Source of the DNA: Actinomycetota bacterium | Lineage (GTDB): Bacteria; Actinomycetota; Acidimicrobiia; Acidimicrobiales; Ilumatobacteraceae | NCBI GenBank assembly: GCA_009702045.1 | Contig: WLIV01000002.1 | Span: forward strand, 1-64,000 | Direction of reading: 5' to 3' | DNA length: 64,000 nt | Translations under genes and position numbers: made by a program | In this document: one piece after another, positions 1-64,000 of the stretch | Layout of the letters: the number at the start of each line of letters is the position of its first letter | How positions within the stretch are numbered: the first letter of the stretch is position 1 | Notes under the pieces: model-generated | Databases searched by the model: none | The model's input: the letters and a program-made list of their open reading frames with translations, nothing else | What the model was told of the DNA's origin: nothing

Positions 1-3000
1 ACCTCGGACACCAGCTTGACGTGCACACGTGCGGCCGGGTTCGAGTTCTTGAGGTCGTGGATCAACTGCTTGAGATCCTCGATCGAGTAGATGTCGTGGT
101 GCGGCGGCGGGCTGATGAGGCCCACGCCCGGCGTGCTGTAACGGGTCTTGGCCACCCACGGGTACACCTTGTGACCGGGCAGCTGACCGCCCTCACCGGG
201 TTTGGCTCCCTGGGCCATCTTGATCTGCAGATCGTCGGCGTTCACCAGGTACTCGCTGGTAACGCCGAAGCGGCCACTGGCCACCTGCTTGATCGAGCTG
301 CGCCGCTGCGGGTCGTACAGACGCTCGGCATCCTCGCCGCCCTCACCGGTGTTGCTCTTGGCGCCGATCGAGTTCATCGCCACGGCGAGCGTCTCGTGCG
401 CCTCAGCGCTGATGCTGCCGTAGCTCATCGCTCCGGTACCGAACCGCTTCACGATCTCGCTCACCGGCTCGACTTCCTCAATTGGCACCCGAGCACGTAC
501 CCCTTCCTTCAGCTCGAACAAGCCGCGCAGCGTGGCCGCCTGCTTCGACAGCCCGTCGACCATCCCGGTGTACTGCTGGAAGACGTCGTAGCGCTTGCTG
601 CGCGTACCGTGCTGCAGCTTGTAGACGGTCTCCGGGTTGAACAGGTGGATCTCACCCTCACGACGCCACTGGTACTCGCCGCCCAGTTCGAGTTTGCGGT
701 GAGCGCGTTCGGCGGGACGTTTCGGGTGGGCGGCAGCGTGACGTGCGGCCACCTCGGCGGCCACCTCCTCCAGACCGATACCGCCGAGACGGCTGACGGT
801 GCCAGTGAAGTACTCGTCGACGAGATCCCGGCCGAGACCGATGGCTTCGAAGATTTGCGCGCCGGTGTAGCTGGCGACGGTGCTCACACCCATCTTGCTC
901 ATCACCTTCAGCACACCCTTGCCGGCGCCCTTGATGTACTGCTTCTGCGCCTTGTGCGGGTCGAGCGCACCAAGACCGTGCAGATCCTCGGCGACCATGT
1001 CTTCGATGCTCTCGAACGCGAGGTAGGGGTTGATTGCGCCGGCGCCGTAACCGACGAGCAGTGCCATGTGATGCACCTCGCGTGCGTCGCCGCACTCGAC
1101 AACGAGGCCCACCTTGGTGCGCTGCTTCTCGCGGATGAGGTGGTGGTGCACCGCTGCTGTCAGCAACAGACTGGGGATCGGGGCGTAGATCTCGTCGCTG
1201 TTGCGGTCGCTGAGCACGATGATGCGGGCGCCGTCGGCGATTGCGTTGCTGACCTCGCTGCGCACTGCATCGAGCGCACGCTTGAGGGCCAGACCGCCAC
1301 CGGCGACGCGGTAGAGACCGCTGATGACGACGGCACCAAGTTCCGAATGCCCGCCGTCATCGTTGATGTGGATGATCTTGGCCAGATCGTCGTTGTCGAT
1401 GACCGGAAACGGCAGCACGAGTTGACGACAACTGTTCGGCCCAGGTGCCAGCAGGTTGGCCTCGGGACCGACTGTCGAGCCGACAGAGGTGACGACCTCT
1501 TCACGGATCGCGTCGAGTGGCGGGTTGGTGACCTGCGCGAACAGCTGCTGGAAGTAGTCGAACAGCAGACGCGGGCGCTGGCTGAGCACAGCGATGGGAG
1601 TGTCGGTGCCCATCGAGCCGAGGGGCTCACCGCCAGACTTGGCCATCGGGGCAAGGATGATCTTCAACTCTTCGTGCGTGTAGCCGAACACCTGCTGACG
1701 GCGCAGCACGCTTTGGTGGCTGAACACGATGTGTTCGCGGTCGGGCAGTTCGTTCAGCTCGACGAGACCCTCGTCGAGCCACTGCTGGTAGGGCTGCGCC
1801 TGGGCCAGGTCGCGCTTGATCTCGTCGTCCTCGACGATGCGACCCTGTGCGGTGTCGATCAGGAACATGCGGCCCGGCTGCAAGCGACCCTTGCGCACGA
1901 CAGTGCTCTGGTCGAGGTCGAGCACGCCGACCTCGCTGGCCAGCACCACGATGTCGTCGTCGGTGACCCAGTAGCGACTGGGGCGCAGACCGTTGCGGTC
2001 GAGCACCGCACCGATCAGCGTGCCGTCGGTGAAGCACACGCTGGCGGGGCCGTCCCACGGCTCCATCAGCGACGAGTGGAAGCGGTAGAACGCGCGCTTC
2101 TCGGCATCCATCGTGTCGTGGTTCTCCCACGCCTCGGGGATCATCATCAGCACCGCGTGGGGCAGGCTGCGTCCACCGAGGTGCAACAACTCCAGCACCT
2201 CGTCGAAGCTCGCCGAGTCGCTGCCTCCGTTGGCCACGATCGGGAACGCCCGCTCAAGGCCGGGAATCAGGTCGCTCTCCAGCAGGCTCTCACGCGTGCG
2301 CATCCAGTTGCGGTTGCCCTGCACCGTGTTGATCTCACCGTTGTGGGCGATGTAGCGGTAGGGGTGCGCGAGCGGCCAGCTCGGGAACGTGTTGGTGCTG
2401 AACCGACTGTGCACCAGCGCCAGCGCCGACTCGACGCGCTCGTCGGCGAGATCGGGGAAGAACGCCGCCAGCTGGGGCGTGGTGAACATGCCCTTGTAGA
2501 TCAGCGTGCGAGCGCCCAGCGACGGGAAGTAGGTGCGCAGTTCCGCGGGTAGCTCGTGTTCGATGCGCTTGCGCGCCACGAACACCTTGCGATCGAGGTC
2601 GATCCCTGCGGCACCGTCCGGCGCGTTGAGGAACAGCTGTTGGAAGCTGGGCATGACGGCCTTGGCAGTGGCGCCCAGGGTTGACGGGTCGGTGGGGACG
2701 GCGCGCCAGCCGAGCAGCGCCAGTCCTTCCTCGGCAAGGATGCCTTCGATCGCTCGCTGGGCAGCCGCCGCGTCGACGGGGTCGGCCGGCAAGAAGGCCA
2801 TGCCGACTGCGTAGGTGCCTTTGGCGGGCAACGCGAACGCAACGACCTCTCGCAGGAAGCGATCGGGTATCTGGATGAGCACGCCTGCGCCATCACCGGA
2901 GTCGGCCTCAGCGCCGGTGGCGCCGCGGTGCTCCATGTTGCAGAGCGCGCCGATTCCCTTGGCCACGATGTCGTGGCTGGCGACGCCCTTGATGTTGGCG

Positions 3001-3089
3001 ACGAACGAGACGCCACACGCGTCGTGTTCAAAACGCGGGTCGTAGAGGCCGGTGGGCGCGGGCAAACCCGCGGGGTATTGAGGATGCAT
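1..3089 (-). CDS. gltB: Glutamate synthase large subunit (GltB), 3' end beyond window
   Basis: Large (alpha) subunit of glutamate synthase, which transfers the amide nitrogen of glutamine to 2-oxoglutarate in cytosolic ammonium assimilation. The first ~1,029 residues of about 1,500 are visible. ATG at 3089 gives MHPQYPAG followed by DACGVSF, where Cys25 is the expected Ntn-type nucleophile after removal of a short propeptide. Further in are the central domain and the FMN/Fe-S synthase domain, with [31 protein letters not shown] and [15 protein letters not shown]. The C-terminal GXGXG domain and any gltD lie outside the window. A GGAGCAG ribosome-binding site precedes the start. A TAGTAT hexamer at 3179-3184 on this strand is a possible -10. 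The long open frame on the opposite strand is its antisense shadow. Confidence 0.96.
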
Positions 3090-3241
3090 CGAGTTCTGCT
3101 CCACGAGTCGGTGGTGACACAAGGGTCGGGTGAACGGCTGTGGCGCACGGGACGACGCTGGCCCGAACGGTTGCGCTCATACTACGAGTTGGCGCACTGA
3201 TCGCGCCAGGCCATTCCCCGGTGCCACCACTACCAGGGTCC

Positions 3242-3247
3242 TACACT
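3242..3247 (+). promoter_or_regulatory. -10 hexamer TACACT, leaderless start
   Basis: TACACT ends 7 nt before the GTG of the YihY-like gene, so transcription would begin at or next to the start codon. No Shine-Dalgarno sequence is visible. This is the first of about ten such arrangements in the window. Confidence 0.5.
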
Positions 3248-3254
3248 TCCCTGC

Positions 3255-4163
3255 GTGCCCGATCTGCCCCGCGAGATCCGCGACATCGCGGAGTTGCCAC
3301 AGAAGCTCACCCAGTCGTTCACCCATCGAATGGAGGAGCTAGAAGACTCGCGCCGCCTCGGCACCCCGGTGGCCGCCACCCGCCGCTTCTTCGAGATCGA
3401 GGGTTTCGACCTCAGCGGGCTGCTGGCGTTGGAACTGTTCACCACTGTGATCCCGTTGATGTTGTTGGGGTTCGGCTGGGCCAGCCACTTCAGCAGCCAA
3501 CTCAGCTTCGGTGACACGCTCATCAAACAACTCGAACTCACCGGCGCCGCTGCCGAACAGGTGCGCAACCAGTTCGGCAGCGGCTCCAGCCTGCGCAGCA
3601 CCTGGACCGTCTTCGGGTTGGGCAGCTTCCTGATCTGGGGAATCCCCATGTCGTCGCAGGTCGCCAAGACGTTCGGACGCGCCTTCCGACGCGAGCGCTA
3701 CCCGTTCTGGGGCGAGGCATGGCGCGGTGCCGTCTGGTTCTGCCTGTTCCTCGTGACGCAAGCGCTCACCGTCAAGATCAGCGTCGGCCATCCGGGCACC
3801 TTCTGGGACGTCGTGGCCAACATCCTCGGGCTGTTGCCCTCGTTCATCCTCTGGTCGGTGACGCCGGCGATCCTCGTGCGCGACGACTTCCACTCGTTCA
3901 GCCGGTCGAGCTGGCCGTACCTGATGTGGTGCGGGTTGGCCGGCGTGGTGCTCGACACCGTCGGTGTGCGGATGCTCATCCGCTTCCTTATCCCTGCCCT
4001 GCTCCACGGCTGGGTGGACTTCGGCCCGATCGGCGTCGCCATGGCATTGATGACGTTCTGCACCGTGGTGGCGGCACTCTGGGTCGTCACCGCATGCCTT
4101 TCCGCCGTGCTGTGGGAGCGCCGCGCACCCACCGACGTGGTGATCGGACGACACACGGAATAA
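3255..4163 (+). CDS. YihY/BrkB-like integral membrane protein
   Basis: A 302-residue multi-spanning membrane protein of the general YihY/virulence-factor-BrkB type. Hydrophobic segments lie at roughly residues 53-75, 115-135, 155-175, 185-205, 225-245 and 265-290. The first ~45 residues are charged and cytoplasmic-looking (MPDLPREIRDIAELPQKL). No catalytic motif is seen and the biochemical role of such proteins is unclear. The GTG at 3255 is chosen because a TACACT -10 sits 7 nt upstream. Transcribed divergently from gltB and convergently with the small gene ending at 4309. Family assignment rests on overall hydropathy and length, so it is moderate. Confidence 0.7.
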   Translation: MPDLPREIRDIAELPQKLTQSFTHRMEELEDSRRLGTPVAATRRFFEIEGFDLSGLLALELFTTVIPLMLLGFGWASHFSSQLSFGDTLIKQLELTGAAAEQVRNQFGSGSSLRSTWTVFGLGSFLIWGIPMSSQVAKTFGRAFRRERYPFWGEAWRGAVWFCLFLVTQALTVKISVGHPGTFWDVVANILGLLPSFILWSVTPAILVRDDFHSFSRSSWPYLMWCGLAGVVLDTVGVRMLIRFLIPALLHGWVDFGPIGVAMALMTFCTVVAALWVVTACLSAVLWERRAPTDVVIGRHTE

Positions 4164-4215
4164 CCGACGCGAGGGCGCTTCGCTACGGTCGTACGCGCAC
4201 GTCGTCGGCCAACAT

Positions 4216-4288
4216 TCTGGGCAGGGTCAGTTCCGGATTCCGGGACGATTCCTGCCCAGACACCGGGTTGGGACGAATCCTGCCCAGA
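4216..4288 (-). repeat. 73-bp three-unit intergenic element, copy 1
   Basis: Begins and ends with the inverted heptamers TCTGGGC and GCCCAGA. Inside are direct repeats GATTCCTGCCCAGACACCG (4247-4265) and GAATCCTGCCCAGAAACCG (4275-4293, running past the element end), plus a perfect 10-bp inverted repeat TCTGGGCAGG/CCTGCCCAGA (4216-4225, 4251-4260). Read on the minus strand it aligns without gaps over its first ~62 bases with 54363-54436 at about 79% identity. It lies between two convergent gene ends. Confidence 0.8.
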
Positions 4289-4308
4289 AACCGATCGGGC
4301 GAGCCGAA

Positions 4309-4671
4309 TCAGCTGGGTTCGCGAACGCTCCAGCCGCGGCTGAGGAGTTCGTCGGCCAGCAGTTGCGCGGGGATGCCCTTCAACACGGTCGCCTGACCGG
4401 CGAGGATCTTGTCGGCGACGGCATCGGCAGCGCTGTCCGGGGCGGTGTGCTTCGAGTACGCCTCGTCGACCGACGGGGCCTCACCGTTGACCAGCTGGTC
4501 GATCAGCTCCGATGCCTCCGACTTGGAGAACTTGCCGTTCGACTGTCGCTGCGTAAGCCCCAGTGGATGACGGGCCTCGCGGAACGAGGCGTAGCCGGCC
4601 TTGTCGAGCAGCGCCTCGAGGTACTGCACCTGCTTCGCCGATGCGGGCGGACCGGACGCGCCGAGAGCCAT
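4309..4671 (-). CDS. Small protein with DUF3072-like N-terminal motif
   Basis: A 120-residue soluble protein of unknown function. Residues ~10-60 (SAKQVQYLEALLDKAGY ... SKSEASELIDQL) resemble the helix-turn-helix-sized DUF3072 pattern, in which a YLxxLL helix is followed by a KxEAsxxIDxL helix. The remainder, after residue 65, is a second acidic helical region. Its ATG overlaps the tdk stop codon by one base (TGATG), so it is probably translationally coupled to thymidine kinase. It is conserved-looking rather than a random frame: codon use and GC are like its neighbours. No enzymatic function should be inferred. Confidence 0.6.
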   Translation of the reverse strand: MALGASGPPASAKQVQYLEALLDKAGYASFREARHPLGLTQRQSNGKFSKSEASELIDQLVNGEAPSVDEAYSKHTAPDSAADAVADKILAGQATVLKGIPAQLLADELLSRGWSVREPS

Positions 4672-5273
4672 CAGTTACCCAACTCGCCGGCGCGGTAATG
4701 CGCCCGACACAGCAACTCGTAGCGCACGACATCGCCGAACAACGGCTGGTCGGTGCTGTCCTCGGTGTCGCCCACCACCACGGTCTCGCCCGTGTAGACA
4801 ACCTGCCCATTGACGACGCGGGCGTTGTGCGTGGCTCGCGCACCGCACCAACAACGCGCCTCGACCTGCATGGGAACTCGCTCGTCGGCGATCTCCAGCA
4901 TCCGCTTGGTGCCCTCAAACAGCTCGCCACGGAAATCGGTGATCAACCCGAACGCGAACACGTCGACACTGAGCTCATCCACCACCCGCGCCAACTGATC
5001 GCACTGCTCGGCGCTGTAGAACTGGGCCTCATCGCACACCAGGTAGTGCAGCGGCCAATGGTCGACCGCCAGCTTGTAAAGGTCGAGGTCGGGGACGACC
5101 TCGATCGCCTGAGCAGCGACGCCCAGACGACTGGTGACCTGCGCACCCTCTCTGTCGAGCGTCGTGAGCAAGAGCCCATAGAGCTCGCGGGACGCGAGGT
5201 TGTGATGAATCTGAAGGGCCATCGTGCTCTTGCCCGAGCCCATTGTGCCGAAGCTGAACCGCAGCGTTGCCAT
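4671..5273 (-). CDS. tdk: Thymidine kinase
   Basis: Type II (zinc-containing) thymidine kinase, phosphorylating thymidine to dTMP in the pyrimidine salvage pathway. Visible are the P-loop GTMGSGKST (9-17), the catalytic/Mg motif CDEAQF (80-85, Glu82 as base), FGLITDFRG (108-116), and zinc-ligand cysteines starting at CWCG (141-144) with a later Cys near 190. At 200 residues it has the usual family length. The ATG at 5273 directly precedes the P-loop strand. A TAGGGT hexamer ends 9 nt upstream, a possible -10. It is first of a two-gene unit with the small protein ending at 4309. Confidence 0.95.
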   Translation of the reverse strand: MATLRFSFGTMGSGKSTMALQIHHNLASRELYGLLLTTLDREGAQVTSRLGVAAQAIEVVPDLDLYKLAVDHWPLHYLVCDEAQFYSAEQCDQLARVVDELSVDVFAFGLITDFRGELFEGTKRMLEIADERVPMQVEARCWCGARATHNARVVNGQVVYTGETVVVGDTEDSTDQPLFGDVVRYELLCRAHYRAGELGN

Positions 5274-5314
5274 GCTGGCCCGACCCTACCCGCGCGCATG
5301 TTGCGCGCGGAGGA

Positions 5315-5707
5315 TCAACCCTCGCCGCGCAGTGCGTCGACGCGCTTGAAGTATTTGCGAGCGAAGGCCAGCAGGTCTGCATCGTTCGGGTGATCGGCGG
5401 ACTCAACACCGAGGACGCGCTTGCCCACTGCGGCGTGGCGAGCATCGAGATCCTTGTGGAACTCCAGCTTGGCGGTGCCGGGACCGACGATCAGGATCTC
5501 GCGAGCGTCGCCCAGCGCGGTGGCGACTTCGTCGAAGAAGTGGTGGTCGGGGCCGGGTTTACCGGAACCGGGAAGGCCGGACCTGCGGTGCACCTGACGC
5601 TGACCGCCTTCGCGCTCGACGGCGACCACATGCTTGTCGTCGAAACTGAAGTCGATGACCCTGGCGTGCAGATGATCGATCCACACGACGGCATGCTGGT
5701 ACGACAT
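5315..5707 (-). CDS. Translational-machinery (eRF1-like) family protein
   Basis: A 130-residue protein whose layout (MSYQHAVVWIDHLHARV at the N-terminus, a charged His-rich middle with SGLPGSGKPGPDHHFFD, then ILIVGPGTAKLEFHKDL and GVESADHPNDADLLAFARKYF) matches the small bacterial family usually annotated as translational machinery protein and related to eRF1/host-attachment domains. The molecular role is unproven. The ATG at 5707 is preferred over an upstream in-frame start because AAGGAAAC lies just upstream and the family begins at this MS-x-HAVVWID motif. It stands alone between tdk and the molybdenum hydroxylase operon. No membrane segment or metal site is evident. Confidence 0.65.
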   Translation of the reverse strand: MSYQHAVVWIDHLHARVIDFSFDDKHVVAVEREGGQRQVHRRSGLPGSGKPGPDHHFFDEVATALGDAREILIVGPGTAKLEFHKDLDARHAAVGKRVLGVESADHPNDADLLAFARKYFKRVDALRGEG

Positions 5708-5801
5708 TTGAAAGGTTTCCTTCCTGAGCCGAGCGTGTTGCACGGCGTTGCCAACGGCGATTCAGGTTACCCGGGCAGGGTCGACGACCCAAGGTGGCGC
5801 A

Positions 5802-6683
5802 TCAGCCGAGGCCAACGGGCTCGTACGGTGGCCCGATGTTCAGCGCATTCCATACGTCGTAGGCGACGCCCCGGATTGCATATTGCTTGTAGTCCATCGA
5901 GGAACGCTCGGGGATCACCCGTCGGACGAGTTCCACGCTGGCGGCAGCAAACTCGGCAACCGTGGTTGCCGACAGCGGCCGCCCGATCAGCACCGCTTCC
6001 AGCCCGGCGTCGCGGAACGCTGACGGGGCGAGTGAGCCGAGCGCGACCCGTGCGTCGACGATGGTGCCCACCTCGACACGGACGACCACGGCCATACTCA
6101 GCTTCGACACGGTCACCGCGGTGCGAGCGCCGACCTTGGCGAACGCGCTGTGGGTCAGCGCATCGTGCCCCTGGAACGAGAACCCGGTGATCGCTTCGCC
6201 GACAACGAGATGCGTATGACCAGCGCGAGCGAGCACCGCCGCGAGTGGCCGAACGTCGACCCGGCCGGCACCGTCGATCGTGTGCACCTGCGTACCCAGC
6301 GCAGTGAGGGCCGGAATCGCGTCGCCGCACGGTGAGGCGTTGGCCACATTGCCGGCGATCGTTGCCACATTGCGTACTTGCACCGACCCCACCTGCGCCG
6401 AAGCGCGAGCCAAACAGGTCGCCCGCTCGGTGATCGCCGGGTGGGCAGCCAGTTGCGCGAACGTGGTGAGCGCACCGATGTGCACCACCCCATCGCGCTC
6501 ACTGACGCCGGACAGTCCGTGTACCCGGCTCACGTCGATCAGCAGATCCGGCTCGAATCCGGAGTGGAGTTGCAGCACCAGATCTGTGCCACCAGCTAAC
6601 AGCCGGGTCGCCAACGTCGCCTGCGCCAACGCCACTTGCAACTCGACAAGGTTGCGAGGAGCCAGGACGCGTGTCTCAGCCAC
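5802..6683 (-). CDS. Molybdenum hydroxylase, FAD-binding (medium) subunit
   Basis: The 293-residue FAD subunit of a xanthine dehydrogenase/CO-dehydrogenase-type molybdenum hydroxylase. It would pass electrons from the Fe-S subunit to the final acceptor. The N-terminal FAD-binding region holds LLAGGTDLVLQL (the AGGTD motif) and the second flavin motif TIAGNVANASPCGD. The C-terminal CoxM/XdhB-type domain follows. The GTG at 6683 is chosen because it overlaps the upstream Fe-S gene by 8 nt (GTGGCTGA) and starts right before the conserved domain. Third gene of the operon 9377 to 5802. Substrate cannot be read from this subunit. Confidence 0.88.
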   Translation of the reverse strand: MAETRVLAPRNLVELQVALAQATLATRLLAGGTDLVLQLHSGFEPDLLIDVSRVHGLSGVSERDGVVHIGALTTFAQLAAHPAITERATCLARASAQVGSVQVRNVATIAGNVANASPCGDAIPALTALGTQVHTIDGAGRVDVRPLAAVLARAGHTHLVVGEAITGFSFQGHDALTHSAFAKVGARTAVTVSKLSMAVVVRVEVGTIVDARVALGSLAPSAFRDAGLEAVLIGRPLSATTVAEFAAASVELVRRVIPERSSMDYKQYAIRGVAYDVWNALNIGPPYEPVGLG

Positions 6684-7152
6684 CGGGTTGCTCCGCCGCT
6701 CTGACCGCCACGGACGTGACCGCATCGAGAATCGCCGAGTACCCGGTGCACCGGCACAGGTTGCCAGCCAGTGCGGCACGCACATCGGTCGAGGTGGGCT
6801 CGGGGTGAGTGCGCAGCAACGCTGTGGCCGACATCAGCATCCCGGGAGTGCAGAACCCGCACTGCACGGCCCCTCGCTCGATGAACTCGGACTGCAGCTC
6901 GTCCAGCCCACCTCCTGCGGACAATCCTTCGATCGTCGTGACCGAACGACCCTCCGCTTGCGCGGCGAGCATCAGACACGAGTTCAGCGCCAAACCATCG
7001 ACGATCACGGTGCATGCGCCGCACTCCCCTTCGGCGCAGCCTTCCTTCGTGCCGGTGAGACCGAGACGGTCGCGCAACACGTCGAGCAACCGTTCGGTCG
7101 GGTCGATCGCGACCTCGTGGGCAATGCCGTTGACAGTGAGATGCAGGTTCAC
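6676..7152 (-). CDS. Molybdenum hydroxylase, [2Fe-2S] (small) subunit
   Basis: A 158-residue iron-sulfur subunit (CoxS/XdhC-type small subunit). The plant-ferredoxin-like N-terminal half has GCAEGECGACTV and a further Cys (NSC) for the first [2Fe-2S] cluster. The C-terminal helical half has QCGFCTPGM and GNLCRCTGY for the second. All eight cluster cysteines are present. Its ATG overlaps the stop of the large-subunit gene by 4 nt (ATGA) and its own stop overlaps the FAD-subunit start, so the three subunits look translationally coupled. It links the molybdenum site to FAD in the expected heterohexamer. Confidence 0.94.
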   Translation of the reverse strand: MNLHLTVNGIAHEVAIDPTERLLDVLRDRLGLTGTKEGCAEGECGACTVIVDGLALNSCLMLAAQAEGRSVTTIEGLSAGGGLDELQSEFIERGAVQCGFCTPGMLMSATALLRTHPEPTSTDVRAALAGNLCRCTGYSAILDAVTSVAVRAAEQPGG

Positions 7153-9377
7153 AGTGGTGCTCCCACCGTGGCCAGCGCGGCCAGAACTCGCTCGGGCGAC
7201 GCGGGGAGTTCAGTGATTTCGGTGCCCAGTGCCTGGTTCACCGCGTTCACGACCGCGGCTGCGGTGGGCACGAACGCGACCTCGCCGACGCTCTTGGCAC
7301 CGTACGGGCCCTGATCACCATCGTGCTCGATCAACAACACGTCCACTCGCGGCATGGTCGCCGAGTTCACCAGGTGGTAGTTCTTGAAACCGCCGTCGAG
7401 TGGTCGACCCGCATCATCGAGCACGATCTCCTCGCAGAGCGCGCTGCCGATTCCGGCTTGTACCGCGCCCCGGCACTGCCCCTCCACCATCAACGGGTTG
7501 ATTGCCGTGCCGATGTCGACCACGGCGAGGAAGTCGGTCACCTGCACCAGACCAGTGAGCACGTCGACCTCGACCTCCGCGAACTGCACCGAGTACGAAC
7601 CCGGGTTCGAGTCGGATTGATAGGTACTGGTGACGATGATGTCGCCACCGAATCGCATGCGCGTACCCTGCACCACCTGCGCGTAGGTCAGGCCACGCCC
7701 CGGTGCTCCGGCCACTTGCACGTGTCCGAGGTCCGCGTGCAGGTCGTCTGGTGAAGCCTCCAACAACTCCGCTGCGGCCTGCACCACACGTTCGCGAAGT
7801 CGCTGCGCTCCAAGGCGCACGCCGGCCCCCACCACGTACGTCATCCGACTACCGAAGCAGCCGAAGTCGAACGGCGTGGAGTTCGTGTCGGCCTCACCGA
7901 CGGTGACCAACTCGGGGTCGATGCCGAGTTCCTCGGCGACCAACACCTTCATTGTCGTGCTCGTCCCGGCGCCCACTTCGTGAAGGCTGGCAACGAGCTG
8001 GACACTGCCGTCCTCGTTCATCTTCAGCGTCACCGTGCTCGATTCGGGGAACTCGGCACTCAGCATCCCGTTCTTGTGGCCGCCACACGCCACACCAACT
8101 CCACGCCGATAGCGCCCTTCACCTGCGGGGGCGTTCACTCGTTCAGCCCACCGGAACAATTCCGCACCCTGCTGCAGACACTGCTGTACGCGGGCGTCAC
8201 CGAGTGACATTCCCGACACGGGATCGATCGCTCCTGGTGCGACCAGGTTCGCCATTCGCAACGCCACCGGATCGCAACCCGACGCACGAGCGACATGGTC
8301 GAGATGGATCTCCATACACGTGGCGATATCGGGCGCCCCCCAGCCGCGCATCCCGCCAGCCACGGGGGTGTTGGTCACGACGACTTCGCCACTGTGCCCA
8401 TAGCGCGGCGTGCGGTAGAGACGAGTGAGCTTGTGCGCCATCGCCTCCGCATAGTCGAGTGAACTGGTGACATACCCGCCTGCGTCGAGCACGGTGTGCA
8501 CCTGGATGTCGAGCAGTGCGCCGTCAGCGGCGAGCACGGTGCGCACGGTGGAACGCTGTGCTGGACGCACCATCGTCGCGGTGATGCACTCCTCACGGTC
8601 GAGCACGAGTTTCACCGGGCGGCCCAGGCGCATTGCCAGGAATGAGACGAGTGGTTCGAGGATGAACTCCTGCTTCCCGCCGAACGAACCCCCCATCGGC
8701 ACCTTGATCATGCGCACACGGTTATAGGACAGTTCGAACAACTCGGCCACCACAGTGCGGGCGCCATAGACGCTCTGACACGGCGTATGCACCGTCAGCG
8801 TGCCGTTGGCGTACTCGGCCAGACACATGTGCGGTTCCAGCGCTGCATGGTGCAGGCGCTGTGTGCCCACCGTTGTCTCCGTGACGAGGGCGTCCGGCGG
8901 CAGTGCCGCATGGGCCGTGGTGGCATGGTCGAAACGGTGCACGACCTCGCCGGACTCCACCGACAACGCGGCAGGCAGGAGTTCGTACTCGACCGCTACG
9001 AGGCGTGCCGCGCGCTTCGCTGCTGCTCGCGTGGTGGCCACCACCACCGCCACTCGGTCGCCCACGTGACGCGCTGTCGCCGCCAGCACCGTTTCGTCCT
9101 CCGGTGCATGCTCCTGGCCAGGGACGATGCGGTAGCGACTGTACGGACGGGTCGGCGCATCGTGGTGCGAGTACACCGCCACGACACCCGGTACTGCGAG
9201 TGCCACTGCTGCATCAACCCGTCCCACACGGGCGTGCGCGTGTGGACTGAGCACCAGTGCCGCATGCAACATCCCCGGCACCTGCAGGTCGCTGCCGTAG
9301 GCCAGCACACCCGTGGCCTTGAGCGCGGCATCAGCGACCGGTCGACCATGGCCCACGTAACGCAGTGATGCGGACAT
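7149..9377 (-). CDS. Molybdenum hydroxylase, molybdopterin-binding (large) subunit
   Basis: The 742-residue catalytic subunit of the xanthine-oxidase family. The N-terminal ald/xan 'hammerhead' domain occupies about residues 20-125, followed by the molybdopterin-binding region with VPMGGSFGGKQEF, then GGMRGWGAPD (counterpart of the AFRGFG loop, Arg kept), and near the C-terminus GPYGAKSVGEVAF, whose Glu is the expected catalytic base. The absence of the AYxCSFR loop argues against a form I CO dehydrogenase. It is more likely a purine, aldehyde or N-heterocycle hydroxylase, but the substrate is not determinable. First gene of a three-gene operon. No XdhC-like or MobA-like maturation gene is adjacent. 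Confidence 0.92.
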   Translation of the reverse strand: MSASLRYVGHGRPVADAALKATGVLAYGSDLQVPGMLHAALVLSPHAHARVGRVDAAVALAVPGVVAVYSHHDAPTRPYSRYRIVPGQEHAPEDETVLAATARHVGDRVAVVVATTRAAAKRAARLVAVEYELLPAALSVESGEVVHRFDHATTAHAALPPDALVTETTVGTQRLHHAALEPHMCLAEYANGTLTVHTPCQSVYGARTVVAELFELSYNRVRMIKVPMGGSFGGKQEFILEPLVSFLAMRLGRPVKLVLDREECITATMVRPAQRSTVRTVLAADGALLDIQVHTVLDAGGYVTSSLDYAEAMAHKLTRLYRTPRYGHSGEVVVTNTPVAGGMRGWGAPDIATCMEIHLDHVARASGCDPVALRMANLVAPGAIDPVSGMSLGDARVQQCLQQGAELFRWAERVNAPAGEGRYRRGVGVACGGHKNGMLSAEFPESSTVTLKMNEDGSVQLVASLHEVGAGTSTTMKVLVAEELGIDPELVTVGEADTNSTPFDFGCFGSRMTYVVGAGVRLGAQRLRERVVQAAAELLEASPDDLHADLGHVQVAGAPGRGLTYAQVVQGTRMRFGGDIIVTSTYQSDSNPGSYSVQFAEVEVDVLTGLVQVTDFLAVVDIGTAINPLMVEGQCRGAVQAGIGSALCEEIVLDDAGRPLDGGFKNYHLVNSATMPRVDVLLIEHDGDQGPYGAKSVGEVAFVPTAAAVVNAVNQALGTEITELPASPERVLAALATVGAPL

Positions 9378-9445
9378 CGCTCACAGTCTGACGCGTTCCG
9401 CTGCAACTGGCTGCATTCGTGGTACATCGTCTACTCACATGAACT

Positions 9446-9474
9446 CGGACAGAAATTAACAAAACACATACACT
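9446..9474 (+). promoter_or_regulatory. Promoter upstream of GH18 gene
   Basis: CGGACA (9446-9451) and TACACT (9469-9474) are separated by 17 nt in a locally AT-rich stretch (9439-9483) that contrasts with the GC-rich surroundings. The predicted start site near 9481 is only a few bases before the GTG at 9485. Confidence 0.45.
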
Positions 9475-9484
9475 TTGTACATCT

Positions 9485-11203
9485 GTGCGGGGTAATAGTG
9501 ACGGGATGAAAGCAATGCTTACATCCGACATACGGCCTTCCAGACGCCGCGGACGGCTCTCCCTCCCGCGCTTGGTGCTCGTGCTCGGCATCGCCGCCGC
9601 TGGTGTCACCATGATCAAACGATCCTTCGACAGCCAGCCTGCGTCGGCCCGCAGCGCAACCTGGTTCGCCCCCTACGCCGATGTGACCCTGACGCCATAC
9701 CTGGCCTTCGGGGATACTCGGCTGAACCCGGCGGACACGGTGGTGCTGGGCTTCGTCGTCGCCGACCACACTTCACCCTGCACGCCGAGTTGGGGTGGTT
9801 ACTACACACCGCAGGAGGCCGCGACCGGTGCCGACCTCGACCGCCGCCTGGCCACGTTGCGACGCCGCGGCGGACAGGCCGTGGTCTCCTTCGGCGGAGT
9901 CGCGAACACGGAACTGGCCGTTGCGTGCACAGATGAAGCCGCGCTCACCAAGGCCTACGTGTCCGTGCTCCAGCGCTACGAAGCGACCACCGTCGACCTC
10001 GACCTCGAAGGTGCCGCGCTGTCCGACGTTTCGGCCCGCACCCGGCGAGCGGCCGCGATCGCCAAAGCCCAGGCATCGTTCCCGAACGGTCTCGACGTGT
10101 GGCTGACGCTGCCCGTCGCCACCACCGGACTCACCGCCGATGGTGTGGCCACGGTCGACGCGTTTCTCGCCGCAGGAGTGCACGTCACCGGAATCAACGT
10201 GATGACCATGGACTTCGGCACGCTGACACCGGAGATGAACGTGGCCGACGCAGCGATCGAGGCGCTGAGCTCAGCATCGGCGCAGGTGCATGACAGCTTC
10301 AGCGCCGCCGGCATCGATCTCGACACCTCTGCGCTGTGGGCCCACATGGGCGCCACCGTCATGATCGGCCGCAACGACGTCCGCACCGAGGTCTTCAACC
10401 TCGACGATGCCAACGAGTTGCTCGCGTTCGCCCATCTCCACGGCCTGGGTCGCATCTCGCTCTGGTCGATCAACCGCGACGCACCGTGCGGCCCAGAGGT
10501 CGACAGCGGCGTCGCGCAGAACGGGTGCAGCGGTGTGGAGCAGACTTTGGGCGCCTTCACTCAACTGTTCGCCGCCGACATCGCCTCCATCGACGCTGAG
10601 TTCGACTCCGACTCCGACTCCGACAACCCACAAACGTCTATGGCCCGCACCTGGGCGTCCTCATCACGCACCGGCCTCGTACTTGACGACCCGGCCACAG
10701 CGCCGTATCCCATCTGGAACCCGGCCACCGGCTACAAGGGCAACGACAAGGTCGTGTGGCACGGCAACGTGTACCAGACCGCGTGGTGGACCCAGGCGGT
10801 GCAGCCCGATGCACCGAAGGCCAACCCCTGGGACAGTCCGTGGAAACTGGTCGGACCGGTACTCCCCACCGACACCGCGCCCACCACGACCACCATCCCG
10901 TTCGGCGTGTACCCGCAGTGGAATGCATCGACCGCCTACCCCGCCGGATCGCGTGTGTTGAACCACGGTGCGGCCTTCTTAGCGAAGTGGTACGTCATCG
11001 GCCAAGAGCCGGGCGCGCCGGCCGCCAACCCGTGGGACACCGGCTGGCAGGCCGTCACACCGACCGCCGACGAGATCGCCGGCATTACCGCCGCTGTCAC
11101 CACTACCACCGCTGTCACCACCGCCGGTGTCACCACCACCGCTGTCACCACCACCACCGCTGTCACCTCCCCGACCGCTGTCACCAGCACTCCGAGCAAC
11201 TGA
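9485..11203 (+). CDS. Secreted GH18 chitinase-like protein with two CBM5/12 modules
   Basis: A 572-residue exported glycoside hydrolase family 18 protein. An Arg-rich start and hydrophobic segment (about residues 28-48) form a signal/anchor. The GH18 barrel follows: VVSFGG, then DLDLE (171-175, the DxDxE catalytic motif with Glu175 as acid), VMTMDFG and SLWSINRD. An acidic SDSDSD linker leads to two chitin-binding type 3 (CBM5/12) repeats at about 408-456 and 475-530 (YPxWNxxTxY ... NPWDxxW) and a Thr/Val-rich tail. Probably binds and cuts chitin or another beta-linked aminosugar polymer at the cell surface. The alternative start is ATG at 9506. The GT2 gene begins 10 nt downstream. Confidence 0.85.
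   Translation: MRGNSDGMKAMLTSDIRPSRRRGRLSLPRLVLVLGIAAAGVTMIKRSFDSQPASARSATWFAPYADVTLTPYLAFGDTRLNPADTVVLGFVVADHTSPCTPSWGGYYTPQEAATGADLDRRLATLRRRGGQAVVSFGGVANTELAVACTDEAALTKAYVSVLQRYEATTVDLDLEGAALSDVSARTRRAAAIAKAQASFPNGLDVWLTLPVATTGLTADGVATVDAFLAAGVHVTGINVMTMDFGTLTPEMNVADAAIEALSSASAQVHDSFSAAGIDLDTSALWAHMGATVMIGRNDVRTEVFNLDDANELLAFAHLHGLGRISLWSINRDAPCGPEVDSGVAQNGCSGVEQTLGAFTQLFAADIASIDAEFDSDSDSDNPQTSMARTWASSSRTGLVLDDPATAPYPIWNPATGYKGNDKVVWHGNVYQTAWWTQAVQPDAPKANPWDSPWKLVGPVLPTDTAPTTTTIPFGVYPQWNASTAYPAGSRVLNHGAAFLAKWYVIGQEPGAPAANPWDTGWQAVTPTADEIAGITAAVTTTTAVTTAGVTTTAVTTTTAVTSPTAVTSTPSN
11093..11185 (+). repeat. In-frame GCTGTCACC repeats in the GH18 tail
   Basis: Six copies of GCTGTCACC or GGTGTCACC begin at 11093, 11111, 11126, 11141, 11159 and 11177, separated by ACC runs. 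Periods of 15 and 18 bp keep the frame and encode Ala/Gly-Val-Thr with Thr runs. This resembles a slippage-prone wall or linker tail. Confidence 0.8.
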
Positions 11204-11213
11204 GGATCATTCC

Positions 11214-13418
11214 GTGAGCACTCTCCTCCACGCCCCCCGTCGTCGCCAATGGGGTGCCGACCGACGCAGCGAACCGCTGCCCACCGTGCCGCCAAAGGCC
11301 ACTCACCGTTCAATGGGCGCCAACCGCGGGGCCATCTGGGTCACGTTGGCGGCATGGATCGGCTACTCCTTGCGCACGCTCAAGTCCGAACTGTTGGATC
11401 GCACGCCGACCTGGTCGACGGTCATCCCGATGACCCTGTACCTCGTCGTCGCGGCGGCGCTCTCCACTTCGGCGCTCGCCTACCTGATCGCCCGCCAGGG
11501 CTTTCTTATCCGCAGCAGTCAGCACACCCGAGCAACTCGTCTCGACCTCGATACGCAGTTCGCCTCGGGTTCACCGTCGATGACCGTGCTGGTGCCGTCG
11601 TACCGTGAGGACACTCGTGTCGTCCGCCAGACGTTGCTGTCCGCTGCACTCCAAGAGTACGACGACATGTCGATCGTGCTCCTCGTCGATGACCCGGCCA
11701 ATCCTGGCACCGAGGAAGAACGCGAGCTGCTCGATGGCGCGCTGTCGCTCCCATGGGAGCTCAACCGGCTGCTCTCAGGTCCGGCCTCCGATGCCCGCAA
11801 CGCGCTGGCCGCATTCGACAACTCGTCGTCGCTGCGTTTGATGACGGACAGTCGCGAGCTGACCGAGTTGGCCACCGCCTACCAGGATGCAGCTGATGCA
11901 CTCGAGATGATCGCCGACACTGTCGCCAGGGTCGACCACACCGACGACTTCCTCGTCGATCAGGTGGTTGGCCGCTTGATCGGCGAGTTCCGCCAGATCG
12001 CTACGGCGATCGACGCTGCTGCCGATCAGGACGTCGACTTCACCGTCGAGCGGGCCCGGCAGTTGTACCTGCGTCTCGTCCGGGTCTTCACCGCCAGGGT
12101 CTCCGCATTCCAGCGCAAACGGTTCGCCTCGTTGTCGCACGAAGCGAACAAGGCAATGAACCTCAACAGCTATCTGTCGCTGATGGGCGGCGCCTACACG
12201 ATCTCGCATCGCGCCGGACTCACTCACCTCGATCCTGCTGTCGACCCTCGGAGCGCCGACCTGGTCGTGCCGCGCACCGAGTACGTGCTGACCCTCGATG
12301 CGGACAGCGTGTTGCTGCCCGAGTACTGCCTGCGGCTCGTGTACATCATGGAACAGCCCGGCAACGAGCGGATGGCCGTGGCACAGACTCCCTACAGCGC
12401 GTTCCCCGGTGCACCTACCCGCCTCGAACGCTTGGCAGGTGCGTCCACCGACCTCCAGCACCGAGTGCACCAGGGGCTCACCCATTACGGGGCGACGTAC
12501 TGGGTTGGCGCCAACGCCGTTCTGCGCCGCAGCGCGCTCGACGACATCTCCACCACGGAAATCGAACACGGCATTCCCGTCGTGCGCTACATCCACGACC
12601 GCACCGTCATCGAAGACACCGAGTCGAGTATCGATCTCGGCACTCATGGCTGGACGTTGTTCAACTACGGAGAGCGCCTCAGCTACAGCGCGACACCGCC
12701 CGACTTCGGCTCGCTCGCGATCCAGCGTCAACGGTGGGCGGACGGCGGCTTGATCATCTTGCCGAAGCTCATCAAGCAGTGGCGCTCGCGCAAGGAGTCC
12801 GATACTCCGATGACGTTCACGCAGTTCTTCCTGCGGCTGAACTACCTCGCATCGATCGCGTGGAGTAGCGCCGGGCTGGTGTTGCTGCTCCTCTACCCGT
12901 TCTCGCAGACCCTGCTGAGCCCGCTGGTGATCCTGGCTGCTGCTCCGTACTTCCTGGCCCAGGCGGACGATCTGTACGACTGCGGCTACCGCCGACGCGA
13001 CGTCGCCCGCATCTACGGCTTCAACCTGGTGTTGCTCGCCATCAATGTCGCCGGAGCGGTACGGTCGCTGGGCCAGGCGCTCACGGGCAACAAGATCGCA
13101 TTCGCCCGCACGCCCAAGCGCCAGAACCGCACGGCCGCCCGCGCCCCGTTCCTCGCCATCCCGCTGATCCTCATCGGATTCTCGGCGTACACCGTTGCCA
13201 AGGACTACGCCGAACACAGGTGGTGGCACGCCGGCTTCGCCGCGCTGAACGCGTCGACCGCCCTGTGGGCATTCGTGGCGCTGATCGGTGTCACCGCTGC
13301 CGTGACTGACCTCGCGACCGGAGTGGTTCGTTTCGTGTACCGGGACGCTGGCCCGGAGCCAGCCGCCCGCCCGACCACGCTCGACTGGGCAGTGGTACTC
13401 GACCGCGGTGCCGCATGA
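11214..13418 (+). CDS. Processive GT2 (cellulose-synthase-like) glycosyltransferase
   Basis: A 734-residue membrane family-2 glycosyltransferase, likely polymerising a beta-linked polysaccharide. Two N-terminal membrane segments (~35-55, 68-95) precede the GT-A domain with D159-D160, DAD (362-364), the ED pair (467-468) and QRQRW (504-508): all the D, DxD, ED, QxxRW hallmarks of processive enzymes. Four or more membrane segments follow. The D159 to DAD distance is ~200 residues against ~70 in BcsA, the excess being a helical, Asp/Ala-rich insert (~200-320). GTG 11214 follows GGAT. Coupled by ATGA to the TetR gene and 10 nt after the GH18 gene, so the three look like one transcription unit. 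Confidence 0.88.
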   Translation: MSTLLHAPRRRQWGADRRSEPLPTVPPKATHRSMGANRGAIWVTLAAWIGYSLRTLKSELLDRTPTWSTVIPMTLYLVVAAALSTSALAYLIARQGFLIRSSQHTRATRLDLDTQFASGSPSMTVLVPSYREDTRVVRQTLLSAALQEYDDMSIVLLVDDPANPGTEEERELLDGALSLPWELNRLLSGPASDARNALAAFDNSSSLRLMTDSRELTELATAYQDAADALEMIADTVARVDHTDDFLVDQVVGRLIGEFRQIATAIDAAADQDVDFTVERARQLYLRLVRVFTARVSAFQRKRFASLSHEANKAMNLNSYLSLMGGAYTISHRAGLTHLDPAVDPRSADLVVPRTEYVLTLDADSVLLPEYCLRLVYIMEQPGNERMAVAQTPYSAFPGAPTRLERLAGASTDLQHRVHQGLTHYGATYWVGANAVLRRSALDDISTTEIEHGIPVVRYIHDRTVIEDTESSIDLGTHGWTLFNYGERLSYSATPPDFGSLAIQRQRWADGGLIILPKLIKQWRSRKESDTPMTFTQFFLRLNYLASIAWSSAGLVLLLLYPFSQTLLSPLVILAAAPYFLAQADDLYDCGYRRRDVARIYGFNLVLLAINVAGAVRSLGQALTGNKIAFARTPKRQNRTAARAPFLAIPLILIGFSAYTVAKDYAEHRWWHAGFAALNASTALWAFVALIGVTAAVTDLATGVVRFVYRDAGPEPAARPTTLDWAVVLDRGAA

Positions 13419-14008
13419 CGCTCACTGCACATGCCTCGTACGTCGAACGCCGCGCCCGGCCACGCGTGCCGCAACCGGAGACCAAGGGGCTGATCATCAG
13501 CGCAGCGATCCAGATGATGCACGACCTGCCGGTGAACGCAGTGACGTACCGCGAGATCGCCGCCCGCGCCGGAGTCAACCAGAGTTACGTCGCCCGCTAC
13601 TTCGGCAGCCAGCAGGAGATGCTGATCGCTGTCACCGAGGAGTTGTCCCAACGGGCCAAGCGGCACTGGGCGAACCCCGACCCGCGAGCGATCATCAACG
13701 ATCCAGAGGTCCGCATTCGGCTGATGGTGATGCAGTACTTGCTGGCGATGGGGGTACCTCCCGAACGATTCGCCGACCAGACCCGTGAGCAGGTGGCTGC
13801 ATTGGACGAGCATTTCGTCCACCGCCTGGGCTACAACGAACGTGCCGTTCGGGCCTTCCGCGCCAAGATGGGCATGCTGCTGATGTTGACCCATGGCGGG
13901 ATGGCCCGCGCCAATGGCGTCGATGATGCGACGGTGAACGACGTCGTCACCCTGTTCGTCGACGAGCTCGAGCACGGCACTGCGTCCGTCGAGCGCTTGG
14001 GCTGGTAG
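13415..14008 (+). CDS. TetR-family transcriptional regulator
   Basis: A 197-residue TetR-type repressor. The DNA-binding helix-turn-helix spans about residues 24-70 (IISAAIQMMHDLPVNAVTYR, then EIAARAGVNQSYVARYFGS, the recognition-helix signature), and a divergent helical ligand-binding domain follows. The ATG overlaps the GT2 stop by 4 nt, so it is co-translated with the glycosyltransferase and may autoregulate the GH18-GT2 unit. The AT-rich region at 9439-9483 is the most likely operator location, though no clear palindrome is assigned. The ligand is unknown. Confidence 0.87.
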   Translation: MTLTAHASYVERRARPRVPQPETKGLIISAAIQMMHDLPVNAVTYREIAARAGVNQSYVARYFGSQQEMLIAVTEELSQRAKRHWANPDPRAIINDPEVRIRLMVMQYLLAMGVPPERFADQTREQVAALDEHFVHRLGYNERAVRAFRAKMGMLLMLTHGGMARANGVDDATVNDVVTLFVDELEHGTASVERLGW

Positions 14009-14019
14009 CCCGCCATCCG

Positions 14020-14826
14020 TCAGTAGATGTTCGCGGTGCCGCCGCCGTCGAGGTGCATGTTGACACCGTTGACGAAGTCGGCCCGCGGGCTGCTGAGGTA
14101 GGTGACAGCGAACGCGATGTCCTCCGGCTGGCCGATGCGCAGCACCGTCTGACCAGTGCCCTTGAGCACGTACTCGGCAGCCTGATCGATGCCTTCCCAC
14201 CCGCGCTTGGCGGCGAAATTGGTGAGGAAGTCCACGAGCCCCTCGGTCATGATCATCCCCGGCGTCACCATGTTGACGGTGACGCCACTGCCCTTCAGGT
14301 TCTTCGACAGGCTCATCGTCATGTTCAGCATCGCTGCCTTGGCCGTGCCGTAGTCGGGCTGCGCCGAGGTCGGGATCGTGCCCGCCATGCTGCCGATCTG
14401 AACGATGCGACCCCACTGCTGCTCCTTCATCGCCGGTGCGAACCGATGAATCAGTCGAGCTGCGGCCAGCACGTTCTTCTCGTACGTCGCGACCCACTCG
14501 GTGAGCGCGACGTCGAACCAGTTGACCGCCTTCTCCTCGGAGCCGCCGCCCGCGTTGTTCACCAGGATGTCGATGCCACCGAATGCGGCGAACGCAGCAT
14601 CGGCCACCTTCGCTGCCCCCTCGTCCGTGGAAAGGTCGCCCTGCGCCGCGGCGACCGTATGGCCGGCAGCGGCGAACTCGGCGTGCACCACTTCGAGTCG
14701 CTCGGCATTACGGCCGTGCAGCACCACCGACACGCCCTCCTCGGCGAGCATCCTGGCGATGCCTTTGCCGATACCCGAGTTGCTGCCGGTCACCAGCGCG
14801 CGCTTGCCCTTGAGCTGCAGATCCAT
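14020..14826 (-). CDS. Short-chain dehydrogenase/reductase (SDR)
   Basis: A 268-residue classical SDR, NAD(P)-dependent and cytosolic. The Rossmann motif TGSNSGIGKG (14-23), NNAG (about 89-92), the catalytic Ser in IVQIGSMAG and the YGTAK pair (YxxxK) are all present, followed by PGMIMTEG. Residue Arg39 in LHGRNAER suggests NADPH preference, an inference from the family. The C-terminal third is longer than minimal SDRs, and the ending with VNMHLDGGG is typical of 3-oxoacyl-ACP-reductase-like members. GGGGA sits 4 nt before the ATG. Divergent from the GT-C gene and convergent with the TetR gene. Substrate unknown. Confidence 0.9.
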   Translation of the reverse strand: MDLQLKGKRALVTGSNSGIGKGIARMLAEEGVSVVLHGRNAERLEVVHAEFAAAGHTVAAAQGDLSTDEGAAKVADAAFAAFGGIDILVNNAGGGSEEKAVNWFDVALTEWVATYEKNVLAAARLIHRFAPAMKEQQWGRIVQIGSMAGTIPTSAQPDYGTAKAAMLNMTMSLSKNLKGSGVTVNMVTPGMIMTEGLVDFLTNFAAKRGWEGIDQAAEYVLKGTGQTVLRIGQPEDIAFAVTYLSSPRADFVNGVNMHLDGGGTANIY

Positions 14827-14912
14827 GTCCCCAGTGTCCCTTCCCCAGTCGGCCGACCCGACGCCGCTGTGATTCTGACACCTTCGTCAACTGGAGTCGA
14901 ATATGCCCGGGA

Positions 14913-14918
14913 TACGAT
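14913..14918 (+). promoter_or_regulatory. -10 hexamer TACGAT, leaderless start
   Basis: TACGAT ends 6 nt before the ATG of the GT-C gene at 14925. No ribosome-binding site is visible, so the transcript probably begins at the start codon. Confidence 0.5.
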
Positions 14919-14924
14919 TCGCGC

Positions 14925-16310
14925 ATGGTGGTGCGGAGAGTTGGTGATCGCTTCGTCGCCGCCGCACTGGCCGCAGCCACGATCGCCCTCGGTGCCACCC
15001 GCGCCGGAGACACCTCGTTCTGGCTCGACGAGGCCTACACCGCTGCCGTTGTCCGTCAGTCCTTCGGCGGACTCGCGCGCCTACTCGGCCACGAGGCCGG
15101 AATGGGGCCGTACTACCTCACGCTGTGGGCGTGGGAACGCCTCGGTGATTCCGAGTGGTCATTGCGCATGCTGTCGGTCACCGGCGGCGCACTGGCGGTA
15201 GCCGCGTTGTACCTGCTGGCCGCGCGGTTCATCGATCGACGGGTCGCCGCTGTCGCATGCGTCGCAGTGGTGTGCAACCCGATCTTCCTCTACGACCTCA
15301 CCGAACTACGGGCCTACTCGTGGGCGATGTGCTCCGTGGTGGTCAGCACCACATTGTTCCTCCGACTGCGAGCGGAGCCAAACCGTCGCCGAGCGGTGAT
15401 GTACGGGGCCAGCGTGGGCGGCGCGCTGGCCCTTGTGGTGTTCTCGGCGGGTGTGGTGCTGGCGCAGTTGTGCTTCACCGGACCGCTCATCACAGAACGT
15501 GCACGTCGCCGACTGTTGCTCATCGCCGGTGCTGTCGCTGCGGTCCTGCTCGGTCCATTCGTTCCCGCATTGCTCACCAGCCGACAGATCGACTGGATCC
15601 CACACACCACGATGCATCGGCTGAACATGCAGTCAGCGGTCGCGTTCGGCAGTTCGAACTGGCGAGCGTGCTTCGCGATCGGTCTCGTGCTGCTCACCCT
15701 CTCGCTCGTTCAGCGCCGACGACGCGGCGAGGCCGACATCGCGCTCGAAGTCATCCTGGCCAGCGTGGTGGCGACCATCGGCCTGCTGCTCGGCGTGTCG
15801 CTGATCAGGCCAGTGTTCGTGGCGCGCTATCTCGCCGGCGTGTTCCCACTGACCGCGCTGGGTGCCACCGCGGGGTACCTGCGGGCGGGCGATGCGCTGG
15901 TCACTCGACTGCGCACCGGGCACGATCTTCGGGTCGCGGTGCCGTGGATTCTGGCAGCGCTCAGCCTGGCCGGTATGCGAGGCCCGTTGTTCACCGACAG
16001 CGAGCGGCCCGAAGACCTACGCGCCCCCGGGCAGTTCCTCACCAAGTTCGTGCGGCCCGATCAGGCCGTGGTGTTCGACACGGCGCAACAAGCGACAGCG
16101 TTCAGCTACTACTGGACACCGCGTCCGGGTGTCCTCGTCGCCGAACATGTCGCGGCGACCGGCCTACCGTGTCGCGTCTGGTGGGTTGTGCGTGGCCACG
16201 GCGATGCGCTCGATCCAGTGGTCAGCGCTGCGCCGGCGGATGCCACCGTGGCCGTCTACGACTTCGTCGGCTACACCATCGGCGACATTGACGGCTGCCG
16301 CGTCGGCTGA
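14925..16310 (+). CDS. GT-C membrane glycosyltransferase (GT39-like)
   Basis: A 461-residue polytopic membrane protein of the dolichyl/polyprenyl-phosphate-sugar-dependent GT-C superfamily. The key acidic motif FWLDEAYT (residues 32-39) lies in the first outer loop after the N-terminal helix, where these enzymes keep catalytic Asp/Glu. About nine further hydrophobic segments follow between ~70 and ~350, then a soluble C-terminal domain of ~110 residues. It probably transfers a sugar from a lipid carrier to a cell-envelope acceptor. It stands alone between an SDR and a convergent GNAT gene, so the acceptor is unknown. Confidence 0.8.
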   Translation: MVVRRVGDRFVAAALAAATIALGATRAGDTSFWLDEAYTAAVVRQSFGGLARLLGHEAGMGPYYLTLWAWERLGDSEWSLRMLSVTGGALAVAALYLLAARFIDRRVAAVACVAVVCNPIFLYDLTELRAYSWAMCSVVVSTTLFLRLRAEPNRRRAVMYGASVGGALALVVFSAGVVLAQLCFTGPLITERARRRLLLIAGAVAAVLLGPFVPALLTSRQIDWIPHTTMHRLNMQSAVAFGSSNWRACFAIGLVLLTLSLVQRRRRGEADIALEVILASVVATIGLLLGVSLIRPVFVARYLAGVFPLTALGATAGYLRAGDALVTRLRTGHDLRVAVPWILAALSLAGMRGPLFTDSERPEDLRAPGQFLTKFVRPDQAVVFDTAQQATAFSYYWTPRPGVLVAEHVAATGLPCRVWWVVRGHGDALDPVVSAAPADATVAVYDFVGYTIGDIDGCRVG

Positions 16311-16326
16311 CGCCGCGGCCGCCAGC

Positions 16327-17001
16327 TCATGGCGCGAGCTCACCGGTCAATGGGTCGTAGATGACCGCCCGCTCGGAAGGAGGGGCAACCCGACTGGGGA
16401 GTCGAACGATCGCGTCGACGATCTGCTCGGCGGCTTCGGTACGTAGCCCGCCGACGTGCATGAACCCGGGCCATCCCTGGTGACGATGAAACCCAGCTGC
16501 TGTGTACACGAGTTTGCGGGCGATATTGCGGCGGCGATGCTCGGGCGCGACATAGATCTGTTCGATGAACGCGTCCTCAGTCCGCCATTTCACCGCTCCC
16601 ACCTGCTGCTCGCTTGCCACTGGCATCGTGAAGAAGGCGGAGTTGCTGATGACGGTGCCATCGGCGAGGTCCGCCGTGTCGAAGGCAGTCAGCGTTCGAG
16701 AGTGTGACCCCTTCTCCACGCTGGGCACATCGACGAACCACAGGTCGGGAGCGCCCGACACGTCCCAACTACTGACGATCACCTGCGTTCGGCGCTGGTC
16801 GTCAAGGTCTGCGCGACACGCGATTCGTTGCCCGGGACCCACGCTGAGAGTCGCATCCGGCCCCACGACGGTGCCGTCGGGAAACTGATCGCCGAGATAC
16901 AGGCTCACCTGCCACAGCCCCCCTGAAAGCGCCGCAGTCCGTAGTGTCCACTCACCGGCGAACGTCGGCCGTGCGGCACCTGGCGAAGCGGGCGTGGTCA
17001 C
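16327..17001 (-). CDS. GNAT-like acetyltransferase domain protein
   Basis: A 224-residue protein whose C-terminal half carries a GNAT-type acetyl-CoA-binding signature: QIYVAPEHRRRNIARKLVYT corresponds to beta4 and the pyrophosphate loop (R/QxxGxG/A position filled by RRRNIA, so a weak match). The first ~125 residues are beta-rich and not recognisable. The GTG at 17001 overlaps the stop of the upstream secreted-protein gene (GTGA). That fixes the start, since longer versions would run through that gene in another frame. The coupling suggests a joint function, but there is no evidence of a substrate. Confidence in GNAT is moderate. Confidence 0.6.
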   Translation of the reverse strand: MTTPASPGAARPTFAGEWTLRTAALSGGLWQVSLYLGDQFPDGTVVGPDATLSVGPGQRIACRADLDDQRRTQVIVSSWDVSGAPDLWFVDVPSVEKGSHSRTLTAFDTADLADGTVISNSAFFTMPVASEQQVGAVKWRTEDAFIEQIYVAPEHRRRNIARKLVYTAAGFHRHQGWPGFMHVGGLRTEAAEQIVDAIVRLPSRVAPPSERAVIYDPLTGELAP

Positions 17002-17534
17002 TTCGAACGGAACAGCGCGACGATCTCGGTGGCCCCAGGAGCCGCAGTCGTGATTGAGTAGCAGCGCTTGCCCTTGGGCAGCGAGAATTCGGCAGTGAAG
17101 CGCCGCTGCTTCTCCCTGAAATTGAGGCTCTCGAGCGCAGGGATCGACGGATTGAGTACCACGCTCGGATCCTCGCACGCGACCTGGCGGACGGTGGTGG
17201 CGACCAGCGAGGACTGGGACTCCACACAGTTGTCATCCAGGTTGATGAGCCGGAAGCCGAGCTCCACCTCGCGATGATTCACCTTGTTGAACGCACCGTT
17301 GCCGGTCTCAACGTCGCCGAGGTAACCGACCAGGGACCGCGCTGGAATCTTCACTCCACCCAGGTTGGGGGCACACACGCCGAGCTTGGTCGATTCCTCG
17401 GCGTGATCGGAGTGTCCTGCATCGGCCTGCGTCGGCTGATCGGCGTGCGCGACGGTCGCCATCGCCACCGGAGCGAACGCCGCTGCGGCCGACACCAGCA
17501 CACCGAAGGGGCCGAGTAGATTTCCTCGTTGCAT
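16998..17534 (-). CDS. Secreted protein with signal peptide, unknown function
   Basis: A 178-residue exported protein. An N-terminal signal peptide (hydrophobic ~8-30, GPFGVLVSAAAAFAPVAMA, with a probable cleavage after AHA) is followed by a mature domain with four cysteines (GVCAPN, DNCVES, QVACEDP, GKRCYS) that could make two disulfides. No lipobox is present. ATG 17534 is chosen because a TAGCTT -10 ends 6 nt upstream. It is followed with a 4-nt overlap by the GNAT-like gene. No family recognised. Confidence 0.7.
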   Translation of the reverse strand: MQRGNLLGPFGVLVSAAAAFAPVAMATVAHADQPTQADAGHSDHAEESTKLGVCAPNLGGVKIPARSLVGYLGDVETGNGAFNKVNHREVELGFRLINLDDNCVESQSSLVATTVRQVACEDPSVVLNPSIPALESLNFREKQRRFTAEFSLPKGKRCYSITTAAPGATEIVALFRSK

Positions 17535-17540
17535 CAATCG

Positions 17541-17546
17541 AAGCTA
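17541..17546 (-). promoter_or_regulatory. -10 hexamer TAGCTT, leaderless start
   Basis: TAGCTT on the minus strand ends 6 nt before the ATG at 17534 of the secreted-protein gene. It lies just downstream of the nrdJ terminator hairpin. Confidence 0.45.
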
Positions 17547-17574
17547 TCACAGTTCGGTTCGGCCGATCCCAGGG

Positions 17575-17624
17575 TTCACGTCGCGGGGTGTACCGCACGT
17601 ATGCGGTCAAGCCCGCGACGTGAA
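17575..17624 (-). terminator. Strong hairpin terminator after nrdJ
   Basis: Perfect 13-bp inverted repeat TTCACGTCGCGGG / CCCGCGACGTGAA enclosing a 24-nt loop that itself contains ACCGC/GCGGT. It lies 24 nt beyond the nrdJ stop. There is no long T-tract, as is common in high-GC actinomycetes. Confidence 0.8.
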
Positions 17625-17648
17625 GGGCAGTTGAGCCGATCGAGCGTG

Positions 17649-20516
17649 TCAGCTGCAGCCGCTGGTGCTGCCACAGCTGGGGCATGCGTGGCAGCTGCCC
17701 GCACGCACCATCTGCACACCGCACTGCATGCACATCGGGGCGTCGCTGTGACGCACCGTTGGCTTGGGCGTGGCCTCCAACTGGCGCGGCAGACCGCTGG
17801 GGTTGGTGACGTCGTTGTTCGGCGCCACCGGAGCGGTACCGGACTCCATCTGCGCCAGCAGTTCTCCAGCCGACGGGATGGTCTTCGGATCGGCTGCGAC
17901 ATCGCTACCGGTGCGGGTCTCCCACACCGCTTCCTCCACACCCGGCAGCGTGGGCTGCAGACGCTCGTCGACCGAGAAGATGCCCAGCTCGGCGCGCTCG
18001 TCGTAGGTCATGTACTCCAGCGCCAAGCGGCGGAAGAGGTAGTCCATGATCGACGAGGCGAAGCGAATGTCTGGGTCGTCGGTCATACCGGCCGGCTCGA
18101 AGCGCATGTTGGTGAACGCTTCGACGTAGGCCCGCATGGGAACGCCGTACTGCAAGCCGTAGCTGATGCTCTTGGCAAAGGCATCCATGATGCCGCTGAG
18201 CGTGGAGCCCTGCTTGGACACCGTGAGGAAGATCTCGCCGGGGCGACCATCGGCGTACTGGCCGATGTTGGCGAAGCCTTTGCAGTCGGCCACACGGAAC
18301 TCGAACGTGCGGGCGCTGCGAGTGCGGGGCAGCTTCTGACGGATCGGTTGGTGCACGATCTTCTCGACGATGCGCTCGATCACCTGCGTAGCCTGCGCCT
18401 CGACAGCCGGGGTCTCCTCGGCGCCGTCCTTCTTGGCCGTGCTGAGCGGCTGACCCACCTTGCAGTTGTCGCGGTAGATGGCAACGGCCTTCAGGCCGAG
18501 CTGCCACGACAGCTGGTGCAGCTTCTCCACATCCTCGATGGAGGCTTCCTCGGGCATGTTGACGGTCTTGGAAATGGCACCCGAGATGAACGGCTGCACG
18601 GCACCCATCATCCGCACATGACCCTCGTAGTGGATGGTGTTATCGCCCATGCTGCAGGCGAACACCGGCACGTGATCGGCGGTGAGGTGCGGGGCACCGA
18701 GGATGCTCTTCTCGGTGTCGATGTAGGCAACGACGTCGGCGATCTGCTGCTCCGTGTAGCCCAGCTTGCGCAGCGCACGCGGGATCGTCTGGTTGACGAT
18801 GGTCATGTTGCCGCCACCGACCAGCTTCTTCAGCTTCACCAGACCGAGGTCGGGCTCGATACCGGTGGTGTCGCAGTCCATCATCAGGCCAATCGTGCCG
18901 GTGGGTGCCAGCACCGAAGCCTGCGCATTGCGCACGCCGTACTCCTCACCATCACGCACCGCAGCACCCCACGCTGCGAAACCGGCCTCGACCAGTTCGG
19001 CGGGAACGCCCGGGTGGTTGGCGATCACGTTGTGTGCGTCGCGGTGCATGCGCAGCACGTCGAGCATGTACTGCTCGTTCTCGGCGAAACCAGCGAACGC
19101 ACCCATACGGCTGGCAGTGCGGGCGCTCGTGGCATAGGCATGACCGGTCATCAGCGAGGTGATCGCCGCAGCCCACGCACGGCCCTCTTCGCTGTCGTAC
19201 GGCAGACCGAGCGCCATGAGGGTGGCGCCGAGGTTGGCGTAGCCGAGGCCGAGCTGACGGAACTTGCGGCTGTTCTCGCCGATCTTTTCCGTCGGGTAGT
19301 CGGCGCGACCGACCAGGATCTCCTGCGCAGTGAACATCACTTCGATGGTGTGCATGTACGCCTCGACATCGAACACGCCGTCCTCATCGAGGTAGTGCAG
19401 CAGGTTGATGCTGGCCAGGTTGCAGGCCGAGTTGTCGATGTGCATGTACTCGCTGCACGGGTTGCTGCCGTTGATCCGACCCGAGGCATGAGCGGTGTGC
19501 CACTTGTTGATCGTGGTGTCGAACTGCAGACCGGGGTCGGCGCACTCCCACGATGCGGTTGCGATGTCGCGCCACAGATCGCGTGCACGCACCGTGCGCA
19601 CCGGCCTGCCGTCGATCACGGCCTTGAACGACCACTCGGCGTCGTCCTCGATGGCCTGCATGAAGTCGTCGCTGATACGCACCGAGTTATTGGCGTTCTG
19701 GTACTGGATGCTGAAGCTGTCCGCTCCGTCGAGGTCCATGTCGAAGCCGGCGTCGCGGAGCACGCGCGCCTTGCGCTCTTCTTTGACCTTGCACCAGATG
19801 AACTCTTCAACGTCGGGGTGATCGACGTTGAGGATGACCATCTTGGCCGCACGACGGGTCTTGCCACCGCTCTTGATGGTGCCCGCCGAGGAGTCCGCGC
19901 CACGCATGAAGCTGACCGGGCCGCTGGCTGTGCCGCCACCGTTCAACAGCTCGTAGCTGGAGCGGATGTTCGACAGGTTGATCCCCGAGCCGGAGCCACC
20001 TTTGAAGATGACGCCCTCTTCCTTGTACCAGTTGAGGATGCCGTCCATCGTGTCCTCGACCGCCAGGATGAAGCAGGCGCTGGCCTGCTGGGGCACACCC
20101 TTGACACCGATGTTGAACCACACCGGGCTGTTGAACGCGGCCCGCTGCGTGACCAGGATGTACTTCAGTTCGTCGTTCAGCGCGTCGGCCTCGGCCTGGT
20201 CGGCGAAGTAGCCACCTTCAATACCCCAGGTGGTGACCGTGTCGGCGACCCGATCGATGACCTGCTTCAGCGATGACTCGCGCCCGTCCATGCCGAGGGT
20301 GCCACGGAAGTACTTCTGGGAGACGATGTTGGTGGCGTTGAGCGACCACGACGTCGGAAACTCCACGCCCAGTTGCTCGAAGGCGACGGTGCCGTCCTTC
20401 CAGTTGGAGATTCGGGCATCGCGACGCTCCCATTCGACCTCGTCGTATGGGTGCACGCCAGGAGCGGTGAAATGACGGCTGATCCCGATGGCGAGACGAT
20501 CCGGCGCCAGTGACAT
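17649..20516 (-). CDS. nrdJ: B12-dependent class II ribonucleotide reductase (NrdJ)
   Basis: A 955-residue adenosylcobalamin-dependent ribonucleoside-diphosphate reductase, which makes deoxynucleotides for DNA synthesis without needing oxygen. Visible are FNSPVWFNIG (128-137), the active-site half-cystine in ASACFIL (Cys148), GSGSGINLSNIRS, the NPCSE radical/active-site motif, MMDCDTTGIEPD, and a C-terminal redox tail CHACPSCGSTSGC. The B12-binding region lies in the C-terminal half. ATG 20516 is chosen for AAGGAG 8 nt upstream. No second RNR is seen in the window. The upstream region carries an NrdR-box match and DnaA boxes, and nrdR is about 4.4 kb away. Confidence 0.96.
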   Translation of the reverse strand: MSLAPDRLAIGISRHFTAPGVHPYDEVEWERRDARISNWKDGTVAFEQLGVEFPTSWSLNATNIVSQKYFRGTLGMDGRESSLKQVIDRVADTVTTWGIEGGYFADQAEADALNDELKYILVTQRAAFNSPVWFNIGVKGVPQQASACFILAVEDTMDGILNWYKEEGVIFKGGSGSGINLSNIRSSYELLNGGGTASGPVSFMRGADSSAGTIKSGGKTRRAAKMVILNVDHPDVEEFIWCKVKEERKARVLRDAGFDMDLDGADSFSIQYQNANNSVRISDDFMQAIEDDAEWSFKAVIDGRPVRTVRARDLWRDIATASWECADPGLQFDTTINKWHTAHASGRINGSNPCSEYMHIDNSACNLASINLLHYLDEDGVFDVEAYMHTIEVMFTAQEILVGRADYPTEKIGENSRKFRQLGLGYANLGATLMALGLPYDSEEGRAWAAAITSLMTGHAYATSARTASRMGAFAGFAENEQYMLDVLRMHRDAHNVIANHPGVPAELVEAGFAAWGAAVRDGEEYGVRNAQASVLAPTGTIGLMMDCDTTGIEPDLGLVKLKKLVGGGNMTIVNQTIPRALRKLGYTEQQIADVVAYIDTEKSILGAPHLTADHVPVFACSMGDNTIHYEGHVRMMGAVQPFISGAISKTVNMPEEASIEDVEKLHQLSWQLGLKAVAIYRDNCKVGQPLSTAKKDGAEETPAVEAQATQVIERIVEKIVHQPIRQKLPRTRSARTFEFRVADCKGFANIGQYADGRPGEIFLTVSKQGSTLSGIMDAFAKSISYGLQYGVPMRAYVEAFTNMRFEPAGMTDDPDIRFASSIMDYLFRRLALEYMTYDERAELGIFSVDERLQPTLPGVEEAVWETRTGSDVAADPKTIPSAGELLAQMESGTAPVAPNNDVTNPSGLPRQLEATPKPTVRHSDAPMCMQCGVQMVRAGSCHACPSCGSTSGCS

Positions 20517-20600
20517 GACGTGTGCTCCTTGATAAGCGGTAGTGCTGAGACGAAAGTAGGCGAACTGAGGTGCTGAACGACGGATGCCCCCAGCGGGTGG

Positions 20601-20616
20601 ACACAACATGTGGTGT
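20601..20616. promoter_or_regulatory. NrdR box 1
   Basis: ACACAACATGTGGTGT matches 13 of 16 positions of the Streptomyces/E. coli-type NrdR consensus, including all fixed C/A/A/T/T/T positions, and is itself palindromic. It lies downstream of the predicted nrdJ promoter, where a repressor would block transcription. Confidence 0.6.
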
Positions 20617-20639
20617 CGAGATGACTCCCAATCGAGTCG

Positions 20640-20655
20640 CCACCACAAGTGGTTG
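20640..20655. promoter_or_regulatory. NrdR box 2 (weaker)
   Basis: CCACCACAAGTGGTTG, containing the near-palindrome ACCACAAGTGGT, lies with its centre 39 bp from box 1. It matches the consensus at about 9 of 16 positions. NrdR boxes usually occur in pairs, which supports it, but spacing is longer than the common ~31 bp. Confidence 0.35.
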
Positions 20656-20659
20656 TGAG

Positions 20660-20689
20660 ATTACAGCACTGTAGTTACGCCACTGTCAA
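20660..20689 (-). promoter_or_regulatory. nrdJ promoter
   Basis: Perfect -35 TTGACA (minus strand, 20684-20689) and -10-like TGTAAT (20660-20665) separated by 18 nt. NrdR box 2 overlaps the predicted start-site region and box 1 follows it. Confidence 0.5.
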
Positions 20690-20694
20690 TGACC

Positions 20695-20750
20695 AACCTT
20701 GCTCTTCTTGTGGCATTCTCAGTGGGTCAGCGGCGCAAGAAGAGCAGGTT
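20695..20750. repeat. Long intergenic hairpin upstream of nrdJ
   Basis: TGCTCTTCTTG (20700-20710) and CAAGAAGAGCA (20736-20746) are perfectly complementary. Outer AACCT/AGGTT extends the stem with a one-base bulge. The loop is 25 nt. A second small hairpin GGTTCGGGAACC follows at 20747-20758. It could be an RNA structure or an operator. Confidence 0.6.
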
Positions 20751-20924
20751 CGGGAACCCAGTCCCGCAACAGCAACAGCGTCTGCGCCGACCGAGCACGC
20801 CGCCCGATCACTCACGTTCGTTGTTGCTGCGGCCCATCCGCTTTCTTGCACCGCTGCCACCGACGGCAGAACCCTAGGTGCCGCGCCCTGTGGGGAGGAA
20901 GGGGTACAACCATGTGAATTCAGT

Positions 20925-21000
20925 TGTGGACAGCCGGCGAATCCTGTGGGCGCAGAGGGAAACGGAGGGTTACAAGGCAGGGGTTATCCACATATCCACA
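20925..21000. promoter_or_regulatory. DnaA-box cluster upstream of nrdJ
   Basis: TTATCCACA (20984-20992), a perfect DnaA box, is followed at one-base overlap by ATATCCACA (20992-21000). CTGTCCACA on the minus strand (20925-20933) fits the looser actinobacterial consensus. Confidence 0.55.
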
Positions 21001-21034
21001 GATTGCGCAACCAGTACCCCGACTCTGAGATGGC

Positions 21035-23347
21035 TCAGCAGGACGCGACGGTCACCGGGACGCCGTTCAGTACCGCCGTACCCGACAGCGGATCGACCAC
21101 GGCCTCGTCGGTGAGCACATTGCTGTTCACACCGGCGCGACGGGCTGCGACAGTGAGCCGCGTGCCCGACATATCGTGCCCCCACCCATGCGGCATGCTC
21201 ACGACACCCTCACGGACCGCCTCGGTGATCTCGACGGTCACCTGCACCTCACCCACCCGGCTGGTCACCCGGGCAAGCCCTCCGGTCTGTAACCCGAGGC
21301 GACCGGCATCGACCGGGTGCACGTGCAGCGTGCAGCGCGGCGCACCCTTCACCAGCACTTCGATGTTGTGCATCCACGAGTTGTTGCTCCGCAGGTCGCG
21401 ACGACCCACCAGCGACAACTGGCCGGACGCAGCCGCCGTGGCAGCCGCCGGGAGCGCGTCGCGTAGCCGCGCCAACTCCGCGAGCAGCACCGGATGCGCG
21501 AGCTCGACCGCACCGCTGGGGGTGCGCAGCACTTCCGGCACGCGCGGCTGCAGCGGACCGAAGTCCAGTCCGTGCGGGTTCGCACGCAATGCGTCCAGGC
21601 TCGCGCCACCGGGGTTCCTGCCAAACGCTGCGCCGAATGGTCCCGTCTGCAGCATGAAGTCCAGCAGCCGTTCGGGACCCGCCTGACCGCCCAGCGCCGC
21701 CATGATCTCGGTGACGTTGCGCCCATGGATCGGCGAGTTCGAGTCAGCGACCGACGCGTGCACCATCGCTGTGATGCCGACCTCGTCGACCGCCGCGGGC
21801 TCGACCTCGAGGCCCATACCGGCAGCGATCAGCCCGAGCCGAGCCAGGATCTCCCACTCGTCGGGCTGCCCGTCGGAGCGCGCCAACACGGGTTCGCTGT
21901 AGTTGGCGACGTTCCGTACGGCGAACTGCAACAACGCAAGGTCGTAATGGCTGCGCTGCAGTTGCGAGGGTGGCGGCAGGATGACATCGGCGTGGCGGGT
22001 GGTCTCGTTGAGGTAGATGTCGACGCTGACCATGAAGTCGAGTTGTGTCAACGCTGCATCGAGTTGAACGCTGTTCGGCGTGCTGAGCACCGGGTTCCCG
22101 GCGATGGTGATCAGCGCGCGCATGCGCTCGTCACCGGCGTGCGTGATCTCCTCGGCCATCGCCCCCGCCGGATACTCCCCCATCACCTCCGGGTAACCGC
22201 TCACCACCGTGGCACCACGGCCGGTGGAGAAACCACTTCCGGAACCGCGGCGCCCTCGCGTGTTGGCGCTGCCAGCGACCGGGGTGGGAAACATCGCTCC
22301 TCCGGGCCGGTCGAGGTTGCCGGTGACGATGTTGATCACATCGATCAGCCACGACGTCGCAGTCCCGAAGGCGGCACCCGCCATCCCTGCGGTCGTGGTT
22401 CCTATCCGTCCGTAGATCGAGCCACTTGGGGCTGCCGCCAGATCGCGCGCCAATCGGCGCGTGTCGTCAGCGGGGATTCCGGTCGCGACTGCCACCGACT
22501 CGGGTGTGAACGGCGCACAGGCCGCCACTACCTCGGTGACGCCGGTGAGGTGTTTGCCGACGTGCTCACCCGGCTCGATCGACCCGTCCTGCGCCAGCGC
22601 CGTCACCATCGCCGCCAACAGCAACGGATCGGTACCCGGTCGGATCGCCAGCCAACGATCGGCACCCTCGACGGTGCGCGTCCGGCGCGGATCGATGACC
22701 ACCACCGTGCCACCGCGTGCGCGGATTGCCTCCAGGCGACCTGGGAAGTCGGGTGCAGTACACAGGCTGCCGTTCGAGGCATACGGGTTGGCACCCATCA
22801 GCACCAGGAAGTCGGTGCGGTCGAGATCGGGAACGGGCACTGTTGCCGGACTGCCGAACACGTAGCCAGCCGCAACCTGACGAGGCATTTGGTCGACCGT
22901 CGAGGCACTGAATCGACGGTGTGTGCCGAGCGCCTGCAGCAGCGATCGGTTGTAGAGCATCGGCGAAAGGTTGTGAGCACAGGGATTCCCCATGTACACC
23001 CCGACCGACTCGCGCCCGTGCTCGCGCAACACAGCAGGAAGGCGGTCGGCGACCACCGCCCAAGCCTCGTCCCACTCCACCTCCACGTGCACGCCATCCC
23101 GCATCACCAGTGGCCGCCGCAACCGGTCGGGGTCGTCGTGCAATTGACGCAGCGTGCTGCCCTTCGGACACAAGAAGCCCTTGCTGAACACATCGTCGCG
23201 GTCGCCACGGATGCGCACCACAGCATCACCCTTCACGGTGATCTCCAGGCCACACCCTGCTTCGCACAGCGGACACGTGCGGTGCGCAACACGAGTGTCG
23301 CCGTCGACATGGTCATGATCGGTCCTCATGAGGTGGCATTCTCTCAT
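21035..23347 (-). CDS. Molybdopterin (bis-MGD) oxidoreductase
   Basis: A 770-residue DMSO-reductase-superfamily enzyme. The N-terminal [4Fe-4S] domain has CPLCEAGCGLEI and the fourth Cys in FLCPKGS. The pterin domains include VLMGANPYASNG and VVVIDPRRTRT, and the C-terminal dinucleotide-binding domain has MPHGWGHDMSG. At the usual Mo-ligand position (FSASTVDQMPRQV, about residues 140-155) there is no Cys or Sec, so the ligand may be Ser or Asp. No Tat signal is present, so it is probably cytosolic. Single gene with no membrane or electron-transfer subunit. A shorter start at ATG 23329 is equally possible because ATG 23347 is only 2 bp from the divergent gene's ATG. Confidence 0.85.
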   Translation of the reverse strand: MRECHLMRTDHDHVDGDTRVAHRTCPLCEAGCGLEITVKGDAVVRIRGDRDDVFSKGFLCPKGSTLRQLHDDPDRLRRPLVMRDGVHVEVEWDEAWAVVADRLPAVLREHGRESVGVYMGNPCAHNLSPMLYNRSLLQALGTHRRFSASTVDQMPRQVAAGYVFGSPATVPVPDLDRTDFLVLMGANPYASNGSLCTAPDFPGRLEAIRARGGTVVVIDPRRTRTVEGADRWLAIRPGTDPLLLAAMVTALAQDGSIEPGEHVGKHLTGVTEVVAACAPFTPESVAVATGIPADDTRRLARDLAAAPSGSIYGRIGTTTAGMAGAAFGTATSWLIDVINIVTGNLDRPGGAMFPTPVAGSANTRGRRGSGSGFSTGRGATVVSGYPEVMGEYPAGAMAEEITHAGDERMRALITIAGNPVLSTPNSVQLDAALTQLDFMVSVDIYLNETTRHADVILPPPSQLQRSHYDLALLQFAVRNVANYSEPVLARSDGQPDEWEILARLGLIAAGMGLEVEPAAVDEVGITAMVHASVADSNSPIHGRNVTEIMAALGGQAGPERLLDFMLQTGPFGAAFGRNPGGASLDALRANPHGLDFGPLQPRVPEVLRTPSGAVELAHPVLLAELARLRDALPAAATAAASGQLSLVGRRDLRSNNSWMHNIEVLVKGAPRCTLHVHPVDAGRLGLQTGGLARVTSRVGEVQVTVEITEAVREGVVSMPHGWGHDMSGTRLTVAARRAGVNSNVLTDEAVVDPLSGTAVLNGVPVTVASC

Positions 23348-23349
23348 TA

Positions 23350-24021
23350 ATGCAGCGCCTGTTCCCCCACCCAGCTGACAACATCACATTGCTCGAGGCC
23401 TACTCCGCCGAACGGCCCGGCAGCGCCGAGCGACCGTGGGTATCGCTCTGCATGGTGTCCAGCCTCGACGGTTCCACGGTGGTGGATCACACCTCACGGG
23501 GACTGTCGAACCCCACCGATCAAGCACTGTTGCTCGTGCTGCGCTCCTTCGCCGACACCATCCTGGTGGGTGCCAGCACTGTCCGCCACGAGAACTACGG
23601 ACCTCCGAAAGCACCGCACCAGCGCATCGCTATCGTCAGCCGCAGCGGAGAGTTCGATTTCGATCTGCCGCTGTTCACCTCCGGCACAGCAATCGTCGTG
23701 CTCCCCGAGAACGCTCCAGTCGTCCCGGTGCCCTCGGTTCGCGCCGGCGTCGACACGGTCGATGTTGCACTCGCCATCAGGACACTCGCCAGTGAGTTCG
23801 GGAGCCGAGTCATCCAAGCCGAGGGTGGCGCCACGATGAACGGCATGCTCGCCTCCGCCGACCTGATCGACGAGCTGAACCTCACAGTGTCGCCACAGCT
23901 CAGCGGCGGCAACGGGTCGCGACTCATCGTCGGCGCACCGGCCTCCGCTCAGCGTATGCGGCTCGCACACGTGCTGGAAGACGACGGGTTCCTCTTTACC
24001 CGCTATCTGCGGGCACGCTGA
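23350..24021 (+). CDS. RibD C-terminal-domain reductase (DHFR fold)
   Basis: A 223-residue protein of the RibD-C/dihydrofolate-reductase-like family. It has SLCMVSSLDGSTV near the N-terminus (substrate-binding strand), DTILVGASTVRHENYGPP, and VIQAEGGATMNGMLASADL followed by DELNLTVSP, the NADPH-binding signature. It lacks the deaminase domain of full RibD, so it is more likely a stand-alone pyrimidine/pterin-type reductase of unknown substrate than the riboflavin enzyme. Starts back-to-back (CATTAATG) with the molybdopterin gene and runs convergent with the M14 peptidase gene. Confidence 0.82.
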   Translation: MQRLFPHPADNITLLEAYSAERPGSAERPWVSLCMVSSLDGSTVVDHTSRGLSNPTDQALLLVLRSFADTILVGASTVRHENYGPPKAPHQRIAIVSRSGEFDFDLPLFTSGTAIVVLPENAPVVPVPSVRAGVDTVDVALAIRTLASEFGSRVIQAEGGATMNGMLASADLIDELNLTVSPQLSGGNGSRLIVGAPASAQRMRLAHVLEDDGFLFTRYLRAR

Positions 24022-24046
24022 GCGCCGCTGTCCTCAGCACTCTGGG

Positions 24047-24895
24047 TCAGACGTTGGGGATCATCTGCATGATCTCCACGACCGCGTCAGCATGCACTCT
24101 GGCCTGCTCCGCAGTGAGCGTCGCACCGAGTTCGATGATGAACGACATCGTGTCGGGCATCGTCTTACGCACCCAGGTGGCCGCCACACCCGTGTACTTC
24201 CCGCCGGTGACTGACACATAGTCCAGCCCGGTGAGCTGCGCGTACCGTTGACGCAGCGGCCCATCGCGCCCGGCACTGGGCCCCACCGTGTGCGCGTCCT
24301 GGTGGTACCAGAGCGTGAGCGCCGGATGAAGCCGCAACGCAAAGGTCATGAAGGCCTGCGTCTCAGGTTCGCTCGCCGGACCACTACCGCTGTACTGCCA
24401 CTCACCGGGCCGGGCGATCGACGTCCAGTCGTGCGGAAAGTTGCGGTTCAGATCGACCTGATTGCCGTTGCCGCGCACGTCGTTGGCCAGGCCATCCGGG
24501 TTGATCGCTGGCAGCAGCCACAGGTCGTAGCCGTCCGGTAACGGCATCGTGCGCAGGTCATCGAGGATCGCCAACCCGTCGTTCTCATTGCCATGGATGA
24601 CTCCGACCACCAACACCACAATGCCACCCGCGGTGCCCCGGTGGTATGCGGTGATCGGTCGCCCCTGGACCGACGTACCGATCGTCTCCTCGCCGAGGAG
24701 TCCCGGAACAGTGCTGGTCGTCGTCGCTGCACTCGTGGTCGACGCCGGCACGCTGGTGGTCGTGGACGTCGACGGGGCAACGCTCGACGATGTGGAGACC
24801 GGCGCACTCGGCCGCGAAGCCACGCCCCCGGATGTGGTGGTGCTACACCCGGCGGCCACCGCCACGAGCAGCACGATCGAGGCGGCGCGGTTCAC
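24047..24895 (-). CDS. M14 zinc carboxypeptidase-like lipoprotein
   Basis: A 282-residue predicted lipoprotein (signal peptide with lipobox VAAGC, Cys17) with a Ser/Thr/Val-rich linker to about residue 65 and an M14 metallocarboxypeptidase domain. Zinc ligands HxxE (H101, E104) and H198, substrate-binding NRNF (150-153), and catalytic Glu255 (IIELG) are all present, so it should be active. Related M14 enzymes trim peptidoglycan stem peptides at the cell surface, and wall-peptide turnover is the best guess. Its start overlaps the nrdR stop by 4 nt (ATGA), so it is co-transcribed with nrdR. Confidence 0.87.
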   Translation of the reverse strand: MNRAASIVLLVAVAAGCSTTTSGGVASRPSAPVSTSSSVAPSTSTTTSVPASTTSAATTTSTVPGLLGEETIGTSVQGRPITAYHRGTAGGIVVLVVGVIHGNENDGLAILDDLRTMPLPDGYDLWLLPAINPDGLANDVRGNGNQVDLNRNFPHDWTSIARPGEWQYSGSGPASEPETQAFMTFALRLHPALTLWYHQDAHTVGPSAGRDGPLRQRYAQLTGLDYVSVTGGKYTGVAATWVRKTMPDTMSFIIELGATLTAEQARVHADAVVEIMQMIPNV

Positions 24896-25350
24896 GATTC
24901 CTGCAGCTTCTTCAGCAGCACCAATTCGCGCTGGAAGTCGGCTGCTGCGTCAAAGCCTTTGTACACGCTGGCAAAGCGGAGATAGGCAACCTCATCGAGT
25001 CGTCGCAGACGATCGAGTACTTCGACGCCAATCAGTTGTGCCAGAACCTCAGGACCCTGCAGGCGCACTTCGTCCTCGACGGCCTCCCCGAGCTGGTCGA
25101 TCTGCTCCGCCGTCACCGGGCGGCCCTTACATGCGGCAGATACCCCGGCGACAAGTTTGCTGCGGTCGAACGACTCGCGCTGGCCATTGCTCTTCACGAC
25201 GGTGAGCGGCACCTCTTCAGCGCGTTCGTAGGTAGTGAACCGATGGGCACAGGCCACGCATGACCGTCGCCGACGAATCGTGGTTCCCTCTTCGGCCTCA
25301 CGCGAATCGATCACCTTCGTGTCGTCCGCCAAACATTTCGGGCACCGCAT
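24892..25350 (-). CDS. nrdR: Transcriptional repressor NrdR
   Basis: A 152-residue ATP/dATP-sensing repressor of ribonucleotide reductase genes. The zinc ribbon (MRCPKC at 1-6 and CVACAHRF at about 31-38) is followed by the ATP-cone domain (VVKSNGQRESFDRSKL onward). Full family length. In this genome its obvious target is nrdJ, whose upstream region carries a 13/16 match to the NrdR box. It follows the LysM gene by 45 nt in the lexA-LysM-nrdR arrangement known in mycobacteria, and overlaps the M14 peptidase gene. Confidence 0.95.
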   Translation of the reverse strand: MRCPKCLADDTKVIDSREAEEGTTIRRRRSCVACAHRFTTYERAEEVPLTVVKSNGQRESFDRSKLVAGVSAACKGRPVTAEQIDQLGEAVEDEVRLQGPEVLAQLIGVEVLDRLRRLDEVAYLRFASVYKGFDAAADFQRELVLLKKLQES

Positions 25351-25395
25351 GGCAAATGACGCTACAGCGCGAGCGGTGAAGCATCCTGTCGAGCC

Positions 25396-25767
25396 TCACG
25401 GCAAGGTGATGGCCTGACCGATCTGCACCGAGGAACCGTGGTTAATCGAGATCAGTGCGTCGAGGTAATTGGCTTGGGAGTACTGCTCGTGGAATCGCTG
25501 CGCAATCGACCACAGGGTGTCGCCTGAACGCGCCACGTACACGTGTGTGGAGCTTGCCGGGCGAACCGTGGAGGCGGAGGCAGGATCGCCCTCACGGTTC
25601 GCCAGGACGCTGCCGGCGCCAAGCCACACGACGACGACGATGGCGACGAGCACCAACGACACCAGCAGGCGGCGGCGCACGAAGATCTGCACGCTCGGGC
25701 GGCCAGCGGCCATCCGCGAAGGAACGACCACCGTGTAGGGAGCTAGGGATGCTGCCGTGGATGCCAT
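25396..25767 (-). CDS. LysM membrane protein, putative SOS cell-division inhibitor
   Basis: A 123-residue protein with one membrane helix (about residues 32-52, LVSLVLVAIVVVVWLGAGSV) and a C-terminal LysM domain (YVARSGDTLWSIAQRF ... INHGSSVQIGQAITLP). ATG 25767 follows GGAAGG 12 nt upstream. Divergent from lexA and sharing its SOS operators, it has the location and architecture of YneA of Bacillus, DivS of Corynebacterium and Rv2719c of Mycobacterium. Those halt division during DNA damage or bind the wall. Function by synteny and architecture only; sequence identity in this group is low. Confidence 0.82.
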   Translation of the reverse strand: MASTAASLAPYTVVVPSRMAAGRPSVQIFVRRRLLVSLVLVAIVVVVWLGAGSVLANREGDPASASTVRPASSTHVYVARSGDTLWSIAQRFHEQYSQANYLDALISINHGSSVQIGQAITLP

Positions 25768-25824
25768 GGTGTCGATGTCCTTCCGGTGCCTGAGGGCCCA
25801 AGAGTGGGTGGAATGCTGCTCGAC

Positions 25825-25920
25825 CGAACAGGTGTTGGTCGAACAACTGTTCGCAGTCTGGACGAACATTCGTTCGATGTCAACCTCGGGGCGAACATTT
25901 GTTGCACGAACGGGTGTTTG
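25825..25920. promoter_or_regulatory. Five SOS (LexA) boxes between LysM gene and lexA
   Basis: Gram-positive SOS consensus CGAAC-N4-GTTCG. Two perfect sites: CGAACAACTGTTCG (25840-25853) and CGAACATTCGTTCG (25863-25876). Three near-matches: CGAACAGGTGTTGG (25825-25838), CGAACATTTGTTGC (25892-25905) and CGAACGGGTGTTTG (25907-25920). They flank both promoters. Confidence 0.9.
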
Positions 25921-25940
25921 ACCGGCTGCCCGAACGCGTG

Positions 25941-25946
25941 TACGGT
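25941..25946 (+). promoter_or_regulatory. lexA -10 hexamer TACGGT
   Basis: TACGGT ends 6 nt before the lexA ATG, consistent with a leaderless lexA mRNA. The last SOS box lies 20 bp upstream, over the expected -35 region. Confidence 0.5.
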
Positions 25947-25952
25947 GCAGCC

Positions 25953-26582
25953 ATGGCCGAAAAGCTCACCGACCGCCAACGCGGCATCCTCGACATGATC
26001 GAAACCAGCATGCGCGAACGGGGCTACCCCCCGAGCGTGCGCGAAATCGGTGAGGCCGTCGGCCTCACCTCCCCATCCACAGTGCACAGCCACCTGGCCA
26101 CGCTGCAACGGCTCGGCTATCTCAAGCGCGACCCAACCAAGCCGCGTGCGATCGAGGTGCGCTTCGACCCGTCATCGGGTGCCGCCATCGAGCGCCGTCC
26201 GGTGCGCCACGTGCCACTCGTTGGCGATGTCGCCGCTGGCACCGACGTGCTGGCACAAGAGAACGTCGAGGAGTTGTTCCCGCTGCCGGAGGACTTCACC
26301 GGTACCGGCGACTTGTTCATGCTGCGTGTCCGCGGCGACTCGATGATCGAGGTCGGCATCATGGACGGCGACTTCGTGGTTGCCCGCGCACAGACCACCG
26401 CAGAGAACGGCGAGATCGTCATCGCCGGCATCCCCGGTGAAGAGGCGACGGTGAAGACCTATCAGCGCAAGGGCCACACGGTCACGCTCATTCCGGCCAA
26501 CCCGCGGCTCACGCCGATGGTGTTCACCGACGGCGAGGTGCAGATCTTCGGACGCGTCGTCACCGTGATGCGCCGCCTGTAA
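25953..26582 (+). CDS. lexA: LexA SOS repressor
   Basis: A 209-residue repressor of the DNA-damage response. The N-terminal winged helix-turn-helix (LTDRQRGILDMIETSM, GYPPSVREIGEAVGLTS, STVHSHLATLQRLGYL) binds CGAAC-N4-GTTCG boxes. The C-terminal S24 peptidase domain carries the cleavage bond Ala95-Gly96 (DVAAGTD), Ser130 in RGDSM and Lys168 (EEATVKTY), so RecA-stimulated autocleavage should work. ATG 25953 is chosen because homologues start with M-x-E-K-L-T-x-R-Q and the -10 sits 6 nt upstream. Autoregulated by the adjacent boxes and divergent from the LysM gene. Confidence 0.96.
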   Translation: MAEKLTDRQRGILDMIETSMRERGYPPSVREIGEAVGLTSPSTVHSHLATLQRLGYLKRDPTKPRAIEVRFDPSSGAAIERRPVRHVPLVGDVAAGTDVLAQENVEELFPLPEDFTGTGDLFMLRVRGDSMIEVGIMDGDFVVARAQTTAENGEIVIAGIPGEEATVKTYQRKGHTVTLIPANPRLTPMVFTDGEVQIFGRVVTVMRRL

Positions 26583-26599
26583 ACCGGCGCCCGCACCCG

Positions 26600-27361
26600 C
26601 TACTGCTGCTGCGGCGCTCCCCAACCAGACCCACTGGGTGGTGCGGGGGGCGCCGGCGGCGGTGACGGTGGCGGAACAGGTGCAGCACCAGGCTGCCCGG
26701 GCCACGACCCTGTGGGCGCCGCGGGCTGCCATGCGGGTACTGGCGGGACACCACCGCTGCTCGTGCGCCGACCCAACAACAGCACCAAGAGGCCGAGCAC
26801 CACACCGGCGGCAGCAGCAACGATGCCACCCGTCTTGATCATGTTGCTCTCGGCCTCGGGATCGCCACCAACGGCGATGGCAAAGTCGGACGACTCGCTG
26901 GCCACCGTCAGCCGGTAGGTGCCGGTGCTCTCGATGTTCGCTGTCTGGTAGGCCTCGCCGACGAAGTCGCCGGCGCTGTAGGTGGCGCTACGGGCATCGG
27001 AGAGGCTGACGTCGCGACCGTCCGGATCGGTGAGCGTCAGGGCAACGGTGGGCATGGCATTCCGGTCGTAGCTCGACTGGTTCCCGGCGCAATCGCCACC
27101 GACGTCGCCGACGCGTCCCCTGGTCTCGATGAAGAACGTGAACTCAGCCGACTTGTCGAACTCCAGCGTGGTGGTGCATCCGGCCGGAGCGCGGGCGAAC
27201 TTCTTCACCGTCTCCTCTTTCGTCGACCCGCTGAGTCCGATCAGCGCAACGCCGAGGCCGCCGCCAATCACGATCAGCCCAAGGCCGATCACCAATGAAC
27301 GTTTGCCCTTCTTTGGTGACTGCGGTATGGCAGCCATCGGTGGTTGCGGTTGGTAGGACAT
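26600..27361 (-). CDS. Membrane protein with Pro-rich C-terminal tail, unknown
   Basis: A 253-residue protein with two membrane helices (about residues 22-44 and 172-194). They bracket an extracytoplasmic ~125-residue beta-rich domain holding two cysteines (AGCTTT and GDCAGN), and a Pro/Ala/Gly-rich cytoplasmic tail (~200-253) ends in GAPQQQ. No enzyme motif. Its ATG overlaps the dapC stop by one base (TGATG), so it ends the miaB-to-dapC operon. Convergent with lexA. No confident family assignment. Confidence 0.65.
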   Translation of the reverse strand: MSYQPQPPMAAIPQSPKKGKRSLVIGLGLIVIGGGLGVALIGLSGSTKEETVKKFARAPAGCTTTLEFDKSAEFTFFIETRGRVGDVGGDCAGNQSSYDRNAMPTVALTLTDPDGRDVSLSDARSATYSAGDFVGEAYQTANIESTGTYRLTVASESSDFAIAVGGDPEAESNMIKTGGIVAAAAGVVLGLLVLLLGRRTSSGGVPPVPAWQPAAPTGSWPGQPGAAPVPPPSPPPAPPAPPSGSGWGAPQQQ

Positions 27362-28476
27362 CAGCGCACCCCCAGTCGTGTGGCGACGAGTTCGATTCTT
27401 TCGTCAGGTTGTACCACGGCAGCGCGCACGTTGTGTGAACCACCTGCTCCATAGAAGTCTCCGGGGCTGACAATCGCCCCACCTTCACGTGCCAGACGCT
27501 CGGCGAACTCCCATCCGTCACGAGCATCGAACCACAGATAGAAGCCCCCAGCGGGCAGTTCAATCGGCAGCCCCGACCACGCCGACAGCACCTCGGCAAG
27601 GCGCTCGAGGCGGCCGCGGTAGCGGTTGCGTTGTGCAACCACGTGCTCCTCGTCACCGAGTGCCACTACGCCTGCAGCCTGGGCCGGTCCCGGCACCATC
27701 ATGCCGACGTGCTTGCGCACTTCTTTCAGGTAGTGCACCAACTCGGCATCCCCTGCGTAGAACCCAACTCGCACGCCAGCCAGGTTCGATCGTTTCGAGA
27801 GCGAATGCACGGCCACCACGCCGTCGAGGCCGGAGTGCAGGATGGTGCTCGGCGGAGCGTTCCAGGTGAAATCGATGTAGCACTCGTCGCTGAACACTGG
27901 CACCTCATGTGCCCGTCCCCATGCGGACGCGGCAGCCAGGTCGGTGAGCGCGCCGGTGGGGTTCGACGGACTGTTGACCCAGAGCATGAGCGCGCGATCC
28001 GCATCGGAGGGGTCGATTGCGGACAGATCGAGACCACCATCGGCAGCCGACGGCACTGGCACTGCGCGGCACCCTGCGAGGGTTGCCCCCATCTCGTACG
28101 TCGGGTACGAGACTGCGGGATAGAGCACCGTGTCGCGCGACGGAGTGCGCAGTTTCAAGAACTGCGGCGTCGTGGCCACGAACTCCTTGGTGCCAACGCA
28201 CGCGGCCACTTGCGCCAACGGCACGTCCACAGCAAAGCGACGCTGAAACCATTCGCGTATGGCAGCGCGCAGAGGTTCTCCACCAATGCTGGCGGGGTAC
28301 CCACGCTCAGCGTTGCTGTGCGACAGCGCTTCCACTACAGCCGCCAACGGCGGATCGCAGGGGGTGCCGATGGACAGGTCGACCACACCTCCAGGCAGTG
28401 CCGCCGCGAGTGGAATCAGGCGGTCGAGGCGGTCGTATGGGTACGGGGGCGGGACGAAACCCTCAGGATCCTTCAT
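27361..28476 (-). CDS. dapC: Succinyldiaminopimelate transaminase (DapC-like)
   Basis: A 371-residue fold-type I PLP aminotransferase. Substrate/cofactor motifs include YPAVSYPTYEMGA, NSPSNPTGAL, SDECYIDFTW and the PLP lysine in HSLSKRSNLAGVRVGF, the loop typical of actinobacterial DapC. It converts N-succinyl-2-amino-6-ketopimelate to succinyl-diaminopimelate in lysine and peptidoglycan precursor synthesis. Being in one operon with dapF supports this. ATG 28476 is preferred (GGAGG 4 nt upstream) over longer in-frame versions. Other class I/II aminotransferase roles cannot be excluded. Confidence 0.87.
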   Translation of the reverse strand: MKDPEGFVPPPYPYDRLDRLIPLAAALPGGVVDLSIGTPCDPPLAAVVEALSHSNAERGYPASIGGEPLRAAIREWFQRRFAVDVPLAQVAACVGTKEFVATTPQFLKLRTPSRDTVLYPAVSYPTYEMGATLAGCRAVPVPSAADGGLDLSAIDPSDADRALMLWVNSPSNPTGALTDLAAASAWGRAHEVPVFSDECYIDFTWNAPPSTILHSGLDGVVAVHSLSKRSNLAGVRVGFYAGDAELVHYLKEVRKHVGMMVPGPAQAAGVVALGDEEHVVAQRNRYRGRLERLAEVLSAWSGLPIELPAGGFYLWFDARDGWEFAERLAREGGAIVSPGDFYGAGGSHNVRAAVVQPDERIELVATRLGVR

Positions 28477-28523
28477 GCGTCCTCCATCCTGCCCGATGAA
28501 CGAACCCGGCGCCGACTGCAGCG

Positions 28524-29828
28524 TCACTCAAGTGCGACGCGGAACTCCGCCAACCGGCCCGCTGATGCGTCCGAAAGGCGGGCGCGCACCCGTACGCCGT
28601 CGGTGTCGTGGAACGTGCTGACCACCTCGCCTTCACGATGGATCGCGGCCAGCACGTCGCCGCGATCGTAGGGCACCACCAGTTCCACCACAGCGGTGAT
28701 GGCTCGCAGGCGGTCGGCGAGCACACGCAGAAACATCTCGATGTGCTCACCGGTGCGAGCACTGACAGCGACCGACCCTGGGTGCCGAGCCACGAGGTCG
28801 GCGGCGACCTCGGGGGCGACATCGGCCTTGTTGAACACCAGCAGGTCGGGCACTTGAATCGCGTCGATCTCGACAAGCACCTCGCGGACCGCAGCGATCT
28901 GCCCCTCCGGATCTGGGGCGGCACAGTCAACGACGTGCACGAGGAAATCAGCGTTACTGGCGACTTCGAGCGTGCTCTTGAATGCCTCGACGAGACCATG
29001 CGGCAAGCGGCGCACGAACCCCACCGTGTCGGTGAGCAGCACCGGCTCGCCGCCGGGGAGCGCCAGTCGGCGCGTGGTGGGGTCGAGCGTGGCGAACAGA
29101 CGGTCTTCGACCAGCACGCCAGCCTGTGTCAACTGGTTCAGCAACGCGGACTTTCCAGCGTTCGTGTAGCCGACGATGGTGACCGCCGCCAGCCCGCTTC
29201 GACTGCGGCTCTTGCGCTGGAGATCACGAGTGTGCTGCAGCTCGCGTAGGTCGGACTCCAGCTTGCTGATCCTGCGCATGATGCGCCGACGATCGACTTC
29301 CAACTTCGTCTCGCCGCTACCGAAGCGACTGCCCACACCGCCACGTTGCTGCGACAACTTGGCGTTCGCTCCACGACGCAAACGTGGCAGCCGATAGCGC
29401 AGCAACGCCAGTTCGACCTGCGCCTTGCCCTCCAGCGTGTGTGCATTCTGGGCAAAGATGTCGAGAATCACTGCGGTTCGATCGAGTGCGGTGCGACCGA
29501 GCAATTTCTCCAGGTTGTACTGCTGTGCAGGCGCCAGCTCATTGTCGAACACCACCGTGTCGGCGTCGACAGCCAGACACAGGTCGCGCAACTCTTCGGC
29601 CTTGCCCTTGCCGATGTACCAGGTGTGGTCGGGCGAATCTCGCCGCTGCATCATCCGACCGGCTTCATCTGCACCCGCAGTGTCGATCAGCAACGCAAGT
29701 TCGTCCAAGCCCATCTCGGTGTCGTCATCGTTACGACCGGGCAACGTGACGCCCACAATCACGATTCGCTCGCGCTTGGTGCGCTCGATGAGCGTTGCAC
29801 CGAGTGCTTCGTTGTACGGAGAGTTCAT
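28524..29828 (-). CDS. hflX: GTPase HflX
   Basis: A 434-residue ribosome-associated GTPase, which splits stalled or hibernating ribosomes. The N-terminal HflX domain with IVGVTLPGRNDDD leads to the signature GRTALDRTAVILDIFAQNAH, then a coiled-coil linker and the G domain: G1 GYTNAGKS, G2 FATLDPTTRR, G3 DTVGFVRRLPHG, G4 FNKAD, G5 VSARTG. It lies between dapF and dapC in the same operon, matching the usual actinobacterial order miaA-dapF-hflX. Confidence 0.95.
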   Translation of the reverse strand: MNSPYNEALGATLIERTKRERIVIVGVTLPGRNDDDTEMGLDELALLIDTAGADEAGRMMQRRDSPDHTWYIGKGKAEELRDLCLAVDADTVVFDNELAPAQQYNLEKLLGRTALDRTAVILDIFAQNAHTLEGKAQVELALLRYRLPRLRRGANAKLSQQRGGVGSRFGSGETKLEVDRRRIMRRISKLESDLRELQHTRDLQRKSRSRSGLAAVTIVGYTNAGKSALLNQLTQAGVLVEDRLFATLDPTTRRLALPGGEPVLLTDTVGFVRRLPHGLVEAFKSTLEVASNADFLVHVVDCAAPDPEGQIAAVREVLVEIDAIQVPDLLVFNKADVAPEVAADLVARHPGSVAVSARTGEHIEMFLRVLADRLRAITAVVELVVPYDRGDVLAAIHREGEVVSTFHDTDGVRVRARLSDASAGRLAEFRVALE

Positions 29829-29849
29829 CGAGCGTGCCTCTGCACCGGG

Positions 29850-30656
29850 TCAGCCGCCAGCCGAACGGGCGACCTCGAGGGAAGCCACAAACTGTGCCGG
29901 ACCGACGAGTGTCACCCGTCCAACGCTGGGGAAGTGCATGCGCACCTTGGCATCTCCGCCATCCATGTGCACAAGGATTTCGGGGGTGTCCGCCGGGACC
30001 AAACCCCATTGGACGGCAGCCCACGCGCTGGCACATGCACCCGTACCGCATGCCTCGGTGATACCAGCTCCGCGCTCATGCACCCGCATCGTGATTGCCC
30101 CGGACTCCGGACCGGGTTCGACGATCTCGAGGTTCACGTGCGGCACGATGCGGCCGAGCGACTGCAGATCCACTTCCGCCACCGAGTCGACACCGACGAC
30201 CGAGTGCGGGTTTCCGAGGCTGAGGTGCAGCACCGGCCGCAGGGGATCGCAAGCGAGTTGCTGCCAGTCGGCAGGTTCGTCGAGACCGGTGACTTCGCCC
30301 ATGTCGACGGCAGCGAAGATGATCGAGGGCTCCGCCGTCGCCTCGAGCGTGACCGTCCGCTCTCCGGCATCGGTGAGAATCCGCTGAGGGTGCAGATCGC
30401 CTCGACGCGAGGCCAAGGCTTGGGCGAAGCAACGAATGCCGTTGCCGCTGATCTCGGCGCGCGATCCGTCGGCGTTGTACAGCACCATCCGGGCGTCGTA
30501 GCCCTCGTGGGCGGTTCCCACCAGAAGGCCGTCGGCCCCGACGCCGCGCCGGCGATCGCAGAGACGCCGAGCCAACGCGGGCAGATCTTCGACAGCCGGG
30601 TGCCAGACAACAAGGAAGTCGTTGCCGAGGCCGTGGTGCTTGGTGAGCGTGAGCAT
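29850..30656 (-). CDS. dapF: Diaminopimelate epimerase
   Basis: A 268-residue PLP-independent epimerase converting LL- to meso-diaminopimelate for lysine and peptidoglycan. HHGLGNDFLV starts the first half. The catalytic cysteine pair is seen in SGNGIRCFAQAL and EACGTGACASAWA. Four nucleotides separate it from the miaA stop. Together with the DapC-like gene two positions downstream, two lysine-pathway steps share this operon. Confidence 0.95.
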   Translation of the reverse strand: MLTLTKHHGLGNDFLVVWHPAVEDLPALARRLCDRRRGVGADGLLVGTAHEGYDARMVLYNADGSRAEISGNGIRCFAQALASRRGDLHPQRILTDAGERTVTLEATAEPSIIFAAVDMGEVTGLDEPADWQQLACDPLRPVLHLSLGNPHSVVGVDSVAEVDLQSLGRIVPHVNLEIVEPGPESGAITMRVHERGAGITEACGTGACASAWAAVQWGLVPADTPEILVHMDGGDAKVRMHFPSVGRVTLVGPAQFVASLEVARSAGG

Positions 30657-30660
30657 GAGT

Positions 30661-31566
30661 TCATTCCTCGAGCACCGGCAGCACTTCGGCCACCGGATCG
30701 GTCGTCACATCCACCCAGCGTATGCGAGGGTCGCGCCGGAACCATCGCTCCTGACGGACTGCGAACTGACGGGTACGCAGGATCACCGTCGCGATGGCTG
30801 CGTCGAGCGAACAGCGCCCTTCGAGGTGCTCGATCAGCTCTTTGTATCCCAGTGCTTGTCGGGCCGTGCGCGACAGTTCGGCTGGCTCGGAGAGCAGGGA
30901 CTCCACCTCTGCGACCAAACCGCGCTCCACCATGCGGTGCACGCGCTCGGCAATGCGCAGCGTCAACCGCTCGCGCTGCCAACGCAGACCGATCTGCACA
31001 AATTCGATCGGCGGATACATTTCCATTCCGGGGCCGAACGAGCTGAACGGCCGACCGCTGCCGAGCACCACTTCGAGTGCTCGCACGATCCGGCGAGCAT
31101 TCGTGGGTTCCATTCTGCTGGCGGCCAACGGATCGAGGTGTGCAAGCTCTGCGTGGAGCGCCGCACTCCCAGTGGCCACTTCACGGGCCTCGAGTGCCGC
31201 CCGCACTTCAGGCCAGCGCCCTGGCATCTCCATCGGGTCGGTGAGCGAGCGCAGATAGAGGCCGGTGCCCCCAACGAGGAGCGCACGCCGTCCGCGATCG
31301 GCGATATCCACCAGCGCCGCCCCAGCACTGCGCGCGAAGTCGCCGACGGAATAGTCCGCACTCGGTTCGGTGAGGTCGATACCGTGGTGACGAACCACCG
31401 CCTGTTCGGCGAGTGTCGGCTTGGCGGTGCCGATGTCCATCCGGCGGTAGACCTGCATCGCATCGGCGGCGACGATCTCGACATCTGCATGCCGCTCGGC
31501 GAAGGCCATCGCCACATCGCTCTTTCCCGAGGCGGTCGGCCCCAACACCACCAGCGTCGTGCTCAC
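30661..31566 (-). CDS. miaA: tRNA dimethylallyltransferase MiaA
   Basis: A 301-residue enzyme adding dimethylallyl to A37 of tRNAs reading UNN codons. The P-loop LGPTASGKSDVA is near residues 8-19, followed by DAMQVYRRMDIGTAKPT (substrate-binding, family signature), GGTGLYLRSLTD and GYKELIEHL. GTG 31566 overlaps the miaB stop (GTGA). It makes the i6A substrate that the upstream gene's product MiaB then methylthiolates, so the two genes run consecutive steps. Confidence 0.95.
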   Translation of the reverse strand: MSTTLVVLGPTASGKSDVAMAFAERHADVEIVAADAMQVYRRMDIGTAKPTLAEQAVVRHHGIDLTEPSADYSVGDFARSAGAALVDIADRGRRALLVGGTGLYLRSLTDPMEMPGRWPEVRAALEAREVATGSAALHAELAHLDPLAASRMEPTNARRIVRALEVVLGSGRPFSSFGPGMEMYPPIEFVQIGLRWQRERLTLRIAERVHRMVERGLVAEVESLLSEPAELSRTARQALGYKELIEHLEGRCSLDAAIATVILRTRQFAVRQERWFRRDPRIRWVDVTTDPVAEVLPVLEE

Positions 31567-32981
31567 CCTGCGAGCACGGGGATACGACGCTTGTGCGTCG
31601 GCTCGGAAATCAACTCCACGAAGCGGCCCATGAGATGGTGAGGTGCCCCGGCGGTGATCTCCACCGTTGCATAGGAACCGGTCCGCAGCGGGTGGATCGG
31701 CGTGAAGTGCACCAGTTTGTTCTGCCGCGTACGACCCGACATCACCGAAGGATCCTTCTTGCTGGGACCCTCCACGATCACTTCCTCGATGCGACCGATG
31801 CGATCGCGGTGCTTCTGCAATGCACTGTGCTCGACCACCACTCGCAACCGCTGGAACCGCTCGGCGACCACGGCCGGCTCCACGAACTGATCAACCATTC
31901 CGGCCGCCTCGGTGCCCTCGCGCGGGGAGAACATGAACGTGTAGGCGTAGTCGTACTCGGCGGCAGCGGCCACCTCGAGCGTGCGCTGGAGGTCGGCCTC
32001 GGTCTCGCCCGGGAAGCCGACGATGATGTCGGTGCTGACTGCCAGGTCGGGCACGGCTGCGCGAGCCTCCGCAAGACGCTGCAGGTAGCGCTCCGCGGTG
32101 TACCCGCGGTGCATCAGCGAGAGCACTCTGTCGCTCCCCGACTGCAACGGATAATGCAGGTGTTCGCACATCGCCGGTGTCGCCGCCATCGCTGCGAAGG
32201 TCTCCGGGCGCATGTCCTTCGGGTGCGGGCTGGTGAAGCGCATCCGGCGCAGCCCGGGGACGCTGCCGACGGCGGAGAGGAGTTCGCCGAACATAGGGCG
32301 CAGTCGAGCACCGGCATCGCCGGCCTGACGGGCGGCAACCTGCAGGTCGCGTCCATAACTGTTGACGTTCTGTCCGAGCAAGGTCACCTCGGTGACACCT
32401 TCGGCAACGAGCGCGCGTACTTCGCTGACGATCTCGTCGAAGGGCCGACTGAGCTCGGTGCCGCGCACCGAGGGGACGATGCAGAATGCACAGTTGTTGT
32501 CGCACCCGATCTGGATCGTCACCCACGCGGCGTAACTCGTCTCACGGCGGGCCGGAAGCGCGCTGGGGAACAAGGCATGATCCTCGATCACGGCAGCGTC
32601 GAGGATCTCCGTGATCTGCCCGTACTGCCGCGCGTGTTGCACGAGTTCGGCTGCTCGGTGCACGTTGTGCGTGCCCATCACGACATCGACCCATGGCGCC
32701 TTCTGCGCCACCGTGTCGCGGTCCTTCTGCGCCAGGCAGCCAGACACCACGATCTGCCGACCGGGGCGCTCGTCTTTCCAGCTTCGCAGCCACCCCAAAC
32801 TGCCATACAGCTTGTTGTCGGCGTTCTCGCGAATGCAGCAGGTGTTGAGCACCACCACATCTGCGTCGTCCTGATGCTCGACCGCGGTCATTCCGTCGGC
32901 ATCGAGGAGACCCGCGATGCGCTCGGAATCGTGTTCGTTCATCTGACACCCGAAGGTGTGAACGACATAACTGCGGGCCAT
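31563..32981 (-). CDS. miaB: tRNA-2-methylthio-N6-dimethylallyladenosine synthase MiaB
   Basis: A 472-residue radical-SAM methylthiotransferase. The N-terminal UPF0004 domain binds an auxiliary cluster with Cys12 (TFGCQMNEHDSE), Cys48 (NTCCIRE) and Cys82 (SGCLAQ). The radical-SAM motif CDNNCAFC (CxxxCxxC) is near residue 160, and a TRAM domain ends the protein. ATG 32981 is chosen for homology start and because TAGCGT ends 8 nt upstream. First gene of miaB-miaA-dapF-hflX-dapC, directly after recA with no recX between. Confidence 0.96.
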   Translation of the reverse strand: MARSYVVHTFGCQMNEHDSERIAGLLDADGMTAVEHQDDADVVVLNTCCIRENADNKLYGSLGWLRSWKDERPGRQIVVSGCLAQKDRDTVAQKAPWVDVVMGTHNVHRAAELVQHARQYGQITEILDAAVIEDHALFPSALPARRETSYAAWVTIQIGCDNNCAFCIVPSVRGTELSRPFDEIVSEVRALVAEGVTEVTLLGQNVNSYGRDLQVAARQAGDAGARLRPMFGELLSAVGSVPGLRRMRFTSPHPKDMRPETFAAMAATPAMCEHLHYPLQSGSDRVLSLMHRGYTAERYLQRLAEARAAVPDLAVSTDIIVGFPGETEADLQRTLEVAAAAEYDYAYTFMFSPREGTEAAGMVDQFVEPAVVAERFQRLRVVVEHSALQKHRDRIGRIEEVIVEGPSKKDPSVMSGRTRQNKLVHFTPIHPLRTGSYATVEITAGAPHHLMGRFVELISEPTHKRRIPVLAG

Positions 32982-32989
32982 GAGGCGCA

Positions 32990-32995
32990 ACGCTA
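32990..32995 (-). promoter_or_regulatory. miaB -10 hexamer TAGCGT
   Basis: TAGCGT ends 8 nt before the miaB ATG. It would start a leaderless or near-leaderless transcript of the miaB-dapC operon inside the short recA-miaB gap. Confidence 0.4.
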
Positions 32996-33049
32996 CCGGG
33001 GGCGCGTCGGCTGCCTGCGGCGTGTGGTCGCAGGCAGCCGACCGGTCGG

Positions 33050-34108
33050 TCAGATTTCGATGGGTTCCTCATCGGCGGGGGTGAACGCCGGAACTGCGGC
33101 GTCGACGCCGATACCAGCCTGCACTCGCACCTTCTCGGAGACCTCGACCATGATCTCGGGATTGGCGGAGAGGAACCCCTTGGCGTTCTCGCGACCTTGT
33201 CCGAGTTGTTCACCGTCGTAGGTGAACCACGCCCCGGATTTCTTGATGATCCCCATGTCGACCGCCATGTCGAGCAGGGAGCCCTCACGGCTGATGCCCT
33301 TGCCGTACATGATGTCGAACTCGGCCTGGCGGAAGGGCGGTGCCACCTTGTTCTTGACGACCTTCACCCGCGTGCGGTTACCGACGATCTCCACGCCGTC
33401 CTTGATGGACTCGATACGGCGGATGTCGAGGCGCACCGAGGCGTAGAACTTCAGCGCACGACCGCCAGGGGTGGTTTCGGGCGAGCCGAACATCACGCCG
33501 ATCTTCTCGCGCAACTGGTTGATGAAGATCATGATCGTGTTGGTGCGGTTGAGGTTGGCGGTGAGCTTGCGCAGCGCCTGGCTCATCAAACGGGCCTGGA
33601 GGCCGACATGGGTGTCGCCCATCTCGCCCTCGATCTCCGCTCGCGGGGTGAGCGCAGCCACCGAGTCGATGACCACGACATCGAGGGCACCGGAGCGCAC
33701 CAGCATGTCGGCAATCTCGAGGGCTTGCTCGCCCGTATCGGGCTGGCTGATCAGGAGCTGGTCGATGTCGACACCGATGGCTCGGGCATACACCGGATCC
33801 ATCGCGTGCTCGGCGTCGATGTAGGCGCAGATACCGCCGTTGCGCTGTGCCTCGGCCACGACGTGCATGGCGAGCGTGGACTTACCCGAGGACTCGGGAC
33901 CGAAGATCTCGACGACGCGGCCGCGTGGCAGACCGCCCACACCGAGTGCGACGTCGAGTGCGAGGGCGCCGGTCTGGATGGCCTCAATAGCCATCGACCC
34001 CTTCTCGCCCATCCGCATGATGGAACCCTTGCCGAACTGCTTGTCGATTGCCGCCAGGGCCACATCGAGTGCCTTGTCCCGGTCGTTACTGCTGCGATCG
34101 TTGCTCAC
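33050..34108 (-). CDS. recA: RecA recombinase
   Basis: A 352-residue strand-exchange ATPase and LexA co-protease. P-loop GPESSGKST (70-78), catalytic Glu and Walker [16 protein letters not shown], loop L1/L2 region [19 protein letters not shown] with [20 protein letters not shown], and a short acidic tail ending PADEEPIEI. No intein. GTG 34108 follows GGAG. An SOS box lies ~190 bp upstream, so it is in the LexA regulon defined by the lexA region 8 kb away. Followed by miaB rather than recX. Confidence 0.97.
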
Positions 34109-34179
34109 AACCTGTCTCCGTTCCTGCCATGTTTCGTGCTGCGTGTTCGGCCGGCAGAAGTGCCGACCGACTGGAATCC

Positions 34180-34197
34180 GGCAGGTGTGCCTGCCGT
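34180..34197 (-). repeat. Hairpin in the recA leader
   Basis: Perfect CGGCAGG / CCTGCCG stem with a TGTG loop, inside the ~190-nt stretch between the SOS box and recA. TCCCG/CGGGA near 34232-34246 gives a second small stem. A structured leader or processing site is possible. Confidence 0.5.
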
Positions 34198-34294
34198 GGG
34201 GTGCACCGTACGAAAGGGGTGTGACAGGGTTCCCGAGCGGGAGTCCTGCTACCCGAACCGGGGTGCAGTTGTTCGAACGACACGAGTGTAACTA

Positions 34295-34308
34295 CGAACA
34301 GCCGTTCG
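34295..34308. promoter_or_regulatory. SOS (LexA) box upstream of recA
   Basis: CGAACAGCCGTTCG is a perfect CGAAC-N4-GTTCG operator. It overlaps the end of the neighbouring DUF983 gene region, so the recA promoter probably sits at 34270-34310. Confidence 0.85.
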
Positions 34309-34309
34309 A

Positions 34310-34735
34310 TCAAGCATCACTGCAGGATTTCTGAAGGCTCTCGCGAGCCTCGGCAATTTCTGGCTCGGCAGGCGGGTGGGACAGCAAATCGAAGGCCTGC
34401 CACAGCATGTAGGTGAACGGGTAGGCGATCAACGGAATCACGATCGCGCCCGCCACCATGCTGGCGGTGAGCGTCGCCACAGGGAAATCTGGCGACGTGG
34501 CGACGAACGCAATCACCATGCCGACCGCCAGCGTGAAGAACGTGATGACCACATTGAGCGCGATCGGCCCGAGCTCGAACCCATGTTCGCGGTGCCAGCG
34601 AATACCACACGAGCGACAGCGTTCGTGATGGCCGAGCCAGCGCCGCATCGTGGACGGCCTGCGTCCACACATCGGGCACTTGAGGGAAATCGCTCGCCGA
34701 AACATCTGGAATGGCGAAGGCAACGTTGGGTTCAT
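34310..34735 (-). CDS. DUF983-family zinc-ribbon membrane protein
   Basis: A 141-residue protein (start at ATG 34735; an upstream in-frame ATG at 34759 exists). The N-terminal zinc ribbon CPMCGRR ... CRSCGIRW is followed by two membrane segments (about residues 60-82 and 88-112), the DUF983 layout. The inner start is preferred because TACCAT ends 7 nt before it. Function unknown; family members often sit near cytochrome oxidase genes, but not here. Upstream of recA on the same strand and divergent from the membrane protein at 34758. Confidence 0.78.
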   Translation of the reverse strand: MNPTLPSPFQMFRRAISLKCPMCGRRPSTMRRWLGHHERCRSCGIRWHREHGFELGPIALNVVITFFTLAVGMVIAFVATSPDFPVATLTASMVAGAIVIPLIAYPFTYMLWQAFDLLSHPPAEPEIAEARESLQKSCSDA

Positions 34736-34742
34736 ACCCCCT

Positions 34743-34748
34743 ATGGTA
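34743..34748 (-). promoter_or_regulatory. -10 hexamer TACCAT, leaderless start; part of bidirectional element
   Basis: TACCAT ends 7 nt before ATG 34735 on the minus strand. Its complement ATGGTA lies within CTATGGTATAG, which also supplies TATGGT (34742-34747) 10 nt before the plus-strand ATG at 34758. Both divergent genes may use one -10 region. Confidence 0.45.
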
Positions 34749-34757
34749 TAGATCTCC

Positions 34758-35615
34758 ATGGCGCCATCAGCGAGACTCTCCGACGTGCGTCGAACCCTTG
34801 CCGGGCTGCTGTTCGGTCTTGCTTATGCCTGCGCGAGTCTGGCGATCAGCGGATTCCTGTTGCAGCGCACTGCGTTCAACCCCGACAACTCCAGCGCCAC
34901 CGCGGGGGTGATTCTCGGCGACAGCGCCATTCGCGTTCAGCTCGTGAACGCCATCATCGACAACTCGGCGACACCGGTCATTCCCGAAGATGTGGTGAAC
35001 CGGCCGTTGGAGATCGAGCGTCTGCGACGGCTCATCGCGAAGGTGGCCCAGCACCCTGACGGTCAGCAGCTCTTCGCGCAGATCATCCACGACGCGCATT
35101 CGCGGCTGATCGGCGACCACCCTGCCCCGGTGCAGATCACGGGTGAGGAACTGGTGAGCATCACCCGTACCCAACGAGCAGCGGCGACGACCACATTCGA
35201 GCTGTCGGTACCGGAGGTCTCGGCGCTGGCCGTCACCAACCATGTGACCGACTGGCTGGTGCCCATCTTGGCGATCGCCGCCGTGGTCCTTCTTCTCGCA
35301 GGCCTCAGCACCCACCCCGAAAAAGAGTCGATGCTGAAGACGCTGGCACTCGGGCTGGTGGTGCTGGCGCTGACGTCGCTGATCATGGGCTACCTGGTAC
35401 CCAAGTTCGCCATCCCGACGCTCAGCAAGAGCGTGTGGGCGCACATTCCGGCGCGGATGGCGGACGAACAACTGCCACTGGTGATCGGGATGATGGTGGT
35501 GCTGATCGTTGCGGCGGTTCTGGCGGTGGCGGGCAGCGGCATGATGCGGCGCCAACGCCGCTGGAGCCAGCCGATCAGCACCTACCGCTACAGCGAGGAA
35601 CGTCGCTGGAGTTGA
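34758..35615 (+). CDS. Four-helix membrane protein, unknown function
   Basis: A 285-residue membrane protein. An N-terminal helix (about 14-34) is followed by a ~130-residue extracytoplasmic domain rich in Ile/Asp and without cysteines, then three helices at about 165-187, 193-213 and 240-262, and a basic C-terminal tail. No motif recognised. Start ATG 34758 lies next to a -10 shared with the divergent DUF983 gene. Convergent with the class III aminotransferase gene. Confidence 0.7.
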   Translation: MAPSARLSDVRRTLAGLLFGLAYACASLAISGFLLQRTAFNPDNSSATAGVILGDSAIRVQLVNAIIDNSATPVIPEDVVNRPLEIERLRRLIAKVAQHPDGQQLFAQIIHDAHSRLIGDHPAPVQITGEELVSITRTQRAAATTTFELSVPEVSALAVTNHVTDWLVPILAIAAVVLLLAGLSTHPEKESMLKTLALGLVVLALTSLIMGYLVPKFAIPTLSKSVWAHIPARMADEQLPLVIGMMVVLIVAAVLAVAGSGMMRRQRRWSQPISTYRYSEERRWS

Positions 35616-35632
35616 CCGGCGCAAGGGTTCGG

Positions 35633-37006
35633 TCAGGCGAGCAACTCGTCGACGAACTCGCCGAACACAGCCGCATACCGCAAGGCGTCGTCATCGGTAT
35701 GCAGGACCGAAATCAGCCATTGCTCATCGAGGCCCGGTGGCAGCAGCACGCCACGGTTGATGCCGTGCATCCACTGGGCGAAGGCAAGGTCGAAGTCGGT
35801 TTCCTTGTAGTCGCGGTAGTTGGTGATCGGCTCAGCCGCCCAGGTGACGCATCCCTTGGCACCGAACTGCACGGTGTGTGCCGGCAATCCCGCCCGAGCG
35901 ATGATCGTGTCGCACGCGTCGAGCAGCAGACGGTTGCGCTGGATCGCCGAGTTCGTTGCTTCGGGTGTGCAAATCTCGGTGAGCACGGCCTTGGATGCAG
36001 CCATGCACAACGGGTTGCCGTTGTACGTTCCCAGGTGCACCACCTTGCCGTTGGAGATCTGATCCATGCACTCGTAGGTGCCACCGAAGGCACCCAGCGG
36101 CAGACCGCCCCCGATGCTCTTGGCCAACGCCACAAGGTCGGGCTGCACCCCGACGGCACCAGTGGCGCCGCCCCAGCCGGCAGTGATGCCGGTCTTCACC
36201 TCGTCGAAAATCAGCATCGTGCCGTACTTGCGAGTGATCTCTCGCACACCCTGCAAGTAACCCGGCAGCGGTTTGCAGATGCCGATGTTTTCCATCACCG
36301 GCTCGACGATGAAGCACGCGACATCGCCGCCCTTCAGCGCCAACTCGAGGGCTTCAAGGTTGTTGAACGGCACCACGATCGTGTCGCGCAACACAGCGCG
36401 GGTGATGCCTGCGGTGGACGGGATGGACCTCGGCGCGTGGGCCGGGCCGGCCTCACTGACCGGCGGCTTCATCGAGATCATGACCTCGTCGTGGTGACCG
36501 TGGTAGCCGCCCTCGACCTTGACGATCTTCTCTCGGCCGGTGACGCCACGAGCGACGCGAATGGCGTCCATCGTGGCCTCGGTTCCGGAGTTGGTGAAGC
36601 GCCACATCGGCAGCCCGTAGCGGTCGCGCAGCAGTTCGGCGACATCAGCGTTGGCCTCGCACGGTGTGACGAACAACGTGCCGTTGTCGAGCTGAGTCTC
36701 GACGGCGCGACGCACGGCCGGATGACAGTGACCCGAGAACAGCGCCCCGTAGCCCATGTCGAAGTCGACGTAGCGGTTCCCGTCGACATCTTCCATCCAG
36801 GCCTCCTGCGCCCGGCGCACCACGATCGGGTGCGGGTCGTAGGCCTGGAAGCTACTGGGGACACCCATCGGCAATACCTTGCGGGCACGTTGAGTGGCCG
36901 CCTGAGACCCGCGCGTTCGGTCCATGTACACGCCGAGTTCACGAGTGGTGATCAGCTTGGCCCGTTCGGCGAGTTCACGCGTGGGAATGCTTTCCGTCGC
37001 GCTCAT
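35633..37006 (-). CDS. Class III aminotransferase (glutamate-1-semialdehyde aminomutase-like)
   Basis: A 457-residue PLP enzyme of fold-type I, class III. NSGTEATMDAIRVAR (cofactor phosphate loop), GGYHGHHDEVM, the Asp in FDEVKTG, and the Schiff-base lysine in ALAKSIGGGLPLGAFGG are all present. The HemL-like middle is clear, but the HemL entry motif GGVNSPVRAF is replaced by MGVPSSFQAYDPHPIVV, so a true tetrapyrrole role is doubtful. It may transaminate or isomerise another amino-acid-derived substrate. No haem-pathway gene is adjacent. Single gene, convergent with the membrane protein. Confidence 0.8.
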   Translation of the reverse strand: MSATESIPTRELAERAKLITTRELGVYMDRTRGSQAATQRARKVLPMGVPSSFQAYDPHPIVVRRAQEAWMEDVDGNRYVDFDMGYGALFSGHCHPAVRRAVETQLDNGTLFVTPCEANADVAELLRDRYGLPMWRFTNSGTEATMDAIRVARGVTGREKIVKVEGGYHGHHDEVMISMKPPVSEAGPAHAPRSIPSTAGITRAVLRDTIVVPFNNLEALELALKGGDVACFIVEPVMENIGICKPLPGYLQGVREITRKYGTMLIFDEVKTGITAGWGGATGAVGVQPDLVALAKSIGGGLPLGAFGGTYECMDQISNGKVVHLGTYNGNPLCMAASKAVLTEICTPEATNSAIQRNRLLLDACDTIIARAGLPAHTVQFGAKGCVTWAAEPITNYRDYKETDFDLAFAQWMHGINRGVLLPPGLDEQWLISVLHTDDDALRYAAVFGEFVDELLA

Positions 37007-37178
37007 GACGTAGTCCTCCGGATTCCGTTCTCTGGAGCCTACCTCACGATGGAATCCGTCGTGAACACGTGGTGCCGCGAGTGGTGCAACTCCCCTCCGG
37101 TTGAACGCCCAACCGACGCCCGACCTGGAATCTCATGGTGGAATTCGTCCCAGGATGTGGCACACTGCTGGCCTTCAT

Positions 37179-37255
37179 GGTGGCCGTAGCTCAGCTGGTA
37201 GAGCATCAGTTTGTGGTACTGAGGGTCGCGGGTTCGAAACCCGTCGGTCACCCCA
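37179..37255 (+). tRNA. tRNA-His (GTG)
   Basis: Cloverleaf: acceptor GTGGCCG/CGGTCAC, D arm with AGCTCAGCTGG, anticodon loop TTGTGGT with GTG anticodon, T arm GGGTTCGAAACCC. The extra G at 37179 pairs with discriminator C at 37252, diagnostic of tRNA-His. CCA is encoded. Confidence 0.97.
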
Positions 37256-37304
37256 AGGCGTCAGCTACAGGACACACGGTGTGCCCCGTACACTGCTCGC
37301 CATT

Positions 37305-37376
37305 GCGCCTCTAGCTCAACGGCAGAGCAACGGACTCTTAATCCGCAGGTTCTGGGTTCGAAACCCAGGGGGCGCA
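37305..37376 (+). tRNA. tRNA-Lys (CTT)
   Basis: Acceptor GCGCCTC/GGGGCGC, D arm GCTC...GAGC, anticodon loop CTCTTAA with CTT anticodon, T arm CTGGGTTCGAAACCCAG, discriminator A. No encoded CCA. It lies 49 nt after tRNA-His; a TACACT element at 37290-37295 may give it its own promoter. Confidence 0.97.
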
Positions 37377-37384
37377 CGCAGCGA

Positions 37385-37408
37385 AACGGCACCCGAAAGG
37401 GTGCCGTT
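37385..37408. terminator. Terminator hairpin after tRNA-Lys
   Basis: Perfect 10-bp stem AACGGCACCC / GGGTGCCGTT with a GAAA tetraloop, between tRNA-Lys and the convergent oxidoreductase gene. It can serve both strands. Confidence 0.85.
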
Positions 37409-37423
37409 CGGCGTTGTGCACGC

Positions 37424-38395
37424 TTACAGGATCAGCGCACTCTTGCCGGCGACACGGCGCTGCACCTGATCATCGAGCGCCCGTGCTGCATCGGCAAACG
37501 CATACTCGGTCGGCGCCACCGGATGAAGCTCACCACGTTCAACGGCGGCCACCATGTCGGCCAGCATTGCTGCATTTTCTGCGAGATGACCTCGGAACCA
37601 GCCACCCCAGTTGACGCCAACGATGCGCCGGTTCCCGAGCAACACGAGGTTCAACGGCAGCCGCGGGATCTCGCCGGCGGCGAACCCGACGACGAGGTAC
37701 TGCCCGTCGTCGGCAAGTGCACGGACGGCCGGCTCGGCCAACGACCCGCCAACGGGGTCGTACACCAGATCGACCCCACCCCCGCTGAGCTCGCGCGCAC
37801 GTGTCTTGAGATCCTCGGATGAAGTGTCGATCACCGACTCGGCGCCGAACTGCACGGCAAGGTCGCGCTTGTCTGAACTGGAGGCTGCGGCGATGACACG
37901 CACGCCGAGCATCCGGCCGATGTCGACCGCCGCCAGCCCGACTCCCCCGCCTGCGCCCAACACCAACAGTGATTGCCCTGCCTGTGCCTGCACCCGGTGA
38001 CGGAGGGCGAACCACGACGTGCCGTAGCTCTGCACGAACGTGGCCGCCTGCGCATCGGTGAGCGTCGATGGTGACGGCATGGCCATCTGGTGCGGCACCG
38101 CTACCTCTTCGGCGAAACCGCCCCACGGCAGGATTGCGCAGACGCGGTCACCAATCGCGTGCGAAGTGACACCCTCTCCGAGCTCGGAAATGACACCCGC
38201 AAGTTCCCCACCCGGCACGAATGGCAGCGCCGGTTTGGCCTGATAGAGCCCCTGCACCATCAGACCATCGACGAAGTTCACGCCAGCCGCGCGAACGGCG
38301 ATACGCACCCAACCAGCAGGCAGCGCCGGCGATGGGTGTTCCTTGACCACCACGTCGGCGACCGGACCGAAAGCAGAACATGAAACAGCGCGCAT
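37424..38395 (-). CDS. NADPH:quinone oxidoreductase family protein (MDR)
   Basis: A 323-residue zinc-independent medium-chain dehydrogenase/reductase. The GroES-like N-terminal domain ([18 protein letters not shown]) is followed by the NADPH Rossmann domain with [15 protein letters not shown] and [10 protein letters not shown]. The zinc-ligand cysteines of alcohol dehydrogenases are absent, as in quinone reductases (QOR). Probably reduces quinones or enones using NADPH. ATG 38395 is chosen ([10 protein letters not shown] start; TACCGT 8 nt upstream). Divergent from a GNAT gene. Confidence 0.88.
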
Positions 38396-38403
38396 GTCCG
38401 ACG

Positions 38404-38409
38404 ACGGTA
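38404..38409 (-). promoter_or_regulatory. -10 hexamer TACCGT, leaderless start
   Basis: TACCGT on the minus strand ends 8 nt before the ATG of the quinone oxidoreductase gene. Confidence 0.4.
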
Positions 38410-38427
38410 GTGCGAAGCTATACATCT

Positions 38428-39042
38428 ATGCGGCTCGAACCATTCACCCTCGTCGGCGCCCACGTGCGATTGGTGCCGCTCACCCGGGCACTCGCGCCCG
38501 CCCTCTTGGTCGCAGCCAATCGTGACCGGTCGACATTCGGGTTCACCGCCGTGCCCGACGACCTGACGTCGATGGAGGCCTACATCGACGGACTGCTCGC
38601 CGACGCCCAGCGCGACGCTGCGGTGCCGTTCGCGCAGGTACGCGCCGCCGACGGCGCCCCGGTCGGGTGCACCCGGTTCATGAACATCCTGTGGTGGCCC
38701 GATCGCGCCACGCCGATCGAAGTGGAGATCGGTGGCACCTGGCTGGCCACCGACGCGCAGCGCTCACCGATCAACACCGAGGCCAAGTTGCTGTTGCTGC
38801 GCCATGCGTTCGAGCACTGGCACGTCGCCCGGGTGGCCATCTGCACCGACGCCCGCAACGAACGCAGCCGCGCCGCGATCGAGCGCCTCGGCGGCCGCAT
38901 CGAAGGCGTCCTGCGCAACCACCGGCCGTCGGCCGGGCACTCCACGGTCGCCGGCACTCCCCGCGACACCGCTGCCTACTCGATCATCGACACCGAATGG
39001 CCCGCTGTCCGCGATCGGCTCGAGGCCCGGCTGCATGGCTGA
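38428..39042 (+). CDS. GNAT acetyltransferase, RimJ/RimL type
   Basis: A 204-residue N-acetyltransferase of the RimJ/RimL class. It has [18 protein letters not shown] at the start, [28 protein letters not shown] (beta4 and substrate region), and [21 protein letters not shown], the conserved C-terminal motif with the N-x-R-S-x-x-A-I-E-R-L-G signature. Members acetylate ribosomal-protein N-termini, antibiotics or small amines; the target is not inferable. Its stop region overlaps the ATG of a degenerate SDR fragment. Confidence 0.85.
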
Positions 39043-39092
39043 CCGTCCCGTCCTGCTGGTCACCGGCGGCCGCTGAGGCAACGGCCGAACTG
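39035..39092 (+). pseudogene. Degenerate start of an SDR-type dehydrogenase gene
   Basis: ATG 39035 opens [13 protein letters not shown] then stops at TGA. The next bases GCAACGGCCGAACTG encode ATAEL in another frame, the residues that normally follow GIGAA in an SDR nucleotide-binding motif. The pattern VTGG...ATAEL suggests a short-chain dehydrogenase gene of which only the first ~20 codons remain, with an internal deletion and truncation. Confidence 0.5.
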
Positions 39093-39095
39093 TAA

Positions 39096-39124
39096 ACATC
39101 GTGTGTACGTCGCGCGCACGATGT
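39096..39124. terminator. Hairpin between SDR relic and flavodoxin-fold genes
   Basis: ACATCGTG / CACGATGT, an 8-bp perfect stem with a 13-nt loop containing further G/C complementarity, directly after the gene relic. Possibly a terminator for the GNAT gene. Confidence 0.5.
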
Positions 39125-39161
39125 CCAGCGGTCCCGCCCTCCTGGTTAACGTCACCGATGC

Positions 39162-39746
39162 ATGCAGGTTCTGCTGGTACTCGCCCATCCCAACCCTGAC
39201 AGCTTCAGCCATGCGATTGCTGATCGCGGGCGGCAGGCGCTGGAATCAGCAGGCCACACGGTGCACCTGCTGGATCTGTACGCGTTGGGCAGCCCCGCAG
39301 CGATGAGTGCCGAAGAGCACGCGGCGTACCAAACGAACGACCCGATCGTGTCGCCGATGGTCGCCGAGCACGCAGCGCTGGTGAAGTCCTGTGAGGCGAT
39401 GGTGTTCGTGTACCCCACCTGGTGGAGCAGCCAACCGGCGATCCTGAAAGGCTGGCTCGAGCGGGTGATGGTGCCCGGCGTCGCCTTCGTTTTCAACAGC
39501 CGCGGCAAAGTTCGACCCGGTCTCGGCAACATCCGCCGCATCGTCGGAATCAGCACGTATGGCTCCCCGCGATCGTATGTGCATTTCGTCAACGACAATG
39601 GCCGGCGCACGCTGGTGCGAGCGCTGCACCTCAACGCCTGGCGATCGCGCACGAAGTGGCTCGGGTTGTACGCGATCGATACCACCACGGCGGCTGTACG
39701 CGACGCGTTCCTGGCGCGAGTCGACCGGGTGCTGGGGGCGCTGTGA
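39162..39746 (+). CDS. NAD(P)H:quinone oxidoreductase-like flavoprotein, copy 1
   Basis: A 194-residue flavodoxin-fold protein of the NQO1/KefF/MdaB type. It has MQVLLVLAHPNPDSFSHAIA (FMN/FAD phosphate region), FVYPTWWSSQPAILKGWLER (family signature) and IVGISTYGSPRSYVH. It would reduce quinones with NAD(P)H by two-electron transfer. Shares the same plan as the next gene (VYPTWWSxQPAxLKGWxxRV in both), so the two are paralogues. The second gene's GTG overlaps this stop, implying co-translation. Confidence 0.86.
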   Translation: MQVLLVLAHPNPDSFSHAIADRGRQALESAGHTVHLLDLYALGSPAAMSAEEHAAYQTNDPIVSPMVAEHAALVKSCEAMVFVYPTWWSSQPAILKGWLERVMVPGVAFVFNSRGKVRPGLGNIRRIVGISTYGSPRSYVHFVNDNGRRTLVRALHLNAWRSRTKWLGLYAIDTTTAAVRDAFLARVDRVLGAL

Positions 39747-40333
39747 AGGTGCTCGTCGTCTACTCCCACCCCGTCGAGGGTTCGTTCACTTCCGCGCTAC
39801 GCGACCGGGTACTCGCCGGGCTGAACGCGGGCGGACACGAGACCCGCCTCGACGACCTGTACGCCGACGACTTCCGGCCCGAACTGTCGGCGTGGGAACG
39901 CACCAATCATCTGCTCCCGCCGGAGCACAAACCCGAGATTGCCGCGTACGCGGCCAACCTGCGGTGGTGCGACGCGCTGGTGCTCGTCTACCCCACATGG
40001 TGGAGCGGTCAGCCCGCCATGCTGAAAGGTTGGATGGACCGCGTCTGGGTGGCCGGCGTCGCCTACGACCTCCCGGAGGGCGGGAACCGCATCCGACCTC
40101 GGCTGCACAACATTCGCCGCATCGTCACTGTCACATCGCACGGCTCATCGAAGTCCATCAACGCGATCCAGGGCGAGAGCGGAAAGCGCGTGGTGAATCG
40201 TTCGCTGCGCGTCCTGTGCAACAGGTACGCGCGCACCCGTTGGCTCGCGTTGTACCGCATCGATCGCTGTTCAGCGCAGACACGCGAAGCATTCTTGGCC
40301 AAGACTGAACGCTCGATGCAGCGGCTGCGCTGA
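39743..40333 (+). CDS. NAD(P)H:quinone oxidoreductase-like flavoprotein, copy 2
   Basis: A 196-residue paralogue of the preceding gene. It opens with MKVLVVYSHPVEGSFTSALR, then VLVYPTWWSGQPAMLKGWMD and a HNIRRIVTVTSHGSSKS segment. GTG 39743 overlaps the upstream stop (GTGA). The alternative longer frame upstream is antisense-like and not supported. The two may form a heterodimer, since flavodoxin-fold quinone reductases are dimers, but that is inference. Convergent with the RNA methyltransferase gene. Confidence 0.86.
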   Translation: MKVLVVYSHPVEGSFTSALRDRVLAGLNAGGHETRLDDLYADDFRPELSAWERTNHLLPPEHKPEIAAYAANLRWCDALVLVYPTWWSGQPAMLKGWMDRVWVAGVAYDLPEGGNRIRPRLHNIRRIVTVTSHGSSKSINAIQGESGKRVVNRSLRVLCNRYARTRWLALYRIDRCSAQTREAFLAKTERSMQRLR

Positions 40334-40354
40334 CAGCGGACTCGCCGGCCGTCT

Positions 40355-41545
40355 TCAGCGGTCGAAGACCGTCACCACTTCCACATGCGGTGTATGCGGG
40401 AACAGATCGAGCACGGTGGAGCCATCATGGCGGTAGCCGTGCTCCGCCAACAGCATCGTGTCGCGGGCGAGCGACACCGGATCGCAGCTGACCAGCACCA
40501 CGCGAGCGGCGCCGGTGGCGCTGAGCACCTCGACGGCTGAACGACCCAGACCGGCGCGAGCCGGATCGGCGACGACCAGGTGGGCGGGTGTCGCCGCCCA
40601 GCGTTCGAACAGCGACTCGACGACGGCGGCCTCAGGCGCGTTCACTCGGGCATCCGCACAGGCCGACGGCGAACTTTCCACGATCACTGCTGCGGGGACA
40701 CCCAACGCGCTGGCGAAGAGCCCGCACCCGCCATAGGCGTCGAGCAATGGCGAGCCACGCGACACCGACCCGAGGGCGTCGCCGCACGCGTGGCGCACTG
40801 CAGCCACCAGCAGCTCGGCAGCCTCCGGTCCGGATTGGAAGAACGACGCGGCACTGACTTGTAACGAACGACCGGCGACCGTCTCGTGCAGCACCGCTGC
40901 CGGGCCGATGCCGACGTGCGCCGGCAGACCGGTCAGCTGCGCGCGGTCCGCGTGAGCGAAGGCCGTCGCTTCACCCGACGCGATGCCCACCCGCAGCGAC
41001 ACCTCGTCAGCGCCCTCTACGCGCAATTCCGGCAGCAGCGCAGCGAGGTCGGGGAGCGCGACCGGGCATGCATCAAGCGTCACGATGCGATGACTGGCGC
41101 CAGCACGCAAACCGACGCGCCCGTCGGCGGCGACTGCCAACCGCATCCCGCTTCGATAGGCCCACGGCCCGACTGCTCCCCCGGCGCGCACCACCGCATC
41201 GGGCAACTTCGCCGTCCGGCGCAACGCGTCCGCCACGATGTCGATCTTCCACGTGAGCTGTGCCTCGGGCGAGATGTGCTGCCAACCACACCCGCCGCAC
41301 CCGTTAGCGACCTGCGGGCACGGCGGAGCGACACGATGTGGCGAGGCCTCGAGCACATCGGCCACGACCGCTCGGGCAAAGTCGCGCTTGGACATCACGA
41401 TGCGGGCCTGCACCGTCTCGCCCGGCAGACCGCCGTTCACGAACACCACTCGACCATCGGGCAGATGCCCGATTCCGTCGCCACCAGCTGCCATCTTCTC
41501 GATACTGACCGGCGCGAGGTCGGGCGGCGGGGTCGAGTGGCTCAC
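40355..41545 (-). CDS. RNA uracil-5-methyltransferase (TrmA/RlmD family)
   Basis: A 396-residue SAM-dependent m5U methyltransferase. An N-terminal TRAM domain (VSIEKMAAGGDGIGHL) is followed by an iron-sulfur motif CPQVANGCGGCGWQH (the four cysteines of RlmD-type enzymes). The Rossmann methyltransferase domain with LLDAYGGCGLFA comes next, then DPARAGLG, and the catalytic cysteine in VLVSCDPVSLARD. Whether the target is 23S rRNA or tRNA cannot be decided. GTG 41545 is chosen as the first start before TRAM. Divergent from rpe. Confidence 0.9.
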   Translation of the reverse strand: MSHSTPPPDLAPVSIEKMAAGGDGIGHLPDGRVVFVNGGLPGETVQARIVMSKRDFARAVVADVLEASPHRVAPPCPQVANGCGGCGWQHISPEAQLTWKIDIVADALRRTAKLPDAVVRAGGAVGPWAYRSGMRLAVAADGRVGLRAGASHRIVTLDACPVALPDLAALLPELRVEGADEVSLRVGIASGEATAFAHADRAQLTGLPAHVGIGPAAVLHETVAGRSLQVSAASFFQSGPEAAELLVAAVRHACGDALGSVSRGSPLLDAYGGCGLFASALGVPAAVIVESSPSACADARVNAPEAAVVESLFERWAATPAHLVVADPARAGLGRSAVEVLSATGAARVVLVSCDPVSLARDTMLLAEHGYRHDGSTVLDLFPHTPHVEVVTVFDR

Positions 41546-41586
41546 GCCGTGAGCATACGGACGCAGCGGCGAGCCACATCGCGCAC

Positions 41587-41592
41587 TACCCT
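41587..41592 (+). promoter_or_regulatory. rpe -10 hexamer TACCCT, leaderless start
   Basis: TACCCT ends 7 nt before the rpe ATG; no ribosome-binding site is visible. Confidence 0.5.
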
Positions 41593-41599
41593 CGCGCCG

Positions 41600-42283
41600 A
41601 TGCCGAGGATCGAGATCGCCCCCAGTGTTCTGCCCGCTGACTTCGCCCGGCTGGGCGAAGAACTCGCCGCGCTCGAGGCGGCCGGTGTCGATCGCATCCA
41701 CTGGGACGTCATGGACGGCCAGTTCGTCCCGAACCTCACATTCGGACCCGCCGTCATCGCTGCCGCCCGCACGCACACCACCTTGCCGTTCGAGGCCCAC
41801 CTGATGGTGCTCACCCCCGACAACATGGCTGCCGAGTACATCGAGGCCGGCTGCCAACGACTCACCGTCCACGCCGAGGCGTGTACACACCTGCATCGCA
41901 CACTCGGACTGATTCAGTCACTCGGGGCCAAGGCGTCGGTGTCGCTGAACCCGGCCACACCGGTGTCGGCGGTTGCTCACGTGCTCGACCTGGTCGACAT
42001 GGTGTTGATCATGACCGTCAACCCCGGCTTCGGTGGTCAGCGGTACATCGCGGCAATGGAACCAAAGATCCGCGAGCTGCGAGCGATGATCACCGCACAA
42101 GGGCTCGCTGACCGAGTCGACATCGAGGTCGATGGCGGCATCGGGCCGTCCACCGTGGCCGCTGCAGTCGGCGCTGGCGCCAACATCCTCGTGGCCGGCA
42201 GCGCCCTGTTCCGCGACCCCGAAGGGTTGACACACGCCGTCACCGAACTGCGGGCAGGTGCCGAGGCTGCGTTCACCCTCTGA
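41600..42283 (+). CDS. rpe: Ribulose-phosphate 3-epimerase
   Basis: A 227-residue TIM-barrel epimerase interconverting ribulose-5-phosphate and xylulose-5-phosphate in the pentose phosphate pathway. IAPSVLPADFARLGEEL starts the barrel. Metal/catalytic residues are seen in HWDVMDGQFVPNLTFG (Asp-x-Met-Asp-Gly), AHLMV, MTVNPGFGGQ and VDGGI. Start ATG 41600. The stop overlaps the end of the convergent secreted-protein gene by 11 bp. Confidence 0.96.
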   Translation: MPRIEIAPSVLPADFARLGEELAALEAAGVDRIHWDVMDGQFVPNLTFGPAVIAAARTHTTLPFEAHLMVLTPDNMAAEYIEAGCQRLTVHAEACTHLHRTLGLIQSLGAKASVSLNPATPVSAVAHVLDLVDMVLIMTVNPGFGGQRYIAAMEPKIRELRAMITAQGLADRVDIEVDGGIGPSTVAAAVGAGANILVAGSALFRDPEGLTHAVTELRAGAEAAFTL

Positions 42284-42932
42284 GGTCGCGCACGGAGCGG
42301 GCGAACGCGAACAGCGCCTGCTTGATCAGCACCAACACGATCAGCCCAGCGAGCGCGTACAGCAACGGTTTCAGGAAGGACCACAGGATCGCGCTCCCCT
42401 GACCATGCAGTGGGGAGAGCAGACCCGAGTCCACTGACGTTCCGTCCGCTAACAGCGTTCGCACGGGATCGTCCACTCGCGGACATGCGGTGTCGCTGTC
42501 GTTGAGACCGATCACGGCGTCACCGCCGAACAAGGCAGCCGGTTCTCGGACTGCGCTCACCAATCGGCCGGTCGTCTCGTCGGCGCGCACACCGACGATG
42601 TAGTGCCCGCCGACCGACAAGAAACGCGCCTGAGGCCCGTACAGCACATCGGTCTCTCCGGCGATGAGGTACGCGCCGAGGTCGCCAGACAGTTCACGGT
42701 CGATACTGAGCCGCGCAGTGGTGGGGTGTACGAGATCGTCAAGTGCCGTGATCGTGCCGGTGAATACCGCCAGCGCAGGTGCAGGAGCCAGGCAGCCGGC
42801 AGGAACGACGATCAGCGGCCCCATCGGGGCCACCGTGCCCGGAGGAGCGGTCTCGGCGAAGGCCCGACCGCCGCCGAGAACAGTGCCGATCGTGGCCGTG
42901 AGGCCGAGGCACGCCCAGAGCATCCGTCGCAT
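42273..42932 (-). CDS. Exported membrane-anchored protein, unknown function
   Basis: A 219-residue protein with a signal peptide (MRRMLWACLGLTATIGTVLG, cleavage likely after GRAFA), a ~150-residue beta-rich extracytoplasmic domain with two cysteines, and a C-terminal membrane helix (LKPLLYALAGLIVLVLIKQ) with a short basic tail. Sorting-signal and lipobox motifs are absent. Domain appearance suggests a small tissue-inhibitor-like or OB-type fold (ITALDDLVHPTTARLSIDRE), but that is not reliable. ATG 42932 is preferred (TAGCGT 7 nt upstream). Confidence 0.65.
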   Translation of the reverse strand: MRRMLWACLGLTATIGTVLGGGRAFAETAPPGTVAPMGPLIVVPAGCLAPAPALAVFTGTITALDDLVHPTTARLSIDRELSGDLGAYLIAGETDVLYGPQARFLSVGGHYIVGVRADETTGRLVSAVREPAALFGGDAVIGLNDSDTACPRVDDPVRTLLADGTSVDSGLLSPLHGQGSAILWSFLKPLLYALAGLIVLVLIKQALFAFARSVRDLRG

Positions 42933-42939
42933 CTCGCTC

Positions 42940-42945
42940 ACGCTA
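42940..42945 (-). promoter_or_regulatory. -10 hexamer TAGCGT, leaderless start
   Basis: TAGCGT on the minus strand ends 7 nt before ATG 42932. Confidence 0.4.
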
Positions 42946-42987
42946 GTGACCACGAGCGCAGATGCGGTGGCAGGCCATACTGGGGAG

Positions 42988-43098
42988 ATGGGCTTCGATC
43001 CGACTCGTCCGAAGGTGGTCAAGCGCGGCGACTACGTGGTGATGGCCGCCGCGTCTGCGGCCACGGTGGCGTTGCTGCTGTGGGCCCTCTTCGGCTGA
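42988..43098 (+). CDS. 36-residue single-helix membrane peptide
   Basis: ATG 42988 begins MGFDPTRPKVVKRGDYVVMA, followed by a hydrophobic helix (ASAATVALLLWALFG) to the end. Basic N-terminus and hydrophobic C-terminus give the plan of small inner-membrane proteins. CATACT ends 6 nt before the ATG and GGGGAG abuts it, so either leaderless or conventional initiation is possible. Too short for a family call; probability of being real is moderate. Confidence 0.5.
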   Translation: MGFDPTRPKVVKRGDYVVMAAASAATVALLLWALFG

Positions 43099-43128
43099 TT
43101 GTCGGATTCGGCGCACACGCACCCAGAC

Positions 43129-43482
43129 TCAGAACGCGTGCTCGATCACGTGTACCGAAGCGCCCACAACAGCGACCACGTCGAAGCGCACTTCGAACTG
43201 TCCGTGGGGACGTTCGGTTGCCAGCCATGCTGCGGCCAATCGTCGTAGCCGCCGTTGCTTCGCCCAGTGCACGGCACCCTCAGGCCCGCCGTACTCGGCG
43301 GTGGCCCGCGCCTTCACTTCGCAAAACACGATCACTCCGTCGCCGGCGAGTACCAGGTCGAGTTCGCCGAACGAGCAGCGCCAGTTCCGCGCCAGCACCT
43401 CGTAACCGCGCCGTCGGTACCAGCGCGCCGCCTCGTCCTCGCCGAAGCGCCCTCGGGCCTGTGCAGCCAGCGAGGGCGTCAG
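43129..43482 (-). CDS. yraN: UPF0102/YraN endonuclease-like protein
   Basis: A ~117-residue restriction-endonuclease-fold protein of the YraN family. GRFGEDEAARWYRRRGYEVL, WRCSFGELDLVLAGDGVIVF and CEVKARATAEYGGPEGAV show the family's GE-x-D-L and E-x-K motif. Biological role unproven. Start uncertain: a CTG at 43482 overlaps the DUF2469 stop (CTGA), whereas the only ATG (43581) would overlap that gene by 100 nt. End of the rpsP-to-yraN gene block, in its usual actinobacterial position. Confidence 0.82.
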   Translation of the reverse strand: MTPSLAAQARGRFGEDEAARWYRRRGYEVLARNWRCSFGELDLVLAGDGVIVFCEVKARATAEYGGPEGAVHWAKQRRLRRLAAAWLATERPHGQFEVRFDVVAVVGASVHVIEHAF

Positions 43483-43772
43483 ATGTCGGTCGAGGGCAGC
43501 TCTTCCACGTTGACGTCCTTGAACGTCAGCACCCTGACCTTCGGGACGAAGCGGGTCCGACGGTACATGTCCCACACCCATGCGTCACTCAACTCCACCT
43601 CGATCACCGGACGCGACGCGTCGCCACCAACGGTGAGCTTCACGTCGTTCGCCAGGTAGAAACGGCGCTCGGTCTCCACGGCGTAGCGAAACATGGCCGC
43701 GACGTCTTGGTACTCCTGAGCGAGTTGGAGCTCGCGCTCGGCCTCGAAGCTTTCGAGATCGTCAGAGCTCAA
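43479..43772 (-). CDS. DUF2469 protein
   Basis: A 97-residue actinobacteria-specific small protein (MSSDDLESFEAERELQLAQEY, YAVETERRFYLAN, then WVWDMYRRTRFVPKVRV). This family is nearly always found between rnhB and yraN. Here yraN follows, but rnhB (and lepB) are missing upstream, where rplS lies 28 bp away. Function unknown. A useful taxonomic marker for Actinomycetota. Confidence 0.9.
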   Translation of the reverse strand: MSSDDLESFEAERELQLAQEYQDVAAMFRYAVETERRFYLANDVKLTVGGDASRPVIEVELSDAWVWDMYRRTRFVPKVRVLTFKDVNVEELPSTDI

Positions 43773-43800
43773 AGTGGGTGCTACTCACCGATACGGCGCC

Positions 43801-44148
43801 TCAGGCGTCGCGCTTTTCCTTGATCTTGGCGGCCTTGCCAACGCGATCACGCAGGTAGTACAGCTTGGCACGACGCACGTCGCCACGCTTGATGACTTCG
43901 ATCTTCTGCACCGTGGGGGTGTGCACCGGGAAGGTGCGCTCCACGCCGACGCCGTAGCTGACCTTGCGGACGGTGTAGGTCTCCTGCACGCCACTGCCAT
44001 GACGGCCGATGACGTTGCCCTGGAAGACCTGGACGCGCTCCTTGTTGCCTTCGACAACCTTCACGTGCACCTTGAGCTCGTCACCGGGCCCGAACTTCGG
44101 GATGTCAGTGCGAAGGTACTGGCTGTCGACAAAATCGGTGGACTTCAT
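43801..44148 (-). CDS. rplS: 50S ribosomal protein L19
   Basis: A 115-residue ribosomal protein at the 30S/50S interface. [59 protein letters not shown] and [10 protein letters not shown] are the L19 blocks. ATG 44148, 38 nt after trmD. The last gene of the ribosomal/tRNA-modification unit before DUF2469. Confidence 0.97.
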
Positions 44149-44186
44149 GGCGAGGGCTACTTTGCAGAGAGTCGTACAGGGAACAC

Positions 44187-44951
44187 TCAAGGATAGGTGA
44201 GAGAAGGGAACTCTTCCAACAGTCGGCGGTCTGTTTCCGCGAGCGCTTCGAGACCACCAGGCAGCAGGTCTGGCCGATAGCGCAGCGTGCGATGGAGCGC
44301 CTGAGCCCGCCGCCAACGCTGGATCCGAGCATGGTTGCCGCTGAGCACGACCTCGGGCACCGACCACCCGCGGTACTCGGCAGGGCGCGTGTACTGCGGT
44401 TCCTCCAACAGACCCGAGGCGCCGAAGCTCTCGTTGACCGGGCTGGCAGCGTTCCCCATCGCACCTGGCAGCAGCCGCACCACCGCCTCGATCACCATGC
44501 AGGCCGCCACCTCGCCACCGTTCAACACGACGTCGCCGATGCTCAGCTCACCGTCCACGAGATGCTCGCGCACACGGTGGTCGATCCCTTCATAGCGACC
44601 GCACAGCAGCGAGAAGCCCCCTGCCTGCCCAGTGGTGCCGCCCGTATGCAGGTCGGCGAGTTCGTGGGCCATTGCCTGGTCGAAGCGACGTCCACCAGGT
44701 CCGAGCAGGTAGAGCGGCCGCGGCGGCTGAGCGGCTTCGACGGCCGCGAACAACGGCTCGGCCTTCATCACCATGCCCGCTCCCCCACCAAAGGGTGCGT
44801 CGTCGACCGTGCGATGCACATCCGAGGTCTGGTCGCGAGGGTCGTGCAGCCGCAGATCGAGCAGACCGGTGCCGCGGGCCTTGCCCAGCAGCGACTCCGC
44901 GCAGAACGTGTCGACAAGTCCCGGGAAGATGGTGAAGACGTCGATGCGCAT
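44187..44951 (-). CDS. trmD: tRNA (guanine-37-N1)-methyltransferase TrmD
   Basis: A 254-residue SPOUT methyltransferase making m1G37 to prevent frameshifting. [52 protein letters not shown] and [19 protein letters not shown] form the knotted SAM site. ATG 44951. A TAGGCT hexamer ends 10 nt upstream, so trmD-rplS may have its own promoter. The opposite-strand DUF952 gene sits between it and rimM. Confidence 0.96.
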
Positions 44952-44973
44952 CGCGTCTGCAAGCCTACGGGTG

Positions 44974-45282
44974 ATGATCTTCCACCTCACAGACCCTGCC
45001 ACCTGGACCATCTCGCTCGCCGCCGGTGAACACACCAGTTCCACGACCGGGCGCAGCCTCGCCGAGGAGGGTTTCATCCACTGCAGTACGGCGGCACAGT
45101 GGCCGGCCACGGTGGAACGCTTCTACTCCAGCGCCACGGAACTACTGCTGCTCCACATCGACGAAGCGCAGCTCATCTCACCGTTGGTGTACGAGCAGCT
45201 CGACGGCGCGTCCGAGCCGTTCCCGCACGTCTACGGCCCGATTCCACTCGTTGCTGTGGTCGAGGTGCAGCGCCTGCGCTAA
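44974..45282 (+). CDS. DUF952 family protein
   Basis: A 102-residue protein of the DUF952 family ([54 protein letters not shown]). Members are soluble and compact with no assigned activity; the conserved His/Cys/Thr (FIHCST) might be functional. It is on the plus strand inside an otherwise minus-strand rimM-trmD block: divergent from trmD (22 bp) and convergent with rimM (16 bp). GTG 44971 immediately upstream is an alternative start. Confidence 0.85.
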
Positions 45283-45298
45283 CCCAACCCGCGCCACG

Positions 45299-45772
45299 TC
45301 AGAGGTCGAACAGACCTTCGGGCGGGTTGATGACGATGCGTCGCGAGTCGCCGAGGCCGTCGACCGACTCGATGAACACGACCGGTACCAGCGCACCGCC
45401 ATCGAGTTCGAGGATGTCGTGAGCCGGGTTGGCCAGAACTGAGACGCAGCGTCCGTACTCGGTGCCATCGATGCCGACGACTGAAGCGCCGACGAGTTCA
45501 TGGACGTAGAGACCTTCGTGATCTGACTCCGGCAACGCTTCCGCCGACAAACGCATGCCCGAGCGGGCTTCGGCGACAGTGCGGTCGGGGATCTCCTCGA
45601 AGCGCACCAGCCATCGACCACCGGCCGGCCGAGCGGCCTGCACGGTGAGCCAGATGTCGCCGGCCTTCAGACGCGCACCCACCGCCAGACGTTCGGTGCG
45701 GTCAGTGAGCAGATCGACATAGATCTCGCCGCGCACTCCATGCGCGCGGCCGAGGCGGCCCACCTCAAGCAT
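45299..45772 (-). CDS. rimM: 16S rRNA processing protein RimM
   Basis: A 157-residue 30S maturation factor binding S19. The N-terminal beta-barrel (EVGRLGRAHGVRGEIYVD) and C-terminal PRC barrel (LYVHELVGASVVGIDGTEYG, then DILELDGGALVPVVFIE) are present. ATG 45772, 24 nt after khpA. In the conserved order rpsP-khpA-rimM. Confidence 0.95.
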   Translation of the reverse strand: MLEVGRLGRAHGVRGEIYVDLLTDRTERLAVGARLKAGDIWLTVQAARPAGGRWLVRFEEIPDRTVAEARSGMRLSAEALPESDHEGLYVHELVGASVVGIDGTEYGRCVSVLANPAHDILELDGGALVPVVFIESVDGLGDSRRIVINPPEGLFDL

Positions 45773-45796
45773 CGTGGGCTTCCAACATTGCGTTGG

Positions 45797-46090
45797 TCAG
45801 TCGGCGAAATCGACGTCGACTTCGACGTCGTCACGGGTGGCCGCAGCGCGCACCACGGTGCGGATGCTCTGCGCCGTGCGGCCACGACGGCCGATGACGC
45901 GGCCGAGATCGCCGGGGCCGACTCGCACTTCGAGACGGACCTTGCCACGGTTGATGGAGGAATCCACCACCACGGCTTCGGGATCGTCAACGATGGAACG
46001 GACGATGTGCGTGAGCACAGCGACTGCCGTAGGGGCGGAAGCCTCGTTCGACTCGGGGGTCGACTCGGGGGTCGACTCAGTGTCGGTCAC
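45797..46090 (-). CDS. khpA: KH-domain RNA-binding protein (KhpA)
   Basis: A 97-residue single KH-domain protein. GPGDLGRVIGRRGRTAQSIR carries the GxxG RNA-binding loop. The N-terminus has an acidic extension ESTPESTPES encoded by a short direct repeat (CTCGGGGGTCGA), longer than minimal KhpA (~77 residues). KhpA with KhpB regulates RNA and cell-wall growth in other Gram-positives; no khpB in this window. Between rpsP and rimM. Confidence 0.93.
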   Translation of the reverse strand: MTDTESTPESTPESNEASAPTAVAVLTHIVRSIVDDPEAVVVDSSINRGKVRLEVRVGPGDLGRVIGRRGRTAQSIRTVVRAAATRDDVEVDVDFAD

Positions 46091-46103
46091 AGTGGCGACC
46101 GAG

Positions 46104-46376
46104 TTACTTCGCCGCGCGAGCGGTGCCGAACTCGGCCCACGCGCCCGAGATCTCGAGCAACTTCTTCACGCGCTCGGTGGGCTGGGCTCCGTCGAGCAGC
46201 CACTTCACAGCCTTGGAGTTGTCGACGTTGAGGGTCGACGGCTCGGTGCGCGGGTTGTAAGTGCCCACGATCTGGATGAAGCGACCGTCACGCGGCGCAC
46301 GGCTGTCTGCCGCAACGATGCGATACTGCGGCTGCTTGGTCTTGCCGACTCGAGTGAGGCGCAGCTTTACTGCCAT
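46104..46376 (-). CDS. rpsP: 30S ribosomal protein S16
   Basis: A 90-residue protein: [40 protein letters not shown] and [20 protein letters not shown], full S16 blocks. AGGGAGC is 13 nt upstream. First gene after ffh in the conserved block. Confidence 0.97.
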
Positions 46377-46438
46377 GCGACTTCAGTGCTCCCTGCAAAT
46401 GACGTGGTACACGTCGAAATAGAATCCATGTAACGCTA

Positions 46439-47884
46439 TCAATTGAACGGGCCGAAGCCACCCGGCATCCCGGGGAGACCTTGGCCGGGTAGGCCAGGGC
46501 CGCCGGGCATGCCCGGGAACCCGCCGGGAAGGCCGGGCATTCCGCCCATGGGGGGCATCACGCGACCGCCCTTCTTCCCCTTCTTGCCACGCTGCTGCTT
46601 GGCCATCCCGCCGAAGCGCTTCATCATCTTCTGCATTTCGGCGAACTGCTTCACCAGCCGGTTCACATCGCCCACCGTGGTACCGCTGCCGTTGGCGATG
46701 CGGGTTCGGCGGCTGCCGTTGATCAGCTCAGGCTTGCGCCGCTCGAGCGGGGTCATACTGTGGATGATGGCTTCGATCGGCTTGAGCTGGTCGTCGCCGA
46801 TCTGGGCGTCCTTCATCTCCTTGGGGATGCCGGGCATCATCCCCATGAGACCACTGAGCGGGCCCATCTTCTTGAGCGCCTGCATCTGCTCGAGGAAGTC
46901 CTCAAGCGTGAACTCGCCGTCCATCAACTTCTCGGCGGCCTGCTCGGCCTGATCCTTGTCGAAGGCCTGTTCGGCCTGCTCGATGAGGGTGAGCATGTCG
47001 CCCATGCCGAGGATGCGACCGGCCATACGGTCGGGGTGGAACTGCTCGAACTCGCTGAGTTTCTCACCCGTGGAGGCGAAGGCGATCGGGCGACCGATCA
47101 CTTCCTTGACGCTGAGCGCCGCACCACCGCGGGCGTCACCGTCGAGTTTGGTGAGGATGACACCGTCGATCGCCAACGTGGCGTGGAACGCTTCCGCGAC
47201 ACCGACGGCGTCCTGACCGGTCATTGCATCGACGACGAGGAACGTGTAGTTGGGCTGCAGCACGCTGGAGATCTGGCGCACCTGCTCCATCATCTCCGCG
47301 TCGATCGACAGACGACCGGCGGTGTCGACGATCAGCACGTCGCGGCCCAGACGGCGAGCCTCTTCCAGACCGCGCCTGGCAGTCTCGACGGGGTCGCCCG
47401 GCTGGCTGAACACCGGGACATCGATCTGACGGCCCAGCGTGCGCAACTGCTCGACGGCGGCAGGGCGCTGGAGATCGACCCCGACCATCAGCGGCTGACG
47501 GCCCTGGCTCTTGAACCAACGGGCCAACTTGGCCGAGTTGGTGGTCTTACCCGAACCCTGCAGACCGGCCATGAGCACCACCGTCGGAGGACGGCTGGCG
47601 TAATGGATCTTGAGCGTCTCGCCACCGAGCATTGCGGTGAGTTCCGAGTTGACGATCTTGATGACCTGCTGGCCAGGATCGAGCGCCTCGCTGAGGCGGG
47701 CGCCGATGGCCTGCTCGCGGATACGAGCAACGACGTTGCGGACGACACCGACGTTGACGTCGGCTTCCAGCAACGCCGTGCGGATCTCTTTGAGCATCTC
47801 GTCGACGTCGTCCTCGGTGAGGCGACCCTTACCGCGCAGACGTTTGACGATGCCTTCGAGACGGGATGACAGGGAATCGAACAT
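46439..47884 (-). CDS. ffh: Signal recognition particle protein Ffh
   Basis: A 481-residue SRP54 GTPase that targets nascent membrane proteins. N domain, then G1 GLQGSGKTTNSAKLA, DTAGRLSID, TKLDGDARGG and the methionine-rich M domain with signal-peptide and 4.5S-RNA binding (NGSRRTRIANGSG). The last ~45 residues are a lysine run followed by a Gly/Met/Pro/Leu-rich tail (MPPMGGMPGLPGGFPGMPGG and similar), longer than typical. ATG 47884 directly abuts a perfect inverted repeat. The receptor gene ftsY lies 1.7 kb upstream. Confidence 0.96.
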   Translation of the reverse strand: MFDSLSSRLEGIVKRLRGKGRLTEDDVDEMLKEIRTALLEADVNVGVVRNVVARIREQAIGARLSEALDPGQQVIKIVNSELTAMLGGETLKIHYASRPPTVVLMAGLQGSGKTTNSAKLARWFKSQGRQPLMVGVDLQRPAAVEQLRTLGRQIDVPVFSQPGDPVETARRGLEEARRLGRDVLIVDTAGRLSIDAEMMEQVRQISSVLQPNYTFLVVDAMTGQDAVGVAEAFHATLAIDGVILTKLDGDARGGAALSVKEVIGRPIAFASTGEKLSEFEQFHPDRMAGRILGMGDMLTLIEQAEQAFDKDQAEQAAEKLMDGEFTLEDFLEQMQALKKMGPLSGLMGMMPGIPKEMKDAQIGDDQLKPIEAIIHSMTPLERRKPELINGSRRTRIANGSGTTVGDVNRLVKQFAEMQKMMKRFGGMAKQQRGKKGKKGGRVMPPMGGMPGLPGGFPGMPGGPGLPGQGLPGMPGGFGPFN

Positions 47885-47914
47885 GCGGGGACGAACGCTA
47901 CCGTCCGTCCCCGC
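47885..47914. terminator. Perfect inverted repeat abutting the ffh start codon
   Basis: GCGGGGACG (47885-47893) and CGTCCCCGC (47906-47914), with inner ACG/CGT extending the stem past a one-base mismatch. Downstream of the lipoprotein gene stop and immediately before ffh ATG, it may terminate one transcript or fold over the start of the other. A TAGCGT hexamer lies within it. Confidence 0.6.
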
Positions 47915-47942
47915 AGCTCACCTGCTCAACACCCGTGGGGAC

Positions 47943-49502
47943 TCAACCGATCGACTGGACGGAGCTGACCACGCCGCCGTCGATGGCCACGTTGACTCGC
48001 GTCGGGCTGTAGTCGTCGGTGACCATCAGCGACTCGCCGTCCCGCTGCACCACACGCACTGTCCAGCCGAACTCGGAGGCGACCTTCGTGGCCTCGTCCT
48101 CGGCGACACCGGTGAGCACCTTCGTGGCCTCGGCCTGATCGGCAGGCGCCGGCGTGGTGCCGACGGTGCCGGGGTTGGCACCAGTGCCCGTATCGACAGG
48201 AACCGGCTCGGGGGTGACACCCGTATCGGGCAGATCGACGTACTGGTCGTCAACAGCGATCACCGTGTACACGCCACCGTCGGTGGACAGGAACGTGTAC
48301 GCCGGCAGCAGCCACACGGTGCCGTCGACATCCCACACCATCGTCAGATCGATGCGGGCGTCGTTCAGGTGCACCGTGATCGGTTCCGGCGGCACGAAGG
48401 TCTCGGGCACACAGTCGGCTGCCGGATCGCACGTCACAGGGGGATCGACCGGCGGCGGAGCGACGACCGTCGGAGCGCCTACGCCCGAGCCGGCCGAGCC
48501 GGACGCAACGGCAGTGGTGTCGGGCGTGGCGGTCACCGAGCGAGTGGCAGAGCCGCTGACCATGTCAGTGGCCATACCTTTGGCCATCACACCGGGGGCG
48601 CCGTAGTAGCCCATCCAGCCGCCATCTTGCAGGCGAGCCAGCCCGGCGGCAGTGCCGACCAACGGGTACTCGCCAGCCGGCTCGGGGGTTGCCAGCGAGC
48701 CGGATGCCCAGGTGACAGCGCCTTGGGCACCGAAGCCGATGGAGATGCTGATCGGGCTGCGGTGCCCATCGAGCATCAAGAAGCCGGACACGTTGGCACC
48801 CCACTCGTCGGCGTAGGTCTCGAACTCGTAGTCCGCGGCGTTGTAGCCGAGGTCGGAGAACAGCGCCTTGGCCTTCGCCAATGCGGCGGCCTTGGTGGGC
48901 ACACCGACCGGCGGTGCGGGCGTTTCACACGGCGCAGGTGTGGTGACGATGGTGGATTCGGTGACCGAAGAACCGGACCCACTGGCGATCGGAGCATCGG
49001 GAACTGCGATCGGCTCTGCGGGGGAGGCACACCCGGCGCTGATGCTGCTGCCGGTGGTCGACGGATCCGGGTTGAACCACCAACTGACCATGCCGTCGAT
49101 GCCGACGGTAATGCTGGCGCCGGTGTAGTCGGCCGAGCCGACCTGCCAGCCGCCACCCTGATCGGCCGGAACGGTGCGGACGTCACCCTTCACGCCCAGC
49201 ACCTTGGCCATCGTGGCCACGCGGGCGGTATCCACCGACTGGCCAGCCGACAGCTTCCACGCAGTGCCCGAGGCGGCGAGGTCGGGCAACGTGCCATCGA
49301 CGACGAAGTTGAACGAAGTGAACGGCATCATCATCTTGTCGGAGGCGGGAGCGCCTGCAGATTGGTTACCGGATGCGGCAGCGCCGATGTGGATGACGGC
49401 CGGCGCCGAGCCGGAAGTGGTGGTGCGAGCGGCATCACCGCAGCCGGACAGTCCAATGACGACTGCTGCGGCGACGAAGGCGAGGCGACGTGAGCGAAGC
49501 AT
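47943..49502 (-). CDS. Large lipoprotein, unknown function
   Basis: A 519-residue predicted lipoprotein (signal peptide with lipobox LSGC, Cys21). It has two similar lobes of beta-rich sequence (about 60-260 and 270-520) separated by Thr/Pro/Ser/Val-rich linkers, each with GW or WW and DG turns. Cysteines at C-A-S-P, C-E-T-P and C-DPAAD-C. Sorting motifs absent. AAAGGA 6 nt before ATG 49502. It occupies the place between ftsY and ffh where many actinomycetes have nitrogen-regulation genes. Function not inferable. Confidence 0.75.
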   Translation of the reverse strand: MLRSRRLAFVAAAVVIGLSGCGDAARTTTSGSAPAVIHIGAAASGNQSAGAPASDKMMMPFTSFNFVVDGTLPDLAASGTAWKLSAGQSVDTARVATMAKVLGVKGDVRTVPADQGGGWQVGSADYTGASITVGIDGMVSWWFNPDPSTTGSSISAGCASPAEPIAVPDAPIASGSGSSVTESTIVTTPAPCETPAPPVGVPTKAAALAKAKALFSDLGYNAADYEFETYADEWGANVSGFLMLDGHRSPISISIGFGAQGAVTWASGSLATPEPAGEYPLVGTAAGLARLQDGGWMGYYGAPGVMAKGMATDMVSGSATRSVTATPDTTAVASGSAGSGVGAPTVVAPPPVDPPVTCDPAADCVPETFVPPEPITVHLNDARIDLTMVWDVDGTVWLLPAYTFLSTDGGVYTVIAVDDQYVDLPDTGVTPEPVPVDTGTGANPGTVGTTPAPADQAEATKVLTGVAEDEATKVASEFGWTVRVVQRDGESLMVTDDYSPTRVNVAIDGGVVSSVQSIG

Positions 49503-49614
49503 GGCGATCCTTTCGGGTCGGGGTGGTGGCGATCACCACTCGGGCCATAGACGCCCGCAGAGGTGCGCCCGGTTCCGAGAAATCTGAAATCTTTGATGGG
49601 CGGAGGGCTGCGCT

Positions 49615-50799
49615 TCAGTCGAGCGTGACGAGCGCGTCGACGAACTCGGTCGGGTCGAAGGCGACGAGATCGTGAATCGTCTCACCCAGGCCGACGAGCT
49701 TCACCGGCAAGCCAAGCTCGGTTTCGATCGCGAACACGATGCCGCCCTTGGCCGAGCCGTCGAGCTTGGTGAGCACCACACCGGTGACACCCGAGCCATC
49801 CGTGCCCACGTTCGTGGCAGCACCGAATTCGCGGGCCTGCGCGAGACCGTTCTGGCCGGTGGTGGCATCGATGACCAGCAGCACCTCGGTGACCCGACCA
49901 CGGCCCTTCTCGGCGACGCGGCGCACCTTACGCAGTTCGTCCATCAGGTTCGTCTTGGTGTGTAGGCGCCCGGCCGTGTCGGCCAGCACCAGTTGGATAC
50001 CCTTCGCTGCGGCGCGCTCGATGCCGTCGAAGATGACCGAGCTGGGGTCGCCACCTTCCTTGCCGCGCACGATTTCGGCGCCGCTGCGTTCGGCCCACGT
50101 GGTGAGCTGCTCGGCGGCCGCGGCGCGGAACGTGTCGCCTGCCGCCATCAGCACGCTGACACCGGCCTGTGCCTGCAGCGCAGCAACTTTGCCGATGGTG
50201 GTGGTCTTGCCCACGCCGTTGACGCCCACGAACAACCACACGTTGGGCTCGTCGGCCGCACCCGGCTCGAGGTGCAACGAGCGGTCGGCGCCATCGAGGC
50301 GCGACACCATCTCCGCCTGCAGCGCATCGAGCAGCTGACCAGGCTCGGTGATCTCCTTGGCCTTCACCCGGGAGCGCAATCCGTTCAGCAGTTCGTTGGT
50401 GACGCGCACGCCGACATCGGCGCGCAGCAGTGCTTCTTCAAGGTCGTCCCACGTGTCGCTGGTGATACCGGTGCGGCCACGGATGCCGAGCAGCGTGCCG
50501 GTGAGCGACGAACGGGCCTTCGCCATACGCGAACGGAACGTTGGCCGCTCGCCGCCCAGGTCGAGCGCTTCGGGGACATGCTCGTCGACCACCTCGGATT
50601 CGCCGACAACCTGGAGGACCGCCTCGCGCACGGATTCGGCGATGGCGGCGATATCGGGCACCACCGGTGCGGCCGACGCGACGGGCGCGGCCGCGGCTCG
50701 CTGCTGAACGGGGCGTGCGCCGCGACGGCGGTTCCAGAGCACCACGCCGATACCGAATACGAGCACCGCTGCAATGAGGACGAGATAGATGAACGTCAT
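49615..50799 (-). CDS. ftsY: Signal recognition particle receptor FtsY
   Basis: A 394-residue SRP receptor GTPase. An N-terminal membrane helix (MTFIYLVLIAAVLVFGIGVV, typical of actinobacterial FtsY) and a charged linker precede the NG domain: GVNGVGKTTTIGKVA, GDTFRAAAAEQL, DTAGRLHTK, TKLDGSAKGG and GLGETIHDLVAF. It docks the Ffh-ribosome complex at the membrane. 26 nt after smc, so probably one transcript. Confidence 0.96.
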   Translation of the reverse strand: MTFIYLVLIAAVLVFGIGVVLWNRRRGARPVQQRAAAAPVASAAPVVPDIAAIAESVREAVLQVVGESEVVDEHVPEALDLGGERPTFRSRMAKARSSLTGTLLGIRGRTGITSDTWDDLEEALLRADVGVRVTNELLNGLRSRVKAKEITEPGQLLDALQAEMVSRLDGADRSLHLEPGAADEPNVWLFVGVNGVGKTTTIGKVAALQAQAGVSVLMAAGDTFRAAAAEQLTTWAERSGAEIVRGKEGGDPSSVIFDGIERAAAKGIQLVLADTAGRLHTKTNLMDELRKVRRVAEKGRGRVTEVLLVIDATTGQNGLAQAREFGAATNVGTDGSGVTGVVLTKLDGSAKGGIVFAIETELGLPVKLVGLGETIHDLVAFDPTEFVDALVTLD

Positions 50800-50825
50800 T
50801 GGGGCGAGAGGCTATCGGTCGCCGG

Positions 50826-53800
50826 TCAGGCGCTGGAGGAGACTCGCTCGACAACGACCTTCGACGAGCCGCCCGGCTGCATCGTGACGCCCAGCAGACT
50901 GTCGCCTGCCTCCATCGTGCGCTTCTGGTGACTGACGATCAGCAGTTGCGCCTCGAGGCGGAACTCGTGGATCAGGCCCAGGAAGCGGTGCAGGTTCACG
51001 TCGTCGAGGGCGGCCTCGACTTCGTCCATCACGTAGAACGGCGACGGGCGGCTGCGGAACACGGCGAACAGGAACGCCAACGCCGTGAGGCTGCGCTCGC
51101 CACCGGACAGCAGCGATAACTTCTTCACGTTCTTGCCGCTGGGCTTGGCCTCGACCTCGATACCTGTGTTCAGCAGGTCGTCGGGGTTGGTGAGGACCAG
51201 CCTGCCCACGCCGCCAGGGAACAACGTGGCGAACAGGCTGGTGAAGTGAGTGGACACATCGGCGAAGGCCGAGGAGAACACGGTCTGGATCTCGAGGTCG
51301 ACGGCTTTGATGACGCGCATCAGGTCGCGGCGGGTGTTGCGCACGTCCTCGAGCTGCTCTTCCAGGAACTTGTGACGCGCCTGCAGCTCGTTGAACTCCT
51401 CCAGCGCCAGCGGGTTGATAGCACCCATCAGCCGGAGTTCACGTTCGAGATCGCGCACCCGAGCGGCCGGGTTGGTTCCCTCGGGCACTTCGGGCTGTTG
51501 CGCCTGCTCGGCGTACTCGGGTTCCAGGTCGTGGTCGCGGCGCAGTGCCTCGACGGCACCTTCGAGACGCATGCGCACCTCGGCCTCGTCGATCTCCACG
51601 CGGCGGCTGCGCTCGCGGTTCTCGTCGAGTTCCTTCTCCGCCGCCGCACGGCGACGACGCAGACCCTCGAGTCGCTGGGCCACCGCCCGCACCTCATCGC
51701 TCTGACGGCGACGGATCTCGAGCAGTTCGTTGTGGCGCACTTCCACCGAATGACGGTGCAGATCGACCAGCGCCGCCAGACGCTCGACCGCTTGCAGGCT
51801 GCGCTCGACGGCCTCGCGACGTTGCGCCGCTTCAGCGCGGGCGGCGGTGTCGGCCTCCAATCGGCGCTCGGTCTCAACCAGGCGGCGTTCGAGGAATGCT
51901 TGGCGTTCGTGGAGGCCGGCGTTGCGCACCTCGAGATCCTTGCGGCGCCCGTTGAGGATCGCGGCCTGCGCATCGAGGCGGGCGCGGGCCTCGCCGCGAG
52001 CCTTGGCGGCCTCGGCCTCCGCGGCCTCGTCGGCCTCGAGCGCCGGCACCAATGACTCAAGTTCGGTGATGCGGGTTCGCTCGCGTTCGGTTCGCTCCTC
52101 GGCATCGCCCAAGCCACGCTCGAGCGTCTCGGTCTCGGCCTGCGCATCGCGGCGCTCGGACTGCGAACGGGCGAGCGCCTCGCTGTTGGCGGTGAAGCCG
52201 GCATCGTGCGCATCGAGCTTGCGGGTCAGTTCGTTCTCGTGCTGACGGGCCGCCTGTAGTTCTGCCTTCGCCCCGGCGAGCGCCGTGTCGCGCTGGGCGA
52301 GTTCGGCTGCAGCGGCGGCGGATCGCTCCTGCGCCTCCTCCAGTGCTGCTGCCGTGGCACCGCCACCGATCGCGCCGATCCGCCAGCCGGAGGGGCCAAA
52401 GCGGCCGCCGTCGGAGGTGACCACGACCGCCGCCGGGTTGGCCAGTGCGACATCGAGGGCGGCTTCCCATCCGGCGACGCGCACAGCGCTACCGAGCACA
52501 GCATCGAGCAGCGCAGGCACGCCGTCATGACGGCTGCGCACATGCGGGCGCACCGCCTCGCCACCCGAGGGTGCGTTGTTGGTCAGGCCGGCACGCGAGC
52601 CGAGTGCCAGCACCGCACCGTGCACGTTGCTGGCCTGCAACGACTGCAGCGCGCGCCGCCCGGTGTCGGGACTGGCGACGACGACGGCCTGCAACGCTTC
52701 ACCCAGCGCCGCCTCGACCGCAGACTCCCAGCCTTCATCGATCTCGATCAGGTCGAGCAGCGTGCCCAGCACACCGTCGACACCTGCCAGATGCTCTGCA
52801 CCGGCGCGTGCACGGGCACCTTCCAGCGCCTGGTTCAGCGCCTCGGCACGGGCCTTCCAACGTGAGGCTTCCTCTGCGGTCTCTTGGCGGGAGGCGACCA
52901 GCGAATCGTGTGCTGCGTCGGCAGCGATGCGACGCGCCTCGGCTGCCTCGACATCGGCGACCAGTGCGGCCTCCGCGGCCTGCGCGGTGTCGCACTCGGT
53001 GCGCAACCGCTCGCACTCACCCTCGAGGCGCTCGGCCTTCTGGCGCAGTGACTCGACACGTGCCCGCTGGCGACGCAGTTCGCTGTCTGCCCGTTCCAGG
53101 CTGGTGCGCATGCTGCGCAGTTCGCCACGCACCTCCGCTGCCGCGCTGGCAGCAGACGTGCTGTTGGAGATGCCCTCGATCGAGGCCATCGTCTCTCGGC
53201 GCTGCTCGGCGAAAGTGCCCTCCTCGCCAGCGAGTGTCTCTGCCTCGGGACCGACGGCAGCCAGGTCGGCCTCCACGCTCGCCAACTCATCACGCAGGCG
53301 CTGCGCCTCACCTTCGAGGTTGGCGACGACACCGGAGTCCATCAGCTGACCACGGTCGCGCTCCATCGAGCGGCGCCGCTCGACCAGCACCGCAGCGATG
53401 CCGCGGGCACGTTCACGCAACTGTTCGACACGCACCATCTCATCGCTGAGGTCGGTGTCGCCACGGGCGGTCAGTTCCGCCTCGGCAGCCAACACACCTG
53501 TGTCGAGCACGGCCAGTTCGGTGCGCAGTTCCTGCTCGCTGGCAGCAAGTGTGATCCGTTCGCCGGCGAGCGCGGTGAGGCGCAAGCGTTGCGACGAGAT
53601 CTCGCGACCGGCGAGGAAGATCTTCAGTGCGTTCAACTCGGCGACGAGGTCGCCGTGGCGGCGGGCAGCGTCGGCCTGACGCTCGAGCGGGCGCAGTTGG
53701 CGGCGGACCTCACGAAGCAGATCCTGGACACGCAGCAGGCTGGCCTCGGTGGCGTCGAGGCGACGCTCGGCCTTCTCCTTGCGGCGGCGGTACTTCAGCA

Positions 53801-54299
53801 CGCCGGCCGCTTCTTCGATGATGCCGCGACGATCCTCCGGGCGGGCGTTCAGCACTGCATCGATCTGCCCCTGGCTGACGATGACGTGCTGCTGACGGCC
53901 GACACCGGCATCGCTGAGCAGTTCCTGCACATCGAGCAGGCGGCAGTTGACGCCGTTGATCGCGTACTCGCTCTCACCTGTGCGGAACAGCGTGCGCGAG
54001 ACCGTGACCTCGGTGAACTCGATCGGCAGCAGCCCCGCCGAGTTGTCGAGCGTGAGCGTGACCTCGGCGCGGCCGAGCGCCGGACGCTTGGCCGTACCGG
54101 CGAAGATGACATCGTCCATCTTCTGGCTGCGCACCGCACTGGGCGCCTGGGCACCCAGCACCCAGGCAATCGCATCGACCACATTCGACTTGCCCGACCC
54201 GTTCGGGCCGACGACGACAGTGACGCCCGGCTCCAGTTGGAGCGTGGTGGCGTCGGCGAACGACTTGAAACCTTTGAGGGTGAGCGACTTCAGGAACAC
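50826..54299 (-). CDS. smc: Chromosome segregation ATPase SMC
   Basis: A 1,157-residue SMC. The N-terminal P-loop GPNGSGKSNVVDAIAWVLG is near residues 32-50. Long coiled coils rich in Glu/Arg/Ala are interrupted by the hinge (about residues 500-650, GVDGVLGTLLDLIEID onward), and the C-terminal LSGGERSLTALAFLFA is followed by the Walker B YVMDEVEAALDD. With ScpA/ScpB (not in this window) it would load at parS and organise the chromosome. GTG 54299 start; a TAGGGT hexamer ends 9 nt upstream. Confidence 0.96.
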   Translation of the reverse strand: MFLKSLTLKGFKSFADATTLQLEPGVTVVVGPNGSGKSNVVDAIAWVLGAQAPSAVRSQKMDDVIFAGTAKRPALGRAEVTLTLDNSAGLLPIEFTEVTVSRTLFRTGESEYAINGVNCRLLDVQELLSDAGVGRQQHVIVSQGQIDAVLNARPEDRRGIIEEAAGVLKYRRRKEKAERRLDATEASLLRVQDLLREVRRQLRPLERQADAARRHGDLVAELNALKIFLAGREISSQRLRLTALAGERITLAASEQELRTELAVLDTGVLAAEAELTARGDTDLSDEMVRVEQLRERARGIAAVLVERRRSMERDRGQLMDSGVVANLEGEAQRLRDELASVEADLAAVGPEAETLAGEEGTFAEQRRETMASIEGISNSTSAASAAAEVRGELRSMRTSLERADSELRRQRARVESLRQKAERLEGECERLRTECDTAQAAEAALVADVEAAEARRIAADAAHDSLVASRQETAEEASRWKARAEALNQALEGARARAGAEHLAGVDGVLGTLLDLIEIDEGWESAVEAALGEALQAVVVASPDTGRRALQSLQASNVHGAVLALGSRAGLTNNAPSGGEAVRPHVRSRHDGVPALLDAVLGSAVRVAGWEAALDVALANPAAVVVTSDGGRFGPSGWRIGAIGGGATAAALEEAQERSAAAAAELAQRDTALAGAKAELQAARQHENELTRKLDAHDAGFTANSEALARSQSERRDAQAETETLERGLGDAEERTERERTRITELESLVPALEADEAAEAEAAKARGEARARLDAQAAILNGRRKDLEVRNAGLHERQAFLERRLVETERRLEADTAARAEAAQRREAVERSLQAVERLAALVDLHRHSVEVRHNELLEIRRRQSDEVRAVAQRLEGLRRRRAAAEKELDENRERSRRVEIDEAEVRMRLEGAVEALRRDHDLEPEYAEQAQQPEVPEGTNPAARVRDLERELRLMGAINPLALEEFNELQARHKFLEEQLEDVRNTRRDLMRVIKAVDLEIQTVFSSAFADVSTHFTSLFATLFPGGVGRLVLTNPDDLLNTGIEVEAKPSGKNVKKLSLLSGGERSLTALAFLFAVFRSRPSPFYVMDEVEAALDDVNLHRFLGLIHEFRLEAQLLIVSHQKRTMEAGDSLLGVTMQPGGSSKVVVERVSSSA

Positions 54300-54362
54300 G
54301 GTGGAACGACCCTAGTGGCCGCGACCGGAGCCTCCCAACAGGCTCGGCCGCGCTCCCCGGTT

Positions 54363-54436
54363 TCTGGGCAGGATTCTTCCCACTTCGGCTTCCGGGAAGG
54401 ATTCGTCTCGGTTTCCGGGACTGATTCACGCCCAGA
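54363..54436 (+). repeat. 74-bp three-unit intergenic element, copy 2
   Basis: Same architecture as 4216-4288 (reversed): terminal TCTGGGC/GCCCAGA, and three degenerate ~24-bp units beginning CGGTTTCTGGG (54358), CGGCTTCCGGG (54385) and CGGTTTCCGGG (54409), each carrying a GATTC core. Lies between mutM and smc, both minus-strand. Confidence 0.8.
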
Positions 54437-54469
54437 TCCAGGGGGCGAACCCCAGTCGTCCAGCGCCGG

Positions 54470-55312
54470 TTACTGCTGGCAGCGGGGGCAGAAGTGGGTG
54501 CCGCGGCCGCCGAAGGTGACCTTGCGGATATCCGCCTTGCCGCACGAGATGCACCGCTGACCAGCGCGGTCGTAGACCCGGTGTGACAGCTGGAACCAAC
54601 CGGCCACACCGTCGACGCCGACGTACTGAGTGTCGGCCAGCGTGCTGCCACCGGCCTCGATCGCGTCGCCTAGCACCTGGAGGATCGCGGCGTGCAGCTT
54701 GGTGACCTCGCGAGGTGTCACGCGATCCGACGGCCGGTCGTGACGCACACCGGCCAGATGCAGGCTCTCATCGCAGTAGATGTTGCCGATCCCGGCGATC
54801 ACGTGCTGATCCAGCAGCAGCGCCTTTACCTGGCGCGACCGGCTGCGCAACAGCGCAGCCAACTGGGCACGGGACAACCCGTCGGCGATCGGATCGACAC
54901 CCATCTTCGCCAACTCAGGCATCTGCTGCGCCACATGGGTCGGGTCGAACACCACGACCTCACCGAACGTGCGCGGGTCGATGAACCACAGTTCCTGGGC
55001 AGGCTCGCCCGACAGGTGCATCACCACATGCGTGTGCGGCGGGCGCTCCTCCCCCGCTGCGGCCACCAACAGACGGCCGCTCATCCGCAGGTGCATCATC
55101 AGCTCGTCACCCGTGTCGAGCGGGCACAGCAGGTACTTCCCGCGCCGCTCGACCGACAGGATCGTCGCCCCGGTGAGTCCGTCGATCAACGCCTGTTTCG
55201 ATGTGCGGCGAACGGTGCGCTCACGGCCAACTTCGACGCGCTCGATACGCCGCCCAGCCACCTGCGCCTGCAGACCGCGGCGCACGGTCTCCACCTCGGG
55301 AAGTTCGGGCAT
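54470..55312 (-). CDS. mutM: Formamidopyrimidine-DNA glycosylase MutM/Fpg
   Basis: A 280-residue bifunctional glycosylase/AP lyase removing 8-oxoguanine. MPELPEVETVRRG gives the catalytic N-terminal Pro and Glu. VERRGKYLL supplies the conserved Lys, GIGNIYCDESLHLA the helix-two-turn-helix, and the C-terminal zinc finger has CISCG ... FCPRCQQ. Between rnc and smc in the conserved Gram-positive order rnc-mutM-smc-ftsY. Confidence 0.95.
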   Translation of the reverse strand: MPELPEVETVRRGLQAQVAGRRIERVEVGRERTVRRTSKQALIDGLTGATILSVERRGKYLLCPLDTGDELMMHLRMSGRLLVAAAGEERPPHTHVVMHLSGEPAQELWFIDPRTFGEVVVFDPTHVAQQMPELAKMGVDPIADGLSRAQLAALLRSRSRQVKALLLDQHVIAGIGNIYCDESLHLAGVRHDRPSDRVTPREVTKLHAAILQVLGDAIEAGGSTLADTQYVGVDGVAGWFQLSHRVYDRAGQRCISCGKADIRKVTFGGRGTHFCPRCQQ

Positions 55313-55324
55313 GGGACTGAGCCG

Positions 55325-56026
55325 TCAGCCTGCCGGCGTGTTCGACAGCGCCATCCAGGCCTGCTCGGCGGCAGCCTGCTCGGCGATTTTCTTCGAACGA
55401 CCCTCACCCTTGCCAAGTGTGTCGCCATCGACGATCACCGTGGCGAAGAACTGCTTCTGGTGGTCGGGGCCAGACTCGCTGAGCACGTACACCGGTGCGC
55501 TGTCGTACACCCGAGCAGTCAGTTCCTGCAGCACGGTCTTGTAGTCGAGTCGGTCGAGCCGCAGCGCGGCGCTCGTCATGCGATGGGCGACCAACCGTTC
55601 GACAAGTGCAAAAGCCGCCGCAGTGCCACCGTCGAGGTACACCGCGCCCAGTACGGCTTCGAGGGCATCGCTGAGGATCGACGGCTTGGTGCGCCCGCCC
55701 GCAGCATCCTCACCCTTGCCCAGCAGCAGACATTCGCCGATACCGATCTCCAGCGCGATCTCGGCCAACGTCGAGGCGTTGACGACGCTCTTGCGCAGGT
55801 CGGTGAGCTTTCCCTCGGCGAGCTCTTCGTGACGGCCGTAGGCGATGTCGGCCACCACCCATCCGAGCACTGCGTCGCCGAGAAACTCGAGCCGTTCATT
55901 GCTGGGCTGCCCGCCCACCTCGGCGCACCAACTGCGATGCGCGAAGGCGCGTCGCAGCAACGCTGGATCCTTGAACTCGTAGCCGAGGCGCCGCCGGAAC
56001 TCGGTGAGATCGGGTTCGGGCCGCAC
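55325..56026 (-). CDS. rnc: Ribonuclease III
   Basis: A 233-residue double-strand-specific RNase. The RNase III domain signature ERLEFLGDAVLGWVVAD and the second acidic patch ILSDALEAVLGAVYLDGG provide catalytic Asp/Glu. The C-terminal dsRNA-binding domain has DYKTVLQELTA and GEGRSKKIAEQAAAEQAW. GTG 56026 starts 7 nt after the acpP stop; earlier in-frame starts overlap acpP. Processes rRNA and other structured transcripts. Confidence 0.95.
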   Translation of the reverse strand: MRPEPDLTEFRRRLGYEFKDPALLRRAFAHRSWCAEVGGQPSNERLEFLGDAVLGWVVADIAYGRHEELAEGKLTDLRKSVVNASTLAEIALEIGIGECLLLGKGEDAAGGRTKPSILSDALEAVLGAVYLDGGTAAAFALVERLVAHRMTSAALRLDRLDYKTVLQELTARVYDSAPVYVLSESGPDHQKQFFATVIVDGDTLGKGEGRSKKIAEQAAAEQAWMALSNTPAG

Positions 56027-56033
56027 CGAAATG

Positions 56034-56330
56034 TCAGTTGCCCTTGACGCGCTCGAACACGTAGTCGACCGCATCGCGCACGGTCTTCAGATCGACGAGG
56101 TCTTCGTCCTCGATGCGGAAGCCGACCGAGCGCTCGGCAAGGTCTTCCTCGAGCGCCTCAACGAGCTCGATCAGCGCGAGAGAATCGGCATCGAGGTCGT
56201 CGGCGAACGACTGACCTTCGGAGATGGTGGTGGGATCGATCTCGAGGATGTCGGCCAAGTTGGCGCGGACGATCTCGAACACGCCTTCGCGGTCGAGAGG
56301 GCCCTGTTCGACATGGGTTTCAGCAGGCAC
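56034..56330 (-). CDS. acpP: Acyl carrier protein
   Basis: A 98-residue small acidic four-helix carrier. FADDLDADSLALIELVEALE contains the phosphopantetheine-attachment serine (DSL, Ser50). GTG 56330 with GGAG upstream is chosen; a longer version from TTG 56348 is less likely. In order plsX-acpP-rnc. Carries acyl chains for fatty-acid and phospholipid synthesis; no fab genes are adjacent, so an alternative acyl-carrier role cannot be excluded. Confidence 0.9.
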   Translation of the reverse strand: MPAETHVEQGPLDREGVFEIVRANLADILEIDPTTISEGQSFADDLDADSLALIELVEALEEDLAERSVGFRIEDEDLVDLKTVRDAVDYVFERVKGN

Positions 56331-56381
56331 TGCGGTACTCCGGAACAAGTGGTGCCACGATGTGTGGCAAGCGGAGCAAGG

Positions 56382-57353
56382 TTACTCGCCCGTGGCGAAA
56401 GCTGCCGTGATCTCGTCGACGAGGCCACTGCGGGCCATCTCATCGGCCAGTTTGATCGCGTTGAGCATCGCCTTCTCGCCAGACGAACCGTGGCTGATGA
56501 TGCAGATGCCGTCGACACCCAAGAGCACGGCCCCGCCATAGGTGTCGGGGCTGATCTCCGCGTGCAGCGGTAGCAGCGCCGGCAACAACGCGTCGGCATG
56601 CTCCTTGTAGTGCGGCTCGCTGGCAAACGCGGTGAGCAAGGCGTTGAACAACGTCTTCAGCCCACCCTCCAGCGTCTTCAAGGCGACGTTGCCAGTGAAG
56701 CCGTCAGTGACGATGACGTCGGCCGTCTTCAACATCAGGTCGCGACCCTCGACGTTGCCGATGAAGTCGATCCCTGGGGTGTTGGACAGCAGCTCGAACG
56801 CTTCCTTGCGCAACGAGTCGCCCTTCCCGGGCTCTTCGCCGATCGACAGCAGCCCAACCTTGGGGACCGCCACACCGAAACGGTGACGCGCGTAAATACT
56901 GCCCATGCGGGCGAACTGACCCAACCACTCGACCTGCACCTCGGCGTTGGCGCCGGAGTCGAGCAGGATGTTGGGGTGCATCCCCGGCACGGGGATGACG
57001 GTGGCGATCGCCGGACGGTTGACGCCACGGATACGACCCATGCGCAGCAACGCCGACGCCATCGTGGCACCCGTGTTGCCCGCCGAGACCATTGCCCCGG
57101 CTTTGCCATCGCGCACCGCCTCGGCGGCGCGAACGAGTGAGGAGTCCTTCTTGCGGCGGACGCCCTGCGCCGCGTCGTCATCCATGGCGATGACTTCGGA
57201 CGCGTGGATCAGGGGAAGGTCGCCACAGCCGTCGAGCCCTTCGGGCCCGACAAGTACCACGGAGATGCCCAGTGCAGCGGCGGCGTGGGCGCCGGCGAGG
57301 ATCTCGCCCGGTGCCTTGTCGCCGCCCATCGCATCAAGAGCGACCGGCAGCAT
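56382..57353 (-). CDS. plsX: Phosphate acyltransferase PlsX
   Basis: A 323-residue enzyme making acyl-phosphate from acyl-ACP for phospholipid synthesis. LPVALDAMGGDKAPGEILAG, VSAGNTGATMASALLRMGR, GANAEVQVEWLGQFARMG and VTDGFTGNVALKTLEG are the family blocks. ATG 57353 with GAGGCGAAG upstream. 14 nt after rpmF in the conserved order rpmF-plsX-acpP. Confidence 0.95.
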   Translation of the reverse strand: MLPVALDAMGGDKAPGEILAGAHAAAALGISVVLVGPEGLDGCGDLPLIHASEVIAMDDDAAQGVRRKKDSSLVRAAEAVRDGKAGAMVSAGNTGATMASALLRMGRIRGVNRPAIATVIPVPGMHPNILLDSGANAEVQVEWLGQFARMGSIYARHRFGVAVPKVGLLSIGEEPGKGDSLRKEAFELLSNTPGIDFIGNVEGRDLMLKTADVIVTDGFTGNVALKTLEGGLKTLFNALLTAFASEPHYKEHADALLPALLPLHAEISPDTYGGAVLLGVDGICIISHGSSGEKAMLNAIKLADEMARSGLVDEITAAFATGE

Positions 57354-57367
57354 GACTTCGCCTCGGC

Positions 57368-57547
57368 TCAGCCGACTTCGACAGCGACGCGGTCCTTGTA
57401 CCAGCCACAGCTGGGGCAGACCGTGTGCGGCAGCTTGGCGGCCGCACAACGCGGGCACACACTGCGCGACGGGGCGCCGAGTTTCCAGGCGCCAGCACGG
57501 TGGCTGCGCGTCTTCGACTTCGACTTCTTCTTCTTGGGAACAGCCAT
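57368..57547 (-). CDS. rpmF: 50S ribosomal protein L32
   Basis: A 59-residue protein: MAVPKKKKSKSKTRSHRAGA, then the zinc-binding CPRC and CPSCGWYKDR. All four cysteines are kept, so it is the Zn-containing (C+) paralogue. DUF177 gene lies immediately upstream, the usual coupling. Confidence 0.96.
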   Translation of the reverse strand: MAVPKKKKSKSKTRSHRAGAWKLGAPSRSVCPRCAAAKLPHTVCPSCGWYKDRVAVEVG

Positions 57548-57633
57548 GTTGACTCCCGGAGTTGGCGGAGGGACGCTCCCTCGGCACACGAGCTATGAGA
57601 GGTTAGCGGCGAGCACCGGTCGGTTGCTACCTG

Positions 57634-58152
57634 TCAATCGGGTGGCAGCAGGTCTTTCAGTCCGGCGAGCCCATCCCAGCGCTGATCGCTGGGGGGTGCC
57701 GCGCACGCGCACGGATCCTCGTTGCGGTTGGTGCCGCACGTAGGGCACAGTCCGGCGCAGTCGGGGCGGCACAACGGCGTACTCGGCGTGTCCAGCAGCA
57801 CAATCTCGCGCACTACCGGCTGCAGGTTGAGTTGGTCGCCCTCCAGCTCGAACGCCTCGGGATCGGTGAGCGTGCGCTGATACAACTCGCGCACCTCACA
57901 CTCCAGGATGCCCCCGGTCTCCACCAGGCAGCGCCGACAGGTGCCGTGCCACGGGACGAGGAGTCGCCCATCGACGACGATCGCGTCGGACAGCGATTCG
58001 AGGCGTAAATGCACCTCAACGTCGGCACCCTCGGGAAACCGTTCGTCGCCGATGATCTCGAGGTCGGCCAGCGGAACACGCAGGTCGAATCGCTTCTCGG
58101 TACCGGGACGTCGCAGCACCTCGGCCGCATTCACGCGCAAGGCGTTGGCCAT
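57634..58152 (-). CDS. DUF177 (YceD/Duf177) protein
   Basis: A 172-residue member of the YceD family always found before rpmF and linked to 23S rRNA maturation in plants and bacteria. CRRCLVETGG in the middle and a Cys-rich C-terminus (CRPDCAGLCPTCG ... CACAAP) may bind zinc. ATG 58152 is 6 nt from the end of the upstream coiled-coil gene, so they overlap or nearly so. Confidence 0.9.
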   Translation of the reverse strand: MANALRVNAAEVLRRPGTEKRFDLRVPLADLEIIGDERFPEGADVEVHLRLESLSDAIVVDGRLLVPWHGTCRRCLVETGGILECEVRELYQRTLTDPEAFELEGDQLNLQPVVREIVLLDTPSTPLCRPDCAGLCPTCGTNRNEDPCACAAPPSDQRWDGLAGLKDLLPPD

Positions 58153-58157
58153 CGGAC

Positions 58158-58757
58158 TCACCGATCCTGGTCGAAGAAACCCTTTGTGGGGTCGTCGTCC
58201 TCGGCGGCCGGTTCCTCGCGATGCGCACCGATCGCAAGTCGTGAACGACCTGCGTGCACAGTCTTGCTGAGCTTGTCGAGCAGGATCTCGAAGCTGGCCA
58301 GACGCTGATCGAGGAAGTCCTCGGTCTCGTGGTGCAGACGACGGGCGTCGGTCTCGGCGGCCTCGCTGATCTGGCGTGCACGCGACTCGGCGGCGCGCAC
58401 GACCTCTGTGCGCTGCACCATCCGCTCGGCCTGCACACGGGCGGCCTCCAGCAGTTCGTCGGCTTCGCGCCGAGTCTTGGCCACGAACTCCTGACGCTCC
58501 TTGATCATCCAACGCGCCTGACGCATCTCGTCGGGCAGACGATGCAGCGTCTCCTCCAGCAGTTCGATGATCTCGTCGCGATCAATGCGCGGCGACGACG
58601 ACAGCGGCATCGTGGGCGCAGTGGCGATGATGTCGACCGCCCGGCGCAACAACGCCTCGGCGTCACCGACATAGCCGTTGGTGGCACGTACGAACGCGTC
58701 GGAATCCTCGACCCGAGGATCGTCGTACTCTTCGTCGAACTGATCGTCGTACGTCAT
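58158..58757 (-). CDS. DivIVA-like coiled-coil protein
   Basis: A 199-residue acidic, mostly helical protein. N-terminal ~45 residues disordered (MTYDDQFDEEYDDPRVEDSD), then a long coiled coil (about 60-160, EMRQARWMIKERQEFVAKTR, READELLEAARVQAERM). Actinomycetes have such a conserved protein between coaD and rpmF (in mycobacteria Rv2927c), suggested to relate to wall growth. No catalytic motif. Between coaD (16 nt) and DUF177. Confidence 0.75.
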   Translation of the reverse strand: MTYDDQFDEEYDDPRVEDSDAFVRATNGYVGDAEALLRRAVDIIATAPTMPLSSSPRIDRDEIIELLEETLHRLPDEMRQARWMIKERQEFVAKTRREADELLEAARVQAERMVQRTEVVRAAESRARQISEAAETDARRLHHETEDFLDQRLASFEILLDKLSKTVHAGRSRLAIGAHREEPAAEDDDPTKGFFDQDR

Positions 58758-58773
58758 GAGTTCTCTGCGTCCT

Positions 58774-59265
58774 TCAGCCGTTGCCCTTGGGAGGGAACAG
58801 CTTGGCGAGTTGGGCTACTACCGGCGCCGGCACCAGGGAGGTGACATCGCCACCGTACTGGGCGATTTCGCGGATGAATCGGCTGCTGATGGAGACCAGG
58901 GCCGGCTTGCAGGGCAGGTAGACCGTGCGCACACCACTGACTGCGTGGTTGGTGTGGGCCATCTGCTGCTCGACCTCGAAGTCGCCTCCGGTGCGCAAAC
59001 CCTTGACGATGAACGCCGCCTTGATCTGCTTCACAGCATCAACGGCGAGCCCTTCAAAGGCCTGCACCTTGACGGACGGCAAGTAGGAGATGCTCGCCCG
59101 GATCATCTCCTTGCGCTCCTCCAGGTCGAACATTCCGGTGGACTTGCCGGGGTTGTGCATGACACCAACCACGACCTTGCCGAACAATGCCACCGACTGC
59201 TCGATGACGTCGATGTGCCCCAAGTGGAGCGGGTCGAAACTTCCGGGGTACAGGACAGTGGCCAT
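58774..59265 (-). CDS. coaD: Phosphopantetheine adenylyltransferase CoaD
   Basis: A 163-residue nucleotidyltransferase, the penultimate step of coenzyme A synthesis. MATVLYPGSFDPLHLGHIDV contains the HxGH-type motif (HLGH), with RLRTGGDFEVEQQMAHTN region (here VKGLRTGGDFEVEQQM) and SSRFIREIA at the C-terminus. ATG 59265; 7 nt after rsmD, the usual rsmD-coaD pair. Confidence 0.96.
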   Translation of the reverse strand: MATVLYPGSFDPLHLGHIDVIEQSVALFGKVVVGVMHNPGKSTGMFDLEERKEMIRASISYLPSVKVQAFEGLAVDAVKQIKAAFIVKGLRTGGDFEVEQQMAHTNHAVSGVRTVYLPCKPALVSISSRFIREIAQYGGDVTSLVPAPVVAQLAKLFPPKGNG

Positions 59266-59272
59266 CGGGGGA

Positions 59273-59791
59273 TCAGGATAGCCGTTCGAGCAGCGTGACC
59301 CAGGTGCGGCCGTACCGACGGGCGCGCACTTGGGTGTACCCGGGATGCGCCTCGACGGGATCGTCGGACTCGGCGACCACCATGCCGGCATCGAGTTTGT
59401 CGAGCAGATTGTGCCAACCGTCGAACTCGTAGGGCGGGTCGACGAAGGCGATGTCGACACCGCGCATCGCCGGCACCCACGCCATCACATCGGTGGCATA
59501 CACCGCACAGCGGGCCTCGATGTCGAGCGCAGCGATGTTGCCGCGCAGAGCATTCAGCGCGGAACGGTCGCGCTCGACGAACAGTGCCTTCTCGGCACCA
59601 CGCGACAACGCCTCGATACCCAGCGCCCCGGACCCGGCGTACAGATCGGCGACGACGGCGCCTTCCACCACACCCATGCTGGCCAGCGAGTTGAACACGG
59701 CCTGGCGCACCTTGTCGGTGGTGGGCCGGGTGGTGTTGCCCTCGGGCGTCATCAGTATGCGTCCGCCGAACTCACCCGAAACGACTCTCAT
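59273..59791 (-). CDS. rsmD: 16S rRNA (guanine-966-N2)-methyltransferase RsmD
   Basis: A 172-residue SAM methyltransferase. MRVVSGEFGGRILMTPEGNT, TRPTTDKVRQAVFNSL, the SAM loop DLYAGSGALGIEALSRGA and the catalytic motif DPPYEFDGW (N/DPPY). ATG 59791 is preferred because TAGTCT ends 7 nt upstream. Heads rsmD-coaD. Confidence 0.95.
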   Translation of the reverse strand: MRVVSGEFGGRILMTPEGNTTRPTTDKVRQAVFNSLASMGVVEGAVVADLYAGSGALGIEALSRGAEKALFVERDRSALNALRGNIAALDIEARCAVYATDVMAWVPAMRGVDIAFVDPPYEFDGWHNLLDKLDAGMVVAESDDPVEAHPGYTQVRARRYGRTWVTLLERLS

Positions 59792-59798
59792 TCCGGCC

Positions 59799-59804
59799 AG
59801 ACTA
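59799..59804 (-). promoter_or_regulatory. rsmD -10 hexamer TAGTCT, leaderless start
   Basis: TAGTCT on the minus strand ends 7 nt before rsmD ATG 59791. Confidence 0.45.
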
Positions 59805-59810
59805 GGGGCT

Positions 59811-59999
59811 GTGTTGGAACCCGAGGCCACGATCATCTGTATCGACTGCGGCGGGCGCTGCCATCTGCTCACCCAGCCGAGAGAAGACGGCGAATGGCTG
59901 CCGGGCGACATCGTCGCCTATCGCTGCGAAGACTGCCGCGACCGCTGGGACCTCGTCCTGCCCGACGACGACGAATCCGCCGGCGACCAAGCCTGGTAA
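59811..59999 (+). CDS. Small zinc-ribbon-like protein
   Basis: A 62-residue acidic protein with CIDCGGRC and CEDCRDRW, two CxxC pairs spaced ~24 residues apart, likely one zinc. It ends in a very acidic tail (DLVLPDDDESAGDQAW). GTG 59811, divergent from rsmD. Immediately followed by the 16-bp tandem repeats. No family recognised; the C-x2-C pattern makes it more than a random frame. Confidence 0.6.
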   Translation: MLEPEATIICIDCGGRCHLLTQPREDGEWLPGDIVAYRCEDCRDRWDLVLPDDDESAGDQAW

Positions 60000-60002
60000 C
60001 CG

Positions 60003-60098
60003 TCGGGCGCGATTCGTGTCGGGCGCGATTCGTGTCGGGCGCGATTCATGTCGGGCGCGCTTCGTGTCGGGCGCGATTCGTGTCGGGCGCGATTCGTG
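60003..60098 (+). repeat. Six tandem 16-bp repeats
   Basis: Unit TCGGGCGCGATTCGTG repeated six times without gaps (60003, 60019, 60035, 60051, 60067, 60083). Units 3 and 4 each have one change (CATG; GCTTCG). An inverted copy CACGAATCGCGCCCG lies at 60150-60164. Starts three bases after a stop codon. Confidence 0.95.
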
Positions 60099-60132
60099 TC
60101 GTTGGTGTCCGGCCCAGCTCCCACGGGTTCGT

Positions 60133-60155
60133 TTCGTGCCACACGCTGGCACGAA
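60133..60155. terminator. Hairpin after the tandem repeats
   Basis: TTCGTGCCA / TGGCACGAA, 9-bp perfect stem with a CACGC loop, running into the inverted repeat unit. Probably terminates the small zinc-ribbon gene and/or the converging membrane gene. Confidence 0.6.
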
Positions 60156-60194
60156 TCGCGCCCGTTCGATCGGGGCCACGGGACTCGTGAAGCG

Positions 60195-60422
60195 TCAGGG
60201 CAGCAGGCTGGACAGGCGCCGGCGATCCCAGTAGCGCACGCGAAGGGTCAGTGACGCCACCAGCGCCGCCTCGATCACCATGTCGAGCCACGCCCCTGAC
60301 CGGCCAGCCGCGAGCTGACCGACCGCGACGATGCCGAACATCGCAACCGTCAGCACGTGAAGCCGGTTCGGCCAGGTGCCGAAGTGCTCGATCGCCCAGA
60401 TCCGGAACGCCACCCAACGCAT
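60195..60422 (-). CDS. Small two-helix membrane protein
   Basis: A 75-residue protein with two predicted membrane helices (about residues 23-42, VLTVAMFGIVAVGQLAAG, and 47-63, LDMVIEAALVASLTLRV) and a basic end (RYWDRRRLSSLLP). No family. Downstream of recG on the same strand but separated by 155 nt of palindromic repeats, so probably its own transcript. Plausible but unproven. Confidence 0.5.
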   Translation of the reverse strand: MRWVAFRIWAIEHFGTWPNRLHVLTVAMFGIVAVGQLAAGRSGAWLDMVIEAALVASLTLRVRYWDRRRLSSLLP

Positions 60423-60446
60423 GCCTCGAGCCTACACACCCCAGGG

Positions 60447-60542
60447 TCGGGCGCGATTCATCCCACTTCTGACGCTGTTCCGCGCCCACGGGCGCGAAAA
60501 CCACCCACCACGCGTACGAATCGCGCCCGTGGGCGCGATTCG
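60447..60542. repeat. Palindromic repeats downstream of recG
   Basis: Contains the repeat core TCGGGCGCGATTCAT (60447-60461), palindrome CGCGCCC-AC-GGGCGCG (60481-60496) and a perfect 12-bp inverted repeat CGAATCGCGCCC-GT-GGGCGCGATTCG (60517-60542). The same GGGCGCGATTC core as the tandem array. Confidence 0.85.
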
Positions 60543-60577
60543 GCCCGGGCTGTGGCCTGAAGTGGAAGCGCCCTGAC

Positions 60578-62710
60578 CTAGTTCTTGAACAGGAACTCTT
60601 CGTCTTCGGGATTGAACACGACCCTCAGTTCATCGAGCAGCAGCGGGTGGCCCTCCAACAGCGGATCGGAGTCGACCATCGCGAACGCGGCCTCGCGGGC
60701 GTGGGCGACCAGCTCGCGGTCGCGGCGCAGCGAGGCCAGCTTGAGGTCGGAGCGACCCTTCTGCTGTGTGTTCATCAGCGTGCCCTCGCCGCGCAGGTCG
60801 AGGTCGACCTCGGCGAGGAAGAAGCCGTCGGTGCTGTCGACCAACGCCTGCAGGCGCGGGTTCACCGCCCCGCCTTCCATCGCCTGGCCGGTGAGCAGCC
60901 AACACTGCGACTCGTGGGCGCCGCGGCCGACGCGGCCGCGCAACTGGTGCAGCTGGGCGATACCGAAACGGTCGGCGTCGACGATGACCATCACGGTGGC
61001 GTTCGGCACATCGACACCCACCTCGATGACGGTGGTGGCCACCAGGACGTCGAGCTCACCGGCACGGAAGCGGTTCATCACCGCCTCCTTCTCGGGTGAC
61101 GGCATACGGCCGTGCAACAGCCCGATGCGCAACCCCTTCAGCTCGTCGTGGTGCAGCCGCTCATACGTCTCCTGCGCGCTCGCGACCTCCAGCTTCTCGC
61201 TCTCCTCGATGAGTGGACAGACCACGAACGCCTGGCGGCCGGCAGCGACTTCCGCACGCACAGCAGCCCAGGCTGCCTGCTGCAGCAACTCACCCTCGGC
61301 CTGCCGGGTGACAATAGGAGTTCGCCCGGGCGGCAGTTCGTCGAGGACGCTGACGTCGAGATCGCCGTAGACGGTCATTGCCGCCGTACGCGGAATAGGT
61401 GTAGCGGTCATCACCAGCACATCGGGCACCAGGTCGCCATCACCCTTGGCCCGCAATGCGGCACGCTGCTCGACACCGAAGCGGTGTTGCTCGTCGACCA
61501 CGACGACGCCCAACGAACGGAACTGCACACCCTCCTGGATGAGCGCGTGCGTACCGATGGCGATGTCGATCGAGCCGTCGGCCAACCCGGCCAGCACCTC
61601 ACGACGGTCGGCGCCGGTGACTCGGTTACTGAGCAACTCGACCCGCAGAGGACGATCGCCGAACAGGTTGCCCGGGTCGGGCACGATGACACCCTCGAGC
61701 ATGCGGCGCACACCCGTTGCGTGCTGCTCGGCCAACACCTCGGTGGGCGCCATCAGCGCACCCTGGTGTTTGCCCTGCACAGCGGTGAGCATCGCGCTCA
61801 CCGCCACCAACGTCTTGCCGGCGCCCACGTCGCCCTGCAGCAGACGGTGCATCGGGTGCGGGGCCGCCAGGTCGGCTTCGATCTCCGCGATCGTTCGCTG
61901 CTGGGCACCGGTGAGTTGATACGGCAGCGCAGCACGCAGGCGACCCACCAGATCGCCCTCGATCACGTGCCGAATACCACGCGAGTCGCGTTCGAGCATC
62001 CGCTTGCGCATCACCAGCACCGTCTGCACACGCAACAGTTCGTCGAACGCAAGACGCCGACGAGCACGTTCCTTCTCCCCCATCGACTCGGGCAGGTGGA
62101 TGCTCCGCAATGCCTCGTGTCGGGCGATGAGGCCGAGCCGTTCGCGCACATCGGCGGGTACGGGGTCGGCGATACCGCGAGGCTCGCACCGCTTCAGTGC
62201 GTCCTCCACCCATCCGGCGATCTCCCACGTGCTGAGCCCCGTCTTCTCGCTCTGCGGGTAGATCGGCACGATGCGGCCAGTGCGGTCGCCGATGAGGTCG
62301 ACAACCGGGTTCGTCATCTGCAACCCACCGCGGTACACGTCGGCCTTGCCGAAGAGCGCGATCTGAAGCCCCTCGCGCAGCTGTTTCTCGCGCCACGGTT
62401 GGTTGAAGAACACGACGTGGAAACGGCCGCTGCCATCGCCGACCAACGCTTCGACGATCGAACGCCGATTCCGTCCGATGCGCTTGTCGACGCTGCGCAC
62501 AGTGACGAGCACCAACGCTTCCTGACCCGCCCGCAGATCGCTGACACGGCACTCATCGGTGCGGTCGACCCAACGCCGAGGATATGTCGTGACCAGGTCG
62601 AGGACGTTCTCAATGCCCATCTCGCGCAGGGCAGCGAGTTTCTTGTCGCCAACCCCCTTCAACCGATCCACACCGAGCGCTGACAGTTCGCGAAAGGTGA
62701 GCGCTGTCAT
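60578..62710 (-). CDS. recG: ATP-dependent DNA helicase RecG
   Basis: A 710-residue replication-fork and Holliday-junction helicase. N-terminal wedge/OB region, P-loop LLQGDVGAGKTLVAVSAM, Walker B VVDEQHRFGVEQR (DEQH), motif III TATPIPRTAAM, VEVGVDVPNA and LHQLRGRVGRG (motif VI), and the TRG-like C-terminus. ATG 62710; a TTG at 62716 in frame is less likely. 10 nt after the DAK2-type gene, so co-transcribed. Confidence 0.95.
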   Translation of the reverse strand: MTALTFRELSALGVDRLKGVGDKKLAALREMGIENVLDLVTTYPRRWVDRTDECRVSDLRAGQEALVLVTVRSVDKRIGRNRRSIVEALVGDGSGRFHVVFFNQPWREKQLREGLQIALFGKADVYRGGLQMTNPVVDLIGDRTGRIVPIYPQSEKTGLSTWEIAGWVEDALKRCEPRGIADPVPADVRERLGLIARHEALRSIHLPESMGEKERARRRLAFDELLRVQTVLVMRKRMLERDSRGIRHVIEGDLVGRLRAALPYQLTGAQQRTIAEIEADLAAPHPMHRLLQGDVGAGKTLVAVSAMLTAVQGKHQGALMAPTEVLAEQHATGVRRMLEGVIVPDPGNLFGDRPLRVELLSNRVTGADRREVLAGLADGSIDIAIGTHALIQEGVQFRSLGVVVVDEQHRFGVEQRAALRAKGDGDLVPDVLVMTATPIPRTAAMTVYGDLDVSVLDELPPGRTPIVTRQAEGELLQQAAWAAVRAEVAAGRQAFVVCPLIEESEKLEVASAQETYERLHHDELKGLRIGLLHGRMPSPEKEAVMNRFRAGELDVLVATTVIEVGVDVPNATVMVIVDADRFGIAQLHQLRGRVGRGAHESQCWLLTGQAMEGGAVNPRLQALVDSTDGFFLAEVDLDLRGEGTLMNTQQKGRSDLKLASLRRDRELVAHAREAAFAMVDSDPLLEGHPLLLDELRVVFNPEDEEFLFKN

Positions 62711-62720
62711 CGCCAACGCG

Positions 62721-64000
62721 TCACTCGACGCCGAAGAGGTACGGGTACAGCGGCTGCCCGCCGCGGTGCACTTCCACCTGCACGCCGGGACGGTGCTCGT
62801 CGAGCCATGCCTGGATCACGTCGGTGTGCCCTGCGGTGGCGTCGAGACCCTCGATGACCGTGACGATCTCGCGACCCGGGGCCACGAGTAGATCGAGCAG
62901 CGCAACCGTGGCGCCGTCGAGCGTGCCACTGACAGCGACGATGCCGTTGGGGAGATGGTGAGCGCCGCGCACGAGGCCGATCCAGTCGCCCTCAGCAATC
63001 GGGCCGGCGTTGCTGTTCGTTGCCCGCACGGCCTGTGTGACCTCGCCGGTGGACACCGAGTCGGCTGCCTCGCTCATCTCGGCGGCGTTCGCCTCGGCAT
63101 CGATCTCAGGGTCGTACACCACCAGCGCGGCCAGCGCTTCAGCCATGGTCTCAGTGGGCACCACCAGCACGGTCTTGCCGGTAAGCGCGTCGAGCTGTTT
63201 GGCCACCGGAATGATGTTCTTGTTGTTCGGCAACACCACGACCTGCGTCGAGTTCACGGCTTCGACGGCTGCCAGCAACTCCGCAGTCGATGGGTTCAGC
63301 GTCTGACCGCCGGTGACCACACCCTGCACGCCCAGCTGACCGAACAGCTCGGACAGCCCGTCGCCACTGGACACCGCCACGATCGCGCAGGTGACCGGCG
63401 GCAGACCGGCCGTGGCCTTGTGCCCACCGCCGAGCGCGGCCTCGCGCTGATGGTGCTCTTCGGCGATCTCCTCAAACAGGTCGGTGATGCGGATCGTGCG
63501 CGGGCGACCACCGAGGTCGAGCGCCACCTCGATCGCGGCGCCGAGGTCGTTGGTGTGTACGTGGCAGTTCCAGATGCCATCGCCGCCGACGACCACGATG
63601 CTGTCGCCGATCTCACCCCAGGCCTCTTTGAACGACTGGATGAGTTCGTCGGGGAGGTCGAGGAAGTACATCACCTCATAGCGCAGTTCGCTGACATCGA
63701 CGCCGCTCTCGCTGTGCCGAAGGGCCACCGCTTCGAACTGGGCGACCGACAGACCCTCGAAATCCTCCGGCAGTGGCAACGGCACGCCGTCGACCACGTA
63801 CAGCGCAGAGTCGAGTAGTAGCAGGAACCCGGCACCTCCAGCGTCGACGACGCCTGCATCTTTCAACACGGGCAGCATCTCGGGCGTGCGGTCGAGGGCC
63901 GACTTCCCGGCGAGGCGAGCAGCGTGCAGCACACCCGACAATGTCGCCCCCTCACTGGCGGCGAGGTGGGCAGCATCTGCTGATTCGCGCACCACGGTGA
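62721..64000 (-). CDS. DAK2/DegV-type kinase-domain protein (FakA/YloV-like), 5' end beyond window
   Basis: At least 426 residues of a DAK-domain fusion protein (YloV/FakA type), start codon outside the window. The visible part ends the DAK2 ATP-binding domain (SGVLHAARLAGKSALDRTPE, then VLKDAGVVDAGGAGFLLLLD) and carries the middle and C-terminal DegV-like region (VVLPNNKNIIPVAKQ, HTDVIQAWLDEHRPG, PLYPYLFGVE). FakA phosphorylates fatty acids held by FakB. Followed by recG, rsmD and coaD as in many actinomycetes (yloV-recG-rsmD-coaD). Confidence 0.88.
   Translation of the reverse strand, partial: TVVRESADAAHLAASEGATLSGVLHAARLAGKSALDRTPEMLPVLKDAGVVDAGGAGFLLLLDSALYVVDGVPLPLPEDFEGLSVAQFEAVALRHSESGVDVSELRYEVMYFLDLPDELIQSFKEAWGEIGDSIVVVGGDGIWNCHVHTNDLGAAIEVALDLGGRPRTIRITDLFEEIAEEHHQREAALGGGHKATAGLPPVTCAIVAVSSGDGLSELFGQLGVQGVVTGGQTLNPSTAELLAAVEAVNSTQVVVLPNNKNIIPVAKQLDALTGKTVLVVPTETMAEALAALVVYDPEIDAEANAAEMSEAADSVSTGEVTQAVRATNSNAGPIAEGDWIGLVRGAHHLPNGIVAVSGTLDGATVALLDLLVAPGREIVTVIEGLDATAGHTDVIQAWLDEHRPGVQVEVHRGGQPLYPYLFGVE

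Follow-up and report, generated by a model that had tools for sequence, protein, structure and literature searches.

In the window, the whole 64,000-nucleotide stretch of DNA analysed here, lexA is divergent from a small gene coding a LysM protein, and a cluster of LexA-type sites separates the two. The locus raises the question of whether this protein is an SOS-controlled inhibitor of cell division and of why its control region holds so many operators. A preliminary description had proposed an inhibitor of the YneA/Rv2719c type at a lexA-nrdR locus, a proposal that finds support in synteny, in promoters apparently built from operators, in the anatomy of the protein and in the precedent of Mycobacterium tuberculosis. 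The region is probably the Acidimicrobiia version of the lexA/SOS division-inhibitor cassette (probability of about 0.82). Its features are:

24892-25350, minus strand: nrdR, separated by 45 bp from the LysM stop codon (TIGR00244, 174.2 bits, cut-off 124.65)
25396-25767, minus strand: LysM gene, 123 amino acids, with a short basic cytosolic amino terminus, one membrane helix and a carboxyl-terminal LysM
25778-25784, minus strand: LysM ribosome-binding site GGAAGGA, read off the sequence
25825-25838, no strand assigned: operator 1, one mismatch, downstream of the LysM promoter
25840-25853, no strand assigned: operator 2, perfect, covering the LysM transcription start predicted from the -10, near 25848
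25855-25860, minus strand: predicted LysM -10, CAGACT, with a similar -10 in close relatives
25863-25876, no strand assigned: operator 3, perfect, between the -35 and -10 of the LysM promoter
25878-25883, minus strand: predicted LysM -35, TTGACA, followed by the 17-bp spacer that holds operator 3
25892-25905, no strand assigned: operator 4, two mismatches, between both promoters
25907-25920, no strand assigned: operator 5 (CGAACGGGTGTTTG), one mismatch, its altered half-site being the source of the lexA -35
25918-25923, plus strand: predicted lexA -35, TTGACC, formed by the operator 5 half-site
25931-25944, no strand assigned: operator 6 (CGAACGCGTGTACG), one mismatch, overlapping the lexA -10
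25941-25946, plus strand: predicted lexA -10, TACGGT, 17 bp from the -35, with operator 6 over it
25953-26582, plus strand: lexA, 209 amino acids (TIGR00498, 232.9 bits, cut-off 110.95)

The neighbourhood of lexA, LysM gene and nrdR is as previously described, the three products scoring above the cut-offs of TIGR00498, PF01476 and TIGR00244. For the LysM gene the most likely start is the ATG at 25767, which has a ribosome-binding site; an upstream ATG at 25869 was rejected because it sits in an operator. PF01476 covers residues 77-123 (30.9 bits, gathering cut-off 20.9). In an AlphaFold2 model computed with 44 sequences the predicted membrane helix spans residues 26-56, and blocks of the LysM region reach pLDDT values of 85-98 (overall pTM 0.43). 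A Foldseek search with this model gave no match at E <= 0.001; the top solved structures are LysM domains, with a best E of 6.6e-3. The layout proposed earlier, one membrane helix plus a carboxyl-terminal LysM, is thus confirmed by Pfam, hydropathy and the model, and hydropathy predicts one membrane helix in 93 of the 95 LysM proteins found next to lexA in the class.

The best NCBIfam match of the protein is the YneA profile NF010723, with 25.4 bits, below its curated cut-off of 60. In the whole genome the LysM gene is the sole match to this profile at E <= 0.01 (26.2 bits). The protein is therefore better described as one that would work like YneA or ChiZ, judging by position, regulation and anatomy, than as a member of the YneA family. 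Bacillus subtilis YneA shares with it one helix, a carboxyl-terminal LysM and the place of an SOS-controlled lexA neighbour, while the LexA box and the phylum are different. The basic cytosolic amino terminus is longer in the window protein than in YneA. Beyond the LysM domain, the relation to YneA rests on layout and position.

Many LysM proteins are enzymes of the cell wall or assist such enzymes. The gene could accordingly code a damage-induced factor that remodels or protects the wall, a hydrolase or an envelope-stress protein, whose effect on division is indirect, and ChiZ has been reported as a cell wall hydrolase that does not need its LysM (PMC3989709). A protein of 123 residues with no domain besides helix and LysM leaves however little room for a hydrolase fold. 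Moreover, the division block by YneA is explained by peptidoglycan binding through LysM, where D46 and T47 are required for binding and toxicity, together with binding of the helix to FtsW (PMC13396833). A wall-remodelling role is thus unlikely. The motif pair equivalent to D46/T47, as assigned by motif reading, has D in 78/95 and T or S in 92/95 class proteins, and the window motif is GDT. Three FtsW/RodA-type proteins are encoded by the genome.

Conservation of the locus was followed in three sets of loci, all counted raw and ignoring kinship among genomes. The window is placed in the Acidimicrobiia by its nearest named relatives, which are Ilumatobacteraceae, Acidimicrobiaceae and further members of this class. 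For the Acidimicrobiia (the class set) 148 genomes were searched, 138 gave a LexA match and 118 of the 138 loci were used, the 20 genomes left out belonging all to family f15. Other Actinomycetota classes contribute 101 loci from 102 genomes with a LexA match (G245 was left out). The third set has 80 loci from titled records (the named set); it shares at least three contigs with the class set and the two are thus not independent. One genome of the window's genus, G047 (97% complete), has no LexA match at E <= 1e-20, which reflects either loss or an assembly gap. The titles of three loci, L206, L214 and L181, name Bifidobacterium breve or Acidobacteria and look wrong, since their LexA shares 74-75% identity with the window LexA.

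As in the window, lexA has a LysM gene as its divergent neighbour in 95/118 class, 76/80 named and 43/101 other-class loci. Downstream of the LysM gene, a crude search by a short motif detected an nrdR-like start in 86/94, 56/75 and 20/42 of the respective loci with enough sequence. The LysM-to-nrdR distance has a median of 55 bp in the class and is 45 bp in the window, where the two genes are probably co-transcribed.

Scanning with up to two mismatches reveals six sites of the type CGAAC-N4-GTTCG in the 185 bp between the LysM gene and lexA. The five sites reported previously within 96 bp are correct (25825-25920 is 96 bp long, with 1, 0, 0, 2 and 1 mismatches), but five is not their total, the sixth at 25931-25944 having been overlooked. 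With two mismatches allowed, 99 matches are counted over the whole window versus 51.2 +/- 7.6 in shuffled sequences. Of the six sites between the two genes, the five with 0-1 mismatch lie within 120 bp. Perfect sites number 24 genome-wide, compared to none for the reversed pattern. Chance predicts 0.033 sites with 0-1 mismatch per 450 bp for the 114 of 118 class loci with at least 450 bp upstream, on which the class site counts are based (4 shorter loci were left out); 109 control stretches farther upstream have 0.028 per 450 bp.

Five operators had also been considered more than usual. For this position it does not hold: between three and five sites with 0-1 mismatch are present in 82/114 class loci, and M. 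tuberculosis is reported to have four known boxes there (PMC8151990). The mean number of such sites is 3.48 in class loci with a LysM gene (n=86, f15 excluded), 1.94 in LysM-less class loci (n=18) and 0.60 in f15 (n=10). The ten f15 loci (L124, L125, L135-L142), from genomes of ~1 Mb, have the LysM gene in 9/10 cases and one recognisable box in 6/10, with none in 4/10. Their LexA is divergent (about 35-39% identity) and may recognise a changed motif.

The operators are placed where they would control a promoter on the LysM strand, operator 3 in its spacer and operator 2 over its predicted start. TTGAC at most 11 nt before an operator is found on this strand in 77/95 class, 68/76 named and 24/43 other-class loci with the LysM gene; on the lexA strand of LysM-gene loci it is seen in one class, two named and one other-class locus. 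Among other-class loci without a LysM gene the element is present in 4/58. The full set of -35, operator and -10 (NANNNT) is found in 54/95 class, 45/76 named and 21/43 other-class loci, compared to means of 0.3, 0.1 and 0.0 in controls with shuffled flanks. A strict TANNNT reduces these counts to 37 (n=95), 13 (n=76) and 7 (n=43). The window -10, CAGACT, deviates from TANNNT at its first base.

The lexA promoter appears to be built from the operators themselves. The commonest single mismatch in class boxes is C13T (77 boxes, 22 families), which changes the operator half GTTCG to GTTTG, the start of a -35; 54 of these 77 boxes are the second from lexA. This result, like those on site order and on -10 offset, comes from 84 to 86 class loci, f15 and LysM-less loci being excluded. 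In 68/73 loci and 21/22 families a TANNNT -10 follows the start of the C13T box at a distance of exactly 34 nt; of the 24 offsets tested, no other gave more than 5 loci. The resulting fusion, CGAAC-N4-GTTTG-N20-TANNNT, precedes lexA in 78/116 class, 64/80 named and 37/99 other-class loci and has no occurrence in 1.32 Mb of control sequence. The same GTTT ending is listed for the lexA box of Streptomyces venezuelae (PMC9380542). In the window, lexA transcription would start at or near the ATG at 25953, leaving the mRNA leaderless.

The operators are many because two back-to-back promoters carry two to three each, and cooperativity is therefore not needed to account for their number. They could nonetheless form one cooperative array of five to six sites that represses the two genes jointly, in a graded or switch-like manner. 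Sites with 0-1 mismatch are most often spaced by 17, 24 or 29-30 bp and never by less than 15 bp, the end-most LysM-side site outscores the end-most lexA-side site in 63/84 loci, and the affinity of S. venezuelae LexA is reported to differ between its targets (PMC9380542). The promoter elements account however for much of the spacing, and the best sites of the two halves do not differ when compared by family (17/28 families, p = 0.34), so that there is no clear order of strength. A single cooperative array is quite unlikely. An affinity order, with tight binding on the LysM side and loose binding on the lexA side, had been considered too: the end-most site is perfect in 62/84 loci on the LysM side versus 9/84 on the lexA side. 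It was dropped because best-of-half scores do not differ by family and C13T is a promoter letter.

Autoregulation of lexA is general. The operators could thus serve lexA only, with the LysM gene a bystander kept by synteny, and loci devoid of the LysM gene bear on this possibility. No LysM match was found in 23/118 class loci, six of which have less than 900 bp of upstream sequence. Among the 19 LysM-less class loci with enough upstream sequence the lexA fusion is kept in 11/19; its absence from 8/19 speaks against the proposed cassette. Outside the class the fusion is present in 14/55 LysM-less loci, a point for the bystander reading. The LysM-type promoter element is retained in 4/19 class loci, a further point for the bystander reading; the sequence of two of these four, L070 and L072, ends 822 and 595 bp upstream. 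Against it, the element is gone in 15/19, operators lie within the LysM-strand promoter, and box number tracks the LysM gene: outside the class at least two boxes are found in 38/43 loci with the gene versus 6/55 without it (3/101 loci with less than 450 bp upstream being left out). In families f4 and f20 the LysM-less loci have lost the LysM-type element in 9/9 cases and kept the lexA fusion in 7/9. That the LysM gene is a bystander is highly improbable.

In some LysM-less loci the operators are kept and the slot beside lexA codes a small membrane protein without LysM (L203 from Desertimonas flava, L199, L221, L290, L293 and L304). The amino-terminal part of the L203 protein matches the family amino-terminal profile with E = 1e-8, a value obtained in a small candidate set and with a large composition bias. 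The match of L199 is weaker (3.5e-5) and that of L221 is not significant (0.093). The slot proteins of the other-class loci L290, L293 and L304 may be unrelated. No small membrane protein without LysM was recognised in the other-class exceptions L225, L252 and L306.

A second type of promoter element is found on many LysM genes. The sequence TGTC with a TANNNT 16 nt further on is present in 34/95 class and 16/43 other-class loci and in only 1/76 named loci, any other tested offset giving at most 3 loci. Its position is upstream of the operator nearest the LysM gene in 1/34 class and 7/16 other-class carriers. The string TGTC[AT]CACC is found in 49/95 class, 24/76 named and 4/43 other-class loci versus 2 occurrences in 838 kb of control sequence. 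The element, with the TGTC of the mycobacterial motif, resembles a PafBC (RecA-NDp) promoter. The LysM promoter of the window has no PafBC-like element; in close relatives a TGTCACACC-like string is found near the LysM start in some, and is degenerate or missing in others.

Genome-wide, the PafBC-like pattern gives 17 matches versus 3 for its reversed control in the window's genome, and 9 versus 1, 4 versus 3 (G023), 25 versus 1 and 5 versus 0 in four relatives. The excess is thus seen in four of five genomes, G023 having only 4 versus 3. Fourteen of the 17 matches were inspected and two have no evident damage gene. Matches precede recA, a dnaX-like gene, an SbcD-like gene (weak carboxyl-terminal match), a RadA-like gene (assigned by reading) and an exonuclease gene adjoining a WYL protein pair. 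The remaining ones precede DUF222/HNH-type or unassigned genes; L357 and L359 have no Pfam match, in a scan that left out L356 and L362. The RecA-NDp system has been reviewed as extending past mycobacteria, with recA under both systems (PMC8223512). Since control of the division-inhibitor operon by the two systems was already reported for M. tuberculosis, only its spread in Acidimicrobiia is added here.

The closest known arrangement is that of M. tuberculosis Rv2719c (ChiZ), which is also divergent from lexA, has clustered SOS boxes and codes a LysM protein. The nrdR gene beside it is Rv2718c. The window differs by its six sites and by the lack of a recognisable PafBC-like element on its LysM gene. 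Its protein is also shorter, 123 amino acids against about 165 in Rv2719c, the two being compared by description. One of the four M. tuberculosis boxes is reported to act on lexA, the three others and a PafBC motif acting on the neighbouring operon (PMC8151990). The genes printed there as Rv2019c-Rv2017c are in this reading Rv2719c-Rv2717c, a misprint. Moxifloxacin increases Rv2719c expression about 40-fold, as reported in PMC7911356.

DivS, ChiZ and YneA are listed as damage-induced inhibitors in a review on Corynebacterineae (PMC3989709), where DivS of Corynebacterium glutamicum, also an actinomycetote lexA neighbour, is an SOS-induced suppressor of division. The preliminary description had given DivS the same layout as the window protein; this is incorrect, since DivS is reported to have no LysM domain (PMC6851548). 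The same paper presents Staphylococcus aureus SosA, a LexA-controlled division inhibitor with a single helix and no LysM whose gene is divergent from lexA, and points out the common position next to lexA. The LysM-less slot proteins resemble SosA in layout only. As DivS and SosA illustrate, a protein in this slot can do without LysM, and sequence therefore cannot prove activity.

The literature search found no expression or phenotype report for a member of the Acidimicrobiia, and no work on the SOS response or LexA of Ilumatobacter nor on lexA, nrdR and a LysM gene together. For marine members of the order, the available part of PMC10205998 names LexA once as present, and nothing on operators or division inhibitors was found in it. 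The kind of system is already known; the addition would be its promoter design in Acidimicrobiia, of which no description was found in the parts of the literature available.

Sites, promoter layout, synteny and protein anatomy are shown by comparison of sequences; LexA is expected to bind the operators of the window, and DNA damage to induce the LysM gene. In undamaged cells LexA dimers would occupy two operators of the LysM promoter, operator 3 within its spacer and operator 2 at its start, and also operators 5 and 6, which lie on the -35 and -10 of lexA. Upon damage, RecA-driven self-cleavage of LexA would release both promoters, leading to resynthesis of LexA and to production of the LysM protein and, from the gene behind, of NrdR. 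The LysM protein, anchored in the membrane by its single helix and with the LysM domain toward the wall, would then delay septal wall synthesis until repair is complete. It probably stops division after DNA damage. By analogy with what is reported for B. subtilis YneA, the target would probably be FtsW/FtsI, FtsW being the likely partner.

More tentatively, at somewhat below even odds, the pair of lexA and a small membrane protein may represent an ancestral actinomycetote damage checkpoint, its operators serving at the same time as core promoter elements for lexA and its partner. Many lineages would add to the inhibitor gene a LexA-independent promoter of PafBC type, as reported for M. tuberculosis, and LysM would be exchangeable, a membrane helix and the building of promoters from operators being conserved. 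If this is true, either damage pathway can stop division. A checkpoint described in few model Gram-positives would be extended to a class known mostly from metagenome-assembled genomes. The promoter anatomy explains the high operator count, and the exact positions can be tested in Aquihabitans sp. G128 (L170). Loci with a LysM-less slot make the requirement for LysM testable, and those with a PafBC-like second promoter allow division arrest independent of LexA to be tested within the class.

Damage-type elements are also found elsewhere in the genome. The recA gene (coding sequence 33053-34105 plus the start codon just above, minus strand) has perfect LexA boxes at 34295-34308 and 34576-34589 and a PafBC-like TGTCACACC-N7-TACGGT upstream at 34205-34226 (minus strand); these elements suggest that recA answers to both damage pathways. 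Perfect LexA boxes precede also genes for a PHP/DNA polymerase III alpha protein (dnaE2-like), a UvrB-like protein, an exonuclease/GIY-YIG protein, a PHP/HhH protein and several DUF222/HNH proteins, and some perfect sites fall within coding sequence. The RecA-dependent gene set of M. tuberculosis is reported to include five HNH endonucleases (PMC8151990). Proteins with DUF222, HNH or both have a LexA box at or right before their start in L007, L128, L129 and L133, and a PafBC-like element at this position in L349, L358 (below the DUF222 cut-off) and L361.
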